Shown one piece after another: positions 1-64,000 of a stretch of DNA of 64,000 nt. The stretch lies in contig NZ_CP072829.1 of the NCBI RefSeq assembly GCF_017945865.1, positions 1,054,001 to 1,118,000 of the forward strand, read 5' to 3'. The stretch comes from Xiamenia xianingshaonis. GTDB taxonomy: Bacteria; Actinomycetota; Coriobacteriia; Coriobacteriales; Eggerthellaceae. Numbering within the stretch: position 1 is the stretch's first letter; every line of letters starts with the position of its first letter. The position numbers and the translations under genes are program-made. Below the pieces are notes generated by a model, which had not been told where the DNA came from, did not search any database, and saw only the letters and a list, made by a program, of their open reading frames with translations.

Positions 1-912
1 GTGACCGAGCCGAAGGAGGCGGCGAGCGCGCTGTCGTGGGGCGTGGCCGAAATGGAGCGGCGCCTGAAGGTGTTTTCCAAGGTGGGCTCCAGGAACATCG
101 GGCAATACAATGCGAAGGTACAGCGGGTCCAGGAAGAGGCGCAGGCAGCCGTCGAGCGCGGCGAGGAAGCCCCCGAAGCGGATCCCAACCTGACCGAAGA
201 GCTGCCCTACATCGTCATCATCATCGACGAGCTTGCCGACCTCATGATGAACGTCGGCAAGGAGGTGGAATACTCCATCAGCCGCATCGCCCAGCTTGCG
301 CGCGCGGCGGGCATCCATCTCATCGTCGCCACCCAGCGTCCGTCCACCAACGTCGTCACCGGCCTGATCAAGGCCAACATCACGAACCGCATCGCCTTCA
401 ACGTGGCCAGCGGCATCGATTCGCGCGTCATCCTCGACACGCCGGGCGCGGAAAACCTCATCGGCTTGGGAGACCTGCTGCTCTCCAAGCCCGAACTGGC
501 GAAGCCCCAGCGCATCCAGGGATGCTTCGTGTCCGAAGACGAAATCAACGCCGTGGTAACCCATTTGCGCGAGCAGGGCGAGCCGGAATACCATTCTGAA
601 ATTCTCCAGACGAATCTCATTACTCTGGGGGCGTCTTCACCAGACGGATCAGGCGGCTCGTCTACCTCGGACGATCCGCTTGTGTGGGAGGCGGCGGACA
701 TCGTGGTGTCGAGCGGTTTGGGCTCCACGTCGAACATACAAAGGCGGCTCAAGGTGGGGTATTCCCGCGCTGGGCGTATAATGGACATGCTGGAGGAAAA
801 GGGCGTCGTTGGACCTGCGAACGGCAGCAAGCCTCGCGACGTGCTCGTCGACGTGCTTGAGCTGGAAACGCTCAAGGCGTTTGAGGCAAGCGACGCCGCC
901 TCGGAAGGATAG
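1..912 (+). CDS. ftsK: DNA translocase FtsK/SpoIIIE, C-terminal part (5' end outside window)
   Basis: This is the C-terminal 303 residues of the septal DNA pump that moves chromosomes through the closing division septum. The first codon, GTG, is simply where the window begins and is not the true start. Visible parts are the Walker B strand IVIIIDELAD (residues 71-80 of the fragment), the ATQRPSTNVVTGLIKANI segment after it (from residue 110), and the winged-helix gamma domain (about 225-290), which reads KOPS sites in this family. The N-terminal membrane domain and Walker A lie upstream of the window. The rodZ-like gene starts 4 nt after the stop, so the two are probably cotranscribed. Confidence 0.95.
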   Translation: MTEPKEAASALSWGVAEMERRLKVFSKVGSRNIGQYNAKVQRVQEEAQAAVERGEEAPEADPNLTEELPYIVIIIDELADLMMNVGKEVEYSISRIAQLARAAGIHLIVATQRPSTNVVTGLIKANITNRIAFNVASGIDSRVILDTPGAENLIGLGDLLLSKPELAKPQRIQGCFVSEDEINAVVTHLREQGEPEYHSEILQTNLITLGASSPDGSGGSSTSDDPLVWEAADIVVSSGLGSTSNIQRRLKVGYSRAGRIMDMLEEKGVVGPANGSKPRDVLVDVLELETLKAFEASDAASEG

Positions 913-916
913 TATT

Positions 917-2197
917 ATGGCTCAAGTGACATTCGGGACCGCTCTGCATGAGGCGCGAGAGCGAAGGGGCCTTGACCTGAACACGGCTGCAACGCGCCTG
1001 CGCCTGCGCCCCGACATTTTGCGCGCCATCGAGGAAGACGACCTTTCGCGTCTTCCTCCGCGCGGCTACACGAAAAACATGGTGAACGCCTATGCGCGGC
1101 TCGTGGGGCTCAATCCCACCGACATCACGCAGATGTATCTGGACGCCGACTATGCGTTTCGCGCCGGCAACGCCCGCAGCTCGTCGGCGCGGGGCGGACG
1201 CGGCTCCAGCCGGTCGTTCGAAGGCTCGTCCGCCCGTTCTGGCGGCCGGGAGAACTCGTTCGGGCGCATCATGTACGACGACCGCAAGGAATACAGCCAC
1301 ACCCGCGATTTCGAAGGCGGCCGCTCCGAGCGCATCTACGCCGGCGAAAAGCCGCGCCAAAGCAGGCACAACGCCTTGAACTCCCAATACACGAACTTCT
1401 ACGCCGGTCCGCGGGCCGACGGCGGCATCATGAGCCGTCTCCCGCTCATCGCCGCCGGCGTCGTCATCCTCGTGCTGCTCATCATCGTTTTGTCGCTGGC
1501 GCTTGGCGGGGGCGGCAACAACAACGAGGAAGCCGAAACCCAGAAGGTGCCCATCACCGGCATCGACGACACGACCGGCACCGAGGACGGCAGCGCCGCC
1601 GAGCCGGTGAAGCCCACGCTGACGGCGCCCGAAAGCGTGACCGTCACCTACAAGATCGCAGATGACACCGAGGTCTACGCCGTCATCACGAACGACGGCG
1701 TGACTGAGGCGCCCCTGTTCAGCGGCGGCGAAGAGGAGGAGATCGAGGTGTCCGGCGTGTGGTCGTTCGGGGCCTGGGCCAGCGATGCCGTGACGATCAC
1801 CGTCGACGGCGAGCCGGTCGCCTTCAACACCACCGACGAAAGCGGCATGCCGGTGTGCGTCGTTGATTTCGAGAGCTGGCTGGACGGGTGGTACGAGGAC
1901 CATCCGGACGTGAAGCGCGAATCGAAGTCTGCCGACGACAAGGACGAAGCCGATGCCGCCGACGGCCAGAGCGGCGACGCTGCGGCTTCTGACGGGACGG
2001 GCACAAGCGCGGCCGGGACCGGTGGCGCGCCTTCGACCGACGCGGCTGGAACCGACGCGAGCGCCGGCGCGGCGGATGCGAGTGCAGGCGCGGCTGCCGG
2101 TGGGACGGATGCGAGTGCGGCCGGAACGGCCGGCGCGGCTTCGACCGATGGGACTGGCGCGGCCGTCGGCGCGGCGGGCGGCGAGGTCGCCGCATAA
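917..2197 (+). CDS. RodZ-like helix-turn-helix membrane protein
   Basis: The 426-residue protein has a cytoplasmic Xre-type helix-turn-helix of the HTH_25/RodZ kind (about 1-75), a charged Arg/Ser/Gly-rich linker, one membrane helix (about 174-196) and an extracytoplasmic region carrying a DUF4115-like domain (about 235-325). It ends in a low-complexity tail of Ala, Gly, Thr, Ser and Asp repeats. RodZ proteins link the cell-wall elongation machinery to the cytoskeleton. I start at ATG 917 because AAGGA at 905-909 is well placed before it and the upstream in-frame extension overlaps ftsK. No MreB gene is in the window, so the partner is unknown. The family call is good; the precise role is inferred. 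Confidence 0.8.
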   Translation: MAQVTFGTALHEARERRGLDLNTAATRLRLRPDILRAIEEDDLSRLPPRGYTKNMVNAYARLVGLNPTDITQMYLDADYAFRAGNARSSSARGGRGSSRSFEGSSARSGGRENSFGRIMYDDRKEYSHTRDFEGGRSERIYAGEKPRQSRHNALNSQYTNFYAGPRADGGIMSRLPLIAAGVVILVLLIIVLSLALGGGGNNNEEAETQKVPITGIDDTTGTEDGSAAEPVKPTLTAPESVTVTYKIADDTEVYAVITNDGVTEAPLFSGGEEEEIEVSGVWSFGAWASDAVTITVDGEPVAFNTTDESGMPVCVVDFESWLDGWYEDHPDVKRESKSADDKDEADAADGQSGDAAASDGTGTSAAGTGGAPSTDAAGTDASAGAADASAGAAAGGTDASAAGTAGAASTDGTGAAVGAAGGEVAA

Positions 2198-2316
2198 CGA
2201 ACGCGCCGGCGACGCTTGCCGCATCACTCGTTGCAGGCGTCGCAGCAAGCGGGAGTATGCTCCGCTGACCAGGTGCATGACCGGCGTTCCCCTAAAATCT
2301 TTCTGCAATTATCCCC

Positions 2317-2341
2317 GGACCGCTTTCAAGGCGGTCCTTTT
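2317..2341 (+). terminator. Rho-independent terminator after the rodZ-like gene
   Basis: A perfect 7-bp stem, GGACCGC (2317-2323) with GCGGTCC (2331-2337), has a 7-nt loop and is followed directly by four T. It separates ftsK-rodZ from yajQ. Confidence 0.8.
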
Positions 2342-2370
2342 GTATACAATAAATATTCTCTGCTTATATT
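2340..2370 (+). promoter_or_regulatory. Possible promoter for yajQ
   Basis: TTGTAT at 2340-2345 and TATATT at 2365-2370 lie 19 bp apart in an AT-rich stretch just after the terminator and before yajQ. The spacing is slightly long, so this is tentative. Confidence 0.35.
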
Positions 2371-2396
2371 ACGCTCGTATTCAAGAAAGGTGTCAC

Positions 2397-2894
2397 ATGG
2401 CTAAGGAATCCAGCTTCGACATCGTGTCTTCCATCGACATGCAAGAGGTCGACAACGCGTTTCAGCAGGCGAAAAAAGAAATCGCCCAGCGCTACGACTT
2501 GAAGGACTCGGGTGCCGAGATCACGCTCGACAAGGCGAAGAAGACCATTCTCGTCGCCGCTCCCGCCGAATTCGTGGCGCGACAGGTCATCGACGTGCTG
2601 TCTTCGAAGCTCGTAAAGCGTGGCATCGACTTGGGCGCAGTGAAGTGGGGCGATCCCCAGGCGGCCACGGGCCAGTCCGTGCGCCAGACGGGAACGATCA
2701 TCGAGGGCATCGACAAGGACACCGCCGGCAAGATCAACAAGGACATCAAGGCCGAGAAGTTCAAGGCAAAGGTGCAGATCGAAGGCGACAAGCTGCGCGT
2801 CAGTTCGGCGTCGCGCGACACGCTGCAGGAGGTCATCGCGTTCGTGAAGAGCAAAGACTACGGCCAGCCTTTGCAGTACGTGAACTACCGATAG
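2397..2894 (+). CDS. yajQ: YajQ family nucleotide-binding protein
   Basis: The 165-residue protein is full length for the YajQ/UPF0234 family and starts with the typical SSFDIVSSIDMQEVDNA segment. The fold is two RNP-like repeats. Family members bind nucleotides, and some bind cyclic di-GMP; the role in actinobacteria is not settled. ATG 2397 is chosen because GAAAGG lies 7-8 nt before it and the homologous N-terminus starts here. An in-frame extension back to 1953 would run through the terminator and the rodZ-like gene. rimO begins 13 nt after the stop. An HD-GYP protein elsewhere in the window (58.4-62.0 kb) makes a c-di-GMP role possible but unproven. Confidence 0.93.
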   Translation: MAKESSFDIVSSIDMQEVDNAFQQAKKEIAQRYDLKDSGAEITLDKAKKTILVAAPAEFVARQVIDVLSSKLVKRGIDLGAVKWGDPQAATGQSVRQTGTIIEGIDKDTAGKINKDIKAEKFKAKVQIEGDKLRVSSASRDTLQEVIAFVKSKDYGQPLQYVNYR

Positions 2895-2907
2895 GCGCAG
2901 CATCGCC

Positions 2908-4224
2908 ATGACCTATGCCAACATCGGACGCCCGAGCGTCGCTTTCGTCACGCTCGGCTGCGCGAAAAACGAGGTCGACTCGGCCAACATGGCGGCAAGC
3001 TTGACGCAGGCCGGCTTCGACGTGGTAAAAGACCCCGAAGACGCGAGCGCGGTCATCGTCAACACCTGCTCGTTCATCCAGAGCGCCGCCGAGGAAAGCA
3101 TCGAGGCCATCCTCGACGCGGCGGGCTTGAAAAACGTCGAAAGCGGCGCGCCGCTCATCGTCAGCGGATGTCTGCCGGCCCGCTACGGAGCCGAGCTGGA
3201 AGACGAGCTGCCCGAGGCGGCGGCGTTTTTGCCGTGCAGCAAAGAGGACGACATCGTGGCGGTCGTGCTGCATGCGCTTGGCCTGGCGTGCTCGCCGGCC
3301 GACGTGCCGGGCATGCCGCCGCTCGACGCAGGGGAGGCCGCCGGCTGCGCAAGCGCCTACGTGAAGATTTCCGACGGATGCGACCGATTTTGCTCGTTTT
3401 GCACCATTCCGTTCATCCGCGGCCGCTACCACAGCTTTCCGGCGGCAGACGTCGAGGCCGCCGTGGCGCGGCATGTCGCCGCGGGCGTGCGCGAAATCGT
3501 GCTCATCGCGCAGGACACAGGGCGCTGGGGCCAGGATTTCGCCGATCCTTCGACACTGGCCGCGCTCCTGTCGCATCTGGCCGAAACGTTTCCCGACACG
3601 TGGTTTCGCGTCATGTACACCGAGCCTGTCGGCGTGACTGACGAGCTGCTCAACGTCATGGCGGCGCATGAAAACGTGTGCTCCTACCTCGACATTCCGT
3701 TGCAGCACGTCGACGCGGGCATTCTGCAGGCCATGAACCGCAGCGGCTCGCGCACCGAGTTCGAGACTCTGGTTGCGCACGTTCGCGACCGCGTGCCCGA
3801 CGTGACGCTGCGGACGACACTTATCGCGGGCTTTCCTGGCGAAACCGAAGAGGCTTTCGAAGACCTTCTCGACTTCGTGTCCGAGGGGCATTTCGACTAC
3901 GTCGGCGTGTTTCCCTACTCGCGAGAGGAAGGAACTCGAGCCGCACGCCTGCCGGGCCAGATTGACGAGGACGAGAAGATCGACCGCGCGAGCCGGCTGC
4001 GCGACGTGGCCGACGCGGTCTGCACGGCGCGGATCGCCGAGCGGGTCGGGCAGAAGGCCGTCGTGCTCGTCGAGGGCGCAGAAGACGACGGCCAGCTGTT
4101 CGGGCGCACCCAGGCCCAGGCGCCCGAAGTCGACGGCGCCACCTATGTCGGCGCAGGCACGGTCGGAGACTTCCTCTCCGTGACCATCGTCGACACGCTG
4201 TTCTATGAAATGGAAGGGGAGTAG
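2908..4224 (+). CDS. rimO: Ribosomal protein uS12 methylthiotransferase RimO
   Basis: This is a radical-SAM enzyme that adds a methylthio group to an aspartate of ribosomal protein S12. It has the N-terminal MTTase domain with cluster cysteines C18, C54 and C88, the radical-SAM motif CDRFCSFC (C158, C162, C165), the segment IPLQHVDAGILQAMNR and a C-terminal TRAM domain (about 375-438). The 438-residue length is normal. It is distinguished from its paralogue MtaB at 39928 by the ISDGCDRFCSFCTIP core. It lies between yajQ and the pgsA-cinA fusion with gaps of 13 and 6 nt, which suggests one operon. Confidence 0.95.
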   Translation: MTYANIGRPSVAFVTLGCAKNEVDSANMAASLTQAGFDVVKDPEDASAVIVNTCSFIQSAAEESIEAILDAAGLKNVESGAPLIVSGCLPARYGAELEDELPEAAAFLPCSKEDDIVAVVLHALGLACSPADVPGMPPLDAGEAAGCASAYVKISDGCDRFCSFCTIPFIRGRYHSFPAADVEAAVARHVAAGVREIVLIAQDTGRWGQDFADPSTLAALLSHLAETFPDTWFRVMYTEPVGVTDELLNVMAAHENVCSYLDIPLQHVDAGILQAMNRSGSRTEFETLVAHVRDRVPDVTLRTTLIAGFPGETEEAFEDLLDFVSEGHFDYVGVFPYSREEGTRAARLPGQIDEDEKIDRASRLRDVADAVCTARIAERVGQKAVVLVEGAEDDGQLFGRTQAQAPEVDGATYVGAGTVGDFLSVTIVDTLFYEMEGE

Positions 4225-4230
4225 CGCGCC

Positions 4231-5475
4231 ATGTCGTCTGCAGACGCTGCGAGCGAAAAGCTCATGACCCCGGCAAACGTCGTCACCTTGGTCCGCATTT
4301 GCCTGGTGCCGCTGTTCGTTGTCGCCATCCTCTCGCCCTGGCCGGAGTGGCTCGGGCTGCCGCAGGTGGCCAACAACGAGAAAAGCCTTGTCGCCGCCGT
4401 CATTTTCGTGGTCATTTCCTGCACCGATTGGCTCGACGGGTATCTGGCCCGCTCGCGCGGCGAGGTCACGAACTTCGGGAAGTTCATGGATCCTTTGGCC
4501 GACAAGATCCTCGTCACGGCCGCGCTGCTTGCGCTGATCGAGCTGGGGACGCTGCCGTCGTGGATCGTGCTCATCATTCTCACGCGCGAGTTCATCGTCT
4601 CGGGCGTGCGCATGATGGCCGCAAGCAAAGGCGTCGTCATCGCGGCCAGCTGGTACGGCAAGTTCAAGACGGTCTTTCAAATGATCGCCATCGTGCTGTT
4701 CACCGTGAAGGACTCCTACATGGTGGGGGCGGTCACCGCATCGTTCGGCGATGCGTTGTGGCTGGTCAGCTGGGCGGTGATGATCGTTGCACTCGTGCTG
4801 ACCATCGTGTCGATGCTGGATTACATCGTGAAGGCTCGAAACCTCATCGGGCTGGGGCCGCGCAACACGGAACGCGACCAGCGCCGCCGCGCGAAGAAAG
4901 CGGCTGAGCAAGGCGAAGCGGCCGCAGGGGCGGCAGATGTGCCTGAGGCGCAAAGGGCCGAGCTCTCGCCTGCCGAGCGCGCATCCATCGAGCCGGCGGA
5001 GCTTGCGGCGCTGGCGAGCGCGGTCGTGGAAGCGGCGACGACCAAGGGCGTGAGCGTCGCGACGGCCGAAAGCCTGACCGGCGGCATGATCTCGGCGGCG
5101 CTGACGGCGGTGCCGAGAAGCTCGGCCGTGGTGCGCGGCGGGGTCGTGAGCTACATGGCCGAGGTGAAAGAGCAGGTGCTCGGCGTTGCCGAGGCGACCA
5201 TCGAAGGCGACGGCGTCGTGAGCGAGCAGACCGCGCTTTCCATGGCCCGCGGGGCGGTCGAGGTGCTGGATGCGGGGATTGCCGTCGCCGTGACGGGGAT
5301 CGCCGGCCCGACCGGAGCCGAGCCGGGAAAGCCCGTTGGCACGGTGTGGATGGCCCTCGCATCGAAGGCCGGAGAGCGAGCGCACAGGTTCTCCTTCCCC
5401 GGCAACCGCGACGAAGTGCGCCTGCTGACCGTCCACGCCGCCTTGAGCGAGCTGCTCGACGAGCTGAAGCGCTAG
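4231..5475 (+). CDS. PgsA-CinA fusion: phosphatidylglycerophosphate synthase plus NMN amidase-type domain
   Basis: One uninterrupted 414-residue frame joins two enzymes that are usually separate neighbours. Residues 1 to about 200 are a CDP-alcohol phosphatidyltransferase with membrane helices and the complete motif DG(69-70)..AR(73-74)..G83..D87..D91, which would make phosphatidylglycerophosphate in the membrane. An Ala/Glu/Arg-rich cytoplasmic linker (about 205-255) leads to a CinA C-terminal domain (about 258-414) with TAESLTGG near 278 and VTGIAGPTG. Such domains deamidate nicotinamide mononucleotide. The N-terminal CinA (MoCF-like) domain is absent. recA follows downstream, as in the common pgsA-cinA-recA order. 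No internal stop or frameshift suggests an artefact. Both activities are inferred from motifs. Confidence 0.88.
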   Translation: MSSADAASEKLMTPANVVTLVRICLVPLFVVAILSPWPEWLGLPQVANNEKSLVAAVIFVVISCTDWLDGYLARSRGEVTNFGKFMDPLADKILVTAALLALIELGTLPSWIVLIILTREFIVSGVRMMAASKGVVIAASWYGKFKTVFQMIAIVLFTVKDSYMVGAVTASFGDALWLVSWAVMIVALVLTIVSMLDYIVKARNLIGLGPRNTERDQRRRAKKAAEQGEAAAGAADVPEAQRAELSPAERASIEPAELAALASAVVEAATTKGVSVATAESLTGGMISAALTAVPRSSAVVRGGVVSYMAEVKEQVLGVAEATIEGDGVVSEQTALSMARGAVEVLDAGIAVAVTGIAGPTGAEPGKPVGTVWMALASKAGERAHRFSFPGNRDEVRLLTVHAALSELLDELKR

Positions 5476-5533
5476 TTGGGTGATTGCGACAATCCCTGGT
5501 CAGAGCGACATGGAAGCTATTCGCAAGGGCTGT

Positions 5534-5674
5534 GCGAGAAACGATGGGATTCGTGTCATATTCCGGTGAGAACGCGATCGAATTTGCGTAAGAAACCACG
5601 TCCAGGCGCGAAAGCTTCGATGGCGAGAAATGTCAGATCTGGGTCAAAGGCCGGCAAGGTTTCTTTTGTATACT
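5534..5674 (+). promoter_or_regulatory. Upstream element of recA shared with comEA (candidate competence control element)
   Basis: The pgsA-cinA to recA gap carries a 25-nt block (5627-5651) identical to 21807-21831 upstream of comEA. In both copies GCAAGGTTTC follows 2 nt later, and a TGnTAnACT box (TATACT at 5669-5674 here) follows 42 nt after the block begins. Further upstream AGAAACGATGGGA (5537-5549) also recurs before comEA, and GCGnnAGAAA-like words recur within the element. The TGnTATACT box looks like an extended -10, so this may be a second recA promoter. Binding factor unknown. Confidence 0.6.
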
Positions 5675-5696
5675 CGGCCTGCATCTGAAAAAGGCG

Positions 5697-5724
5697 TTGA
5701 CAAGCAAACGTTTGTACTTATAAT
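5697..5724 (+). promoter_or_regulatory. Main recA promoter
   Basis: A consensus TTGACA (5697-5702) and a perfect TATAAT (5719-5724) are separated by 16 bp, 44 nt before the recA start codon. It is among the clearest sigma-70 type promoters in the window. Confidence 0.85.
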
Positions 5725-5743
5725 AGGATGCAAACTTATGTAC
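5705..5743 (+). promoter_or_regulatory. Candidate LexA/SOS boxes at recA
   Basis: The palindrome CAAACGTTTG (5705-5714) sits between -35 and -10. A second site AAACTTATGTAC (5732-5743), just downstream of the -10, resembles the gram-positive LexA pattern GAAC-N4-GTTC with two arm mismatches. Their placement on the promoter suits repression. lexA itself is not in the window. Confidence 0.5.
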
Positions 5744-5767
5744 GCTTGATCGCCGGAGAGGGCAGCC

Positions 5768-6823
5768 ATGAACGAAGAAAAAGAGAAGATGCTCAAGCTC
5801 ACCACCGACTCCATCACGGACAAGTTCGGGAAGGGCGCCATCATGAAGTTCGGCGAAAGCGGCAAGGAGCTTGCCGTCGACGCCATCCCGACCGGTGCGC
5901 TGCCGCTCGACGCCGCGCTTGGCATCGGCGGCGTGCCGCGCGGCCGCATCGTGGAGATCTACGGGCCTGAGTCGAGCGGCAAGACGACGCTTGCCTTGCA
6001 AATTCTCGCAGAAGCCCAGGCGCTTGGCGGCATCGTGGCGTTCATTGACGCCGAGCATGCGCTCGACCCGGTGTATGCGGCGCGACTCGGCGTCGACATC
6101 GACGAAGTGCTCATCTCGCAGCCCGACACCGGCGAGCAGGCGCTTGAAATCTGCGACATGCTGGTACGCAGCGGCGCCATCGACTGCGTCGTCGTCGACT
6201 CGGTCGCGGCGCTTGTTCCCCGCGCCGAAATAGAGGGGGAGATCGGCGACACCACCGTCGGCCTGCAGGCGCGGCTCATGTCCCAGGCGCTGCGCAAGCT
6301 GGCGGGCTCGCTGTCGAAGTCGAACACCACCTGCATTTTCATCAACCAGCTGCGCGAGAAGATCGGCGTCATGTTCGGCAATCCGGAAACAACGACCGGC
6401 GGCCGCGCCCTCAAGTTCTTCTCGTCGGTGCGCATCGACATACGACGCATTGAAACGCTGAAGAAAGACGGCGAGATGGTCGGCAACCGCGTGCGCGCCA
6501 AAGTCGTGAAGAACAAGGTCGCGCCGCCGTTTCGCCAGGCAGAATTCGACCTCATGTACGGCGAAGGCATCTCGAAAGAGGGCTGCATCGTGGACATGGC
6601 CGTCGAATGCGGCGTTGCGAAGAAGAGCGGCGCTTGGTACACCTACGGCGAAGAGCGGCTGGGCCAAGGGCGCGAAGCGGCGAAAAAGACGTTGAAGGAA
6701 AACCCTGATCTGCGAGACGAGCTTGAGACGAAGGTGCGCGAGGCGTACGACATGCCCATCATCACCCGCACCGACGAGGAAATGGCAGAAGTGAAGGCCG
6801 TTTCCAAGCCGAAGAAGAAATAG
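5768..6823 (+). CDS. recA: Recombinase RecA
   Basis: This is the DNA strand-exchange ATPase of homologous recombination and SOS co-protease activity. The 351-residue protein has Walker A GPESSGKT (66-73), the [21 protein letters not shown] segment, loop-region residues [19 protein letters not shown] and a lysine-rich C-terminus. Nothing is missing and no intein is present. It is followed 2 nt later by recX, its usual partner. Two upstream signals suggest dual control: a TTGACA/TATAAT promoter overlapped by SOS-like boxes, and an element shared with the comEA promoter region. Confidence 0.98.
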
Positions 6824-6825
6824 CC

Positions 6826-7401
6826 ATGGACGACAAGCAGGCCGTGCTCGAGCAGCTTCGCGCCTCGATGCGAGCCATCGAGCGGGGCGGGCGGGCGGCG
6901 GGCGCCGGGCGCAGCGGCGGACAGGAAAAAGGGCATGATGCGGCGATGAGCAAGATCGTGCGCTTGGTCAACCATCGGGAGCATTCGACGAGTTCGCTGA
7001 GGAAGCGGCTTTTGCAGGCATCGTTTGACGAGGCGGTTGCCGAGGCGGCCATACAACGCGCCGTCGAACTGGGGCTGGTCGATGATGCGCGGTACGCGAA
7101 CATCCTGGTCGGCAGCCGCATCGCTCAAGGCAGAGGATGCCAAGGCATTGCGCGCGAGCTCCTTGACAACCATATAGATCCAGAAACGGTGAGCGCCTTT
7201 GTGGAATACCGCGACGAGGTGGCACCGCAGCGAGAGGCCGACCAGGCCGTCGAGCTGCTGCGCAAGCGTCCGCCCAGGGCGAAAAACCAACGCGACGCGG
7301 CCTATCGACGCCTGCGCCAAAAAGGCTACGACAACGCCACGGCCATCGAAGCCGTCAACCGGTGGATGGACGAAGCACGCGAAGAGGCCTGTCGGCCGTA
7401 A
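6826..7401 (+). CDS. recX: Regulatory protein RecX
   Basis: RecX binds RecA filaments and limits their activity. The 191-residue protein contains the tandem three-helix repeats typical of the family, for example VNHREHSTSSLRKRLLQ, AVELGLVDDARYAN and RRLRQKGYDNATAIEAV. A poorly conserved Ala/Gly-rich N-terminus (about 1-40) precedes them. The gene begins 2 nt after the recA stop, so expression is almost certainly coupled. A long bidirectional hairpin lies 60 nt downstream. Confidence 0.88.
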   Translation: MDDKQAVLEQLRASMRAIERGGRAAGAGRSGGQEKGHDAAMSKIVRLVNHREHSTSSLRKRLLQASFDEAVAEAAIQRAVELGLVDDARYANILVGSRIAQGRGCQGIARELLDNHIDPETVSAFVEYRDEVAPQREADQAVELLRKRPPRAKNQRDAAYRRLRQKGYDNATAIEAVNRWMDEAREEACRP

Positions 7402-7461
7402 TGCATGCAATGCGCTCGCGCACCGGCGGATCGCAGGTCGACCGTCGTTGTGCAGATGCGC

Positions 7462-7504
7462 AAAAAGCCCGCCGCTTGCGCTTCGAGAGGCAAGCGGCGG
7501 GCTT
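7462..7504 (-). terminator. Strong terminator between recX and the zinc ATPase gene
   Basis: A 15-bp perfect inverted repeat (7465-7479 with 7490-7504) has a 10-nt loop. Read on the minus strand it ends in five T, so it terminates the ATPase operon. On the plus strand it may also stop recX transcription. Confidence 0.85.
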
Positions 7505-7532
7505 GGGACAGGCCGGGTCATGTGCGGCAGGC

Positions 7533-9455
<1,923 letters not shown>

Positions 9456-9496
9456 GGGAATGTCCTTGCGAAAAGACCGTCTTAATCAGTGTTTTC

Positions 9497-9715
9497 TTAG
9501 CGCAGGATGACGCAGTCCTTTTCAATGGCCGTGATGGCGCGCTGCGCCTCGTCAAGGACGTCCGGAAAACGGCCGTCGTCGGCGTCGATGGCGAGCTTCG
9601 CCGTCATGAACGAGATGCTTGCGCTGTTCACGCCGGGGATCTTGGCAATGGCCGTTTCCATCTTGGCGGCGCAGTTGGCGCATTCGAGGTCTTGAAGTTT
9701 GAACGTCTTGCGCAT
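9497..9715 (-). CDS. Free heavy-metal-associated (HMA) domain protein
   Basis: This 72-residue protein is a single ferredoxin-like HMA domain with the metal-binding LECANCAAKME motif (C12, C15) and an Ile/Ala-rich C-terminal half. It probably hands metal to the ATPase encoded 41 nt downstream, replacing the HMA domain that ATPase lacks. I start at ATG 9715 because GAAAGGA lies 7 nt before it; an 11-codon upstream extension carries no better site. It sits between the ArsR sensor and the ATPase on the same strand. Confidence 0.88.
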   Translation of the reverse strand: MRKTFKLQDLECANCAAKMETAIAKIPGVNSASISFMTAKLAIDADDGRFPDVLDEAQRAITAIEKDCVILR

Positions 9716-9760
9716 GGCGAATCCTTTCTTTCTTTGCGCGGTTTGCAACGGAGGGGGACG

Positions 9761-10090
9761 TTACTCGCAGATGTGGGTCATGCCTTGGCCGAGCATCGTA
9801 TGCACGTGGTCGTCGGCCAGCGAATAGATGACGCTTTTGCCGTCTCGCTGGAATTTCACCAGACGCGCCTGTTTCAAAGCGCGCAGCTGGTGTGACACGG
9901 CGCTTTGTGACGCATCGATTTTTTCAGCGATGTCGGCGACGCGCAGATCTTCGTTCATCAAAGCGAAGAGGATCTTGATGCGCGTCGTGTCGCCGAACAC
10001 CTTGAACAGGTCGGCAAGGTCGTACAGCAGCTCGTCGTCCGGCATGACGTTTGCGACGTCGTCGTCGCGAGGGGTGATGTCGTCGCTCAT
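9761..10090 (-). CDS. ArsR/SmtB family zinc-responsive repressor
   Basis: A 109-residue winged-helix repressor with a helix-turn-helix around SQSAVSHQLRALKQARLV (61-78). Its C-terminus carries the SmtB/CzrA alpha-5 zinc site in exact spacing: D93-x-H95-x10-H106-x2-E109. The alpha-3N cysteine site of cadmium sensors is absent (EDLRVADIA instead of a Cys-containing ELCVCD), which argues for zinc rather than Cd/Pb/As sensing. It is the first gene of the minus-strand operon with the HMA protein and ATPase. A palindrome directly on the promoter is the likely operator, so it should repress itself and both efflux genes until zinc binds. Confidence 0.93.
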   Translation of the reverse strand: MSDDITPRDDDVANVMPDDELLYDLADLFKVFGDTTRIKILFALMNEDLRVADIAEKIDASQSAVSHQLRALKQARLVKFQRDGKSVIYSLADDHVHTMLGQGMTHICE

Positions 10091-10107
10091 GGCAAACCTT
10101 TCAACAT

Positions 10108-10152
10108 ATGATCAACTGTTCATAAGTATACGAATGAGCCCCGCGCTGTCAA
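10108..10152 (-). promoter_or_regulatory. Promoter and operator of the zinc efflux operon
   Basis: Read on the minus strand, TTGACA (10147-10152) and TATACT (10125-10130) are separated by exactly 16 bp. Immediately downstream is the imperfect palindrome ATGAACAGTTGATCAT (10108-10123, 12 of 16 positions symmetric), of the type bound by SmtB/CzrA repressors. Confidence 0.8.
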
Positions 10153-10421
10153 CACCGATTTTTCGGCAGAAGCAGAAAAACCCGTCTCCTTTTAAAAAGG
10201 GGGGTTCGACAAGCGTCGCTGTCGGGGGGGGGGGCTGTGCTGCCCGTCCGGCGGCGCGGGGGAGCAGCCTGGGCGTCCTAGGTGCCCCCAGCGGCTTGGG
10301 CTTGGCCCCGTCCGTTCGGCGTCCTGGGCGCCTGCCTGCCCGGCGACGTGAAAGCGGGGTTCGCCATGCCGCGCGTGGCGTTCGCCAAGGCTGGCCAATT
10401 GTGCGCATTCTGTGAGCGAAA
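10153..10421. other. Non-coding gap with an 11-G tract
   Basis: No convincing gene is seen between the zinc promoter and the pyr promoter. The stretch holds a palindromic CCTTTTTAAAAAGG-like word (about 10188-10200), an uninterrupted run of 11 G (10224-10234) and GC-rich filler. Frames crossing it have atypical composition and no ribosome binding sites. Confidence 0.6.
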
Positions 10422-10446
10422 TGCATAAAACTGCCCGTTTCATGCA
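10422..10446. promoter_or_regulatory. 25-bp operator-like palindrome at the pyr promoter
   Basis: Arms TGCATAAAAC (10422-10431) and GTTTCATGCA (10437-10446) are inverted repeats matching at 9 of 10 positions around a 5-nt centre. The right arm covers the -35 region of the promoter whose -10 is TATAGT at 10465-10470. A dimeric DNA-binding protein is implied; I cannot name it. Confidence 0.5.
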
Positions 10447-10464
10447 TATTTGCAGCGTTCGGTG

Positions 10465-10575
10465 TATAGTGCGCCCAGTCCTTTAAAAGCGGTACAGAGA
10501 GACCGACAAGGCCACACGGCATCATGGGAAAAAGATGCGAACGTCGAAGCCTTTGTCAGTCGCGAAGGCTTTTTT
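10465..10575 (+). promoter_or_regulatory. pyr promoter -10 and PyrR-dependent attenuator leader
   Basis: After TATAGT (10465-10470) the transcript would fold the PyrR binding element: outer stem CCTT/AAGG (10480-10483 with 10508-10511) and inner stem CGGT/ACCG closing the loop ACAGAGAG (10494-10501), close to the consensus CAGAGAGG loop. A terminator follows (stem 10547-10553 with 10565-10571, then T). Bound by UMP-loaded PyrR, the leader should favour termination before pyrR-pyrB-pyrC. Confidence 0.8.
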
Positions 10576-10676
10576 CATGCCCTGAGCAGCCTTTCGCGGG
10601 TGACGTGCGCCGTCTTGAGACTCGGCGGCGGCGCGTCGGCGGCTCTGTGCCATCCCGATCCGAAAGGGGTGGATGC

Positions 10677-11264
10677 ATGACCGAAACAGGCACGGTCAAA
10701 ACCGTCTGCATGGATGCGGACGAAATCGAGCGATCGCTGACGCGCATTGCGCACCAGATCCTCGAATACAATCACGGCGCCGGCAACATCGCACTTGTCG
10801 GTATCGTGACCAGGGGCGACTTGCTTGCCAAGCGCCTTGTCGAGAAAATCGCCGAAATCGAAGGCGTCGACGTGCCGCTTGGCCGTCTCGACATTTCTTT
10901 CTACCGTGATGACTTCGCCACGCATTTGGCTCCTGAAGTCCACTCGACCGACATCCTCTTCGACCTCGACGGCAAAGTCGTCGTGCTCGTCGACGACGTA
11001 CTCTACACCGGTCGCACCATCCGCGCCGCGCTCGACGCGCTCATGGACATCGGGCGTCCGGCTGCGGTGCAGCTCGCCGTGCTCGTCGACCGCGGCCATC
11101 GCGAGCTTCCCATCCGCGCCGACTACGTTGGCAAGAACGTGCCCTCTTCTTCCGACGAGAACGTGCGCCTGTTCTTGGAAGAAGTCGACGGCGTGTCCGA
11201 AGTTGAGATTCTGGAAATGGCTCCGGGTACCCGTGCAGGCTCGGCGCCGCTGGGAGGTGAATAG
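10677..11264 (+). CDS. pyrR: Bifunctional pyr operon regulator / uracil phosphoribosyltransferase PyrR
   Basis: PyrR binds the pyr mRNA leader when UMP is plentiful and causes attenuation; many homologues also make UMP from uracil and PRPP. The 195-residue protein has the PRPP-binding loop [10 protein letters not shown] (105-114) and the SFYRDD segment typical of PyrR. ATG 10677 follows AAAGGGGTGG at good spacing; the frame is open further upstream to 10524, but that part overlaps the attenuator terminator and cannot be coding. Its own target RNA lies 100-200 nt upstream. pyrB starts 3 nt after its stop. Confidence 0.95.
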
Positions 11265-11267
11265 TCG

Positions 11268-12212
11268 ATGGGCTTCAACCACAAGCATCTCATTGACATT
11301 ACTGAGTATTCCGCAGACGACATCATGCTCATCCTTGAAACCGCCAAGCGCTTCAAGGAAGTCAACGAGCGCCGCATCAAGCAGGTGCCCACGCTCAAAG
11401 GCATGACCATCGTCAACATGTTCAACGAGCCGTCCACCCGCACGCGCTCGTCGTTCGAAATCGCCGAGAAGCGCCTTTCGGCCAACAGCCTGAACTTCGG
11501 CGGCAGCTCTACTTCGGCGGTGAAGGGCGAAAGCCTCACCGACACGGTGGAGACGCTGTGCTCCTACAAGATCGACATGATCATCGTGCGCGACAAGCAT
11601 GCCGGCGTGCCCCGCAAGATCGCCGACGTGTCGGGCGTGCATGTCATCGACGCAGGCGACGGCAAGCACCAGCATCCCACCCAGGCGCTGCTCGACCTCT
11701 ATTCCATCTGGGAGACGAAAGGCGACTTCAACGGCTTGAAGGTCGGCGTCGTCGGCGACATCGGGCATTCGCGCGTGTGCGGCAGCCTTATTCCCGCGCT
11801 CAAGATCATGGGCTGCGAAGTCACCGTCATCGCGCCTCCCACGCTCATGCCGGCCCGTCCCGACGTGCTCGGCGCCGACCACGTGACGAGCAACCTCGAC
11901 GAGGCCCTGCCCGACCTGGACGTGGTCTACATGCTGCGCATCCAGCGCGAACGCCTCGAAGGCGCCCCGTTCCCGTCGCTGCGCGAGTACAACCTGCTCT
12001 ACGGTCTCACGCAGGAGCGCGAACACCTGATGAAAGACGACGCCATCATCTGCCACCCCGGCCCCATCAACCGCGGCGTCGAACTCGATTCCTACATGGC
12101 CGACCATCCCAATCGTTCGGTCATCCTTGACCAGGTCTATGCCGGCATCCTGACCCGCATGGCCGCCCTGTACCTGCTGCTTGGAGGGAGCGAAGATGGC
12201 ATTGTTGCTTAA
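11268..12212 (+). CDS. pyrB: Aspartate carbamoyltransferase catalytic subunit
   Basis: PyrB joins carbamoyl phosphate and aspartate, the first committed step of pyrimidine synthesis. The 314-residue protein has the carbamoyl-phosphate loop STRTRSSFE (56-64), HQHPTQALLDLYSI and the aspartate-site region ending HPGPINRGVEL. No regulatory subunit (pyrI) is present, as usual outside Enterobacteria and archaea. It overlaps the start of pyrC by 17 nt and lies 3 nt after pyrR, so the three genes form one operon under the PyrR attenuator. Confidence 0.97.
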   Translation: MGFNHKHLIDITEYSADDIMLILETAKRFKEVNERRIKQVPTLKGMTIVNMFNEPSTRTRSSFEIAEKRLSANSLNFGGSSTSAVKGESLTDTVETLCSYKIDMIIVRDKHAGVPRKIADVSGVHVIDAGDGKHQHPTQALLDLYSIWETKGDFNGLKVGVVGDIGHSRVCGSLIPALKIMGCEVTVIAPPTLMPARPDVLGADHVTSNLDEALPDLDVVYMLRIQRERLEGAPFPSLREYNLLYGLTQEREHLMKDDAIICHPGPINRGVELDSYMADHPNRSVILDQVYAGILTRMAALYLLLGGSEDGIVA

Positions 12213-13488
12213 AAACGCCCACGTGATCGACCCGCAGGTCGGTCTTGACGAAACGTGCGAGATTCTCATCCGCGACGGCAAGATCGTCGAAGTCGGCCAT
12301 GACCTGGACATGCCCAAGGGCGTCGAGCGCGACCTCGGCGGCAAGATCGTCGTGCCGGGCCTGGTAGACATGCACGTGCATCTGCGCGAGCCGGGCTATG
12401 AGCAGAAAGAAGACATCGCCAGCGGCACGCGCGCAGCAGCCAAGGGCGGCTTCACCGGCGTGTGCGCCATGCCCAACACCTTGCCGGTGTGCGACAACGC
12501 CGTCGGGGTCGAATACGTGAAGGCCCGCGCCGCCGCGGTGGGCAAGTGCCGCGTGTATCCGTCGGGCGCCTGCACGCAGGGCCTCAAGGGCGAGATCCTG
12601 TCGGAGATGGGCGACATGGCGGCTCACGGCTGCGTCGCGTTCACCGACGACGGCCGCGGCGTGCAGGGCGCCGGCATGATGCGCCGCGTCATGGACTACG
12701 CGAGCCAGTTTGGCAAGGCGGTCATGGTGCACTGCCAAGACGACGACCTCGTCGGCGCCGGCCAGGTGAACGAAGGCGTCGTCTCCACGCGTCTTGGCAT
12801 GCTCGGCTGGCCTGCGGAAGGCGAAGAGCTTGAGATCCAGCGCGACATCGCGCTGTGCCGCCTGACCGGCTGCCCGCTGCACATCCAGCACATCACCACC
12901 AAGCGCGGGCTCGACATGGTGCGCGCCGCCAAGGCCGAGGGCCTGCCCGTCACCTGCGAAGTCACGCCGCACCACCTGTTCCTGTGCGAAGACGACATCA
13001 CCGACGAGTACAACACCTTCCTCAAGGTGAACCCGCCGCTGCGCACGGCCGAAGACGCGAAAGCGCTCATCGAAGGCGTTGTCGACGGATCGATCGATGC
13101 CATCGTGACCGACCACGCGCCGCACACCGAGTTCGAGAAGAACTGCGAGTTCGAGCTGGCGCCGTTCGGCATGATCGGGCTTGAGACGTCGCTTGCCCTG
13201 ATGAACACGCACCTGGTTTCTACCGGCAAGATCGATTGGAACCGTCTCGTGCAGATGATGGCCGTGGCCCCGCGCGAGATCCTGCGCCTCGAGCCGGTCA
13301 CCATCGCCGAGGGCAGCGTCGCCGACCTGACCGTCATCGATCCCGACCTGGCCTGGACCGTCACGTCCGACGGCTTCGCGTCGAAGGCCGCCAACTCGGG
13401 TTTCATCGGCGCCGAGCTCACCGGCCGCGCCACCGACGTGTACGTGGGCGGCTATGCCACGCTGGAAGACGGCGAAATCGTCGAATAA
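12196..13488 (+). CDS. pyrC: Dihydroorotase
   Basis: This zinc amidohydrolase closes carbamoyl aspartate to dihydroorotate. The 430-residue class I enzyme has the metal motif DMHVHLREPG (H60, H62), CAMPNT, HCQDDDL, HIQHIT and the VTDHAPHT metal/catalytic segment. ATG 12196 is chosen over the in-frame TTG 12181 because GGAGGG (12183-12188) precedes it at good spacing; it overlaps the pyrB end by 17 nt. A terminator follows 28 nt after the stop. The later genes pyrK-pyrD-pyrF are found 1.7 kb further on in a separate unit. Confidence 0.97.
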   Translation: MALLLKNAHVIDPQVGLDETCEILIRDGKIVEVGHDLDMPKGVERDLGGKIVVPGLVDMHVHLREPGYEQKEDIASGTRAAAKGGFTGVCAMPNTLPVCDNAVGVEYVKARAAAVGKCRVYPSGACTQGLKGEILSEMGDMAAHGCVAFTDDGRGVQGAGMMRRVMDYASQFGKAVMVHCQDDDLVGAGQVNEGVVSTRLGMLGWPAEGEELEIQRDIALCRLTGCPLHIQHITTKRGLDMVRAAKAEGLPVTCEVTPHHLFLCEDDITDEYNTFLKVNPPLRTAEDAKALIEGVVDGSIDAIVTDHAPHTEFEKNCEFELAPFGMIGLETSLALMNTHLVSTGKIDWNRLVQMMAVAPREILRLEPVTIAEGSVADLTVIDPDLAWTVTSDGFASKAANSGFIGAELTGRATDVYVGGYATLEDGEIVE

Positions 13489-13516
13489 TGATCTTTTAGG
13501 TCACTGATAGCATGTC

Positions 13517-13545
13517 AGGGGCGCTTCTTCGGAGGCGCCCCTTTG
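13517..13545 (+). terminator. Terminator of the pyrR-pyrB-pyrC operon
   Basis: Stem AGGGGCGC (13517-13524) with GCGCCCCT (13535-13542), then TT-rich sequence. It ends the first pyr cluster. Confidence 0.75.
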
Positions 13546-13687
13546 CGTGTGCGGCGCGGCGAAGCTGCGAACGAAAGCGGCTGCCGCGCTGCGGCGCAGA
13601 CTCTGCCCGATCAAGGGGGAGCTTTGCCCTGCGCCGGTTCGCGCGTGGTAGAATCGCGTCCGTTGGAAATCGAGACGAGGGAGTCGG

Positions 13688-14119
13688 GTGGTCGGCATGG
13701 GCGCGTTCAACGACAAGGTCTTTGAGGTGGTCCGGCGCATCCCGCGCGGCAAGGTGGCGACGTATGGCCAGGTGGCGCGACTTGTCGGCTCGCCGCGCAA
13801 AGCCCGTTTCGTCGGCTATGCGATGCACGCGAACCCAAAGCCGGGAAACGGAGAGGCGGCCGTTCCCTGCCATCGGGTCGTGTTCAAAGACGGCGCCATC
13901 TGCGAAGGGTACGCGTTCGGCGGCCCTGAGGCGCAGCGTTCGCTGCTTGAAGCGGAAGGGGTGTCCTTCGTCGACGAGACGCACGTCGACCTGGACGTCT
14001 GCCTGTGGGACGGACGCGCGGCAGAGACGCTCGCTAGCGACGTGACGAACCGGGGCGAAGTTCCCCTCGGGCCGCCCGAGGATTTCGACTGGGAAGCCGA
14101 GCTGGCCGAAGACGAGTAG
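13688..14119 (+). CDS. MGMT family protein (alkyltransferase domain)
   Basis: A 143-residue protein with the O6-alkylguanine alkyltransferase DNA-binding domain: FNDKVFEVVRRIPRGKVATYGQVAR, then VPCHRVV with the acceptor cysteine C61 intact. It is therefore not an alkyltransferase-like (ATL) protein, in which that cysteine is Trp or Ala. It lacks the usual N-terminal domain of Ogt/Ada enzymes and instead has an acidic C-terminal tail (about 100-143). It may remove alkyl groups from guanine, or only bind damage. The start could be GTG 13688 (GAGGGAG close upstream) or ATG 13697. A bidirectional hairpin lies downstream. Confidence 0.82.
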   Translation: MVGMGAFNDKVFEVVRRIPRGKVATYGQVARLVGSPRKARFVGYAMHANPKPGNGEAAVPCHRVVFKDGAICEGYAFGGPEAQRSLLEAEGVSFVDETHVDLDVCLWDGRAAETLASDVTNRGEVPLGPPEDFDWEAELAEDE

Positions 14120-14135
14120 GGAGACGCCAATGGAA

Positions 14136-14168
14136 GCCGGCCCGCCTGCGCAGGGCTGACGGGCCGGC
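14136..14168. terminator. Bidirectional hairpin between MGMT gene and sirtuin gene
   Basis: GCCGGCCCG (14136-14144) pairs perfectly with CGGGCCGGC (14160-14168). It lies between convergent genes and probably ends both transcripts. Its loop side contains the 15-nt word CCCGCCTGCGCAGGG, also present at 63892-63906. Confidence 0.65.
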
Positions 14169-14213
14169 CAGCGCTTGATAGGCCGTCGGGTCCTTTGGCG
14201 GCGGGCTTGCGCC

Positions 14214-14975
14214 TTAAAAGTCGAACGCTTTTCCGAGGGGCGCGGCGATGCACAGGTCGGCCTGCCGGTCGAGCGGGGTGGGCGCCAGGTTCACGATGGC
14301 AAGGTGCTCGCCCCGGAAGCAGCGCAAAAGCCCTGCCGCCGGGTAGACGTTGAGCGACGTTCCGCCGACAACGAGCACGTCGGAGGTTTCGATGGCGCTG
14401 ATCGCCGCTTCGATGGCCGCCTCGTCAAGGGGCTCTTCGTAGAGTACCACGTCGGGCTTCACGACGCCGCCGCAAGGGCAGCGGGGCACGCCGTCGGCCG
14501 CGTCGGCATGGCCGCGCAGCACGTCGTCGACGCTGAAGAAGCGCCCGCATTCGACGCAGTGGTTCCGATGCACGCTGCCGTGCAGCTCGACGACGTTGCG
14601 GCTTCCGGCGCTTTGGTGCAGCCCGTCGATGTTCTGCGTGACGACCGCTTGGCACACGCCCTGCCGCTCCAGCTCGGCGAGCTTGTGGTGGGCTTGGTTC
14701 GGGCGGGCGTCGAGAAAGATCATGCGCTCGCAGTAGAAGTCATAGAATTTGTGCGGGTGCTCAAGAAAGAAGGTGCGGCTGACGATCGTTTCCGGCGGAT
14801 AGTCGAACTGCTGCTTGAAAAGGCCGTTCGAGCTGCGAAAATCGGGGATGCCGCTTTCGGTCGAGACGCCGGCGCCGCCGAAAAACGTCATGCGGCCCGG
14901 CTTGCACGCGCCGATCCAGCGGCGCAGCGTTTCGATCGACTGCTCGTCTTGCGGGGACAAGGGATGGGATTCCAT
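14214..14975 (-). CDS. SIR2 family NAD-dependent protein deacylase (sirtuin)
   Basis: The 253-residue enzyme removes acyl groups from lysines, consuming NAD. It shows the NAD loop GAGVSTESGIPDFRS, TQNIDGLHQSAG, the catalytic His in VVELHGSVH, and a zinc site of two Cys pairs (HCVECGRFF and RCPCGG). GGTSLNVYPAAG is the second nucleotide-binding region. AGGAGG lies 6 nt before the start. It is convergent with the MGMT-like gene and divergent from pyrK; no operon partner is visible, so the protein substrate is unknown. Confidence 0.93.
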   Translation of the reverse strand: MESHPLSPQDEQSIETLRRWIGACKPGRMTFFGGAGVSTESGIPDFRSSNGLFKQQFDYPPETIVSRTFFLEHPHKFYDFYCERMIFLDARPNQAHHKLAELERQGVCQAVVTQNIDGLHQSAGSRNVVELHGSVHRNHCVECGRFFSVDDVLRGHADAADGVPRCPCGGVVKPDVVLYEEPLDEAAIEAAISAIETSDVLVVGGTSLNVYPAAGLLRCFRGEHLAIVNLAPTPLDRQADLCIAAPLGKAFDF

Positions 14976-15188
14976 GTCGCGCCTCCTGCTCTGTGCGGTC
15001 GTGTTTGCACAACTCTATCACAACAGGTCGCCGACCGGGGCGCCGGGCTGCCGGCAAAAGGCCTTCGACCTGTGCGTTTCTCCTGATAGATCGAGGATGG
15101 TCGTGCGCCCAAGGGTTTCGATGGTACAATGCAGCCTCAGAATGGGTCCATCGAGTCGGTCTGGCGACGCGCCAGGGGAAGGACTGCT

Positions 15189-16016
15189 GTGACACTGGTG
15201 AACGAACGGGCGAGGCTGCTGGCGAACCGCCAAGTCGGGCCGAACCTCTTTATCATGACGCTGTCGTCGCCGCGCATCGCCGCGACCATCGAGCCGGGGC
15301 AGTTCGTGCACATGACGATCCCCGCCTTCGAGGCGCACATCCTGCGCCGGCCGTTTTCCGTGTACGCGCGCGACGTCGAAGCCGGAACCGTCGAGGTGCT
15401 CTACCAGACGGTGGGGGCGGGCACCGCGCACCTGGCGACCTTGCTGCCCGAAACGGGGGCCGGCTTCGAATCCGAGCTGATCGGGCCGGTCGGCCGCGGC
15501 TGGCGCGTGCCGCAGGGCTGCGCCCGGGCGCTGCTCGTCGGCGGCGGGGTGGGGGCGGCCCCGCTGTTCATGCTGGCCGAATCGCTCGCCTGCGCAAACG
15601 TTCCCTTCGAAGTGGTCCTGGGCGCTCAGACGCAGGCGGCGCACGTGTGTCGCGACCGCTATGACGCGCTCGTCGCCCAGGCGCAAGCGTGCGCCGACGC
15701 CGCGCCGCGCTACGCCACCGACGACGGCTCCTTCGGGCGCGCGGGCTTTTGCACGGGCCTTGTCGAAGAAGCGCTTGCCGAAGCCGAAGCAGCGGGGCGC
15801 CCGTACGAGTACGTGGCCGTGTGCGGTCCCGAGCCCCTGATGAAGATCGTGTCGGCGATGGCGGCCGACCACGGCGTTTTCTGCGAAGTCTCCCTTGAGC
15901 GCCGGATGGCCTGCGGCGTCGGGGCGTGCCTGTCGTGCGTCGTCGACACGGTCGACGGCAAAAAGCGCTCGTGCGTTGACGGCCCTGTCTTCGAAGCGGA
16001 AAAGGTGGTGTGGTAG
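15189..16016 (+). CDS. pyrK: Dihydroorotate dehydrogenase B electron-transfer subunit
   Basis: PyrK carries FAD and a 2Fe-2S cluster and passes electrons from dihydroorotate oxidation to NAD. The 275-residue protein has the FAD-binding RRPFSVYARD segment, the LVGGGVGAAPLF nucleotide loop and the cluster cysteines C242, C247, C250 and C262 in C-x4-C-x2-C-x11-C spacing. GTG 15189 is chosen because GGGGAAGGA lies about 5 nt before it; the frame opens earlier (15129) without a site. A TACAAT -10-like box is at 15125-15130. The next gene, pyrD, begins directly at the stop codon. Confidence 0.95.
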   Translation: MTLVNERARLLANRQVGPNLFIMTLSSPRIAATIEPGQFVHMTIPAFEAHILRRPFSVYARDVEAGTVEVLYQTVGAGTAHLATLLPETGAGFESELIGPVGRGWRVPQGCARALLVGGGVGAAPLFMLAESLACANVPFEVVLGAQTQAAHVCRDRYDALVAQAQACADAAPRYATDDGSFGRAGFCTGLVEEALAEAEAAGRPYEYVAVCGPEPLMKIVSAMAADHGVFCEVSLERRMACGVGACLSCVVDTVDGKKRSCVDGPVFEAEKVVW

Positions 16017-16925
16017 ATGGGAAACCTTGCAGTCAACCTTGGCGGCCTGGCCATGAAAAACCCGGTGACGGTCGCGTCGGGCACGTTTGCGGCGGGACGC
16101 GAGTACCACGACTTCTTCGACGTTTCCCAGCTCGGCGCCGTCACGACCAAGGGCGTGTCCTTGCACGGCTGGGAAGGCAACGCCTCGCCGCGCATCGCGG
16201 AGACCCCTTCGGGCATGCTCAACTCCATCGGGCTGCAAAACCCCGGCGTCGAGCATCTGAAGGAATGCGACCTGCCGTGGCTGGCGGACGTGGGCGCGAC
16301 GACCATCGTGAACGTGTCGGGCCACAGCTTCGACGAGTACGTGCAGGTCATCGAAGCGCTTGAGGAAGCGCCGGTCGACGCCTACGAAGTGAACATCTCG
16401 TGCCCGAACGTCGACGCCGGCGGCATGACCATCGGATGCAAAACCGCTTCGGTGGAAGAGGTCGTGCGGCGCTGCCGCGAAGCCACCGCCCGCCCCCTTA
16501 TCGTAAAGTTGACCCCCAACGTCACCGATATAACCGAGATCGCCCGGGCGGCCGAATCTGCCGGCGCCGACGCGATCTCGCTCATCAACACGCTGCTCGG
16601 CATGGCCATCGACGCTCGCCGGCGCCGCCCGGTCCTCGCGCGCGGGGTGGGCGGGCTTTCGGGCCCTGCCGTGAAGCCGGTCGCGCTGCGCATGGTGTGG
16701 GAGTGCCACAACGCCGTGTCTGTGCCGCTGCTCGGCATGGGCGGCATCTGCACGGGCGAAGACGCCGTCGAATTCATGCTTGCCGGCGCGACGGCCGTGG
16801 CGGTGGGCACCGCGAACTTCATGAATCCCTGCGCCGCCATCGAGGTCGTGCGCGGCATCGAGGCGTACTGCGACGAGCAGCGCGTCGACAACGTCACCGA
16901 ACTGATTGGAGCATTGACATGGTAG
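16017..16925 (+). CDS. pyrD: Dihydroorotate dehydrogenase B catalytic subunit
   Basis: The class 1B FMN enzyme oxidises dihydroorotate to orotate together with PyrK. The 302-residue TIM barrel has the [11 protein letters not shown] active-site loop with its catalytic cysteine, [21 protein letters not shown] and the phosphate-binding [19 protein letters not shown]. It starts at the base after the pyrK stop and its last codons overlap the pyrF start by 7 nt, so pyrK, pyrD and pyrF are translated as a unit. Confidence 0.96.
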
Positions 16926-17650
16926 AGCCGTTCCAAGACATTCCCCGCAAAGACCGCGTCATCGTCGCGCTCGACTGCAGCGCCGAAGAGGCGTTTTCCC
17001 TCGCTGACGCGCTGGAAGGCCAGGCCAAGTGGATGAAGGTCGGCATGACGCTGTATTACGCCGAAGGGCCGGCCATCGTTCGCGCGTTGAAGGAAATGGG
17101 CTACAACGTGTTTTTGGACCTGAAGTTCCACGACATTCCGCATCAGGTGCAGGGTGCGGCGTATTCCGCCACGGTGAGCGGCGCCGACATGCTCACGATG
17201 CACACGGTCGGCGGCGTGGACATGATGCGCGCGGCACAGAAAGGCGTCGAGGAAGCTGCCGCCGAGTTCAACCTGGCCGTGCCGGCGACCCTCGGCATCA
17301 CGGTCCTCACGTCGATGAACGACGCCGCCCTGGCCGAGACGGGCGTGTCCCGCGCCATGGCCGACCAGGTGGTGGTCCTTGCCGAGCAGGCGCAGCGCTC
17401 CGGCATTTCCGGAGTGGTGGCCTCGCCGCAGGAGGCGAGCCGTCTGCGCGGCACGCTCGGCCCCGACACGCTCATCGTCACGCCGGGCGTGCGTCCGAGC
17501 GGCGCCGACCGGGGCGATCAGAGCCGCGTGGCGACTCCGGCCCAGGCCTTCGACAACGGTGCTTCGCACATCGTCATCGGCCGCCCCATCACGCAGGCGC
17601 CCGATCCGAAGAAGGCGTTTCTGTCCATCGCGGCGGAGCTGGCGGACTAG
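16919..17650 (+). CDS. pyrF: Orotidine 5'-phosphate decarboxylase
   Basis: PyrF converts OMP to UMP, the last step of the pathway. The 243-residue short-type enzyme contains the catalytic array DLKFHDI (D67, K69, D72) and the phosphate loop [20 protein letters not shown] 16919 overlaps the end of pyrD; the same frame is open far upstream but that part runs antiparallel to no signal and overlaps pyrD. pyrE, which supplies its substrate, is not in the window. Confidence 0.96.
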
Positions 17651-17708
17651 CAACGGCGATCGGCGGCGGGGCGCCGTCCCGCCGTCCCGCGCCGTTATTT
17701 GTAGAAAT

Positions 17709-17749
17709 TTGACTTTCCACTAGGCCTTTTGGTACATACATGCTAGTAT
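17709..17749 (+). promoter_or_regulatory. Probable promoter of mIHF-gmk-rpoZ
   Basis: An AT-rich island holds TTGACT (17709-17714), TACATA (17733-17738, 18-bp spacer) and an extended -10 TGCTAGTAT (17741-17749). Either -10 could be used; the mIHF start is 66 nt downstream. Confidence 0.5.
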
Positions 17750-17814
17750 CACTGCATCGTACACGGCGCGCGGTCAGCATCGAAGCGCCTGATCGAAAGA
17801 AGGAGAAACAGACT

Positions 17815-18123
17815 ATGGCTATTCCTCAACTTAGCCCAGAAGAGCGTCAGGCTGCCCTGGAAAAGGCTAAGGCTGCCCGCATCAGGCGTGCAGAGATTCG
17901 TGACGAGCTGAAGGCTGGCAAGCTCACCATCGAAGACGTCATCGGGATGAAGGAAGATCCCATCGTGGGCCGCATGAAGGTGTCGACGCTCATCGAGACC
18001 CTTCCGGGCTATGGCAAAGCGAAGGCCGAAAAGATCATGCGCGAACTGCAGATCGCTGAGAGCCGTCGTCTCCGCGGCTTGGGCGAACGTCAACAGACCG
18101 CGCTGCTCGAGCGCTTGGGTTAA
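17815..18123 (+). CDS. mihF: Integration host factor, actinobacterial (mIHF) type
   Basis: A 102-residue nucleoid protein of the mycobacterial IHF family, unrelated to the alpha/beta IHF of Proteobacteria. The LTIEDVIGM segment and the helix-two-turn-helix region STLIETLPGYGKAKAEKIMRELQI, resembling ribosomal protein S13, bind DNA. The start follows GAAGGAGA at good spacing. It lies directly before gmk (5-nt gap) and rpoZ, the common actinobacterial order mIHF-gmk-rpoZ. Confidence 0.93.
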   Translation: MAIPQLSPEERQAALEKAKAARIRRAEIRDELKAGKLTIEDVIGMKEDPIVGRMKVSTLIETLPGYGKAKAEKIMRELQIAESRRLRGLGERQQTALLERLG

Positions 18124-18128
18124 GGACG

Positions 18129-18692
18129 ATGCGTCGCGGGCACCTCTTCGTGGTCTCGGGGCCGTCCGGAGCCGGCAAAGGAACTCTTATCGGAAAGCTC
18201 ATGTATTCGGTTCCGGATGCATGGCTTTCTGTTTCTTGCACGACTCGCCAGCCGCGCGACTGCGAAATACCTGATGTTTCCTATCATTTCGTGACCAACG
18301 AAGCCTTCGATGCCACGGCCGCGCAAGACGGCTTTCTCGAATGGGCGCGCTACAGCGACCATGCCTATGGAACGCCGCGGGCGGAAGTGGAGGAAAAGCT
18401 CTCCGAGGGCAAGCAGGTTGTCCTCGAGATCGACGTGCAAGGCGCCCGTCAGGTCAAAGAGAAGCGGCCTGACGCCCATCTGGTGTTCATCGAGCCGCCT
18501 TCGCTCGAAGAGCTGCGCCGTCGCCTGGAAGCGCGCGGCACCGAGGACGAGGAGACCATCGACAAGCGCATGGCGGCAGCCGTGATGGAGATGGCCGCGA
18601 AAGACGAGTACGAGAAGATCGTCATGAACGACGATGTGGACGAAGCGCTGGCAACGCTCGTCGCATACGTGAACGAGCAGGCAGACAAATAG
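18129..18692 (+). CDS. gmk: Guanylate kinase
   Basis: Gmk phosphorylates GMP to GDP. The 187-residue protein has the P-loop GPSGAGKGT (11-19), SCTTRQPRDCEIPDVSYHF for GMP binding and VLEIDVQGARQVK. Normal length. It sits between mIHF and rpoZ with gaps of 5 and 12 nt. Having the omega subunit gene beside it ties it to the guanine nucleotide/transcription neighbourhood seen in many bacteria. Confidence 0.97.
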   Translation: MRRGHLFVVSGPSGAGKGTLIGKLMYSVPDAWLSVSCTTRQPRDCEIPDVSYHFVTNEAFDATAAQDGFLEWARYSDHAYGTPRAEVEEKLSEGKQVVLEIDVQGARQVKEKRPDAHLVFIEPPSLEELRRRLEARGTEDEETIDKRMAAAVMEMAAKDEYEKIVMNDDVDEALATLVAYVNEQADK

Positions 18693-18704
18693 CGAGGTTG
18701 TACA

Positions 18705-18965
18705 TTGAGTATCATCGAACCGAAGATTGACGTGCTGTTGAACGAAACCGACACGGACCGCTTTTTGCTGTGCGCGCTCGCATCGAAGCGCGCCCACGAC
18801 ATCAACGACATGATGCGCGGACAGCGCGACCGCGCCATCCAGCTGCAAACGGCGGTTGAGATCGCCCGCGCAGCCGACAAAAAGCCCCTGTCGCTCGCGT
18901 TCAACGAGGTTGCTCGCGGGGAAGTGTCCTACGATCCGCAGAGCATCGACGTCAAGAACCACTAA
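18705..18965 (+). CDS. rpoZ: RNA polymerase omega subunit
   Basis: The 86-residue omega subunit helps assemble RNA polymerase by holding beta'. The ASKRAHDINDMMRGQ core and the helix ending in LAFNEVARGEVSYDP are typical of the family. The start codon is TTG 18705, which gives the normal length; GAGGTTG lies just upstream, so translation may be modest or coupled to gmk. A hairpin that looks like a terminator lies 36 nt after the stop. Confidence 0.92.
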   Translation: MSIIEPKIDVLLNETDTDRFLLCALASKRAHDINDMMRGQRDRAIQLQTAVEIARAADKKPLSLAFNEVARGEVSYDPQSIDVKNH

Positions 18966-19001
18966 AACGGGCCGAGAAGGCCTTCGGCAAAACGTACTTC
19001 A

Positions 19002-19030
19002 AAAGGGTCGCAGCGCGTGCGGCCCTTTGT
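19002..19030 (+). terminator. Terminator-like hairpin after rpoZ
   Basis: AAAGGGTCGC (19002-19011) pairs with GCGGCCCTTT (19019-19028), 10 bp with one G-T pair, loop 7 nt. The T tract is short, so strength is uncertain. Confidence 0.55.
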
Positions 19031-19093
19031 GCGCATGCCTGTGCAAGATCGTGCGGCGGCAGGAATTGTGCAGGTGCACGAGAAAGGATCGGC

Positions 19094-20314
19094 ATGGCTG
19101 AATTCCAGCGCATCTGCCTGGCCCATTACCACGAGATCGGGCTGAAGGGCCACAACCGCGCGTCGTTCGAGCGCCGGCTGCTGAAAAACCTTGAAGCGCT
19201 GCTGCGCGACGACAAGTTTCCGGTCGTGACCATCCATCGCATCGCGGGGCGCCTGTGCGTGTTTCTGAAGGAAGGCACCGATTGGGACACGGCGCGGGCG
19301 TGCGCGGAGGTCATCGGGAAGGTTCCGGGCGTGGCGCGCGTGAGCTGCGGATACAAATGCCCGCGCGACCTGGGCCTTATGACCGAGGCGGCGCGCATCG
19401 CCATGGGAGAGGCCGGCGAATTCGAAACGTGGCGTGTGGCGGCGCGGCGCAACCACACCGATTTCCCCACGACGTCGATGGAGATGAACCAGCTCATCGG
19501 CGGGGCGCTGCACGAGCTGTTCCCCGACAAGACGGTGCGCATGAAGCATCCCGACCTGACCGTCGGCGTCGAGGTCGTGCAGAACGCCGCCTACGTCTAT
19601 GCGTTTTCCCACCGCGGCATCGGGGGGCTGCCGGTGGGCAGCTCGGGCCGGCTCGTCTGCCTGCTTTCGAGCGGCATCGACTCGCCGGTGGCGCTGTGGA
19701 AGGTCGCGCGGCGCGGCGCGACCTGCGTCGGCGTGCATTTTTCCGGACGCCCGCAAACCTCCGACGCGAGCGAGTATTTGGTCGACGACATTGCGCACGT
19801 GCTCGAGGAGACCGGCTGCATCGCGCGGGTCTATGTGGTGCCGCTCGGCGACTGTCAGCGCGAGATCGCCCTTGCCGTGCCGCCGGCGCTGCGCGTGATC
19901 ATGTACCGCCGACTCATGTTCAAGGTGGCCGAGCGGCTTGCCGAGCGCGAAGGCGCCAAGGCGCTGGTCACCGGTGAGAGCCTGGGGCAGGTGGCGTCGC
20001 AGACCCTCGATAACATGGTCTGCACCGACGACGCGGTGACGATGCCCATCTTCCGCCCGCTCATCGGGTCGGACAAGCTCGACATCATCGACGACGCCCA
20101 GCGCCTCGGCACGTTCGACATCTCCTCGCAGGACGCGCCGGACTGCTGCACGCTGTTCATGCCGCGATCGCCCGAAACGCACGCCCAGCTGGCCGACGTC
20201 CGCGCCGCAGAAGCGCCCCTGCCGATCGCGCAATGGATCGACGAGCTGGTCGAATCCGCTGAAATCCACGACTACCGCTGCCCGTCCTACAGCCGCAAGA
20301 AGGCGCCGCGCTAA
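19094..20314 (+). CDS. thiI: tRNA 4-thiouridine synthetase ThiI
   Basis: ThiI adenylates and thiolates U8 of tRNA and can donate sulfur in thiamine synthesis. The 406-residue protein has an N-terminal ferredoxin-like region, a THUMP domain (about 60-165), and a PP-loop ATPase domain with LSSGIDSPVA. The cysteine of DAPDCCTLF near the C-terminus is the position forming a disulfide with sulfur donor in E. coli, but the C-terminal rhodanese domain of that enzyme is absent, as in most gram-positive ThiI proteins, so a dedicated cysteine desulfurase elsewhere must supply sulfur. It is followed by two cupin genes. Confidence 0.94.
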   Translation: MAEFQRICLAHYHEIGLKGHNRASFERRLLKNLEALLRDDKFPVVTIHRIAGRLCVFLKEGTDWDTARACAEVIGKVPGVARVSCGYKCPRDLGLMTEAARIAMGEAGEFETWRVAARRNHTDFPTTSMEMNQLIGGALHELFPDKTVRMKHPDLTVGVEVVQNAAYVYAFSHRGIGGLPVGSSGRLVCLLSSGIDSPVALWKVARRGATCVGVHFSGRPQTSDASEYLVDDIAHVLEETGCIARVYVVPLGDCQREIALAVPPALRVIMYRRLMFKVAERLAEREGAKALVTGESLGQVASQTLDNMVCTDDAVTMPIFRPLIGSDKLDIIDDAQRLGTFDISSQDAPDCCTLFMPRSPETHAQLADVRAAEAPLPIAQWIDELVESAEIHDYRCPSYSRKKAPR

Positions 20315-20374
20315 AAGGCGCAGGCCGTGCGCGAAGGCCGGCGCGAAAGCGCAGCAAGCGAGAGAGGAACCTCC

Positions 20375-20707
20375 ATGGCAACCATCCGCAACGTGCCCAC
20401 GACCTCGCCCGAGGCCTTGGCCTCGCTGATAGACGTGCGGCCGGGCCGCGTTGTGAGCATGGCTTTGAGCAGCTCGGACGCCTGCCAGCTGATGGTCATG
20501 ACGTTCGACGAGTCCGAAAGCGTCAGCGAGGAATGCTACTTCGGCGACACGCTGTATTATGTGATAGAAGGGGCTCTTGAAATCTCGCAGCCTTCCGGGA
20601 CGTGCCGTCTGGGCGCGGGCGACGTGTTCGCGGTCAGCGCCAACGTTCCTCACGCGGTCGCCGCCCAAGGCTCCTGCAAGCTGTTGCAGCTGACCATCGC
20701 CGAATAG
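20375..20707 (+). CDS. Cupin domain protein (first of a tandem pair)
   Basis: A 110-residue single-domain cupin. The second cupin motif is recognisable (GAGDVFAVSANVPHAV), but the first lacks the HxH metal pair, showing SEECYFGDTLYYVIEG, so metal binding is doubtful. Its start ATG 20375 has AGAGAGG 7 nt upstream. The protein resembles the next gene product in layout (NVP....VVSxxL....EG....GxxxxxxxxVPHAV), suggesting a tandem duplication. Substrate unknown; small cupins of this kind often bind small molecules or act as sensors. Confidence 0.75.
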   Translation: MATIRNVPTTSPEALASLIDVRPGRVVSMALSSSDACQLMVMTFDESESVSEECYFGDTLYYVIEGALEISQPSGTCRLGAGDVFAVSANVPHAVAAQGSCKLLQLTIAE

Positions 20708-20758
20708 CGCTTCTCGGGGCGCCGCGCCTGATCGCTCCATGGATGCAAGGAGGAAACT

Positions 20759-21118
20759 ATGACTGAATTGATCAAGAATGTACCGCACAGCGAAGCCTTC
20801 GCGCTGGCGAACCAAGTGGACTACGACGCCGGAAAGGTGGTAAGCCTCACCCTGGCGCAGAAGCCGGGCGTCGGCGTGACGCTTTTGGCCCTTGACGCGG
20901 GCGAAGGCATGAGCACCCATGCAGCCCCCGGCGATGCGATGGCGACGATCTTGGAAGGAACCGCCCAGATCACCATCAACGACGAGCCGCACGAGCTTGC
21001 CGCGGGAGAGGCCATCGTGATGCCGGCCGGCGTGCCACATGCCGTCAAGGCGCTCACCGCCTTCAAGATGCTTCTCGTGGTCGTGAAAGACCCCAAGCCC
21101 GCCGCAGAGGCGAAATAG
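20759..21118 (+). CDS. Cupin domain protein (second of a tandem pair)
   Basis: A 119-residue single-domain cupin with motif one around MSTHAAPGDAMATILEG, where only one of the two usual histidines is present, and motif two AAGEAIVMPAGVPHAV. AAGGAGG lies just upstream of the ATG. It is a likely paralogue of the gene 51 nt upstream. A strong terminator closes the unit at 21241-21280. Function cannot be assigned from sequence. Confidence 0.8.
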   Translation: MTELIKNVPHSEAFALANQVDYDAGKVVSLTLAQKPGVGVTLLALDAGEGMSTHAAPGDAMATILEGTAQITINDEPHELAAGEAIVMPAGVPHAVKALTAFKMLLVVVKDPKPAAEAK

Positions 21119-21240
21119 GTCTAAGCCTTCGGTTTTGGCACAGGCCGTCCCGCGCCGGCGCCCGAAGAGCGTAGCGCCACAGTGCGCCGAAACGGGCGGG
21201 TCCCGTGGGCCAGGGCGCCTCGCCCTGCAAGAAAAGAAGA

Positions 21241-21280
21241 AACGCCTTGCACCAAGAGAGCTGGTTGCAAGGCGTTTTTT
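21241..21280 (+). terminator. Strong terminator after the cupin pair
   Basis: A perfect 11-bp stem (21241-21251 with 21266-21276), a 14-nt loop and a run of six T (21275-21280). The surrounding gap 21119-21466 holds no other feature I can support. Confidence 0.9.
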
Positions 21281-21466
21281 GCGCAGGGGGCAGAAGGCCG
21301 GGGATCGTTGCCCGCCCCTTGAGGCTCCCTGAAAAACAGCAGGTAATCGAAGCGTTTCCGAAGGTCCTCAATCGCTCAACGTCCGCTTTGTCCGGCAGGC
21401 GCGGGCGGGCGAAGCGGCTAGACTGGTCAACGACATGAGCCGCACTTCCGAGAAAGGAGCGCTTCG

Positions 21467-21655
21467 ATGAACAAGATGAACGCATTTGAGAACCCCTGCG
21501 CTGAAGACGTTGCAGGCGATCCGACGCAGGCGCTCGAAGGCGACCAGCTCGAAGAGATGACCAGCAACGTGTCTGGCGGCGTCACCCCTATGAGCTGCCC
21601 GAACTACGTCGAGAACGACGACGTGGCGAATTCCATGGCAGAAGGGTATTTCTAG
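21467..21655 (+). CDS. Small peptide with double-glycine leader (RiPP/pheromone-type precursor candidate)
   Basis: A 62-residue ORF with an excellent ribosome binding site (GAAAGGAG, 21450-21457) and no close neighbour on its strand for 340 nt upstream. The first 38 residues are acidic and leader-like, ending LEEMTSNVSGG (28-38), a double-glycine pattern of peptides exported by protease-containing ABC transporters. The remaining 24 residues (VTPMSCPNY...) contain one Cys and a few Ser/Thr and could be the mature peptide. No lanthipeptide synthetase, protease or transporter is nearby. It might be a bacteriocin-like precursor, a secreted signal, or neither. It lies just upstream of the comEA control element, which is why a competence role deserves mention. 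Confidence 0.55.
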   Translation: MNKMNAFENPCAEDVAGDPTQALEGDQLEEMTSNVSGGVTPMSCPNYVENDDVANSMAEGYF

Positions 21656-21738
21656 CCGCTCCAAGGCCTGTCGAAAGTTCGCCTATCAAAAGTTCAGGTT
21701 TTGGCACGTTCCAATGGAAACGCGAGGGAATTCGCGCA

Positions 21739-21854
21739 AGAAACGATGGGAACGCTGCAAGGTTTCGTGTGCATCGGCGCAAGAAAGCGGTGAGATCCGA
21801 CGCCGCGAAATGTCAGATCTGGGTCAAAGGCGTGCAAGGTTTCCCTGCTAGACT
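21739..21854 (+). promoter_or_regulatory. Upstream element of comEA shared with recA
   Basis: Second copy of the element seen at 5534-5674: AGAAACGATGGGA (21739-21751), an AGAAA word at 21782, the 25-nt identical block (21807-21831), GCAAGGTTTC (21834-21843) and TGCTAGACT (box TAGACT 21849-21854) 42 nt after the block start, exactly as at recA. Spacings between the upstream words differ by about 11 and 22 nt between copies, i.e. near whole helical turns. The comEA ATG is 29 nt after the box, so the box is a plausible -10. Confidence 0.6.
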
Positions 21855-21883
21855 CCGTTCCAAACGGGAGAAGGGAGTCTCGC

Positions 21884-22699
21884 ATGGCGTTTGTGGAGCA
21901 GGCCGAATCGCTGCGGTCGAAGGCGCATCTGGGAGGCGCGAAGCTGCCGGTTGCGATCGGGATCGCCGTGGCAGCGGTGGCCGTCGTCGTGTTCGCCGGC
22001 GCCTCGCTGTTCGGCGCGGTGTCGGGAGAGTCGCTCGTGATCGAGCAGGCGCTGGCCGGACAGGAGGCCGGGGCCGGCCAGCAGCCGGAAAAGCCGTCTG
22101 AAGACGCGTCGAAGGCGCAGGAACAGGCAAGCGAAAAAAGCTCTGGCCAGGAAGGCGAAACGGCCGCCGCCGGCGCGTCGGGCGCCGCTGGCGAACTGGG
22201 CGCCGAGCCTGTCGCAGCCGTCCCGGCAACGGTGTTCGTCCACGTGGGCGGCGCGGTCGCATCCCCCGGGGTTTATGAGATGTCCGCTTCGTCGCGAGTG
22301 GCCGACGCCATCGAGCTCGCCGGCGGGTTTTCTGCCGACGGCGCTCCGGACGCCGTGAACCTGGCGCGGCCGGTCGTCGACGGCGAGCGCATCATCGTGC
22401 CGACTCAGGAAGAATACGCCGCTGCCGGCACGGGCTGGGACGCAGCGGCGCAGGAAGCGCCGGGGACGGCCGGATCGTCGACAGGCGCCGCGGAGGCCGC
22501 CCCAGCCCTCGTCAACATCAACACGGCCACGGCCGAAGAGCTGCAAACGCTTTCAGGCGTCGGGCCTTCCACGGCGGAAAAGATCGTCGCCGATCGAGAC
22601 GCGAACGGGCCGTTTGAAACGTGCGAGGACTTGCAGCGCGTCTCGGGCATCGGCGAGAAGAAGTATGCCGCCCTCGCCGACTTCATCTGCGTCGGGTAG
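21884..22699 (+). CDS. comEA: Competence protein ComEA
   Basis: ComEA is the membrane-anchored receptor that binds incoming double-stranded DNA during natural transformation. The 271-residue protein has one membrane helix (about 22-45), a long Ala/Glu/Gln-rich spacer, an SLBB domain (about 115-175, starting TVFVHVGGAVASPGVYEM) and a C-terminal double helix-hairpin-helix (about 208-270) with LVNINTATAEELQTLSGVG and GPFETCEDLQRVSGIG. The start has AGAAGGGAG upstream. comEC follows after 4 nt. Its promoter region shares an element with recA. Confidence 0.95.
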   Translation: MAFVEQAESLRSKAHLGGAKLPVAIGIAVAAVAVVVFAGASLFGAVSGESLVIEQALAGQEAGAGQQPEKPSEDASKAQEQASEKSSGQEGETAAAGASGAAGELGAEPVAAVPATVFVHVGGAVASPGVYEMSASSRVADAIELAGGFSADGAPDAVNLARPVVDGERIIVPTQEEYAAAGTGWDAAAQEAPGTAGSSTGAAEAAPALVNINTATAEELQTLSGVGPSTAEKIVADRDANGPFETCEDLQRVSGIGEKKYAALADFICVG

Positions 22700-22703
22700 C
22701 GCC

Positions 22704-25082
22704 ATGGACGGCAAGCAGCCCGCAGGCGCCGGCCTGTCCGCGCAGCTCGAGGCGAGCGGGACGGCAGGCGCCAAAAGCACGGTGCGGCCGTCGCTTCCAC
22801 TTTCGCTCGTCTGCGCGCTTGCCTTGTGGCTTGCCTGCGCCGGCTTGTTGTCAGTCGGCATGGGCTTCGATGCGAAGCGCTGGCTGGCCGTCGGCGCGTG
22901 CGGCGCTGCAGCGGCCCTGGCATGCGTTGTCGGCCTTGTCCGCTCGAGGCGTCGAAGCCTGTTTGCAGCGTTGACCGGGGTTTTTCTCGGTGTGGCGCTT
23001 GTCGGGTGCGTGCTGTGCGCCCAGCAGCTGCAAGCGGGCGAGTGGGAGGGGTCGCGCAGAGAAGTCGTCATCGAGGCGCTTGAGGACGGCTCGGCAGGCC
23101 TGTTCGGCACCAGCGCCACGGCCCGTGCGACCGACGCCGAGGGGCGGTCCGTCAAGGTGTCGGTGCGGTTTTCCGAAGACGTGGGCGAGGTGCGCTACGG
23201 CGACGTCATGCGCGCGAAGGTCGTGTTCGAACGGCCGAAGGAGACGTCGAAGGCGTATGCCTGGAGCAGCGGCTGTCTTTTGACGGCGAAGGTCGACAAG
23301 ACCGATCGCCTTGAGCCGGCCGGCCTGAAGGGGCTCGTCCTGGCCGTGCGCAACGCCGCCATCGACCAGCTGGAGGCGGTGCCGAACGCCGGGGCCCCGC
23401 TGGTGGCGGCGCTTGCCTGCGGCTGGCGCGAAAGCCTCGACGACGGGCTGTACCAGGACTTCAAAGCGTGCGGCCTCGCTCATGTGGTGGCCGTGTCGGG
23501 CGCCCATTTGAGCATCGTCTGCGCGCTGCTGGGTTGCCTGCTCAAGGCCGTTCGCGTGTCGAGGCGCATCTCGATCGCCGTCCAGGCGCTGTTCGTCGCC
23601 GCCTACGTGATACTTGCCGGCATGCCGGTTTCCTGCCTGCGAGCTGCGGCGATGACTCTGGCCGGCCTGGCGTCGTTCTTCGTCGGGCGAAAGGCCTATG
23701 CGCTGGGAGCGCTGTCGTGGTGCATCATCGTGTTTCTGGCGACCGACCCATGGACGGCGCTGTCGGTGTCCTTTGCGCTGTCGGCCGCGTCCACGCTCGG
23801 CATCGTCGTCTTCTCGGGCCTCGTCGGCTCATGGGCCGAAACGGCGGCGCCCTGGGTGCCTGAAGCGTTGCGCGAAGCCGTCGCGCTCACGTTGGCGTCC
23901 AACGTCGCCACGCTGCCGTTGTCCGCCGCCTGGTTCTCCCAGGTGTCGATCATCGCGCCGCTGGCGAATGCGGTCGTGGCGCCCCTGTTCGCGCCCTTGT
24001 GCGGCGTCTGCCTCGTCTCGGTGCTCGTCGCCTGCGCCGCACCGGCGACGGCCTCTCTCGTCCTGGGCGTCGCCTGCCTGCTTTCCGAGCTGTTTTCCAG
24101 CGTGGTGTCGCTTTTGGCGTCGGTGCCGTACGCCAGCGTGCCGGCCAGCCTGTCGGCAGGCGCCGGGATCGCCGTTGCGTTCGCCCTGTGCGTGCTTTTG
24201 TGGCTCTGGTGGCCGCGCCTGACGGGGGCGGGTGCGGCCGTTTGCGCGGCATCGCTCGCCGTTGCGCTGGCGGTCGTCGTCGCGGTGCGCCCGCTGCTTG
24301 TCGCCGACGAGATCCGCATGCTCGACGTGGGGCAGGGGGACGCGTTCGTCATTCGCAGCCGGGGATGCGCCGTGCTCGTGGACACGGGCAACCAGGATGC
24401 AAAGCTCGTTTCGGCGCTGGCTCGCGCCGGCATCGCGCACCTGGACGGGGTGTTCGTGACCCACGGGGACGACGACCATATGGGCAGCTTGACGGCGCTC
24501 GACGGCATCGTCGGCATCGACCGCGTGTTCGTGGCGAAAGACGCGCTTGACTGCGGGTGCGATTCGTGCGAGCGACTGCTGCGCGACGCCTCGACGGTGG
24601 CGGGCGAGGACGGCGTCATCGGCCTGTCGCAGGGCGACTCGGTGCAGGTCGGCGCTTTCAAGCTGGACGTGGTGTGGCCCCAGGCGTTTTCCGACGAAGG
24701 CGGCAATGGAGACAGCCTGTGCGTGCTGGCGAAGACGGACACAGACGGCGACGGCGTGGGCGACTGGACGACGCTCATGACGGGAGACGCCGAGGCCGAG
24801 CAGCTGTCCGAGATGATCGAAGCCGGGCTGGTGGGGCGCGTCGACGTGTACAAGGTGGGCCACCACGGGTCGAAAAAGGCGCTCGACGACGAGGCGGCCC
24901 GAGTCTTGTCGCCATCGCTTGTCCTGGTGAGCGCCGGGGCGAATAACCGCTACGGCCATCCGGCGGCAGAGACGCTCGAGCGCCTCGAAGCGGTGGGCGC
25001 CGCTGTCGTGAGGACCGACGAGCAGGGGGACGTTTCATGCGTATTTCGCAGCGACGGATTGGAGGTGGCATGCCAGCGGTAG
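22704..25082 (+). CDS. comEC: Competence channel protein ComEC/Rec2
   Basis: ComEC forms the channel that brings single-stranded DNA into the cytoplasm. The 792-residue protein has N-terminal helices and a DUF4131-like region (about 20-200), the ComEC competence domain with VVAVSGAHLSIV and many helices (about 240-520), and a C-terminal metallo-beta-lactamase domain with the metal motif THGDDDHMG (about 586) and GHHGSKKALDDE, thought to act as the nuclease for the non-transferred strand. ATG 22704 sits 4 nt after comEA. The full set of domains suggests a working protein. Confidence 0.95.
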   Translation: MDGKQPAGAGLSAQLEASGTAGAKSTVRPSLPLSLVCALALWLACAGLLSVGMGFDAKRWLAVGACGAAAALACVVGLVRSRRRSLFAALTGVFLGVALVGCVLCAQQLQAGEWEGSRREVVIEALEDGSAGLFGTSATARATDAEGRSVKVSVRFSEDVGEVRYGDVMRAKVVFERPKETSKAYAWSSGCLLTAKVDKTDRLEPAGLKGLVLAVRNAAIDQLEAVPNAGAPLVAALACGWRESLDDGLYQDFKACGLAHVVAVSGAHLSIVCALLGCLLKAVRVSRRISIAVQALFVAAYVILAGMPVSCLRAAAMTLAGLASFFVGRKAYALGALSWCIIVFLATDPWTALSVSFALSAASTLGIVVFSGLVGSWAETAAPWVPEALREAVALTLASNVATLPLSAAWFSQVSIIAPLANAVVAPLFAPLCGVCLVSVLVACAAPATASLVLGVACLLSELFSSVVSLLASVPYASVPASLSAGAGIAVAFALCVLLWLWWPRLTGAGAAVCAASLAVALAVVVAVRPLLVADEIRMLDVGQGDAFVIRSRGCAVLVDTGNQDAKLVSALARAGIAHLDGVFVTHGDDDHMGSLTALDGIVGIDRVFVAKDALDCGCDSCERLLRDASTVAGEDGVIGLSQGDSVQVGAFKLDVVWPQAFSDEGGNGDSLCVLAKTDTDGDGVGDWTTLMTGDAEAEQLSEMIEAGLVGRVDVYKVGHHGSKKALDDEAARVLSPSLVLVSAGANNRYGHPAAETLERLEAVGAAVVRTDEQGDVSCVFRSDGLEVACQR

Positions 25083-25083
25083 A

Positions 25084-26082
25084 ATGACGCTCATGACTGC
25101 AAAACAGAACAACGGAGACTTCCTGTGCGCCTATCTGGCGGTGGGCGACGACGCCCTCAAGCGAGAAGCGGTCCGCAAAAAGCTCCGGCGGCGCATCGAG
25201 GCTTTGGGAGACCTCTCGTTCAACAGCGAAGAGTTCGACGGCGCCAGCGCTTCGGGCGAGGCGATCGTTGCGGCCTGCAACACGCTGCCGTTCGCCTCGC
25301 CGCTGCGCCTCGTGGACGTGACGAGCGCCGAGAAGCTCAAGAAGGCCGACAGCGAGCCGCTTGTCGAATACCTGGCCCGTCCGTGCGAAAGCACCGTGCT
25401 TCTGCTGTCGGCAGAAAAGCTCGCCGCCAACACGCGGCTGTACAAGGCGGTGGCGAAGGTCGGCAAAAACGCGGTCATCAACTGCGCCACGCCGAAGAAG
25501 GACAAGCTGTCCGCCATGGTGCGCTCGATAGCCGTAGGCTATGGAGCGACCATTACTCCCGATGCGGCGAAGATGCTCGTCGATCGGGTGGGGGAGGACA
25601 CGGTGCACCTCGACGCCGAGGTCAGAAAGCTTGCGCTCGGCCATGCGGGAAGCGACCCCATCACGGCGCGGGAAGTGGCGTCGGAGGTGGCGCAGACGGC
25701 CGAGGTGTCGCCTTGGGAGCTGGTCGAAGCGTTCGGCGCCCGGCAGCCGCAGCGCTGCCTGGGCCTGCTGACGCTCATGTCGTCGACCTCTCCGCTCGCT
25801 CTCTTGGGCTTTTGCACGACGCGCGTGCGCGAGCTTTTGTGCGCCTCGTCGCTGCAGGCCCGCGGCTACACGGGCGCGTCAGCGTTGGCGGCTGCGCTGA
25901 AGAAGCAAGAATGGCAGGTCAAGAAGGTGTATGCCGCGCGAGGCGCCTATCGCCCCGACGAGCTGCGCCGTGCGCTCGTGTCCGCCCGCGACGCCGAACG
26001 CGCCATGAAAAGCGGGGCCGACCCTCACAGCGTGCTGGTGGATTGGCTCGTCGACACGATGGCCGCGCCGCGGCGGCGCTGA
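25084..26082 (+). CDS. holA: DNA polymerase III subunit delta
   Basis: HolA is the clamp-opening subunit of the replicative clamp loader. The 332-residue protein has the low-similarity AAA-like N-terminal domain (LCAYLAVGDDALKREAV...) without a functional Walker motif, and the C-terminal collar domain with SPWELVEAFG and LLGFCTTRVRELL. It starts directly after the comEC stop (alternative ATG 25093) as part of the conserved comEA-comEC-holA group. It converges with hemW, whose stop is 3 nt away. Confidence 0.93.
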   Translation: MTLMTAKQNNGDFLCAYLAVGDDALKREAVRKKLRRRIEALGDLSFNSEEFDGASASGEAIVAACNTLPFASPLRLVDVTSAEKLKKADSEPLVEYLARPCESTVLLLSAEKLAANTRLYKAVAKVGKNAVINCATPKKDKLSAMVRSIAVGYGATITPDAAKMLVDRVGEDTVHLDAEVRKLALGHAGSDPITAREVASEVAQTAEVSPWELVEAFGARQPQRCLGLLTLMSSTSPLALLGFCTTRVRELLCASSLQARGYTGASALAAALKKQEWQVKKVYAARGAYRPDELRRALVSARDAERAMKSGADPHSVLVDWLVDTMAAPRRR

Positions 26083-26085
26083 CCG

Positions 26086-27264
26086 TCAAGCAGACGCTCC
26101 CAGGTCCAGATCAAGGATGCGGCCGTACAGCTCGTTGCCGCACAGCCACCCCCGCTCGCTCGGCCTCCAGCGGCCGCAAGCGTGCTCGACCAGGCCCAGG
26201 CGAGCGAGATCGGCGAAGCACGCCTCCACGCCGGGAACTTCCAGCGTCGCCTGTGCAACGTCCTCGTCGCTTGCGCCTTCGGTGCGCCGCATGGCGAGCA
26301 TGAGGTCTTCAACGAGCATGCCGCGCCGGTCGAGCCGGTCCGTCACGACGCCGTCCGTGATGCGCACGCGGCCCTCGGCCGTTTGCGCCATAGTCGTCGC
26401 GCTTCGTCCGAGGCCGAGATAGGGCACGCCGCTCCAGTACGCGCGGTTGTGCTGGCAGGCGAACCCCGGCCGGGCGTAGCTTGCCACCTCGTAGCGGGAA
26501 AACCCTGCGTGCGCAAGCAGGCGTGCGGCTTCTTCCATCGCTTCGGCCTGCTTGTCCTCGTCGGGCTCTTGCAGCTCGCCGCGCTCGAGCGCGCGGCCGA
26601 ACGGCGTGTTCTCTTCGATGACGAGCGGATAGATGCTCACGTGCGTCGCGCCGGCGGCTATGGCGCGTGCGACCGACGCCGTGAACGAGGCGAGCGATTG
26701 CCCGGGCACGCCGGCCATGAGGTCGACCGACACGTTGTCGAAGCGCTCCCGGGCCACCTCGATCGCCCGCAGCGCCGCATCGGCGTCGTGGGCGCGGCCG
26801 AGCGTGCGCAGCACCGCGTCGTCAAAGCTCTGCACGCCGATGGACAGCCGGTTCACGCCCAAGGCCCACACGTCGGCGACCATGCGCCCGGTCAGGCTTT
26901 CGGGGTTCGCCTCCATGGTGCACTCGACGTCGGGCGTCAGGTGCATCGACGTCGAGAGCGTGTACAACAGAAGCGACAGTCGCGACAGGCCCGCGTGCGA
27001 CGGCGTGCCGCCGCCGAGGTACACCGTCTCGATCGCGCCCAGCTCGCCGGCGCGTCCGGCCCGGCGAGCCGCAAGCGCCAGCGCCTCGACGTAGGCATCG
27101 ACGGCCGGATCTGAGGCGGGCAGAGCCTGCGTGGCGAAATCGCAATAGGCGCAGCGGCTCACGCAGAACGGAACGTGCAGGTACAGCGCACGGTACGGGT
27201 CGTGCGGCGGCGCGAAGCGGGCGTCGTCGCTTTGCGCGTCGTGCGTGGTGAAAGTCAGGTCCAT
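26086..27264 (-). CDS. hemW: Radical SAM heme chaperone HemW / coproporphyrinogen dehydrogenase-like
   Basis: The 392-residue protein has the radical-SAM motif CVSRCAYCDF (C34, C38, C41) with the fourth cysteine site altered as in HemW, GGGTPS, and the HemN C-terminal domain. LYLHVPFC and NRLSIGVQSF are typical. HemW proteins bind heme and deliver it to respiratory enzymes; true HemN activity needs features I do not see. It is downstream of dus and lepA on the same strand. This matches the usual lepA-hemW-hrcA neighbourhood, although hrcA is here on the other strand and beyond the accessory island. Confidence 0.9.
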   Translation of the reverse strand: MDLTFTTHDAQSDDARFAPPHDPYRALYLHVPFCVSRCAYCDFATQALPASDPAVDAYVEALALAARRAGRAGELGAIETVYLGGGTPSHAGLSRLSLLLYTLSTSMHLTPDVECTMEANPESLTGRMVADVWALGVNRLSIGVQSFDDAVLRTLGRAHDADAALRAIEVARERFDNVSVDLMAGVPGQSLASFTASVARAIAAGATHVSIYPLVIEENTPFGRALERGELQEPDEDKQAEAMEEAARLLAHAGFSRYEVASYARPGFACQHNRAYWSGVPYLGLGRSATTMAQTAEGRVRITDGVVTDRLDRRGMLVEDLMLAMRRTEGASDEDVAQATLEVPGVEACFADLARLGLVEHACGRWRPSERGWLCGNELYGRILDLDLGASA

Positions 27265-27294
27265 GGGATTCCTCCGATCAAGGCGTCACCGGCT

Positions 27295-28281
27295 TCAGCG
27301 CGCGGACAGGTGGCGGGCGGCCTCTTCCAGGAGCGCGTCGAACACCGCGTCGAAGTCCTCGACGGTGACGCAGCCGCACAGCTTGGCGCGGGCGTGCGCC
27401 GCTCCGGGAAGGCCGGCCAGATACGCCATGGCGTGGCGGCGCATCCGCACGATGTTCCTGCCTTCTTCGGCGGCGAGCAGCCGGGCGTGGCGCCGCGCCA
27501 TGGCCAGCCGCTCTTCCAGGGAAGGCTTCTGCGTCGCACGTCCGGCAAGCGTGCCTTTGACCTCGGCAAACACCCAAGGATTTCCCTCTGCGCCCCGCCC
27601 GATCATCACGGCGTCGCAGCCGGTCTGCGCCACGAGCGCCGCCGCGTCGGCGCCGCTCCTCACGTCGCCATTGCCGATGACGGGGACCGAGACGGCTTCT
27701 TTCACGCGCGCCACGACGTCCCAGTCGGCATGTCCGCGGTAGAGCTGTTCGGCGAAGCGTCCATGCACTGCCACGGCGTCGACGCCCGCGGCTTCGAGCC
27801 GACGGGCGAATGCGGGGGCCGTCTCGTCTCCCTCTGCGTATCCGCGCCGGAACTTGGCCGTGACCGGGCATGACACCGCGCCCTTTATCGCGTGCACGAT
27901 CGCCGCCGCCAGATCCGGGTCTTTCATGAGGGCCGACCCGTCGCCTTTCGTCACGATCTTGCGGGCCGGACAGCCCATGTTGACGTCCAGATAGGCAAGT
28001 CGGCTTCCCAGCGCGTCTTCGACCCACGCCGCCTGCGACGCCATCACGTCGGGCTCGTGCCCGAACAGCTGCACCGCCACGTGCGTCTCGGCCGGCGCCA
28101 CGTCGATGAGGTGGCGCGTCTTGGCGTTCGCGAACGAAAGCCCCTTCGCCGACACCATCTCGGTGTAGGTGAGGTCGGCGCCCTGCTCCAGGCACAGCGT
28201 TCGAAACGCCCTGTCGCTCACGCCCGCCATCGGCGCCAGCAGGATCGGCGTCGTCGGGCCGTCCAGAAACGGTATGCTCAC
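27295..28281 (-). CDS. dus: tRNA-dihydrouridine synthase
   Basis: This FMN enzyme reduces uridines in tRNA D-loops. The 328-residue DusB-like protein has LLAPMAGVSDRAFR, the catalytic cysteine C104 in NMGCP, VAVHGRFAEQLYRG and the FMN phosphate motif NGDVRSGADAA/MIGRGAEGNPW. GTG 28281 is chosen because GGAGG lies 5 nt before it; the open frame extends to 28368, but that part overlaps the neighbouring small gene. It lies 11 nt after that gene. Confidence 0.93.
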   Translation of the reverse strand: MSIPFLDGPTTPILLAPMAGVSDRAFRTLCLEQGADLTYTEMVSAKGLSFANAKTRHLIDVAPAETHVAVQLFGHEPDVMASQAAWVEDALGSRLAYLDVNMGCPARKIVTKGDGSALMKDPDLAAAIVHAIKGAVSCPVTAKFRRGYAEGDETAPAFARRLEAAGVDAVAVHGRFAEQLYRGHADWDVVARVKEAVSVPVIGNGDVRSGADAAALVAQTGCDAVMIGRGAEGNPWVFAEVKGTLAGRATQKPSLEERLAMARRHARLLAAEEGRNIVRMRRHAMAYLAGLPGAAHARAKLCGCVTVEDFDAVFDALLEEAARHLSAR

Positions 28282-28292
28282 GTGCGCCTCCG

Positions 28293-28484
28293 TCAGCCTA
28301 TCGAGCCGAGCAGCATCATGCCGCCCCCGATGACGGCCGCTGCGGCGATCAGGACGAACACGACGCATCCGATGCCGAGCGCCATGCCGGTCTTGCCGCT
28401 GCCCGCCTGTTCGCGTTCGGCAGCCGCCTTTTTCTCGTCGAACGGGTCGTCGAGCCAGTCGTAGTCGTCGTTTTTGCGCGCCAT
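28293..28484 (-). CDS. Small single-span membrane protein, unknown function
   Basis: A 63-residue protein with a charged, acidic N-terminal half (about 1-30, including DDYDWLDDPFDEKKAAA) and one C-terminal membrane helix (about 34-60). It begins immediately after the lepA stop and precedes dus, so it is cotranscribed with both. I do not recognise the family. The small size, tight spacing and clear helix argue that it is a real gene. Confidence 0.65.
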   Translation of the reverse strand: MARKNDDYDWLDDPFDEKKAAAEREQAGSGKTGMALGIGCVVFVLIAAAAVIGGGMMLLGSIG

Positions 28485-28485
28485 G

Positions 28486-30288
<1,803 letters not shown>

Positions 30289-30414
30289 GTCAGTCGTTGT
30301 ATCCTCGTTCTCGGCGTAAAAGATGCAAAACGTTGCCATTCTAGCTTATTTGGCAGGGTTTCGCGGCGCTGTGCAGGCCCTTGTCGAAGAAATGCGAAGT
30401 TTTTTGACATTTCT

Positions 30415-30670
30415 TTGCCGAACGCGCGATGTTTTGCTATTCTATCGCAATGCAATTCGGCGATTCAGGTGCCCCCAAGAGGGGAATCCGCAGACGAGGC
30501 TGCACAAAGGATGCCTGCGCCGGAGATCGAGTGATCGCTTGGGCAGAAAAATCCCGTCTGCCTGCACGCGCAAGCCGCGCTCTGCGGCCGACGTGTCGCG
30601 TCCATTCGCCCTCCGCGCCCCGAGAACCGCCTTTTGCGAGCGAACGATTCCAGTCAGAAAGGTCATTCTC
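30415..30670 (+). promoter_or_regulatory. rpsT promoter and long leader
   Basis: TTGCCG (30415-30420) and TATTCT (30438-30443) are separated by 17 bp. Transcription from here gives a leader of about 220 nt before rpsT, with small hairpins such as CCCC/GGGG near 30475. Such a leader could serve S20 autoregulation, but I do not recognise a described leader RNA. The rest of the 30289-30670 gap contains no gene. Confidence 0.5.
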
Positions 30671-31207
30671 GTGGCAAACATCAAAAGCCAGAAGAAGCGC
30701 AACATCACCAACGAAAAGCGTCGCCTGCGCAACCGCATGGTGAAATCCCAGCTGAAAACCGCCACCCGCCGCGTCAAGGACGCCGTTGCCGAGGCCGACG
30801 GCGCGAAGGCCTATGCCGCCGCGTGCGAGGCGTGCCGTCTCATGGACAAGGCTGCCACCAAGGGTGTCATCCACAAGCGCCAGGCCGCCAACCGCAAGAG
30901 CGGCATCATGCATCTGGTGAACCCGCTGGTGACCGACGCCGACGTGGCCGCCTACCAGAAGGCCAAGGCCGAAGCTCCGAAGAAGCCGCAGGGCACCGGC
31001 AACAAGAAGAAGGCTGCCGAGGCTGCCCGTAAGGAAGCCATGGCCGCCCGCAGCGCCGAGAAGGCCAAGCGCCGCGACGAGCACAACGCCAAGGTTGCCG
31101 CAGCGATGGCCCGCAAGGCCAAGGAAGCTGAAGCCGCCGCCAAGGCCGAGGCCGAAGCCGCTGCTGCCGCCGCCGCGGAAGGCGAAGGCGAAGAGGCTGC
31201 CGAATAG
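30671..31207 (+). CDS. rpsT: Small ribosomal subunit protein bS20 with long C-terminal extension
   Basis: Residues 1 to about 88 are ordinary S20: [20 protein letters not shown], a three-helix bundle binding 16S rRNA, ending near [17 protein letters not shown]. The protein then continues to 178 residues, twice the usual 85-90, with a Lys/Ala/Glu-rich tail ([20 protein letters not shown] onward) likely to form a long helix or coiled coil. The same frame continues without break and has the same base composition, so this is not a frameshift. GTG 30671 follows AGAAAGG. The tail's role is unknown. Confidence 0.93.
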
Positions 31208-31300
31208 GCGGGGAAGCGCATCTTTCGCATCTTGTGCGACATGCGAAAAAGACCCTGTTTGTAGGTGGCACTCATAAAACAGCATAGGAATGCTTTCGGG

Positions 31301-31337
31301 AAACGGCGTAGCTTCGGCTATGCCGTTTCTCCGTTTT
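31301..31337 (+). terminator. Terminator after rpsT
   Basis: A 12-bp stem (AAACGGCGTAGC at 31301-31312 with GCTATGCCGTTT at 31317-31328, one G-T pair) with a TTCG loop, then T-rich sequence. It marks the end of the core region; AT-rich accessory DNA begins about 40 nt further on. Confidence 0.75.
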
Positions 31338-31429
31338 GCAGGTCAGTGAGTAAGGACGCGGGGAGTATTGTTACTGTAGAGAACGAAATAATTATAATAA
31401 ACAAAGCAAAGTGAGAGCTGGAGTAGTTT

Positions 31430-32026
31430 TTAATCTGGCATATATAAGAATTGGAAGCTGTCTTTAGGCGCACAAAGACCTTTTTCAAGCATATCAGCCA
31501 GTGCTTTCATTTTTGCGGCACGCTGTTCCTTTGTCCAAGGAAAGATACCCGGGTCAAGGAGAAAAGTGAAAACAGACAAGATGATTTCGGCATATTCCTG
31601 CGGATATTCGCAGATAAAAGTACCTTCTTCAATGCCCTGCTCAATAATCTGCGATACTACTTGTGAAAGCGCAGACAAAATCTGTGCCAGTGATTTTTGA
31701 TGAATAGCCGCGTTTTGCGGCATATGCAAATACTCGTCCAAAGAAGGGTCAACATAAGAGTTGCGATAACTGTGTAACAAGAGTGCAAGTTTGTGCGTAG
31801 CATTACCGTCGCTTTGTTCGACCAGTTCGTTGCATGCCTTAATGATATCTGCATACTCCTGCGAAACTAAAGCGTCCAATACTTCTTCTTTTGAACGAAA
31901 ATAATAGTACATGCCGCCTTTTGCAATGCCGGCTTTTTTGGCAATATCGCTAACAGAGGCTGTCCCTGCTTTTCCCTCTTTGAAAAGTTCCCGAAGCGCG
32001 TTTAAAATTTGTTCCTTTTTATCCAT
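31430..32026 (-). CDS. TetR family transcriptional regulator
   Basis: The 198-residue protein has a TetR N-terminal DNA-binding domain (GTASVSDIAKKAGIAKGGMYYYF, helix-turn-helix around 25-47) and an all-helical ligand-binding domain. Base composition is clearly more AT-rich than the host genes, pointing to transfer from a low-GC Firmicute. It is divergent from the methyltransferase gene at 32138, and the shared gap carries two operator-like palindromes. ATG 32026 is preferred to GTG 32035 because AGGCGG is then correctly spaced. It probably represses itself and the methyltransferase. Confidence 0.9.
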   Translation of the reverse strand: MDKKEQILNALRELFKEGKAGTASVSDIAKKAGIAKGGMYYYFRSKEEVLDALVSQEYADIIKACNELVEQSDGNATHKLALLLHSYRNSYVDPSLDEYLHMPQNAAIHQKSLAQILSALSQVVSQIIEQGIEEGTFICEYPQEYAEIILSVFTFLLDPGIFPWTKEQRAAKMKALADMLEKGLCAPKDSFQFLYMPD

Positions 32027-32068
32027 GTTTATCACCGCCTATTAAAAAAGCATAGCATGAGAATTCGA

Positions 32069-32118
32069 TTTGACCAGCGTTCAAATAAATGTTATATTCA
32101 ATTTGACCATTGGTCAAA
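32069..32118 (+). promoter_or_regulatory. Promoter of the methyltransferase with two TetR operators
   Basis: TTGACC (32070-32075) and TATATT (32093-32098), spacer 17 bp, drive the plus-strand gene. One 17-bp palindrome, imperfect, covers the -35 (32069-32085); a perfect one, TTTGACCATTGGTCAAA, lies just downstream of the -10 (32102-32118). Their centres are 33 bp apart, about three helical turns. Confidence 0.82.
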
Positions 32119-32137
32119 AAACATTGGAGGATACATT

Positions 32138-32761
32138 ATGAACGAAACAGCACTTTCCCATTATGGACAATGGGGCGCGGTAGTAATATGGATTATTATT
32201 TACGGAGTATTCTTGCTTTTCTTGCCCTTTTATAAGAAGAGCCAACGCAAACCCACCACGGCATATGTGGCATTCATAATTGCCTATGCTTTTGAAATGT
32301 TTGGTATCCCACTGAGCATGTACTTTGTGGCGTGGGCTTTTGGAAGAAATCTGCCGGACGGTATTCTATGGGGGCATACACTTAACCAATATATCGGCAA
32401 CTGGGGAATGTATGTTTGTATTGTCTTTACTATTATAGGCGGCCTTTTCGTTATTTTTGGCTGGAGAGCAATTCATAAAAACTATTGGAGGTATGAGAGC
32501 GGGGAGGGAAAACTGGTAGATACAGGTATTTATAAGTACATACGTCATCCACAATACACAGGGTTTCTTTTGATTACATTAGGCATGATATTTGAGTGGG
32601 CTACCATTCCACTTTTAATCATGTGGCCAATACTGTTTATTGTGTACTATCGCCTTGCACGAAAAGAAGAACAGGACATGACGCGAGAGTTTGGGGAACA
32701 ATATGTTGCATATAAAAAGCGTACTGGAATGTTCCTGCCTAAATTAAAGAAAGACTTGTAA
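32138..32761 (+). CDS. Isoprenylcysteine methyltransferase-like integral membrane methyltransferase
   Basis: A 207-residue membrane protein of the ICMT/PEMT-type methyltransferase superfamily, with five or so helices and the C-terminal SAM-binding signature LVDTGIYKYIRHPQYTGFLL followed by RKEEQDMTREFGEQYVAYKKRTGMFLP. Bacterial members methylate varied lipids or small molecules; the substrate here is unknown. GGAGG lies 7 nt before ATG 32138. It is AT-rich and divergently paired with a TetR regulator, so expression is probably induced by a ligand of that regulator. Confidence 0.85.
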   Translation: MNETALSHYGQWGAVVIWIIIYGVFLLFLPFYKKSQRKPTTAYVAFIIAYAFEMFGIPLSMYFVAWAFGRNLPDGILWGHTLNQYIGNWGMYVCIVFTIIGGLFVIFGWRAIHKNYWRYESGEGKLVDTGIYKYIRHPQYTGFLLITLGMIFEWATIPLLIMWPILFIVYYRLARKEEQDMTREFGEQYVAYKKRTGMFLPKLKKDL

Positions 32762-32929
32762 TTAGCTAAAAACAACAAGAAACAACACTTTTCATCTTTT
32801 GAAACTCAATTTACCGAGGAAGTCATCAGCTTCTTAATAAGCCAGGAGAACTTTAGAGAATTATCTATCCTGGATTGTCTTTCCGAATGCAACGGTCATA
32901 TGAACAGTGGCACACAGCTCCTTAGATAG
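32762..32929 (+). other. Open remnant frame without a start
   Basis: Directly after the methyltransferase stop a 55-codon frame runs without stop to TAG at 32927-32929, containing FTEEVISFLISQENFRELSI. It has no start codon at its beginning and I do not recognise it. It is probably a gene fragment brought in with the neighbouring DNA. Confidence 0.3.
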
Positions 32930-33417
32930 AATGCTGTTTGCGACGGCAAACCCTATCAAGGAGGCTTACCGCGTGCCGCCGCAAGGCGGTTGCGGCGCAA
33001 GGGCAGGAGGAAAAGAGGGCAGGGCGAGGAAAGACGCGGGCGTCTTCCTGCCGCCCATTCGATAGAGGAAAGACCCAAAGGGGCCGATGGGCGGATGAGG
33101 CTTGGGGACCGGGAGGCCGATGCCGTCATCGGGAAAAGAGGAGGTGCGTGCCTTGTGGCTCTGGTAGACGGGAAGAGCAGGTTTCCCATCGGCGGCAAGT
33201 CGAAGCGGCAAGCATCAAAGCAGGTGAGCGAAGTGATGATGCGGCCGCTTGAAGGCCAACCATGCGAATCCATCACGCCGGACAGGGGAAAGGAGTTCGC
33301 CGGATACCAGCTGGTTGCGAAGAAGACAGGCGTGCAGTTCCACTTTGCCCAACCGAGCTGTCCATGGCAAAGGGGCGCGAACGGGAACACCAATGGCCTT
33401 CTGAGGGAATACTTCCC
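32930..33417 (+). pseudogene. IS30 family transposase, 5' part (truncated and catalytically altered)
   Basis: The frame that includes RRKGRRKRGQGEERRGR, SIEERPK, LGDREADAVIGKRGG and ITPDRGKEFAG is the DDE core of an IS30 transposase. The N-terminal helix-turn-helix part is missing: the frame is stopped at 32929. The third catalytic residue is lost, since PWQRGANGNTNGLLREYFP has Gly where the family has Glu (N-E-N). The reading stops being IS30-like exactly after EYFP at 33417; the missing C-terminus is found 2.85 kb away at 36268. Confidence 0.85.
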
Positions 33418-33560
33418 TCATCTAAACCACTTACCTCCAACGCACCTCTGAGGGCACTAACTGTGGTGCGTAGATATTGCGCCTCACGAGCGTTATTCAT
33501 TTGACGCGTCTCCTAACGACACTGATACGCTCGTAATAAAGATCCGACAGCCAATCACTG

Positions 33561-34073
33561 CTACTCACCGCTCGCCGCAAGGCATTTCGACACATCGTCC
33601 AAGTACTTTTGAATAGCATTTGTATGCAACCATTCTTTTGCTAGACACGACGCGGGCTTATCGATTGCTGGAGTGACGACCAGGCGAATTTCAGCAATCA
33701 TGTCATCATGATGCGCCATGAGAATCGAGAAAGCAGACCCGCTTTCTGGCGAGTCGGCCTTACCGAAGCCCGAGTAAAACATGCAAGTATTCAGACCGTT
33801 GTATTTAGGACGATCGGACGTATCGACATATGCGCCGCTGGAAAACAATTCCAGGATAGCACTCGAGGAGCGTATTTCAGTATTGTTAAGCCCGCATATT
33901 GTTGCGTAAGTTTGCGCAACATCTAACTTAACGGTAATATGCGCGTTACCAGGCGGGTAATCGAGTTGCAAGTATTTGAGCAATCCCCTTTCTGCTCCGC
34001 ACACCATGCTACTCCACCCTTCAGGAGCAGATATGTTCGAGATGTCAGCAAGAAGGCTATCCGAATAATTCAT
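33561..34073 (-). CDS. Hypothetical protein (170 aa) in the insert
   Basis: A soluble-looking 170-residue protein without signal peptide or membrane segments. It contains YPPGNAHITVKLDVAQTYATICG and a C-terminal helix KEWLHTNAIQKYLDDVSKCL. I do not recognise its family. ATG 34073 has GGAG upstream at slightly long spacing; an earlier GTG (34085) would put the site too close. It is the last of four minus-strand genes in the insert, 22 nt after the membrane protein gene, and is less GC-rich than the host genes. Confidence 0.55.
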   Translation of the reverse strand: MNYSDSLLADISNISAPEGWSSMVCGAERGLLKYLQLDYPPGNAHITVKLDVAQTYATICGLNNTEIRSSSAILELFSSGAYVDTSDRPKYNGLNTCMFYSGFGKADSPESGSAFSILMAHHDDMIAEIRLVVTPAIDKPASCLAKEWLHTNAIQKYLDDVSKCLAASGE

Positions 34074-34095
34074 ACGCACAATCACTCCTATGTCC

Positions 34096-34590
34096 TTAAT
34101 GGAAATTGCGTTTGCCAGTGTCAGCTGGACTCTTTTCTGCGAAACATGATGAAATAAGCAGCAAGAGCAAGATTAGACTAATCACCACGGGAGTAAATGA
34201 GAAAGCAATCGAAGGGGTGATTCCAAGAAAAAGAACTCCGTCAAAGAAATAACTCTTCACAAGCGGATAAAAGAAACAGACTGCAACAGGGGCAAACGAA
34301 AGCAATAGCGCAGCGCCACTAACTATACGGTTCAAATACCTATTTCTCAGAGAATACATGGAGAGCAATAGCAAAGGAACCCCGCTCCAGAACACTGCCA
34401 GGAAGAGAAGCGATATGTTGAACCCGAGCGAACTATGCCTACCGCACACCATCACCAGGAGAATCGCGCAGGTAGCCAGCAAGCAGCATGCACCATATAC
34501 AATAGAGGCCCTTCTAATAATCGAAGCATGCCTCGCTTGAACAGGGCCTCCTTCCTGGGAAGTGGGCGCTCTAGATGTATTGCACCGCAT
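34096..34590 (-). CDS. Four-helix membrane protein of unknown function
   Basis: A 164-residue protein with four strongly hydrophobic segments (about 28-50, 57-79, 93-113 and 125-150) and a short charged C-terminus. ATG 34590 has GGGGAG 6 nt before it and overlaps the end of the preceding frameshifted gene by 20 nt, so the two were translationally coupled. Family not recognised. In this setting it could protect against, or transport for, the papain-like product, but this is only a guess from the layout. Confidence 0.55.
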   Translation of the reverse strand: MRCNTSRAPTSQEGGPVQARHASIIRRASIVYGACCLLATCAILLVMVCGRHSSLGFNISLLFLAVFWSGVPLLLLSMYSLRNRYLNRIVSGAALLLSFAPVAVCFFYPLVKSYFFDGVLFLGITPSIAFSFTPVVISLILLLLLISSCFAEKSPADTGKRNFH

Positions 34591-35219
34591 GAAAACTCCC
34601 CAAGGAACACGACGAGGCATCGTTGAAAAAACTATTCGAAATGAGACTTGCGCTAAGGCTGTAACCGTATGAATCGTAAATAGTTATTCCTCCATAAGAA
34701 AGGACATCGATTACGAATGAAAGGCAATTGTACGAAATCGCGATGTAATAGTTTGGGTTGTTAATCTTGCTGATTGCGTAGTTGTGCATGAGAGTACAAG
34801 TGGATTGGGAGATGTCTATGCGTATGCTGCGGTCGAATCCCTCTGTCCAGCTCGTGTGGCCATTGTCAACAACAACGCCCCCGCTCTGGCATTGGCTTTG
34901 AAATGTAGGATAGCTCATGTCCCCCTCCGCAAACACGCCGACCGCGCCTTCATGAATCGGCGATTCATTATCGCTCGGCCCAAAATTATAACAGAGAGAA
35001 AAGCGAGCTATTCGGCTTTTGAATCATCATTGCAGCGTGTCCGAGAATTCCAATGTCGCCAATTGAAGATAGGCCATCCACGTTATTTAGAAGATAAACA
35101 GAACCAGTTGCTGGGTAATAACCGCCTCCGCCTGACATTGTTGCCTCGATGGCATCGAGGTTTTCGGCTGGCCAGTAATGAATTCTGGGTTTTTCGTATG
35201 TAAGCATGTGGCTAGTCAT
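34571..35219 (-). pseudogene. Frameshifted gene for a permuted papain-fold (NlpC/P60- or LRAT-like) protein
   Basis: Two frames (35219-34986 and the frame ending at 34571) join if one base is removed in a T4/(TC)n run near 34995-35005. The joined product of about 215 residues reads ...GILGHAAMMIQ...LFSLCYNFGPSD...ISYNCLSFVIDVLSYGGI. A His in GHAA before a later Cys in YNCxxFV is the order of circularly permuted papain-like enzymes, and xYxFGP is common near the His in that group. Its start overlaps the binding-protein gene end by 8 nt (ATGACTAG). The break may be real or a sequencing error in the short repeat. Confidence 0.6.
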
Positions 35220-35966
35220 TCTCTACCGCCATGCCTAGGAGCCGTGCCATAGCGGCCTCATCGCGCACCAATTCGTAAAAAAGCTGATAGAACGTCGCCA
35301 TCTCAGATGCGATATCGCATCTGGACCGGAAAGGTGCCACGGCGTACGCTATCCACAGTATTCCGATCGATTGCGCGAAGATGGCCGAGCCGAGGATGCT
35401 GTGCATCAGAGCCGGGGCCACGGCAAACCTGCCCTCGCCGACGGCGCGCACGCCCTTCCAAAGCTCGTAAACTTCCCCTTCGCAGGAGAAGAACGACGAC
35501 GGGAAGGAGGTGTCGTCCAGGATGACGAAGTCTGGGTCCTCCTCTGCGAGCGCGGCTATCAGTCCGGGATCTACGCTTTTGCCGAAATTTGCGCCGGGCG
35601 TACCGGTCTCGATCAGGCCTACGATGTCCGCAAGCCCGGCCTCGGCGAAGTCCGCCGCATCACCCGAGACTTCCTTGGCGAGGGAGGCGAGCGCACCGGG
35701 ATAGAGCGTCTCCATCATGGTCTGGACATAGATGCCGAGCGGTACGACAAAGCTTGCGGGCGGCCAAGCTCGACGGACCTGCCCAGCGAGTCCTCGAAAA
35801 CCGTCTTGGAGGGGGCGGGGATTCCGGCGACCAGCCCTTCCGCGGCCAAAGCCCGCCCTGGTAACGAGAACAGCGCCACGCCTCCCGCGAGAGCGATGGC
35901 GCAAGAAACGAAATCCCTTCGAGTGATACGGCTATCAATTAAGCTCTGTCTTGGGGCGGGAGTCAT
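35212..35966 (-). pseudogene. Frameshifted Tat-secreted ABC-type (iron/siderophore-like) substrate-binding protein
   Basis: The first frame starts at ATG 35966 (AAGGGG upstream) with a Tat signal SRITRRDFVSCAIALAGGVA and continues to FEDSLGRSVELGRP. The second frame picks up PPASFVVPLGIYVQTMMETL and runs to the stop at 35212. They join by adding one base near 35755-35765. The product resembles Fe3+-type periplasmic binding proteins, which are numerous in Eggerthellaceae, but no permease or ATPase gene is beside it. It is GC-rich, unlike the two small genes downstream. Probably non-functional unless the shift is an error. Confidence 0.75.
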
Positions 35967-36267
35967 AAGCGCCCCTTTCCAATAGGTTCCATTAGCTAGC
36001 ACAATAATAACATGCAGCTGCGCCCTTGAAGTTCCCAGGATCATTGATGATCGGACATCAATGCGTATGTCTTGGTGCCACTCTACATTGCAACGACATG
36101 CTACAGTGCGACAGGCCGCGTCAGTAAAAAGTCAGAAAAGGACGCGATTCGGTCGGTTCGCATCGTTGCCGGCGGTCGCATGTGATTGCATGAAACAAGG
36201 TATCGACCTGCGAAAACATGTCGATGGAGTCGTATGGTGTAGAATAGGGTCGAACCAGCGACATAAA

Positions 36268-36408
36268 CCCAAAGGAAAGCCTCTCGATGATATTGGCGAT
36301 ATGGAGATAGAGGGGATATTCGATAAGCCCAACCGCAGACCACGCAAGCAACTCGGCTATCTATCGCCGCATGAAGCCCATTACTCACAGTCGTTGCGAT
36401 TGGTTTGA
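36268..36408 (+). pseudogene. IS30 family transposase, 3' part
   Basis: The frame PKGKPLDDIGDMEIEGIFDK followed by NRRPRKQLGYLSPHEAHYSQ is the C-terminal end of an IS30 transposase and ends at a TGA stop. It continues the 5' part that breaks off at 33417. The sequence upstream of 36268 in the same frame is not IS30-like. Confidence 0.85.
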
Positions 36409-36813
36409 CAATCCGGGGATTAAAAATGATATTGCTTGTAATGAGGATATGCTAATAATGCAAGCATTAATCGAAAAAGCCGATAACGTCTGTCTACTCA
36501 AAAGCAGCCAATCAAAGTCTACAAACCTTGATAGTAAAATGTATTCACAAGTATGGGCGCAAGTTGCAAAGACGGAAACGGATAGACCGCTTGTGCCCTC
36601 TCTAAATTATGGGGTTCTCCGTCACGCAATAGAGGTCAACTTTTCCTTGATTTATGCGGCTTTGTACCCTGTATGGCAGCTACCTTATTTCAGTTAGTTG
36701 TGATACTGTTTTATAAGTGGCTACCTTGTGTGGGGTCTTTTTGTGTTTTGCCAGGCTTTGCGCCGACAGCGGCGGTGGGCGTTGTGGTGCTTCCGTATGA
36801 AACGACGGACGTG
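36409..36813. other. AT-rich remnant stretch before hrcA
   Basis: About 400 nt of AT-rich DNA follow the IS30 remnant. A 108-codon frame (36371-36697) overlaps the transposase end but has no ribosome site, no recognisable domain and foreign composition, so I do not call it a gene. Near 36670-36735 the words CAGCTACCTT and TGGCTACCTT recur. Host-like GC returns about 36750. Confidence 0.5.
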
Positions 36814-36840
36814 TTAGCACTCTCGCGCACCGGTTGCTAA
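36814..36840 (+). promoter_or_regulatory. CIRCE operator of hrcA-dnaJ
   Basis: TTAGCACTC (36814-36822), a 9-nt spacer and GGTTGCTAA (36832-36840) match the CIRCE inverted repeat TTAGCACTC-N9-GAGTGCTAA with two changes in the right arm. It lies 58 nt before hrcA and is the site through which HrcA would repress its own operon. Confidence 0.92.
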
Positions 36841-36898
36841 AATCGCATGAAGATGCTTGGTACGAACCTGGTACGAACAGGGAAGGAGCGAGTGCGAC

Positions 36899-37915
36899 GT
36901 GTTGTCAGACCGTCGGCAACGGGTGCTTGCGGCACTCATTGAAGAATACGTGGCCCGTGCGATGCCGGTCGGATCGCGCACGCTCACCGAGCGGTATTCG
37001 CTCGGCGTGAGTCCTGCCACGGTTCGCAACGAGCTTTCGGTGCTCGAAGACGGCGGTTACATCGTGCAGCCGCACACCTCCGCCGGCCGCATTCCCACCG
37101 ATTTCGGCTATCGCGCCTTTGTGGACCGGCTGCTTGCCACCGACGAAGGGCTGCCGGAAGACACGCGCTACAAAAAGACCATCGCCGACCTGCGACAAAG
37201 CGCCACCGAGCTGGACGATCTGCTGGAAGAGACGTCGAGCGCGCTCGCTCGGCTCACCAACTGCCTGTCCATTGTGCTGGCTCCTTCCATCGAAAAGCTG
37301 TCCATCAAGTCGCTGTCCATCGTGTCGCTCACTCCGCGCCGTGCGCTCGTGCTGCTCGTGACCGAGGACGGCCAGGTGTTCAGCCGCTCGATGGACTTTT
37401 CCGACGACGTCGACCCTGACGAGCTTGCGCGCATCCAGCTGCTGCTGTCCGAGGTGTTCACGGGCAAGTCGCTCACCGACATCGAGCGCGGACTGGACGC
37501 CCGCATGATCGAGGCGTACCGCGATCCACTCATGCGCATCGTGCTGAACGAAGTGCTCGTGTGCCTCGAGGAAAGCGAAGGCAGCCACGCCCACCGCCTG
37601 GGCGTCACGTCGCTTCTGCGCCAGCCCGAGTTCAGCCAGGCCGACACGCTTTTGCCCATCATGCAGGTGCTTGAAGACGATTCGGTGCTGCTGCGGGTGC
37701 TGCAAGACACGGCCGCATGCGGCGCGGGGTCCACCAGCGTGCGCATCGGCAGCGAAAACGAGGCGCAGGGCTTGAGCGGCGTGTCGGTTGTCGCCAACAC
37801 CTACGGGCGGGGCAATTCCGCCGGCATCATCGCCGTCATCGGGCCCACCCGCATGGACTATTCCAACGTCATCCATGCCGTGGCCATGGCGAAAGCAGCC
37901 CTTGACGACGTCTAG
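36899..37915 (+). CDS. hrcA: Heat-inducible transcription repressor HrcA
   Basis: HrcA binds CIRCE and represses heat-shock genes until titrated chaperones release it. The 338-residue protein has the winged-helix start SDRRQRVLAALIEEYVARAM with SPATVRNELSVLEDGGYIVQPHTSAGRIPTD spread over 40-75, and the GAF-like and C-terminal domains ending in GPTRMDYSNVIHAV. GTG 36899 follows GGAAGGAG (36881-36888); an open extension to 36857 is not family-like. dnaJ begins 56 nt after the stop. The CIRCE site is just upstream, so it is autoregulated. Confidence 0.95.
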   Translation: MLSDRRQRVLAALIEEYVARAMPVGSRTLTERYSLGVSPATVRNELSVLEDGGYIVQPHTSAGRIPTDFGYRAFVDRLLATDEGLPEDTRYKKTIADLRQSATELDDLLEETSSALARLTNCLSIVLAPSIEKLSIKSLSIVSLTPRRALVLLVTEDGQVFSRSMDFSDDVDPDELARIQLLLSEVFTGKSLTDIERGLDARMIEAYRDPLMRIVLNEVLVCLEESEGSHAHRLGVTSLLRQPEFSQADTLLPIMQVLEDDSVLLRVLQDTAACGAGSTSVRIGSENEAQGLSGVSVVANTYGRGNSAGIIAVIGPTRMDYSNVIHAVAMAKAALDDV

Positions 37916-37971
37916 CCGCAGCGATTTTTTACCACAAGCGAATCCTAACCCTTCGAGAAAGACGATGATCC

Positions 37972-39111
37972 ATGGCCCAAGACCTCTACGAAGTGCTCGG
38001 CGTCAGCCGCGACGCCACTGAAGACGAGATCAAGAAGGCGTTTCGGCGCCGCGCCCGCGAGCTGCATCCGGACGTGAACAAAGACCCGAACGCCGAAGAC
38101 CAGTTCAAAGAGCTCAACGAAGCCTACGACGTGCTGAGCGACGCCAACAAGCGCGCCCAGTACGACCGTTTCGGCACCATTCCGGGCGCTGCGGGCGGCG
38201 GGTACGGCGGAGGCGGCTATGTGGACTTCGAAGACTTGTTCGGCGGCGGCTTCGGCGGCATGAGCGACATCTTCAGCACGTTTTTCGGCGGCGCTGCCGC
38301 TGGCGGGCGTCCGCAACAGCGCAGCGAAGGGCGCGACATGGGCGTCGGGCTGCGCCTTACGCTTGAAGAGGTGGCTGCAGGCGCGACGAAGGAGATCGTC
38401 TACGACCGCTTGGCGCCGTGCTCCGAATGCGACGGCAGCGGCCTGGGCGAAGGCGGCGAAGAGGTCACGTGCCAGGAATGCAACGGCACGGGCCGCACCG
38501 TGACCGTGCAGCGCACGTTCTTGGGTGACATGCAGACGGCCACGGCATGCAAGGCCTGCGGCGGCAGCGGCCGGGTCATCGACCATCCCTGCGAGGAATG
38601 CGGCGGCCAGGGCCGCGTGCCGGACCGCCAGCGCGTGAATGTGGAGGTGCCGGCGGGAATTCGCGACGGGCAGCAGCTGCGTCTTTCCGGCTTCGGCGAG
38701 GCGGGCCTGCGCGGGACGCGGGCGGGCGATCTCATCGTCACGTGCCGCATCCAGCCCCACGAGTTCTTCGAGCGCGACGGCGACGCGCTGCACGCCCGGG
38801 CGAACGTCACCATCACGCAGGCGTCGCTCGGCGCCGAGGTGGAGCTCGACGGCATCATGGAAGGCGAGAAGGTGTCGGTGCGCATTCCCGAAGGCTGCCA
38901 AAACGAACAGGTGGTCAAGGTGAAGGGCTTCGGCATGCCGCGGCTGCGCAGCGACCAGCGCGGCGACATGTACGTGCACGTGAACGTCGTCGTGCCGCAG
39001 AAGCTGTCGAAGCGCCAGCGCGAGCTGCTCGAAGAGCTGGCAGAAGAGATGGGCGAAGAGGTGCCCGAAGCTCGCAGCACGTGGCAAAAGATCAAAGACG
39101 CCTTTAACTAG
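37972..39111 (+). CDS. dnaJ: Chaperone DnaJ
   Basis: DnaJ is the Hsp40 partner that delivers substrates to DnaK. The 379-residue protein has the J domain with HPD (32-34), a Gly/Phe-rich linker (about 65-110), four zinc repeats [24 protein letters not shown] and CEECGGQG, and two C-terminal beta domains. It follows hrcA in the CIRCE-controlled operon, with rsmE and mtaB behind it. dnaK and grpE are not in the window. Confidence 0.97.
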
Positions 39112-39131
39112 TAGTTGCTAGGTTTATTGCA

Positions 39132-39926
39132 ATGTCTCTGCCCCGCTTCTTCTTAAACGAGCAAGTGCTCGGTAAAATCCAGCAACAGCCCATTGACCTG
39201 GATCTTTCCCTGGACGATGTGAAACACGCCGCCGTGCTGCGCCTGCAGCCGGGCGAGCATGTTGCCGTGGTCGACGCCGACCAGGACTACTTCGAATGCG
39301 AGATCGTCGATGCGACGGGCGGGTTGTCCGTGCGCATCGCGTCTCGCGGCGAAGGGGCGCCGGCCCGTCCGCGCATCGTGCTTGCACAGGGACTTGCGAA
39401 GGGCGAGAAGATGGATGTCGTCGTGCGGCACGCCACCGAAGCGGGCGCCGACGCCTTTCTGCCGTTTGCGTGCCGCCGCAGCGTCGTGAAGCTTGACGGG
39501 AAGAAGGCGGCGGCCCGGCGCGAGCGCTGGCAGGCCATTGCGAAAAGCGCCGCCATGCAAAGCGGTCGGGAATCGGTGCCGCTCGTCGAGGCGGTCGGCA
39601 CCGTGTCGACGGTGGCAGCGGCGGCGCGAGAGGCCGACTGCGTGCTCGTGTGCTGGGAAGAGGCGCCCGGGACGTGCGTGCTGGAAGAAGCCCTCGCCCG
39701 GGCGTTTGTGTCGGACGACCTTGCCGACCCCGCGAAATCGGTGCTGGTCGTCGTCGGACCTGAAGGCGGGATCGATCCTGAAGAGGTCGAGCGCCTGCTC
39801 GCGGCCGGCCCGCAGGCGCGCCTGGTCACGCTGGGGCCCTACATCTTGCGCACCGAGACCGCCGGCATCGTGGCGACGGCGCTCGTAGCCCATGAACTGC
39901 GCCGCCAGGCGCGCAAGGGGGCCTGA
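39132..39926 (+). CDS. rsmE: 16S rRNA (uracil(1498)-N(3))-methyltransferase RsmE
   Basis: RsmE methylates U1498 of 16S rRNA. The 264-residue SPOUT-family protein has a PUA-like N-terminal domain with HAAVLRLQPGE and the trefoil-knot SAM site VVVGPEGGIDPEEVE with LGPYILRTETAGIVA. It follows dnaJ by 20 nt and mtaB starts 1 nt after its stop, the common dnaJ-rsmE-mtaB order. The ribosome site is weak, so translation may depend on upstream genes. Confidence 0.95.
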   Translation: MSLPRFFLNEQVLGKIQQQPIDLDLSLDDVKHAAVLRLQPGEHVAVVDADQDYFECEIVDATGGLSVRIASRGEGAPARPRIVLAQGLAKGEKMDVVVRHATEAGADAFLPFACRRSVVKLDGKKAAARRERWQAIAKSAAMQSGRESVPLVEAVGTVSTVAAAAREADCVLVCWEEAPGTCVLEEALARAFVSDDLADPAKSVLVVVGPEGGIDPEEVERLLAAGPQARLVTLGPYILRTETAGIVATALVAHELRRQARKGA

Positions 39927-39927
39927 C

Positions 39928-41205
39928 GTGGCCGCGGCGAAGCGCTTTTCCATCGTGAATCTGGGTTGCAAGGTCAACCGCGTGGAGTCCGACGCGTTCG
40001 CGGCGCTGCTCGAAAGCCGCGGATGGGCAGCCGCAAGCCTGGCGGACGCGTCGCTTGTCGTCGTGAACACGTGCGCGGTGACCGGCGAGGCCGAAAAGAA
40101 GACGCGCAAGGCCGTGCGCCATGCGCTGCGCGAAAGCGGGGACGCCCTCGTGGTCGTGACCGGATGCGCGGCCGCCCTGAAAGCGGCTGAATACGAAGCG
40201 CTTGACCGGCGCGTGCGCGTGGTGGCGAAGCAGGGCGTTGAGGCGTTTCTGGCAGAGGCGGCCGGTTCTGCGCCGCGCGAAGCGGACGTCGGCCTGTTAC
40301 GGCAAGAAGCCGCTTTGCCGATCGGCCCGGGATACCCGACGCGCGTGGGCGTGAAAGTCCAGGACGGCTGCAACCATGCCTGTACCTACTGTATCGTGCA
40401 CGTGGCCCGCGGGAAGGCGACGAGCCGCCCGGCGCGCGAGGTCGTAGACGAGTGCGTTGCGCTCGCTCGCGCCGGCGTGGCCGAGATCGTGCTCACCGGC
40501 ATCAACCTGGGCTCATACGACGACTCGGGGCTTCGCCTTGCCGGCCTGCTCGAAGCGATCCTCGGCGCCTTCGACGCGCTCGATCCGCCCGCATCCGCCT
40601 GTCGCCTGCGCGTTTCGTCGGTCGAGCCGATGGACGTCGACGACGACTTCATAGCGCTGCTTGCAGACAGCGCAGGCCGCATCTGCCGCCATCTGCACCT
40701 GCCCCTGCAGTCTGGCAGCACCCGCGTGCTGCGTGAGATGGATCGTCCCTACACTGCCGAAGACTTCGTCGGCCTTGTTCAAAGGCTGCGCGCGGCGGTC
40801 CCGACGCTGTCGCTCGGCACCGACGTCATCGTCGGCTTTCCTGGCGAAACCGAGGCGGACTTCGCTGCCACCTGCGACGCGGCCCGCGCCTGCCGCTTTT
40901 CAAAGATCCACGTGTTCCCGTATTCGAGACGGGCCGGAACGCCGGCTGCCGACCGGGCAGACCAGATCGATCCGGCCGTGAAGTCGGATCGGGCGCGGCG
41001 GCTGCGCGAGCTTGGCAAGCAGCTGCGCGAAGAGGACTGGGCCTCGCGGCGTGGCAGCCTGGAGGCAGCGGTGGTCGAAGAGGCCGGCATCGCCATGACC
41101 GAAAGCCACTACGCCGTGCGCGCGCCGCACAACGCCCAGGCGGGAGACGTGCTGGCAGTGAATCTTGATCGCGCCGTGCTGGCAGAAGGCGAGCAACAGG
41201 AATAG
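39928..41205 (+). CDS. mtaB: tRNA-t(6)A37 methylthiotransferase MtaB
   Basis: MtaB adds a methylthio group to t6A at position 37 of tRNAs reading ANN codons. The 425-residue radical-SAM protein has the MTTase N-terminal domain (NLGCKVNRVESD, VVNTCAVT, VTGCAA), the core CNHACTYC, GTDVIVGFPGET and a C-terminal TRAM-like region. KVQDGCNHACTYCIVHVARGK marks MtaB rather than MiaB or RimO. GTG 39928 follows AGGGGG 7 nt upstream; the longer frame overlaps rsmE. It converges with the ferredoxin-like gene 51 nt away. Confidence 0.94.
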   Translation: MAAAKRFSIVNLGCKVNRVESDAFAALLESRGWAAASLADASLVVVNTCAVTGEAEKKTRKAVRHALRESGDALVVVTGCAAALKAAEYEALDRRVRVVAKQGVEAFLAEAAGSAPREADVGLLRQEAALPIGPGYPTRVGVKVQDGCNHACTYCIVHVARGKATSRPAREVVDECVALARAGVAEIVLTGINLGSYDDSGLRLAGLLEAILGAFDALDPPASACRLRVSSVEPMDVDDDFIALLADSAGRICRHLHLPLQSGSTRVLREMDRPYTAEDFVGLVQRLRAAVPTLSLGTDVIVGFPGETEADFAATCDAARACRFSKIHVFPYSRRAGTPAADRADQIDPAVKSDRARRLRELGKQLREEDWASRRGSLEAAVVEEAGIAMTESHYAVRAPHNAQAGDVLAVNLDRAVLAEGEQQE

Positions 41206-41256
41206 GTTGCGCCGAAGATGCGGGCGAGGCGCGGCAGGCCGCCGAGGCTTGTCGTA

Positions 41257-42423
41257 TCAGGAAGCAAGAAGCTCTGTCGCGTCGGTCGATTCGAAGAACA
41301 CGGCGCCGGTCGGACAGGCCGGGGCGCACAGCTCGCATCCGATGCAGTAGCGCGGATCGAGCAGGAGCGCTCCCGTTTCCGGGTCGCTGAACCGGGCTTT
41401 CGCGGGACAGGCCGCCACGCAGGCGAGGCAGTTCGTGCAGCGGTCGGCATCGGTGCGGGAAAGCAGCACCTCCACGCGTTCCGCCATGGCGGGCAAGCAA
41501 TCGATCGCCTCGAGCAACAGCCGTCGTTTCGGCCACATGACCTGGTTCAACCGGCCGCTTGGCATGTAGCGGTTCACCTTCGGGCCTTCGGCTGCGGTGA
41601 TGCGGTTGCGGGCGCGCAGACGCTCGCGACGTTCGCGGAAGTCCTGCACGGCGTTCGAGCGGCGCAGCGTTCGCTGGCCCGAGGCGATGTCGACGGCGCC
41701 GGCCAGCAAGTCGTCGATAAGCTCGCGCCGGCCACGCACCGCAGGACTTGCGGCGTCGCGCAGCAGGTTTTCGCGCAGCGGCACGTCTTCGAGATACCCC
41801 ACCGACCGCTCCGTCCACGTCTCGGCGCACTGTACGGCGTAATTGAACAGCTCGTCTCCCGTGCTGCCGCTTCTCGGATCAGCGGCAACGGTTTCCAGGT
41901 CGCCTGCAACTGAAACACGCGTCCCTTCGGCCAAAAGCAGCGCCCAGAATTCCGGAGACAGCATCGCGAGCGAGGGCAGCACGACGACGTTGTCGGCGGC
42001 TTCGTCCGCGTCGGCAAGGCACGCTTCGCTTGCCACCACGACCTCGTCGCCCCGGATGGCAATGCGCCGCATGCGCGAATGCAGGTCGGCCATCGTGATG
42101 CGGGGAGAGGCGAATGCGTCGCAAATGCCCTGGCAGATGCCGCAGCGCGTGCACCGGTCGCGGTCGATGAGGGGGCGCTCTTCTGCGCCGTAGGATATGG
42201 CGTCGTGCGGACAGGCCAAAGCGCACCGCTCGCATGCGGCGCCCTTCATGCGGATGCAGTAGTCCTGCAGCACGACGATGGCGTCAAGCGGGTCGTCGGA
42301 GCGCCACGGGTTGTCGGGAAGCGCACAGCGTCGAGGTTCGGTCGCCTCGCCGCTGTGCGCTTCGGCGGCGCCGGCAGCGTCGAGGAACGCGCCAGCGCCG
42401 GACAAACGGGCCTCGTCAGGCAT
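41257..42423 (-). CDS. Ferredoxin-like protein with four 4Fe-4S cluster motifs
   Basis: The 388-residue soluble protein has a pair of cluster motifs near the N-terminus (CERCALACP and CTRCGICQGIC) and another near the C-terminus (CTNCLACVAACP and CIGCELCAPACP). The middle 200 residues have no cysteine-rich motif and include VVLPSLAMLSPEFWALLLAEG, similar to regions in oxidoreductase accessory proteins. It probably moves electrons or passes them between redox enzymes, but no partner enzyme is encoded beside it. Its ATG overlaps the gltX stop by 8 nt, so it is translationally coupled to glutamyl-tRNA synthetase. The coupling has no obvious explanation. Confidence 0.8.
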   Translation of the reverse strand: MPDEARLSGAGAFLDAAGAAEAHSGEATEPRRCALPDNPWRSDDPLDAIVVLQDYCIRMKGAACERCALACPHDAISYGAEERPLIDRDRCTRCGICQGICDAFASPRITMADLHSRMRRIAIRGDEVVVASEACLADADEAADNVVVLPSLAMLSPEFWALLLAEGTRVSVAGDLETVAADPRSGSTGDELFNYAVQCAETWTERSVGYLEDVPLRENLLRDAASPAVRGRRELIDDLLAGAVDIASGQRTLRRSNAVQDFRERRERLRARNRITAAEGPKVNRYMPSGRLNQVMWPKRRLLLEAIDCLPAMAERVEVLLSRTDADRCTNCLACVAACPAKARFSDPETGALLLDPRYCIGCELCAPACPTGAVFFESTDATELLAS

Positions 42424-43954
42424 GGAAGACCTCGTCGACGACCGCGTCGATGCGGGCGAGCACGTCTTCGCGCGGCAAAAGCTCGATGGATTCGAACAGC
42501 GGCGGAGACACCATGTTGCCGCACACCGCCACGCGCAACGGCTGGAACAGCAGCTTCGGCTTCAGCCCCAGCTCTTCGCCCTTGGCGCGGCACGCCTCTT
42601 GCAAAGGCTCGCATTCCCAGGGGAGGGACTCGTCGGCCAGGACGCTGCGGCAGGCCGTAACGGCCTCGTCGGCGCGGGCGCCTTCCTTCAGCAGCACCTT
42701 GTTCACGCTCTTTTCGTCAAGCGCGCGCACGTCAGGCCCCCAAAACATGTAGGAAAGCTTGCCGGTCGCTTCGTCAAGCCTGGTCAGGCGCTCGCAGACG
42801 AGCGGATACAGCGCTTCATAGAACGCCGGGCGCGCCGCCAGGTCGCGTGCGGCTTCGGCAGCCTGAGCGTCGTCGAGCGGCGTTGCGGCGTCGACGCCCG
42901 CAAACGCCCGCGCAAGCCACGGCGAGGCCGCTTCCACCCATGCCTTTGCGCCCATCTCCTTGATGTACTGCCCGTTCATCCAGTCGAGCTTCGTCTCGTC
43001 GAAGACGGCGTCTTTTTTCGTCACGCGCTCAAGCGAGAACTCGCGGCAGAGCACGTCGCGGCCGATGAGCGTCGTCTCGCCGTCAAGCGACCAGCCCAAA
43101 AGCGCGAGGAAGTTCACCATGGCGTCGGGCAGGTAGCCGCGCTCGGCGAACTCTTCGACGCTGGCGGCTCCGTGGCGCTTCGAGAGCTTCTTGCCGTCAG
43201 GCCCCAAGATCATCGACAGATGCGCGAAGGTGGGGATGTCGTAGCCGAGCGCTTCGTAAATGAGGATCTGGCGCGGCGTGTTGGACAGGTGGTCGTCGCC
43301 GCGGATGACGTGCGTGATGCCCATGTTCGCGTCGTCACAGACCACCGCAAAGTTGTACGTGGGGCTTCCGTCGCTGCGCACGACGATCATGTCGTCCATG
43401 ACGTCGGCGGGGAAGGACATGGGGCCGTAGACCGCGTCCTCGAACTCGATGGGACCGTGGTCGAGCGGCACCTTCAGTCGCCACACGTGCGGCTCGCCGG
43501 CCTCGATGCGCGCGGCCGCCTCGTCCGGGTCGAGGTCGCGGCAGGTGCGGTCGTAGCCGGCATAGCCGCCCTCTTCGGCCTCGGCCTTCGCGCGTTTGGC
43601 GTCGAGTGCTTCTTTGCTGCAGAAGCACGGATACACCGCCCCGCGCTCTTGCAGCCGCTCAAGCGCATCTCGGTAGGTGTCCATGCGCTGGGTCTGGAAG
43701 TACGGTCCTGCCTCGCCGCCGACTTCGGGGCCTTCGTCCCAGTCGAGCCCAAGCCACTTCATGGCATTCAGAATGACCTGGACGTTTTCTTCGGTCGAAC
43801 GCTCCGGGTCGGTGTCTTCGATGCGCAGGATGAAATCGCCGCCGTTGGCGCGGGCGAACGCCCAGTTGTCGATGGCCGTGCGGGCGCCGCCCACATGTAG
43901 CCGCCCCGTCGGCGAGGGGGCGAAGCGAACGCGCACCTTCTTCTGTTCTGTCAT
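42416..43954 (-). CDS. gltX: Glutamate--tRNA ligase
   Basis: GltX charges tRNA-Glu. The 512-residue class I synthetase has the HIGH-type motif PSPTGRLHVGG (about 11-21), the KMSKS-type motif KKLSKRHG (about 255) and an all-helical anticodon-binding domain. I start at MTEQKKVRVRF (ATG 43954); the open frame extends to 44350 but overlaps the DUF1461 gene. It lies 14 nt after that gene and overlaps the ferredoxin-like gene downstream. The product could be discriminating or non-discriminating; the presence of gatCAB elsewhere would decide. Confidence 0.96.
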   Translation of the reverse strand: MTEQKKVRVRFAPSPTGRLHVGGARTAIDNWAFARANGGDFILRIEDTDPERSTEENVQVILNAMKWLGLDWDEGPEVGGEAGPYFQTQRMDTYRDALERLQERGAVYPCFCSKEALDAKRAKAEAEEGGYAGYDRTCRDLDPDEAAARIEAGEPHVWRLKVPLDHGPIEFEDAVYGPMSFPADVMDDMIVVRSDGSPTYNFAVVCDDANMGITHVIRGDDHLSNTPRQILIYEALGYDIPTFAHLSMILGPDGKKLSKRHGAASVEEFAERGYLPDAMVNFLALLGWSLDGETTLIGRDVLCREFSLERVTKKDAVFDETKLDWMNGQYIKEMGAKAWVEAASPWLARAFAGVDAATPLDDAQAAEAARDLAARPAFYEALYPLVCERLTRLDEATGKLSYMFWGPDVRALDEKSVNKVLLKEGARADEAVTACRSVLADESLPWECEPLQEACRAKGEELGLKPKLLFQPLRVAVCGNMVSPPLFESIELLPREDVLARIDAVVDEVFHA

Positions 43955-43968
43955 GGGTTCAAAACTCC

Positions 43969-44742
43969 TCAGCTTGCAGGCGCCTTGCGCCGCAAGATCG
44001 CTCCAATACCGATCGAAAGTATAGCCGCAAGACACGTCGTGACAAGCCAGATGGCGCCCATCCCCACCCAAAACTCGGGCGGGTACATGGTGATGAGCAG
44101 CGAATCCCACGAAAACGTCCACGTGCCGGCGGCAAAGAACAGCGAATGGAAGGCGGCGAACAGGCCGTCGAAATCGACGACCGCCCAGGCGCCGAGCGCG
44201 GCGAACGCGACGAGCACGACGACTCCGGCGCCAACGAGCACGCCGCCGACCCGCCGTCGGCCGCCGGTCGCGCCGCAGAACACGAGGCCGGCGAGCGCAA
44301 GGACGGTCGAGGCGCCGAAGGCGACGTAGCCGGCGACGGCGACCGGCCACACGTCGTCGAGGTGGCTCATCGCGTCGGGCGTGAGCACGTAGCGCTCGTC
44401 GGCTTCGGCGAAGGCGCGCTCCATCGCGTCCACGTCGGGAAAGCCGGCGTCGGCCACGGCGCTCTGGTCCCCCTCGGCGGCGGCGCGGGCATTCATGGCC
44501 GCTATCTGGTCGTACAGCGCCTGCTTGTCATGGGCGTTGAACGTGTATTGCTTGCCGACGACGGCCGCGCGAACCAGGTCGTCTTTTGAAAACGGCGACG
44601 ACTCGGCGGGGCTGAACGTTTGCGAGAGCGCTTCGGTGGGCAGATCGGGGACGGACACGGCGATGTAGCCGGCCGCCACGCACCACAGCGCAACGGCTGC
44701 GACGGCAACGATGCGCACAAGGCCTGAAAGCAGCGTTTTCAT
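43969..44742 (-). CDS. DUF1461 / TIGR01906 family integral membrane protein
   Basis: A 257-residue membrane protein with one N-terminal helix (about 8-30), an extracytoplasmic region with FSKDDLVRAAVVGKQYTF, and three further helices (about 133-155, 165-190 and 225-248). The segment DFDGLFAAFHSLFFAAGTWTF followed by SLLITMYPPEFW is the signature of the family, which occurs in actinobacteria and lactobacilli without a known function. It lies between the ATP-grasp gene (9-nt gap) and gltX (14-nt gap), suggesting one transcript. Confidence 0.8.
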   Translation of the reverse strand: MKTLLSGLVRIVAVAAVALWCVAAGYIAVSVPDLPTEALSQTFSPAESSPFSKDDLVRAAVVGKQYTFNAHDKQALYDQIAAMNARAAAEGDQSAVADAGFPDVDAMERAFAEADERYVLTPDAMSHLDDVWPVAVAGYVAFGASTVLALAGLVFCGATGGRRRVGGVLVGAGVVVLVAFAALGAWAVVDFDGLFAAFHSLFFAAGTWTFSWDSLLITMYPPEFWVGMGAIWLVTTCLAAILSIGIGAILRRKAPAS

Positions 44743-44751
44743 GGTCGCCGC

Positions 44752-46128
44752 CTACGCCTCGTCGCAGTCGACCCAGATGGTCGCCGCCGTGATGCCTTCT
44801 TTGTCTTTCGAGATGGTCGGATGGGGCCCCAGCCGACTGAACACGCCCTGGAAGCGTCCGTTGTAGACGTAAAGCCCGTTGATGTTGTTGTACGGCACCG
44901 GGTTTGTCTGCACGTCGGCGTCGGCGACCTCGTCGATGCTCGCGTCGGGCGGCAGCGTGAGCGTTCGGTACGGCGTCACGTAGCGCTGCACGAGAAACGG
45001 CTCGCCGGCCCGCCCGTTCGCGAACTTGTCGACAAGCGCGCGCCACGTCGCTTCATCGACCGAGCGGCCGGCGTACACGTCATCGGCTCCGTAGTGGTCG
45101 GTCGGCTTGATGACCCATTCGTCCTTGTTCTCGCGAATCTGGTCGAGGTTGACGCAGCCGTCGTCCAGAAACGCCGTCATGGGCACCGTCTGCTCGATGA
45201 ACGAGATCTCGTCCTTGTCCAGAAAAGCAGTGGTGCGGCGGTCGAACAGCGCTTTGAAGATCTGCTTGTCGTGCACGATGTGGCCGGCGAAGCTGCCGAT
45301 GAGGGCCACCTTTTCGGCGCGCAGGGCATCGATGAGCTGCTGCGACTCGTCCCAGTGCTCGATGACGTCGTTCGTGACGCAGCGCCGCCAGATGGCGTTG
45401 ATCTCGCGGCCTTCACCGTCGCGCAGCACTTCTCCGTCGAAGACGAGGTCGCGCACGTCGGCGATCACGCAGTCGACGCCGGCCACCTTGAAGCGCTCGG
45501 CGTAGATGTAGAACTCGTCGACGACGCCGTTTTCCAGGTAGTCGCAGACGGCGACGCGCGGATTGTCGACGCGGCCCTGGTAGGTGGCGTAAATGTCCAA
45601 AAACTCGCGAACCCAAGGATCGAAGAGATCGCAACCGGAAACCTTGTGTCTGCTAGAAAACTCCTTGAAAGTGCTTGATTGTTCGATGGAATGCGCGATT
45701 TCGCGGTTCTCGTTCATACCGGCCGAGCCGTCGCCGTTGAACTCGCAGAACATCACGCGGAAGCTGTCCTCGTCGAGAAACGTGTCCAGCCGCGCGAAGG
45801 GCAGCACGGCGTCATAGCCGCGCGGCAGCAAGATAAGCTCTTCCAGGCGCGGATCGAAGTCGAACGCGCGGCGGTATTCGGGATCTTGCAGGTAGTGCTC
45901 GATGACCTTGCACAAGATGCCGTGGGCGGTTTCGGCCGTGTGCTTCATGACGTCGTAGGTCTTCTGGTTGAACAGGCGCGGCACGAACGTGCAGGCCACG
46001 ACGCGGTGGTGCACGATGGCGGTGGAATCCTGCATATAGCGAAACGCTCCGCGCCGTCCCGCCACGTCGCCGTCCAAAGACTCGATGATTGAGAGGTACT
46101 CGGAAGTGAGCTCGGTATTGCTGGCCAT
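44752..46128 (-). CDS. Circularly permuted ATP-grasp / glutathionylspermidine synthase-like protein
   Basis: The 458-residue protein has CEFNGDGSAGMNENREIA, ATP-grasp-like segments ending in KDEWVIKPTDHYGADDVY, and a C-terminal GVFSRLGPHPTIS. These resemble the permuted ATP-grasp/preATP-grasp fold of glutathionylspermidine synthase-type ligases. Such enzymes join a carboxyl group to an amine using ATP, but the substrate is unknown here. ATG 46128 has AAAAGGAG 5 nt before it; the frame's earlier start has none. It heads the minus-strand unit with DUF1461, gltX and the ferredoxin-like gene. Confidence 0.65.
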   Translation of the reverse strand: MASNTELTSEYLSIIESLDGDVAGRRGAFRYMQDSTAIVHHRVVACTFVPRLFNQKTYDVMKHTAETAHGILCKVIEHYLQDPEYRRAFDFDPRLEELILLPRGYDAVLPFARLDTFLDEDSFRVMFCEFNGDGSAGMNENREIAHSIEQSSTFKEFSSRHKVSGCDLFDPWVREFLDIYATYQGRVDNPRVAVCDYLENGVVDEFYIYAERFKVAGVDCVIADVRDLVFDGEVLRDGEGREINAIWRRCVTNDVIEHWDESQQLIDALRAEKVALIGSFAGHIVHDKQIFKALFDRRTTAFLDKDEISFIEQTVPMTAFLDDGCVNLDQIRENKDEWVIKPTDHYGADDVYAGRSVDEATWRALVDKFANGRAGEPFLVQRYVTPYRTLTLPPDASIDEVADADVQTNPVPYNNINGLYVYNGRFQGVFSRLGPHPTISKDKEGITAATIWVDCDEA

Positions 46129-46330
46129 AAGGCTCCTTTTCGATCGGTTCGCAAGGCACAAAGTTCATATCAGTGTACACCTGCGCCCATGCCCAAGCGC
46201 GCGACGTACTGAAATGTAAGAGAGCGGCGCAGGCGGTCGACGCGGCGTGCGGAAAACGAAGCCTTCCCGAGGGCCTCGTCTCCCGGGAAGGCGCGGGCGG
46301 GGCGGTCCTTTATGCATTTGGCGGGGACGC

Positions 46331-46358
46331 TTGCGCACGGCGGGGGTTCGGCTATACT
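46331..46358 (+). promoter_or_regulatory. metK promoter
   Basis: TTGCGC (46331-46336) and TATACT (46353-46358) are 16 bp apart, just before the riboswitch candidate. The preceding gap (46129-46330) holds a 9-bp hairpin GCCTTCCCG/CGGGAAGGC (46261-46292) and no gene. Confidence 0.65.
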
Positions 46359-46373
46359 GAGACGCCGTTACCG

Positions 46374-46469
46374 TACATCACGAGCCGGGGAAGAGAGTTG
46401 GCTCTATGATCCCGGCACCAACCTGGCCAGCGTCCGCGCGGCCAAGGTGGTCCAGCCGACACCGATGAA
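46374..46469 (+). ncRNA. SAM riboswitch candidate (SAM-I/SAM-IV clan)
   Basis: The metK leader folds as P1 CATC/GATG (46376-46379 with 46464-46467), P2 CCGGG/CCCGG with a K-turn (GGAAG opposite ATGAT) and an AGAG/CTCT hairpin, and P3 ACCTGGCC/GGCCAAGGT after CGGCACCAACC. The loop word TTGG can pair with CCAG after P3, as in the SAM-I pseudoknot. P1's 3' strand directly abuts the AAGGAGG site of metK (46468-46474), so control of translation initiation is plausible. It lacks a P4 helix, more like SAM-IV. Confidence 0.6.
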
Positions 46470-46482
46470 GGAGGAGTTTCCC

Positions 46483-47751
46483 GTGTCCAACGCTGCACAT
46501 TCCTACGTTTTCACCTCAGAATCCGTCACCGAGGGGCATCCGGACAAGGTCTGCGACCAGATTTCCGACGCCATCCTCGACGCCATCCTCGAAAAAGAGA
46601 TCGAGCTGGCGAACCAGGGCTACATTGCGCCGAACGGTCAGCCCGCCGACCCCGAGCGCGTGCGCTGCGCCTGCGAGACCGTCGCCACCACCGGCATGGT
46701 CATGGTCACGGGCGAGATTCGCACGCAGGCCTACGTCGACGTGCAGGCCATCGTGCGCGACGTGCTGCGCGACATCGGCTATGACCGGGCAAAATACGGC
46801 TTCGACTGCGAAACCTGCGGCGTCATCAACTCCATCCACGAACAGTCGCCCGACATCGCCCAAGGCGTGGACGAGTCGTGGGAGGCCCAGCGCGGCCTTG
46901 CCGGCGACGACCCCTACGAGCGCATCGGCGCGGGCGACCAGGGCATGATGTTCGGGTATGCCTGCGACGAGACGTCGACCCTCATGCCCATGCCGATCTA
47001 TCTGGCGCAGCGCCTGGCCGAGCGCTTGGCGCAGGTGCGCAAGTCGGGCGAGATGCCGTATCTGCGTCCCGACGGAAAGACGCAGGTCACCGTTCGCTAC
47101 GTTGACGGCGAGCCTGTCGGCGTGGAAACGGTGGTCGTGTCCACGCAGCACTCCGAAGACATCGACGCCGACCGCCTCGCCAGCGAGATCGCGCAAAACG
47201 TCGTGCATCCGGTGCTCGACCAGGAAGGCGTGAAGCTGCTTGAAGGCGCGCAGATCCACGTGAACCCGACCGGCCGCTTCGTCATCGGCGGTCCCATGGG
47301 AGACGCGGGGCTTACCGGCCGCAAGATCATCGTCGACACCTACGGCGGCATGGGGCGTCACGGCGGCGGGGCGTTTTCCGGCAAAGACTGCACGAAGGTC
47401 GACCGTTCGGCCGCCTACGCCGCCCGCTGGGTTGCCAAAAACGTCGTGGCCGCCGGGCTTGCGAAGCGCTGCGAAGTGCAGCTCGCCTACGCCATCGGCA
47501 TGGCGAACCCGGTGTCGGTCATGGTCGAGACCTTCGGCACGAACACGGTGCCCGAAGACGTCATCGAACGCGCCGTCGCAAGCGTGTTCGACCTGCGCCC
47601 CGGCGCCATCATCGACGCGCTCGAGCTGCGCCGGCCCATCTACCGCAAGACAGCGGCCTACGGGCATTTCGGCCGCGAGCTGCCCGAATTCACCTGGGAG
47701 CGCACCGACAAGGTGGACGAGTTGCGCGCTGCCTGCGAAGGGGCGCGATGA
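46483..47751 (+). CDS. metK: S-adenosylmethionine synthetase
   Basis: MetK makes SAM from methionine and ATP. The 422-residue enzyme has [33 protein letters not shown], the phosphate loop [18 protein letters not shown] and normal length. GTG 46483 is chosen because AAGGAGG (46468-46474) lies 8 nt before it; the ATG at 46465 overlaps that site and cannot be used well. The leader carries a SAM riboswitch candidate, which would give feedback control. It overlaps priA by 4 nt (ATGA). Confidence 0.96.
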
Positions 47752-50129
47752 GGCTCGCCTCGGTCGTGCTGGACATACCCACCCAGGCCCTCGACGCGCC
47801 GTACACCTATGTCGTGCCCGAATCAGACGCCGCCTACGCCCCCGTCACGCTGTTCGACGAGGTGGATGCGGCGCCGGGCACAGACGGCGAAGAGCTGGCC
47901 GTGGAGGTGGGATGCGCCGTCGTCGTGCCGCTCGGGTCGCGCAAGGTCGTCGGGTTCGTGCTCGACGTACGCGATCTAGACGAAGGCGACGCGCCGGACG
48001 GCGTCGACCCGGCCCGTTTGCGCCCGATCGACGCCGTGGCGAGCAAGCCGTACTTCAACGAAGAGGGCGCTGCCTGCGCCCGGTGGATTGCCGACCGCTA
48101 CATAGCGCCGCTGTCGGCCTGCGTGCGCCTGTTCACGCCGCCGGGGGCCGTTCCGAAGATGACGCGCTCTCCTTACGGCGCGTGGCAACTCGTCGCGCCT
48201 GAGACCCAGGAGGCGGACGACCGATGGATCGTGCCCGGCCCCGCCTTCGACGACTTTCAGCCGCGCAAGAACGCCGCGAAGCAAGACGCCGTCGTCTCGG
48301 CGCTCAAAAGCGGCGGGGAGGCGAAGGTCGTCGAGCTGACGGCCCAGGTGGGAGCCGTGTCGGGCGCTATCGCCGCGCTTGAGAAGAAAGGCGTGGTGAC
48401 AGTCGAGCACCGCCGGCGCATGCGCTCGGTCGGCGATGCGGGCGCCTCTGCCGCGCCCGTCCGTCCAAGCGCCAGCGCCCCTAAGCTCACCGACGATCAG
48501 GCCCGCGCGGTCGAGCTTGTCGTGCAGGCAAGCCGGCGGGGCAAAGGGGAGGCGGTGCTCGTGGACGGCGTGACCGGCTCGGGCAAGACCGAAGTGTATC
48601 TGCGGGCCATCGAAGACGTGCTCGCGCACGGCCGCACCGCCTGCGTGCTCGTGCCGGAAATCTCGCTCACGCCGCAGACCGTCGGCCGCTTCCGCCGCCG
48701 CTTCGGCGACAAGGTGGCGGTCATCCATTCGCGCATGAGCCCGGGCGAGCGCTACGACCAGTGGGATTTCATCAAAAGCGGCCTGGCCCGCGTGGTGGTC
48801 GGCGCCCGCAGCGCGCTGTTCACGCCGCTTGAGAACGTCGGGCTGTACGTGATCGACGAAGAGCACGAAGGGTCCTACAAACAGGACAGCGCCCCGCGCT
48901 ACCACGCCCGCGACGTGGCGCTGTGGATGGCTGCGCGCAACGGGGCCGCCGTGGTGCTCGGCTCGGCGACGCCCTCCATCGAAACGCTGCACGCCTGTGC
49001 GAAAGACCCCCGCTTCCACCGGGCGCTGCTTCCTCGGCGCGCCAACGGCCGCCCGATGCCCGTTGTACAGGTCGTCGACATGGCCAAGGAGTTCGGAAGC
49101 GGATCGCGCTCAATGTTCTCCCTTGCGCTCAAACGGGCGCTCGAAGAAGAGCTTTCCGCAGGCCGCAAAGCCGTGCTCATGCTCAACCAGCGCGGCTTCG
49201 CGAAGTTTTTGCTGTGCCGCGAATGCGGGTTCGTGCCCGAATGCCCGTCGTGCTCCACCTCGCTCACCTATCACGAGCGGGGCGCCGAGCTGGCGTGCCA
49301 CCACTGCGGACGGCGCGAGCCGGCGCCCGGGCGCTGCCCGGAATGCGGCAGCCCCTATCTGAAGAAGTTCGGCGCCGGCACCCAGCGCGTGGAGTCCGAG
49401 CTGCGAGGCCTGCTCAACGAGATGGAAGGGGTGGGCACGGACGTGCCGATCATCCGCATGGACGCCGACACCACCAGCCGCAAAGGGGCGCACCAGCAGC
49501 TGCTCGAAACGTTCGCCGCCGCCGACGCCGCCGTGCTTTTGGGCACCCAGATGATCGCGAAGGGCCTCGACTTCGACGACGTGACGCTCGTCGGCGTCAT
49601 CAACGCCGACACGACGCTGCACATTCCCGACTACCGCGCGTCCGAGCGCACGTTCTCCCTGGTCGAGCAAGTGGCGGGACGCGCGGGGCGGGCGGAGCTG
49701 CCGGGGTGCGTGCTCGTGCAGACCTACGAGGGCGACTCGGTTCCCATCCGCGCCGCCGCCGCGTACGACCGCGCCGCCTTCCTGAAAGACGAGCTGCCCA
49801 AGCGCAGGCTTTTGCGCTATCCGCCCTACGCCGCCATGGCCAACGTGCTCGTGTGGGGCAAAAACGAATCGGAGGTGGCCGCCGAGGCAGAAGCTGTCCA
49901 TAAAGCGGTACAGACGTCCGTGCGCGACTTCGGCGGCGACGGCTGGAGCGTGCTTCCCGCCGTGCCGTGCGTGCTCGCAAAGCTGCGCAACACCTACCGG
50001 TGGCACGTGGTCGTGCGCGCCCCGGCCGGCGAGGACCTCTCGCGCGCCCTGCTGCCGTTCATGCGCCGCCGTCGCGCACATCCGAGCGTCTCGGTCGCCG
50101 TCGACGTCGATCCCTTCGACGTGCTGTAG
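47748..50129 (+). CDS. priA: Primosomal protein N' (PriA helicase)
   Basis: PriA restarts stalled replication forks. The 793-residue protein has a 3'-DNA-binding N-terminal domain, the Walker [18 protein letters not shown] in [12 protein letters not shown], and the zinc-binding insert with paired cysteines [13 protein letters not shown] and CHHCG...CPECGSPY, followed by motifs V-VI ([19 protein letters not shown] and QVAGRAGR). Unlike many actinobacterial PriA proteins the helicase motifs look intact. It is translationally coupled to metK and is followed by rpoD. Confidence 0.94.
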
Positions 50130-50136
50130 ATTTTCC

Positions 50137-50166
50137 TTGTCAAGTGCGTTTGCATCGTGGTAATAT
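50137..50166 (+). promoter_or_regulatory. rpoD promoter
   Basis: TTGTCA (50137-50142) and TAATAT (50161-50166) with an 18-bp spacer lie in the AT-rich gap between priA and rpoD, 70 nt before the start codon. Confidence 0.55.
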
Positions 50167-50236
50167 ATTCTGCTGAGTCTTTAGAGTTAGATATGTTTAC
50201 GAGCTTGGCTGGTACCATGCCGGAAAGGATGATTCC

Positions 50237-51493
<1,257 letters not shown>

Positions 51494-51518
51494 GGAAACG
51501 CTGACGCACGGAAACGCG

Positions 51519-51545
51519 AAAGACGGGCTTCTGGTCCGTCTTTTT
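51519..51545 (+). terminator. Terminator of rpoD
   Basis: AAAGACGG (51519-51526) pairs with CCGTCTTT (51536-51543), 9-nt loop, followed by T. Confidence 0.88.
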
Positions 51546-51590
51546 GCTGCTGCGGTCCTTTTCCGCCCGATCCTGAAAGGTTGACGCCTC

Positions 51591-53873
51591 ATGAGCGACT
51601 ATTCCTGCGAGCTGTTCGCAACGTGCCTGGCCGGCCTGGAGCATGCGCTCGCCGACGAGCTGGCGGCGATAGGCATCCGGCGCACGCGGCCCTTGCAAGG
51701 CGGCGTGGCCTGCTACTGCGACCGGCGCCTGGCCTTGAAGGCGTGTTTATGGTCGCGGCTGGCGGCGCGGGTGCTTTTGGTGGTCGACCGCGTGAACGCG
51801 AAAAACGCCGACGCGCTCTACCAGGCGGTTTTCGACCTGCCGTGGGAAGAGGTCGTCGCGACGGAAGCGACGCTGTCGGTGCGGGCGAGCGGCGCGAACG
51901 ACGAGCTGCGCAACACGAAGTTCACCGCGCTCAAAGTAAAGGACGCCGTTTGCGACGCGCTGCGCGAGCGGGCGGGCTGGCGGCCCGACATCGACCCTCG
52001 CGAGGCCGACGCCGTCATCGAAGTGCGGCTGAAGGACGACCGCGCCACGGTGTCGCTCGACCTGTCGGGCTCGACGCTGTACCGTCGGTCGTACGTGGCG
52101 GCCGAGGACGGCGCCGACGAGGCGCACCGCTGCGGTCAAGCGGCGGGGCTGCTGGCGCTTGCCGGCTGGAACGGGCGGGCGGCGGACGGCTGGGCGCTCG
52201 CCGATCCGGCGTGCGACAAGGGCGCCCTGGTCATCGAAGCGGCGAGCGTCGCGTGCAACCTGGCGCCGGGGCTGACGCGGGACCGCTGGGGCTTCGGCGG
52301 CTGGGCGCAGCTTGACCTGGACGCGTGGGAGGACCTCATCGACGAGGCCGATGCGGCGTTCGAGGCGGGCCTTCAGCGGGTGCGCGAGGGCGCGTCGAAA
52401 GCGAGCGGCGCAGACGGCGTCGAGCAGGTGCGCTTCATCGGGCTGAGCGCGTCGTCGGTTGCCATCGCCGAGGCGCGCAGGCGCGTCCGCCGCGCCGGGC
52501 TGCGCGACGTGGCGTCCATCGAGCTGGGGGACGCGGAAAGCGTCGACGAGGCGGTTGTGCGGGCGAGCAAGGCGGCCGGCGGGCCGTGCCTGGTCGCCAG
52601 CGTGGAAGCGCTGTCGGCGCCAGGGGGGGCGCAGGCGACCGCGCAGGCCGCCGCCTCGGCGCTCGTGCGCGGCGTCTCGGCGGCCCCGGCCGGATCGTCG
52701 ATGGCCGTGGTCGGCTATGACCAGGTCGGACGATCGTTCTCGCAATCGCCCGCCTGCAAGGTCGCGTTGGGGCGCGGGCGCGTCGAGCAGACGGTGCGCG
52801 TCTTCGACGAGCCGGCGGGAGAGCGGACGACGGTCGTGGTGCCCGATCCGGCCGGCGGCGCCGAGCACGAGGTGTCGGTCTATGACGCAACGTCGGCACA
52901 GTTCGTTGCGCGGCTGCACAAAAACTTCAGGCAGCGGCGCAAGTGGGCGAGGCGCGTCGGCGTGAGCTGCTACCGCGTCTACGACGCCGACCTGCCCGAA
53001 TACGCGGTTGCCATCGACGTGTACGCCGGCGCCGACCATGCCCGCGGCAACACGTATCTGCACATCGCCGAATACGCGCCTCCCGCCTCGATCGACGCCG
53101 ACAAGGCCGCGCGACGCTTCGACGACGTGCTCGCGCTCGCGCCCGTCGCCATGGGAGTGCGCCCCGACCACGTCTTCGCCAAAACGCGCCGGCGCGACAA
53201 GGGCGGCAGCCAGTACGCGAGCGACAAGCGCTACAACTATGTCACGCTCGTCGAAGAGGCGGGCCACCTTTTCGAGGTCGATCTGTCGGGGTACCTGGAC
53301 ACGGGCCTGTTTTTGGACCATCGCGTCACGCGCCTGTGGCTGCAGGACAACGCCCAAGGCGCGCGCTTCCTCAACCTGTTCGCCTACACCGGGTCGGGGA
53401 CGGTGTATGCGGCGGCCGGCGGAGCTGCAGAAACGACGACGGTCGACCTGTCGCAGACCTATCTGGACTGGGCGCGGCGCAACATGGAGCTCAACGGCTT
53501 TTCCGGCCCGAAGCACGCTTTCGAGCGCGCCGACGTCATGTCCTGGATCACCGAGTGCCGCCACAGCCCGCGCCGGTTCGACCTCGTCTTCGTCGACCCG
53601 CCCACGTTTTCCAACTCCAAGGCCATGGGCAAGCGCACGTGGGACGTGCAGCGCGACCACGCAGAGCTGCTCATCGGCGTCAGCCGCCTGCTCGCGCCGG
53701 GCGGCGTGGCGCTGTTCTCGTGCAACCTGCGCACGTTCAAGCCCGATCTCGAGACGCTCGCAAAATACGGCGTGGACGTCCAGGACGTGACGGCAGAGAC
53801 CATACCGGACGATTTCAGCCGCAACCAGAAAGTCCACAAAGCGTATCTCGTGAGAAGGGCGCAGAAGGATTGA
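51591..53873 (+). CDS. rlmKL: RlmKL-type 23S rRNA methyltransferase with degenerate N-terminal half
   Basis: The 760-residue protein has the layout of RlmKL: THUMP domain (about 45-160), an RlmL-type m2G2445 methyltransferase domain, and a C-terminal RlmK-type m7G2069 domain. The C-terminal half is intact (FLNLFAYTGSGTVYAAAGG, TTTVDLSQTYLDWARRN, DLVFVDPPTFSNSK). In the RlmL half the SAM loop DPxCGSGT has become DPACDKGA (about 205-212), and the catalytic NPPY is missing where CLVASVEALSAPGG stands (about 330-345), although flanking RDRWGFGGWAQLDLD is well conserved. The N-terminal methylation is therefore probably lost; the RlmK activity is likely. It is monocistronic after the rpoD terminator. 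Confidence 0.88.
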   Translation: MSDYSCELFATCLAGLEHALADELAAIGIRRTRPLQGGVACYCDRRLALKACLWSRLAARVLLVVDRVNAKNADALYQAVFDLPWEEVVATEATLSVRASGANDELRNTKFTALKVKDAVCDALRERAGWRPDIDPREADAVIEVRLKDDRATVSLDLSGSTLYRRSYVAAEDGADEAHRCGQAAGLLALAGWNGRAADGWALADPACDKGALVIEAASVACNLAPGLTRDRWGFGGWAQLDLDAWEDLIDEADAAFEAGLQRVREGASKASGADGVEQVRFIGLSASSVAIAEARRRVRRAGLRDVASIELGDAESVDEAVVRASKAAGGPCLVASVEALSAPGGAQATAQAAASALVRGVSAAPAGSSMAVVGYDQVGRSFSQSPACKVALGRGRVEQTVRVFDEPAGERTTVVVPDPAGGAEHEVSVYDATSAQFVARLHKNFRQRRKWARRVGVSCYRVYDADLPEYAVAIDVYAGADHARGNTYLHIAEYAPPASIDADKAARRFDDVLALAPVAMGVRPDHVFAKTRRRDKGGSQYASDKRYNYVTLVEEAGHLFEVDLSGYLDTGLFLDHRVTRLWLQDNAQGARFLNLFAYTGSGTVYAAAGGAAETTTVDLSQTYLDWARRNMELNGFSGPKHAFERADVMSWITECRHSPRRFDLVFVDPPTFSNSKAMGKRTWDVQRDHAELLIGVSRLLAPGGVALFSCNLRTFKPDLETLAKYGVDVQDVTAETIPDDFSRNQKVHKAYLVRRAQKD

Positions 53874-53889
53874 GCCTGCGCGGCGGTCG

Positions 53890-53948
53890 GGCGCCTCGCG
53901 GCTTGGGCGCTCGTTGATCGTGTGGCGCGACGGTCCCTGCGAGGCGCC
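53890..53948. repeat. Large inverted repeat after rlmKL
   Basis: GGCGCCTCGC (53890-53899) and GCGAGGCGCC (53939-53948) form a 10-bp stem with a 39-nt loop. It may end rlmKL transcripts. The rest of the 260-nt gap to the next gene shows nothing else clear. Confidence 0.45.
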
Positions 53949-54133
53949 GCTGCCGTGTGGGCTCGCATCTCTTTTTGCCTGAGCTGCAAGCGTTTCGTTT
54001 CCGTATCGTTTTCAGACGTGTTCATGTTTGGACGGAACATGCTTTTGCTCGTCGAGCGCGGTTGCATGCGCTAAGATGAAAGCAAAAGTCAGCAGAAGTG
54101 CCGCGAGGCATGGGCTATGAGAAGGAAGCGACG

Positions 54134-55432
54134 TTGGACGCACCAAAAAACCTCGGCGACCAGATCAGCGACGCCGTGAACGATGCCATCAACAAGCAGG
54201 ATTTCAGCGCGCTCAAAGAAACGGTCGGGCGCGCCATCGATCTGGCATCCGAGAACATCTCGCGCGGCCTTGCGCAGGCGCACGAAAAGGCAAAGGAAGC
54301 TCCGTCGCAAACGCGGGGCGCCGCTGGCGGCAATCAGGCGTACGTCCCGCCTTTCCAGGCTCAGGCTGAACGCCTTGCCCGCCGGCAGCAGACTCTTGCG
54401 GCGAAACAGGCCAACGCCCAGCTGCAGGCCCGTTACGTGAGCGTGACGGGGCAGAAGGTTGCCGGATATGCCATGGCGATCGGCGGCGGCGTCTTGGCGG
54501 CGGGCTTTGGGGCCACGGCGCTGGGACTTGGCCTGGGCGGTGCCGTCTCCGCGATAGCGGGGCTGCAGATAGGCGCGGTTGCCTGCGGCGTCTTCGTCAT
54601 TCCGTCGGTCATCCTTCTCGGGCTTGGCATTGCGCGGATCAACCTGGCCAACACGTTCAAGCGCTTCTGCGGCATCATCGGCCCGCGCAGCGTCGTGAAC
54701 GTGTCCGAACTGGCGCAACGCTCGCGCCTGTCGGTGCCGAAGGCCCGAGCCGCGCTCGACCGGATGCTGCGCCGCGGCTGGTTTCGCGAAGGGCGGCTTG
54801 ACGCGAGCGAGGAATGCCTCATGGTGACCGACGAGGCCTACGAGCAGTACCAGCACGCCCGCGCGCTTTTGGCCGAGCAGCGGCGCACCCAAGCGATCGA
54901 AGCGAAGACGAAGGCCGCGCTTCAGGCCGCCGAGGAAAAGCGGCGGGCAGAAGCCGGCGTGACGGCGAAGGCCCAAGAGGTGCTCGACCGCGGCAACGCG
55001 TATCTGTCGGCCATCCGCGAATCGAACGCGGCCATCCCCGGCGCCGAGATCACGGCCAAGATCGACCAGATCGAGCTGGTGGTGCAGTCCATCTTCGAAC
55101 GGGCACAGGAGCATCCCGAGGTCATCGGCGACCTGACGCGCCTGATGGACTATTACCTGCCCACGACGGTCAAGCTGCTCGACGCCTACGAGGACCTGGA
55201 CGCCCAGCCCGTCCAAACCGACAACATCCGCGAATCGAAGCGCCAGATCGAAGACACGCTCGACACGCTCAGCGTCGCGTTCGAAAAGCTGCTCGATTCC
55301 GTTTTCCGCGACACGGCCTGGGACGTTTCCACCGACATCTCCGTGCTGCACACGGTGCTCGCCCAAGAAGGCCTGACCGAGAACCCGTTTGAAAAGTCGT
55401 CGGACACCCCGACGCTGACCCTGCATCCCTGA
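54134..55432 (+). CDS. XpaC-like protein (5-bromo-4-chloroindolyl phosphate hydrolysis family)
   Basis: The 432-residue protein has an N-terminal helical segment LGDQISDAVNDAINKQDFSAL, a membrane region with two hydrophobic stretches (about 115-150 and 155-180), a winged-helix-like region SVVNVSELAQRSRLSVPKARAALDRML, and a long C-terminal helical region. This matches the XpaC family, which is regularly next to telA, as here (telA starts 21 nt later). Despite its name the family has no established enzyme activity. I prefer TTG 54134 because GAAGGAAG lies just before it and the family starts there; ATG 54110 would add eight residues but has no site. Confidence 0.78.
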   Translation: MDAPKNLGDQISDAVNDAINKQDFSALKETVGRAIDLASENISRGLAQAHEKAKEAPSQTRGAAGGNQAYVPPFQAQAERLARRQQTLAAKQANAQLQARYVSVTGQKVAGYAMAIGGGVLAAGFGATALGLGLGGAVSAIAGLQIGAVACGVFVIPSVILLGLGIARINLANTFKRFCGIIGPRSVVNVSELAQRSRLSVPKARAALDRMLRRGWFREGRLDASEECLMVTDEAYEQYQHARALLAEQRRTQAIEAKTKAALQAAEEKRRAEAGVTAKAQEVLDRGNAYLSAIRESNAAIPGAEITAKIDQIELVVQSIFERAQEHPEVIGDLTRLMDYYLPTTVKLLDAYEDLDAQPVQTDNIRESKRQIEDTLDTLSVAFEKLLDSVFRDTAWDVSTDISVLHTVLAQEGLTENPFEKSSDTPTLTLHP

Positions 55433-55452
55433 CGACCCGATAGGAGCCACCC

Positions 55453-56622
55453 ATGTCCGAAGAAACCATCGATCTCACCGCCATGCCCGTGCCCACCCTC
55501 ACGCTGACGCCCGACGCCGAAACCGCGCCGGCCGTGCCTGCGGCTTCCGAGCCTCGGCCCATCGAGGCGGTCATGGGGCAGGGCTCTCCGCTCGTCGACG
55601 ACTCGATGCTCACCGACGAAGAGCGCGCGATGGTCAACACGTTCTCCGAGTCCATCGACGTCAAGAACTCCGCCGTCATCATGCAGTATGGCGCCGGCGC
55701 CCAGAAGAAGATGGCCGACTTCGCGCAAGCGTCGCTCGACAACGTGAAGACCCAGGACCTTGGGGAAGTGGGCAACCTCATCACGCAGGTGGTCGCTGAG
55801 CTGAAGAACTTCGACGCCGAGGAAGAAAAGGGGCTGTTCGGCTTCTTCAAAAAGAGCGCGAACAAGCTTGAAATGATGCGCGTGCGCTACGACAACGCCG
55901 AGGGCAACATCGACCGCATCATTGGGGCGCTGCAGGGGCATCAGATGGCGCTCATGAAGGATTCGGCCACCCTCGACAAGATGTACGAGCTGAACCTCAC
56001 CTATTTCAAAGAGCTGACGATGTACATCCTGGCCGGCAAGAAGAAGCTTGCCGCCGTCCGTGAAGGCGAGCTTAAAGACCTGCTCGCAAAGGCCCAGGCG
56101 AGCGGACGCGCCGAGGACGCCCAAGCCGTCCGCGACCTGGAGGCCCAGTGCGACCGTTTCGAGAAGAAGCTCTCCGACCTGGATCTGACGCGCACGATCG
56201 CCATGCAGACGGCGCCGCAGATCAGGCTTGTGCAGAACAACGCCATCACGATGGTCGAAAAGATCCAGACCACCATCGTGAACACCATTCCTTTGTGGAA
56301 GTCGCAGATGGTGCTGGCGCTCGGCATCGCGAACTCGAGCGAGGCGCTGCGCGCGCAGACGGCCGTGACGAACATGACGAACGAGCTTTTGCGCAAAAAC
56401 GCCGAAATGCTGCATACCTCCACGGTCGAGGTCGCCCGCGAAAGCGAGCGGGGGATCGTCGACATCGAGACGCTCAAGAAGACCAACGACTCGCTCATCA
56501 AGACGTTCGACGAGGTCATGCAGATCCAGGCCGACGGGCGCAAGCGCCGCGCCGAGGCGGAAGTGGAGATGCGCCGCATGGAAGAAGAGCTGCGCCGCAA
56601 AATGCTCGAGGTGCACAACTAG
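55453..56622 (+). CDS. telA: TelA family toxic anion resistance protein
   Basis: The 389-residue TelA/KlaA-type cytoplasmic protein is mostly helical and coiled-coil, with VGNLITQVVAELKNFD, GLFGFFKKSANKLEMMRVRY, DLTRTIAMQTAPQIRLVQNN and IVNTIPLWKSQMVLALG. The family is linked to tellurite and envelope stress tolerance but its biochemistry is unknown. The pairing with the XpaC-like gene is widespread, which suggests a common membrane-associated function. A TerC protein encoded 6 kb away belongs to a related stress group but is not in the same operon. Confidence 0.93.
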   Translation: MSEETIDLTAMPVPTLTLTPDAETAPAVPAASEPRPIEAVMGQGSPLVDDSMLTDEERAMVNTFSESIDVKNSAVIMQYGAGAQKKMADFAQASLDNVKTQDLGEVGNLITQVVAELKNFDAEEEKGLFGFFKKSANKLEMMRVRYDNAEGNIDRIIGALQGHQMALMKDSATLDKMYELNLTYFKELTMYILAGKKKLAAVREGELKDLLAKAQASGRAEDAQAVRDLEAQCDRFEKKLSDLDLTRTIAMQTAPQIRLVQNNAITMVEKIQTTIVNTIPLWKSQMVLALGIANSSEALRAQTAVTNMTNELLRKNAEMLHTSTVEVARESERGIVDIETLKKTNDSLIKTFDEVMQIQADGRKRRAEAEVEMRRMEEELRRKMLEVHN

Positions 56623-56814
56623 AAAAAGTCGGTGAGGCTTCCTGCGTCCTGCGTGGGGCCTTGCCGGACCTTGCGCCTTGGGCGGAGCCGGCAGCGGGGC
56701 GGCTTCGGCGGCGGCGCTTGGACGGCGCTCTGAGATGTTCTTCACTGTTCCTTCATAATTGTAAAAAAGGTCTTGCGCAGTGTCTCATGATAGCGTATTA
56801 TAAATGCTCGTGAC

Positions 56815-56890
56815 GCGGACATGGCTCAGCTGGTAGAGCACCACCTTGCCAAGGTGGGGGTCGCGGGTTCGAACCCCGTTGTCCGCTCCA
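56815..56890 (+). tRNA. tRNA-Gly (anticodon GCC)
   Basis: A 76-nt cloverleaf with encoded CCA. The acceptor stem GCGGACA/TGTCCGC is perfect, the anticodon stem CCACC/GGTGG encloses loop TTGCCAA with GCC at 56848-56850, and the T arm reads GCGGGTTCGAACCCCGT. Confidence 0.97.
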
Positions 56891-56900
56891 TCGAATACGA

Positions 56901-56924
56901 AAAGGCCTGGGTGACCAGGCCTTT
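56901..56924 (+). terminator. Hairpin between the tRNA genes
   Basis: AAAGGCCTGG (56901-56910) and CCAGGCCTTT (56915-56924) form a perfect 10-bp stem with a GTGA loop. It may be a terminator or a processing signal between tRNA-Gly and tRNA-Val. Confidence 0.6.
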
Positions 56925-56938
56925 GTTCGGAACCTTAT

Positions 56939-57013
56939 GCGCGGTTAGCTCAGCGGGAGAGCATCACCTTGACACGGTGGGGGTCACTGGTTCAATCCCA
57001 GTATCGCGCACCA
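56939..57013 (+). tRNA. tRNA-Val (anticodon GAC)
   Basis: A 75-nt cloverleaf with encoded CCA. Acceptor GCGCGGT/ATCGCGC, anticodon loop TTGACAC with GAC at 56971-56973, T arm ACTGGTTCAATCCCAGT. Confidence 0.97.
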
Positions 57014-57021
57014 TCAACACC

Positions 57022-57054
57022 AGGCCGGAAGGGCAACACCTTCCGGCCTTTTTC
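57022..57054 (+). terminator. Terminator of the tRNA pair
   Basis: AGGCCGGAAGG (57022-57032) and CCTTCCGGCCT (57039-57049) form a perfect 11-bp stem, followed by five T. Confidence 0.9.
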
Positions 57055-57079
57055 TTTCTGCTGTGGCGAGGCAGAGAGA

Positions 57080-57194
57080 TGTCAGGGGTCGGGTGCTTTG
57101 GCACGCTCTCCCCGACACACGGATGTCAAAGCACCCGACCCCTGACATCGCGATCCAGAGTCGAGTCGCGTGTCAAAGCACCCGACCCCTGACA
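57080..57194. repeat. Three copies of a 24-bp REP-like repeat
   Basis: A 24-bp word beginning TGTCAAAGCACCCGAC occurs at 57124-57147 and, identically, at 57171-57194. It also occurs inverted with one change at 57080-57103. The first two copies can form a long hairpin with a 20-nt loop. The pattern resembles intergenic repeats mobilised by REP-associated tyrosine transposases. Confidence 0.75.
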
Positions 57195-57224
57195 CGCTGA
57201 CGCCGCGGGCTCCCAACACGCGCC

Positions 57225-58430
57225 CTACTGGATCGTGATCACCTCGTCGAGGACATAGTGAAACGTTGGTGCGGAGCAGTTTTCGCTTTCGTGGTATTCT
57301 TCCCGCAAGTCTATGGTGTCGGAGGGGTCGTCCGGGTTTGTTCCGGTGTAATCCCCGTAAAACACCTGGACGCTGTCTTCCTTGAAGCCTTTCACCAGCT
57401 CTTCTATTCGCTCCTCTGTTCCCTCTGCCGCGCTATACGCATTGAGCTCCAGCAACTGCACCCATTCCTGTTCGAAGCCGGCTCCTGCGTCGTTTCCATG
57501 CACCGTGGCTTCCACGCACTCTTCGATGTCTTTCCCTTCCAAAACCGCCTGCGCCGCCGCCGTCATATAGGGCGCCCAGTTGAATCTCGTGCCGATGAGA
57601 TAGGTCGTTGGCGCGATGTCCCTCATGCTCTCGTTGTAACTGACGTAATAGACCTCCTGAGAGCTCTTGGATTCCTCGCAGGCGGCCGCCGGCCCGGAGG
57701 TGTCCGTCTCCTGGGATATGACGACGCATCCCTCGTCGATCAGCTCTTTGGCGAGCTTCTTTTCCAAATGATAGTTTGTCCAGGTGTTTGCATATTTCAC
57801 CGTCATGACCGCATCCGGAACCTCTGTCCTTGCGCCGAGGAGGAACGCCGTGTAGTCGGAAATCACCTCCGCAGAGGGATACGCGCCTACGTAACCGATT
57901 TTCGCCTGCTCCGGCGTGATCCGCCCCTCTGCGATGAGTTCTTTCAACTTCATTCCCGCAACGACGCCGCAGAGGTATTTGCCCTGGTAGATGCTGCCCA
58001 TAAACGTATGGTAATTCGGCAGCAGCGGATCCTCGTTCGCGTTGCTGCAGGTGGCTTGACAGAACTGGACGTCAGGGTGCTGTTCCGCGCATTCCTTCGT
58101 CTTCTCTCCATAGCCATAGCTGGTGGTAAAGATCAAGCCGCACCCGGCATCCACAAGCTCTTCCAACACCGCATCCACGCTGTCTTCCGAAACATTGTAT
58201 CTCGCGGTCGTTTCCACGTTTTCGGCATACAGCTTCTCTATTTCCGTCTGCGCCTTCATGAAATTGCTCGTGTACGCGGTGCTGGCGTCCCCAACATACA
58301 CAAAGCCTATTTTCAGGAAGCCGTTCTCGTGGTTTCCGTACGCAACATAATGGATGGAGCAAATGACGGCGATCGCGGCAAGCACGCTGAGCAGGGTCGT
58401 GAGGTATTTTTTGCCTGTTTCACTCTTCAT
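57225..58430 (-). CDS. BMP family (nucleoside/lipoprotein-type) substrate-binding protein
   Basis: The 401-residue protein has an N-terminal membrane anchor (about 11-32) without a clear lipobox, then a BMP/Med-type periplasmic binding fold: LKIGFVYVGDASTAYT, YNVSEDSVDAVLEELVDAGCGLIFTTSYGYG, QGKYLCGVVAGMK and KIGYVGAYPSAEVISDYTAF. Relatives bind purine nucleosides for ABC transporters, but no permease or ATPase is encoded here. ATG 58430 overlaps the stop of the upstream receptor gene by 11 nt, so the two are translationally coupled and the product may present a ligand to that receptor. Base composition is less GC-rich than the surroundings. Confidence 0.85.
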   Translation of the reverse strand: MKSETGKKYLTTLLSVLAAIAVICSIHYVAYGNHENGFLKIGFVYVGDASTAYTSNFMKAQTEIEKLYAENVETTARYNVSEDSVDAVLEELVDAGCGLIFTTSYGYGEKTKECAEQHPDVQFCQATCSNANEDPLLPNYHTFMGSIYQGKYLCGVVAGMKLKELIAEGRITPEQAKIGYVGAYPSAEVISDYTAFLLGARTEVPDAVMTVKYANTWTNYHLEKKLAKELIDEGCVVISQETDTSGPAAACEESKSSQEVYYVSYNESMRDIAPTTYLIGTRFNWAPYMTAAAQAVLEGKDIEECVEATVHGNDAGAGFEQEWVQLLELNAYSAAEGTEERIEELVKGFKEDSVQVFYGDYTGTNPDDPSDTIDLREEYHESENCSAPTFHYVLDEVITIQ

Positions 58431-61400
58431 GCTCGCTCGCCTCGCTGCCTTTTGCCTCGTAGATGCGGCCCACATCGATGGTTCCATCATCGATCAGGCC
58501 AAGCAAGATGTCTACCAGTGCCGGGTCGAACTGCGTTCCTCTTCCTTTCCGCAGTTCCTCCAACACGTAGCCGAAATCAAGTCTGCTTCGGTAAACCCGG
58601 TTTGCCGTCATGGCGTCAAAAGCATCCGCTATTCCGATGATTCTTGCATACAGGGGAATTTCCTCGCCCTTGAGCCCATGAACATAGCCGCGTCCGTCGT
58701 ATCGCTCATGATGATATAAGGCGCCTTCCGCCACATGGTCGATCAGCGTGAAGCTTTTCAGTATGTCTGCGCCCTTTGTGACATGGGATTTCATAATCGC
58801 ATATTCCTCGTCCGTGAGCCGTCCCGGCTTGTTCAGCACGCGGTCCGGTATGCCGATTTTCCCAATATCATGCAGGACGGCTATTTTGCGCAGGTTCTCG
58901 CATTCTTCGTCGCTCATGCCCAGCTTTTTCGCGATCAGCACCGAGTATTCCGACACCCTGATGGAATGCTGACTGGTATTCTCATCTTTTGCGTCGACCG
59001 TCTGCGCAATCGTCATGATGGTTTCGTTTCCCATTTGCAGCTGCTTTTCAGCCAGCTCTAATTTCATTTGTTGCTGAAGCAGCATTTTCTGCGCCCGTTT
59101 TCGAACGATCAGCCAGGTCAGATACGCCGTCAATATCAGTGACACGATTGCGACGTAGATCAAGAACCACCCGTTGTCGTATATCTCCCTGTCCTTTACG
59201 ATCTGGTAGGTGTTCTCCGCAATCGGCTTGCCTGTTTTGCTGTCAAGCACGGCAACGTGGAAGGTATAGCTGCCGGAGCGCAGGTTGGTATACTCCAGAT
59301 TCGCCGCTTCGCTGGGGGACACGATTCTCGGTTCTTTTTCAAATCCCTCCAGCCAGATGCTGATCACCGGCTCATTGACGGAATAATTGACGATTTCCGG
59401 GTTTATCCTGATGCGCTCCGCATCCCTTACGATGTGAAACGCTTCCCCCTTTTCCATCGGATAGCTGATGCCGTCTACCGTGATCGACTGCAGAAGCATT
59501 CGATACGATCTGGCGTCAACCTCGTACTGGTTCAGGTTCATGCAAACAACCCCAGTCGTGCCAGACATATAATAGTCCCCGTTGTCGTCCAAGCAGTTCC
59601 ACGCGTTGGGCGTCAGCGCCGTCTGCAGGCCCCGCCTCGCGTCTAGGAGAGTGTAGCTCACCTCGTTTCCCTCCAGCAGCTCGGAGCGGTCCACGACATA
59701 GATGCCTGCCGAGCTCAGCACGAACAATTCGTCCTGGCTTCCCTGGACGATGTCGTAATTGTTATAATAGGGGAAGGCGTCCAAGGTTCTGATTCGGCCG
59801 TCATGGTCCATGTAGCACAGGCCGTTTCCAGTTACGACGAACACGCCGTCCCCATTCGCGTCCCGCACCATCTTGATGATGATGTCGGAACTCAGCCTGT
59901 CTTCCTGGTTCAGGGTTTCTTTCACGACGCCGTCCTTGAGGACCGCGATCCCGTTTCCGTCTGTTCCGGCAAGGATGCTGCCATCGTCCCGCTCCAAAAG
60001 CGACAGCACTTTCGGATTCTCCAGCCCTTCCGCCGCTCCAATCCTCTGGGTTGCAACGCCGTTTTGCAGATACGTGACGCCGGAGTCTCCCGCCGCGACG
60101 ATTCCGCCGTCCGTCGTCTCTATGATCGAGCGGAAGTTGTTTCCCAGCGCGCCCGTATCGCTGTCGTATCTGACGATTTCGCCAGCGGGGGACACCTTCC
60201 AAAGTCCCTGGCCAAACGTTCCTATCCACAGGTTTTGGGCGGAATCAACCATCAGGCAGCGAATCCTTGTCCCGCGAAGCCGCTCTGTCAAGTCGTCGGT
60301 GATCTGCGTGGAAGCGCTGTCGCTGCTGATGTCCAGCCCGTCATCGGTTCCCATATACAGGCATCCCTGCCATTGCGCCGTCGTGTTCACGACCTGGTCC
60401 GACGAGTCTTCCTTCCCGTGAATTTCCCTGAAGACGGAAGGGGACAGATGCAGCAGCCCAAGTCGTGAGGACACGAACCATATGTTGCCCTGATAGTCGA
60501 ACAGCGTGTTTTCGAAGGAATTGTTGAAGCTTCCGGTGTCGATCGGTTTGATCTCGCCGGAGTCGTTCAGGTACCCAGCGCCATTGTCGGCGCAGACCAT
60601 CAGCTCGTTTTCTTCCGAAAAGCAAAGGGCATTGATGTCCTTGAGCGCCCCGCACGGCAAAGAGGACGACGCTTTCAGATCCGTCCCTGCTACCCGATAT
60701 ACGTCAATGGCGTCTGCAGAGCCTCCCGCATAGAGGTTTCCCGCTTGGTCGAAGGCGCAGCAATTGTACGCATCGCCGTTTTCCAGAGTCCGCTCCGCGA
60801 TCACTTCGGTGCCGTGCAGCACGTAGAGCTTTCCTTCGTCTGTGACAGCGGCAACGTTTCCGTTTTGATCGGCGCATACGCTGATGGCGTTTACAACCTC
60901 CGGTATCGTCTCATGCACCTTCAGCCCGTCGGACAATTTCATGACGACCAGGCTGGACGTCGTTCCCACATAGTAATTGCCCTGCGAGTCTTCCGCAATG
61001 CAGCGGACGGAGTTGGACGGAAGCCCATTGCTGCGGTTGATCACGTTGGTAATGTTTTGATTGATGCAGATGGACAAGCCGTTGTCGTTGGTGCCGATCC
61101 ACAGTCGGCCGCTTTCATCCGTAAAAAGGCAGTTCACGGTTTTGACGGATTTCATGTCGTTCATCCATTGGAACTGGTTTCCGCTGTAACGATACAGTCC
61201 GCCATAGGTGCCTATCCATAAAACGCCGTCCTTGGTCTGCGCAATGTCGTTGGCCGTTCCTCCCGTAAGCCCATTCTGTCCGTTGTAAACCGTCTGCACA
61301 TATCCCTGGTATTCAAATTCTTCCAGCGTCTGCCAATCTGATGCAGCATGCGCGCATACCGTGTTTGTCGATGCAAGCAGCACGCACAGCGGCAGCGCGA

Positions 61401-62010
61401 AGATCATGGTGCGAAGGGTGCTTTTCGCGCTCTTCGACCGCTTTCCCTTGTTCGCCGTGCCGTCTTTGCCTTTCCTGTTTTGAATCAACCGTATCACCAG
61501 AAAGCACAGCAGCATGGTGATCACTCTATCGAGGAAAACGAGATAGAACTGCCCCATGATGCAGCTGAGTATCCTGTTAAAGCCGATTTCCTGGAACAGT
61601 CCGATGACGCCGTCGCCCCATATATTGCCGGTGTAGCCGTCTTTATAGAAAAAGTTTATGGGGACGGATACGAAAACGGAGACGACTGTTACCGTCAATG
61701 CGGTTGACAGCACTCCGAACAGGTCATCAAAGGCGCCTTTTTTTGCGCTTATTCCGACAATAACCCCGACTGCTATGCTGGTGAACCCATACAGCCAAGA
61801 CATCGGATCATGCAAGCCATACACGACGTTGAGAGCTGCACCTACCATGGCGCCGCACACCGGGCCAAGCGCGTATGCGGCGAACACCGTGCCGATCGTG
61901 TCCAGCCAAACGGGAAGCTCCAGCGTTTCGGCCAATATCCTTCCAGCGTAATTGACAAAGACGCACAAAACGACCAGCAAACTCGTTTTATATAGCTTTT
62001 TCTGTCCCAT
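58420..62010 (-). CDS. ECF-S-like / beta-propeller / Y_Y_Y / HD-GYP membrane receptor
   Basis: A 1196-residue multidomain receptor. Residues 1 to about 180 form five or six membrane helices like an ECF-transporter substrate-binding subunit (LPVWLDTIGTVFAAYALGPV, VYGLHDPMSWLYGF). After a second hydrophobic stretch (about 200-222) comes a large extracytoplasmic beta-propeller of two-component-regulator type (about 245-850; repeats such as DGVLWIGTYGGLYRY and GRLWIGTNDNGLSI), a Y_Y_Y domain (about 865-935), a membrane helix (about 945-968), a short coiled coil and a cytoplasmic HD-GYP domain (about 995-1180) with HDIGKIGIPD and HHERYDGRGYVHGLKGEEIP. HD-GYP domains usually degrade c-di-GMP; here the GYP tripeptide is GYV. 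ATG 62010 is preferred to 62016 for spacing from AGGG. Coupled to the BMP protein gene. Confidence 0.85.
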   Translation of the reverse strand: MGQKKLYKTSLLVVLCVFVNYAGRILAETLELPVWLDTIGTVFAAYALGPVCGAMVGAALNVVYGLHDPMSWLYGFTSIAVGVIVGISAKKGAFDDLFGVLSTALTVTVVSVFVSVPINFFYKDGYTGNIWGDGVIGLFQEIGFNRILSCIMGQFYLVFLDRVITMLLCFLVIRLIQNRKGKDGTANKGKRSKSAKSTLRTMIFALPLCVLLASTNTVCAHAASDWQTLEEFEYQGYVQTVYNGQNGLTGGTANDIAQTKDGVLWIGTYGGLYRYSGNQFQWMNDMKSVKTVNCLFTDESGRLWIGTNDNGLSICINQNITNVINRSNGLPSNSVRCIAEDSQGNYYVGTTSSLVVMKLSDGLKVHETIPEVVNAISVCADQNGNVAAVTDEGKLYVLHGTEVIAERTLENGDAYNCCAFDQAGNLYAGGSADAIDVYRVAGTDLKASSSLPCGALKDINALCFSEENELMVCADNGAGYLNDSGEIKPIDTGSFNNSFENTLFDYQGNIWFVSSRLGLLHLSPSVFREIHGKEDSSDQVVNTTAQWQGCLYMGTDDGLDISSDSASTQITDDLTERLRGTRIRCLMVDSAQNLWIGTFGQGLWKVSPAGEIVRYDSDTGALGNNFRSIIETTDGGIVAAGDSGVTYLQNGVATQRIGAAEGLENPKVLSLLERDDGSILAGTDGNGIAVLKDGVVKETLNQEDRLSSDIIIKMVRDANGDGVFVVTGNGLCYMDHDGRIRTLDAFPYYNNYDIVQGSQDELFVLSSAGIYVVDRSELLEGNEVSYTLLDARRGLQTALTPNAWNCLDDNGDYYMSGTTGVVCMNLNQYEVDARSYRMLLQSITVDGISYPMEKGEAFHIVRDAERIRINPEIVNYSVNEPVISIWLEGFEKEPRIVSPSEAANLEYTNLRSGSYTFHVAVLDSKTGKPIAENTYQIVKDREIYDNGWFLIYVAIVSLILTAYLTWLIVRKRAQKMLLQQQMKLELAEKQLQMGNETIMTIAQTVDAKDENTSQHSIRVSEYSVLIAKKLGMSDEECENLRKIAVLHDIGKIGIPDRVLNKPGRLTDEEYAIMKSHVTKGADILKSFTLIDHVAEGALYHHERYDGRGYVHGLKGEEIPLYARIIGIADAFDAMTANRVYRSRLDFGYVLEELRKGRGTQFDPALVDILLGLIDDGTIDVGRIYEAKGSEASEHEE

Positions 62011-62060
62011 ACACATGCCCTGATTTCGTTTCCATGGCTATTGGAAACTTCGTTGTTCTC

Positions 62061-62852
62061 CTAGATCGTCGAGAGGCGAATGCCCACGTAGATGGAGTTT
62101 TCCGGCAGCCCGGAGATGTTGTAGACGCTCTTGAGCGAGATGGCCGACACCTGCCATTCGTACGTGGTGCCGTCGATGTCGATCGTGCCGGCGCGGAACG
62201 TGTTGCCCGCATTGTCGACGCCGTAGTCGTTCTCTTCGGCGTTCTCCCCGTTGAACCCTTCATAGTCCACCGCCCATTCGATGGCGGCGTCGATGGTGTC
62301 AACCGAGAAGTCGGCGTAACGCACGCGCATTTCGGTGCCCTCGCCGCGCTGCACGTCGAACACCCACGACCCGTTCAGCAGCAGCGCCGCCTGCGAGGCG
62401 TTGAGGCTGCCGATGCCGCCGCCCATCATCATGACGCTCGCGTCGGTCAGCGTCATGTCGTCGGGTATCTTCATGAGGCACATGGACCCGTCGGGCGATT
62501 CGCCGTCGGCGCCGCCCAGGTCATAGGTGGTGAAACCGCTGTCGGCGAACTGCTGCAGAATCTGCGTGTTGTCCATCGCGATGAGGTTTTGCAGGTGCGG
62601 CACGTTGTAGATCGACTCGCGGCTCAGGTTCTCCTCGACGCTGGCCTGCGACCGCGCCGCCGCTTCGGCCATGTTGTTCGACGTGGTTACAAACGTGTAG
62701 ACGCTCAAGCCCAGCCCAAGTGCAATGAGCAGCGCCATGAACGCGAACTGTGGCGCACCGAGCTTCATGGAGCGGCGCAGTCCCGACCCGTCGAGGTAGC
62801 GAACGGAGCCTTGCTTGCTGGAATAAGGGCTCTTCCGAGAAAAAAGGGACAT
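62061..62852 (-). CDS. Membrane-anchored protein of unknown function
   Basis: The 263-residue protein has a cytoplasmic Ser/Lys/Arg-rich N-terminus, one membrane helix (about 34-55) and an extracytoplasmic domain with MTLTDASVMMMGGGIGSLNAS, GSWVFDVQRGEGTEMRVRYA and YDLGGADGESPDGSMCLMK. I do not recognise the family. Its composition is host-like, so it is probably a native gene rather than part of the receptor module. A GTTTCC/GGAAAC hairpin lies downstream (62028-62048). Upstream it is divergent from terC. Confidence 0.6.
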   Translation of the reverse strand: MSLFSRKSPYSSKQGSVRYLDGSGLRRSMKLGAPQFAFMALLIALGLGLSVYTFVTTSNNMAEAAARSQASVEENLSRESIYNVPHLQNLIAMDNTQILQQFADSGFTTYDLGGADGESPDGSMCLMKIPDDMTLTDASVMMMGGGIGSLNASQAALLLNGSWVFDVQRGEGTEMRVRYADFSVDTIDAAIEWAVDYEGFNGENAEENDYGVDNAGNTFRAGTIDIDGTTYEWQVSAISLKSVYNISGLPENSIYVGIRLSTI

Positions 62853-62893
62853 CGAATCTCCTGGGCAGACATGCGAAAGTATCGCTTTTATTA

Positions 62894-62940
62894 AGCATTG
62901 GGCATTATAGCATTGGGCGAAAAAAATGCTGTGCTAGTAT
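62894..62940 (+). promoter_or_regulatory. terC promoter with 10-bp direct repeat
   Basis: TTGGGC (62913-62918) and an extended -10 TGCTAGTAT (box 62935-62940) are 16 bp apart. AGCATTGGGC occurs twice, at 62894-62903 and 62909-62918, with the second copy on the -35, suggesting a regulator site. Confidence 0.5.
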
Positions 62941-62972
62941 GCTGGAGTTGTCGAACAAGGAGTTATAACATC

Positions 62973-63860
62973 ATGGATTTGTTAGATTTTTCAATTTTTA
63001 CGACGCCGGAAGCATGGATCAGCCTGATCACGCTCATTTTCCTCGAGATCGTGCTCGGCGTGGACAACCTCGTGTTCATTTCCATCACGACGAACCGCCT
63101 GCCCGCTGACAAGCAGCACATCGGCCGCAAGCTCGGTTTGGGCGGCGCGCTGGTCATGCGCGTCATCTTCTTGTGCTTCGCGTCCTATCTCGTCCACTTG
63201 GTCGACCCGCTGTTCACCATCGACGTGGGCTTCTACAGCCACGGGTTCTCCGTGCGCGACCTGGTGCTGCTTCTCGGCGGCCTCTACCTGGTCTACAAGG
63301 GCTTCGTCGAGCTACGCGACATGCTGGCGCTCACCGAGGTGAAGGCCGAGCATTCTGACGAGCACAAGGCGCTGCACCTCATCACGCTGCCGCAGGCCGT
63401 CGGCACCATTATGGTCATGGACCTGGTGTTTTCCATCGACTCGGTCATCACGGCGGTCGGGCTGGCCGAGCACCTTATCATTATGATCATCGCGGTCATG
63501 CTTGCGGTGTTCCTCATGATGGCGTTCATCGACCCCATTTCCGACTTCATCAACACCCACCCGGAAATGAAGATCCTCGCGCTTACGTTCATCATCGCCA
63601 TCGGCGCGCTGCTCATCATCGACGCGGCGGGCTTCCATACCGGCATCGAGCTTATGCACATATCGCTTGAAAAGCTCATGGTGTACTTCGCGATGATCTT
63701 CTCCATTGTGCTTGAAGTCATCCAGATGCGCTACCACTCCAACCTGGCGAAATGGAAGGCCGAGCTCGTCTCGCAGCAGGGAGGCGCATCCGCGAAAGCG
63801 GGCGAAGCGGGCGCGACGGCCTCGGAAGAAGGCGCCGACGCGGGCGAAACAAAAAACTAG
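62973..63860 (+). CDS. TerC family membrane protein
   Basis: A 295-residue integral membrane protein with seven or so helices and the TerC signature: LEIVLGVDNLVFISI near the N-terminus and MVMDLVFSIDSVITAVGLA in the middle, both with acidic residues in membrane helices. TerC proteins are linked to tellurite resistance and, in some bacteria, to manganese export that loads secreted enzymes. ATG 62973 follows AAGGAG (62957-62962); a 25-codon upstream extension is not family-like. The C-terminal tail is Ala/Gly/Glu-rich. It lies apart from telA. Confidence 0.93.
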   Translation: MDLLDFSIFTTPEAWISLITLIFLEIVLGVDNLVFISITTNRLPADKQHIGRKLGLGGALVMRVIFLCFASYLVHLVDPLFTIDVGFYSHGFSVRDLVLLLGGLYLVYKGFVELRDMLALTEVKAEHSDEHKALHLITLPQAVGTIMVMDLVFSIDSVITAVGLAEHLIIMIIAVMLAVFLMMAFIDPISDFINTHPEMKILALTFIIAIGALLIIDAAGFHTGIELMHISLEKLMVYFAMIFSIVLEVIQMRYHSNLAKWKAELVSQQGGASAKAGEAGATASEEGADAGETKN

Positions 63861-64000
63861 CGTTTGCTAGTTAACTGCTAACCAAGGCCCGCCCGCCTGC
63901 GCAGGGCCGGTTGACTGGTCAGCGTTTCCCGAAGTGATGCGTTCTCGACGCAACTGACAAAAACCCACCGCGCGACCGGCTTGCTTTCGGAAGCGCGGCG
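63861..64000. other. Window end: hairpin after terC
   Basis: A paired stretch AACC..GGCCC with GGGCC.GGTT (about 63880-63912) could terminate terC; its loop contains the 15-nt word CCCGCCTGCGCAGGG (63892-63906) also found in the hairpin at 14141-14155. No gene is seen before the window ends. Confidence 0.45.

Follow-up and report, generated by a model that had tools for sequence, protein, structure and literature searches.

Within the window, the 64,000-nucleotide stretch of DNA analysed here, two adjoining reverse-strand genes encode a multidomain membrane receptor and a binding protein of the BMP (basic membrane protein) family (Table 1). Both reading frames were found at the coordinates of the original prediction, with a receptor of 1196 residues and an 11-nt overlap between its stop and the BMP start at 58430. 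An in-frame ATG at 62016 offers an alternative receptor start (1198 residues), but the ATG at 62010 is preferred because AGGG lies 7 nt 5' of it; a longer reading of the BMP frame, from 58490 (421 residues), is possible. ABC permease, ECF ATPase, GGDEF protein, and response regulator genes are all absent near the module, as originally described, and the whole genome of this gut bacterium holds two GGDEF proteins and two HD-GYP proteins besides the receptor. The module has a GC content of 54-55%, with a third-position GC of 0.70-0.72 as against 0.82-0.88 in its neighbours, and adjoins tRNA-Gly and tRNA-Val genes. Between tRNA-Val and the BMP gene (57080-57194) the 24-nt repeat TGTCAGGGGTCGGGTGCTTTGACA occurs three times, one copy being inverted with respect to the other two; hairpins are possible, and the window holds no further copies. 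An upstream gene of 263 codons probably does not belong to the module, as it stands about 760 bp from the receptor in Slackia sp. ZJ119.

Table 1. Features of the receptor/BMP module (positions in the window; residues are those of the protein concerned)
Feature	Position	Strand	Basis
Receptor gene, 1196 aa	58420..62010	-	ORF and profile matches
Six-helix membrane domain of ECF S-component fold, residues 1-185	61456..62010	-	NCBIfam CD3073, AlphaFold, PDB fold matches
Seventh transmembrane helix, leading outside, residues 195-220	61351..61428	-	Hydropathy; low-confidence helix in model
Two beta-propellers, residues 237-860, 14 blades by BT4663 homology	59431..61302	-	Reg_prop, Foldseek
Y_Y_Y domain, residues 861-945	59176..59430	-	Profile just below cut-off, full-length model, Foldseek
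Last transmembrane helix, residues 951-969	59104..59160	-	Hydropathy, model
Predicted HD-GYP phosphodiesterase domain, residues 990-1175, GYV for GYP	58486..59043	-	Profile, metal ligands
Partner gene, BMP-family binding protein, 401 aa	57225..58430	-	ORF, Bmp profile
N-terminal hydrophobic helix of BMP, residues 9-31, no lipobox, probable membrane anchor	58338..58406	-	This protein and about 75 homologues

The proposal that residues 1-180 of the receptor resemble an ECF S-component is upheld by both profile and fold. The NCBIfam family CD3073, an ECF S-component family, matches residues 12-178 (E about 2e-19 to 5e-21) as well as all 68 of the 68 homologues of the domain (best 7e-27), with a score for the receptor of 75 bits that falls below the strict equivalog cut-off of 180; PF12822 likewise scores 18.7, below its cut-off of 30.7. 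Judged by sequence, the membrane domain is thus related to the curated ECF transporter families, yet outside them. An AlphaFold model of residues 1-185, built from the 68 homologues, reaches a pLDDT of 92.3, and the best 22 PDB entries found with VIA-align are ECF S-components without exception (Z 15.1 to 9.1; riboflavin, thiamine, folate, biotin, pantothenate, metal, and cobalamin types), followed in the ranking by a lipoprotein acyltransferase with Z of about 8. Foldseek returns the same S-components at a probability near 1.0, though with weak E-values. The NXR motif is absent at positions 18-44 in 68 of 68 rows, and so is the extra N-terminal helix H0, since the model opens with helix 1 at residue 2-4; PF07694, the LytS-type 5TMR profile, still matches 43 of the 68 homologues (best 2e-7). 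The genome of one relative encodes a stand-alone homologue of the domain (L227:2736-3335), 31% identical, whose operon also holds EcfT and a double EcfA. Of the 23 residues that are near-invariant among the membrane domains of the receptors, this homologue shares 21, the polar N20, W35, D37, N119, N129, W131, and D161 among them, which ties the receptor domain to this transporter subfamily and makes a residue-by-residue comparison of the transporter and receptor forms of one subfamily possible. The same operon (L227:275-3924; double EcfA, EcfT, CD3073-type S-component) lies beside an isochorismatase-fold hydrolase, a hint as to the substrate of that transporter.

Beyond the membrane domain, the predicted succession of propeller, Y_Y_Y, and HD-GYP domains is borne out by profiles and fold. 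Pfam profiles detect Reg_prop repeats (3e-24) and Y_Y_Y (1.5e-5; 25.2 bits, cut-off 26.6), and with the ectodomain of the full-length model (pLDDT 83) Foldseek retrieves BT4663, BT3049, and BT4673 of Bacteroides, with an E-value of 6e-33 to the BT4663 ectodomain. The double propeller and Y_Y_Y of the Bacteroides-type sensor are therefore present in the receptor, while the histidine kinase and AraC outputs of the hybrid two-component systems are absent from it by Pfam profiles. We infer a topology in which six helices are followed by a basic inside loop, helix 7 leads out to the extracellular propellers, and helix 8 returns to a cytoplasmic HD-GYP domain.

The HD_5 profile (PF13487) matches this last domain at 5e-39. 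Its metal ligands (H1015, H1047-D1048, H1076, H1100-H1101, and D1129) are intact and kept in 82-83 of 85 receptors; the third residue of the GYP tripeptide is Pro in 49/85 homologues and Val, as in this receptor, in 15/85. The output of the domain is most likely the breakdown of c-di-GMP, to judge from the conserved metal ligands and the two GGDEF proteins of the genome. HD-GYP proteins can prefer cGAMP, and a module acting on this or another cyclic dinucleotide, or on pGpG, rather than on c-di-GMP would fit the annotation of the closest solved HD-GYP domain by E-value as a cGAMP phosphodiesterase, the GYV tripeptide, and the replacement by Asn of the 4mcw Glu located four residues before the first His. 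We regard such a specificity as unlikely, however, as 4mcw scores nearly equal to the cGAMP enzyme and both GGDEF proteins of the genome, whose GGDEF motifs are intact, carry the Asp that we take to be the mark of c-di-GMP-type cyclases, as opposed to the Ser of cGAMP types. A point against a c-di-GMP system is that the genome has no PilZ effector. A search for the c-di-GMP-I riboswitch gave 0 matches anywhere, controls included, which makes it uninformative. In a few relatives a GGDEF gene lies near the module.

Pairing with BMP genes in other genomes, on which the original prediction depended, proved to be conserved. A scan of 84,980 species (GTDB contigs) with the receptor alone as query yielded 79 loci, two of which (L053 and L084) end with the contig right downstream; 75 of the remaining 77 have a BMP gene immediately downstream and in the same orientation. 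A second set, drawn from 299 Lachnospiraceae genomes, added 20 receptors that belong to this clade, none more than 79% identical to the first set, and 18 of them are directly followed by a BMP gene, again always on the same strand. Both sets together thus show an adjoining BMP in 93 of 97 assessable relatives (about 96%), the members with room downstream yet no BMP being L038, L098, L149, and L152; nowhere in the L038 genome is there a BMP match. Because the genes stay together to this extent, the pair looks like a dedicated sensor and not a transporter. The receptor and BMP frames overlap by 4 nt in 40 of 76 measured pairs; as starts were set at the earliest possible codon, longer overlaps are upper bounds. 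Where genomes were searched for the two genes alike, strong BMP matches (E < 1e-90) numbered 17, of which 16 stand beside an S-component receptor. Although most relatives are metagenome-assembled genomes, the genome of the window consists of one contig, and the pair also occurs in records titled as isolates (Slackia ZJ119 and Lachnospiraceae NC2004).

Sister receptors of other layouts in the same Lachnospiraceae sample behave differently, with a BMP gene beside 0 of 40 (Fisher p = 2e-30 for pairing in the clade against the sisters, a value that is nominal given their relatedness). They comprise S-component-propeller-HD-GYP proteins (n=7; the one checked has an added REC domain), S-component-propeller proteins with other outputs (n=8; three were checked and have kinase or GGDEF outputs), propeller-HD-GYP proteins without an S-component (n=17), and other propeller proteins without one (n=8; a hybrid kinase in the single case checked). 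The BMP is consequently a partner that goes with one clade rather than with the S-domain itself; the presence of an S-component alone does not predict a BMP, as 15 sister receptors with the domain have none. At four loci (L060, L054, L055, and L063) and about 14 others, all of one clade, an SBP_bac_3 gene (amino-acid type) lies directly upstream of the receptor, which suggests two binding proteins per receptor in that clade. At L187-L193, propeller proteins of the hybrid kinase type adjoin S-component/HD-GYP proteins of 715-740 residues whose middle part has no assigned domain, a pairing of which we know of no description.

These comparisons bear on the possibility that the S-component and propellers are the main sensors, the BMP sensing another ligand or acting as a modulator, so that two or three inputs would be integrated (a vitamin-like one in the S-component, another on the propellers, and a purine through the BMP). 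Such an arrangement would agree with the residues that the S-domain keeps with its transporter homologue, polar ones included, with the match of the propellers to BT4663 (by its entry title a heparin/heparan sulphate sensor), with the sister receptors in which the same S-domain or propellers occur without a BMP, and with the clade that has a second binding-protein gene. The BMP pairing is nevertheless stricter than an accessory would predict, and we hold this arrangement to be somewhat unlikely.

The partner matches the Bmp profile PF02608 well above its cut-off (1e-27; 97 bits, cut-off 24). Paired BMPs open with a hydrophobic helix and have no lipobox cysteine, and this helix probably stays uncleaved and serves as a membrane anchor. 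The partner is the sole BMP of its genome, which also has no BPD_transp_2 permease, the type that BMPs serve and that 12 of 14 control genomes possess; among relatives, second BMPs have a lipobox at L088 and L110 and an ATPase-permease-permease operon at L128. The partner thus looks unlike a transport protein in this genome. That the BMP nonetheless serves uptake, together with an ECF module or a permease encoded elsewhere, and that the receptor only monitors transport, appears highly improbable: BMPs and S-components serve transport in most genomes and the homologous S-component sits inside an EcfT-EcfA operon, but the permease and the lipobox are both missing here. The AXXXA contact motif is also absent at fixed positions of helix 1 (7 of 68 rows have one anywhere), but we do not count this as proof that transport was lost, since the motif is also lacking in the closest transporter homologue. 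At L088:10415-13326 and L110:12741-15723, a lipobox BMP followed by a chemoreceptor (sCache_3_3 and MCP signal domains) lies beside the module, and a related ligand may feed chemotaxis there. At L124, L125, L129, and L132, the BMP domain is found within proteins of 640-700 residues, about 290 N-terminal residues of which have no assigned domain.

Among solved structures, the partner BMP is closest to 3s99, which was modelled with adenine, and to AtzT, which binds guanine with a Kd of 110 nM (PMC6834077). AtzT Tyr45 corresponds to Y53 of the partner (Tyr in 74/77 BMPs), Glu165 to E188 (kept in 69/77), Trp194 to W217 (71/77), and Asn220 to D243, Asp in 62/77 and in 3s99. Asn218 is replaced by His in 70/77, as in 3s99, and by Glu in this partner; Ser97 corresponds to S104 (Ser in 47/77) and belongs to a Ser97-Phe98 loop that is variable over the family and missing from one large clade. 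Transport-type BMP relatives in the same genomes adjoin phosphoribosyltransferases (L127 and L131) and a xanthine/uracil permease (L128). On the basis of this kinship, the kept pocket residues, and these purine-gene neighbours, a purine base such as guanine, xanthine, hypoxanthine, or adenine is the most likely ligand, which sharpens the original suggestion of nucleosides. Ligands may differ among clades, given the variation of the loop and the Glu in place of His in this BMP, and a purine base is more doubtful in the clade without the Ser-Tyr loop.

As to the history of the module, two Slackia receptors are nested in the tree within a well supported, otherwise Bacillota clade, and 2 of 4 congeneric genomes examined carry the module, the window's own included. 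Between Slackia sp. ZJ119 and the window, the cassette is 84% identical and the TerC-side flank 94%; the plasmid search found no near copy. The module most likely moved into Slackia from Firmicutes, an origin that had been proposed from composition and with which both the position of the receptors and the lower GC relative to the neighbours agree.

All together, the module is a real and conserved two-gene unit, and it is most likely a sensor. We consider it reasonably probable that the two genes form one signalling device, in which a purine-base BMP co-receptor regulates c-di-GMP breakdown through the HD-GYP domain. In this scheme, of which we infer the anchoring, the purine ligand, the docking, the phosphodiesterase activity, and the direction of the effect, the BMP, probably tethered to the outside of the membrane by its uncleaved N-terminal helix, would capture an extracellular purine base and, once closed, dock on the outer side of the receptor, at the propellers, the Y_Y_Y domain, or the S-component domain. 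Docking would rearrange the receptor, which is probably dimeric, and this change would travel along the last transmembrane helix and a helical linker to the cytoplasmic HD-GYP domain, setting its activity and so altering the level of c-di-GMP. The S-component domain, as a repurposed transporter subunit, would serve as the receptor's anchor and may itself bind another ligand. Distance correlations with the BMP proved too weak to assign the docking face, phylogeny being uncontrolled (partial r given HD-GYP, 0.38 for the S-domain and Y_Y_Y, 0.24-0.25 for the propellers). An improbable variant is that the anchored BMP passes its ligand on to the S-component domain, the receptor being a stalled importer whose output is messenger breakdown and not uptake; binding proteins and ECF S-components are not known to work together in transport. 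If the favoured scheme is true, the module would represent a widespread way for purine bases to act on c-di-GMP in Firmicutes of the gut and rumen, a group with few known c-di-GMP inputs, and a direct example of a receptor made from transporter parts; it also gives a conserved uncharacterised gene pair a testable ligand prediction.

Among known systems, the pair may work like NspS-MbaA, with BMP docking and c-di-GMP turnover, an analogy that the conserved gene pairing supports; we know of no S-component domain or propellers in MbaA. This Vibrio cholerae system is also a membrane c-di-GMP enzyme gated by a binding protein, but NspS is periplasmic and binds polyamines, and MbaA is a GGDEF-EAL protein (PMC8967002). 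Receptors and S-components have been shown to share one fold, with GGDEF and EAL outputs (Partipilo and Slotboom, 2024, PMC11109136). In the 5TMR receptors BtsS and YpdA the S-component fold is likewise the membrane domain, whereas the present receptor lacks H0 and NXR and has extracellular propellers, an HD-GYP domain, and a binding-protein partner; the text of that paper mentions neither propellers nor HD-GYP. Bacteroides BT4663, BT4673, and BT3049 share the ectodomain of two propellers and Y_Y_Y, but have a hybrid two-component output and no S-component domain or BMP. AtzT and Brucella 3s99 are BMP-fold purine-base binders and the best sequence relatives of the partner, but are transport-type solute-binding proteins without a paired receptor (PMC6834077). 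In XylFII-LytS (described in PMC9769921), a dedicated binding protein also docks on the extracellular part of a sensor, although there the ligand is xylose, the docking domain a four-helix one, and the sensor LytS. The dCache_1PU sensors place c-di-GMP enzymes under the control of extracellular purines, which in their case are bound directly by the Cache domain (PMC11245519). In the open-access literature we found no description of HD-GYP joined with ECF S-components, propeller regulators, or basic membrane proteins. S-component receptors and binding-protein-gated c-di-GMP enzymes are known separately, and their combination is new among the descriptions found.
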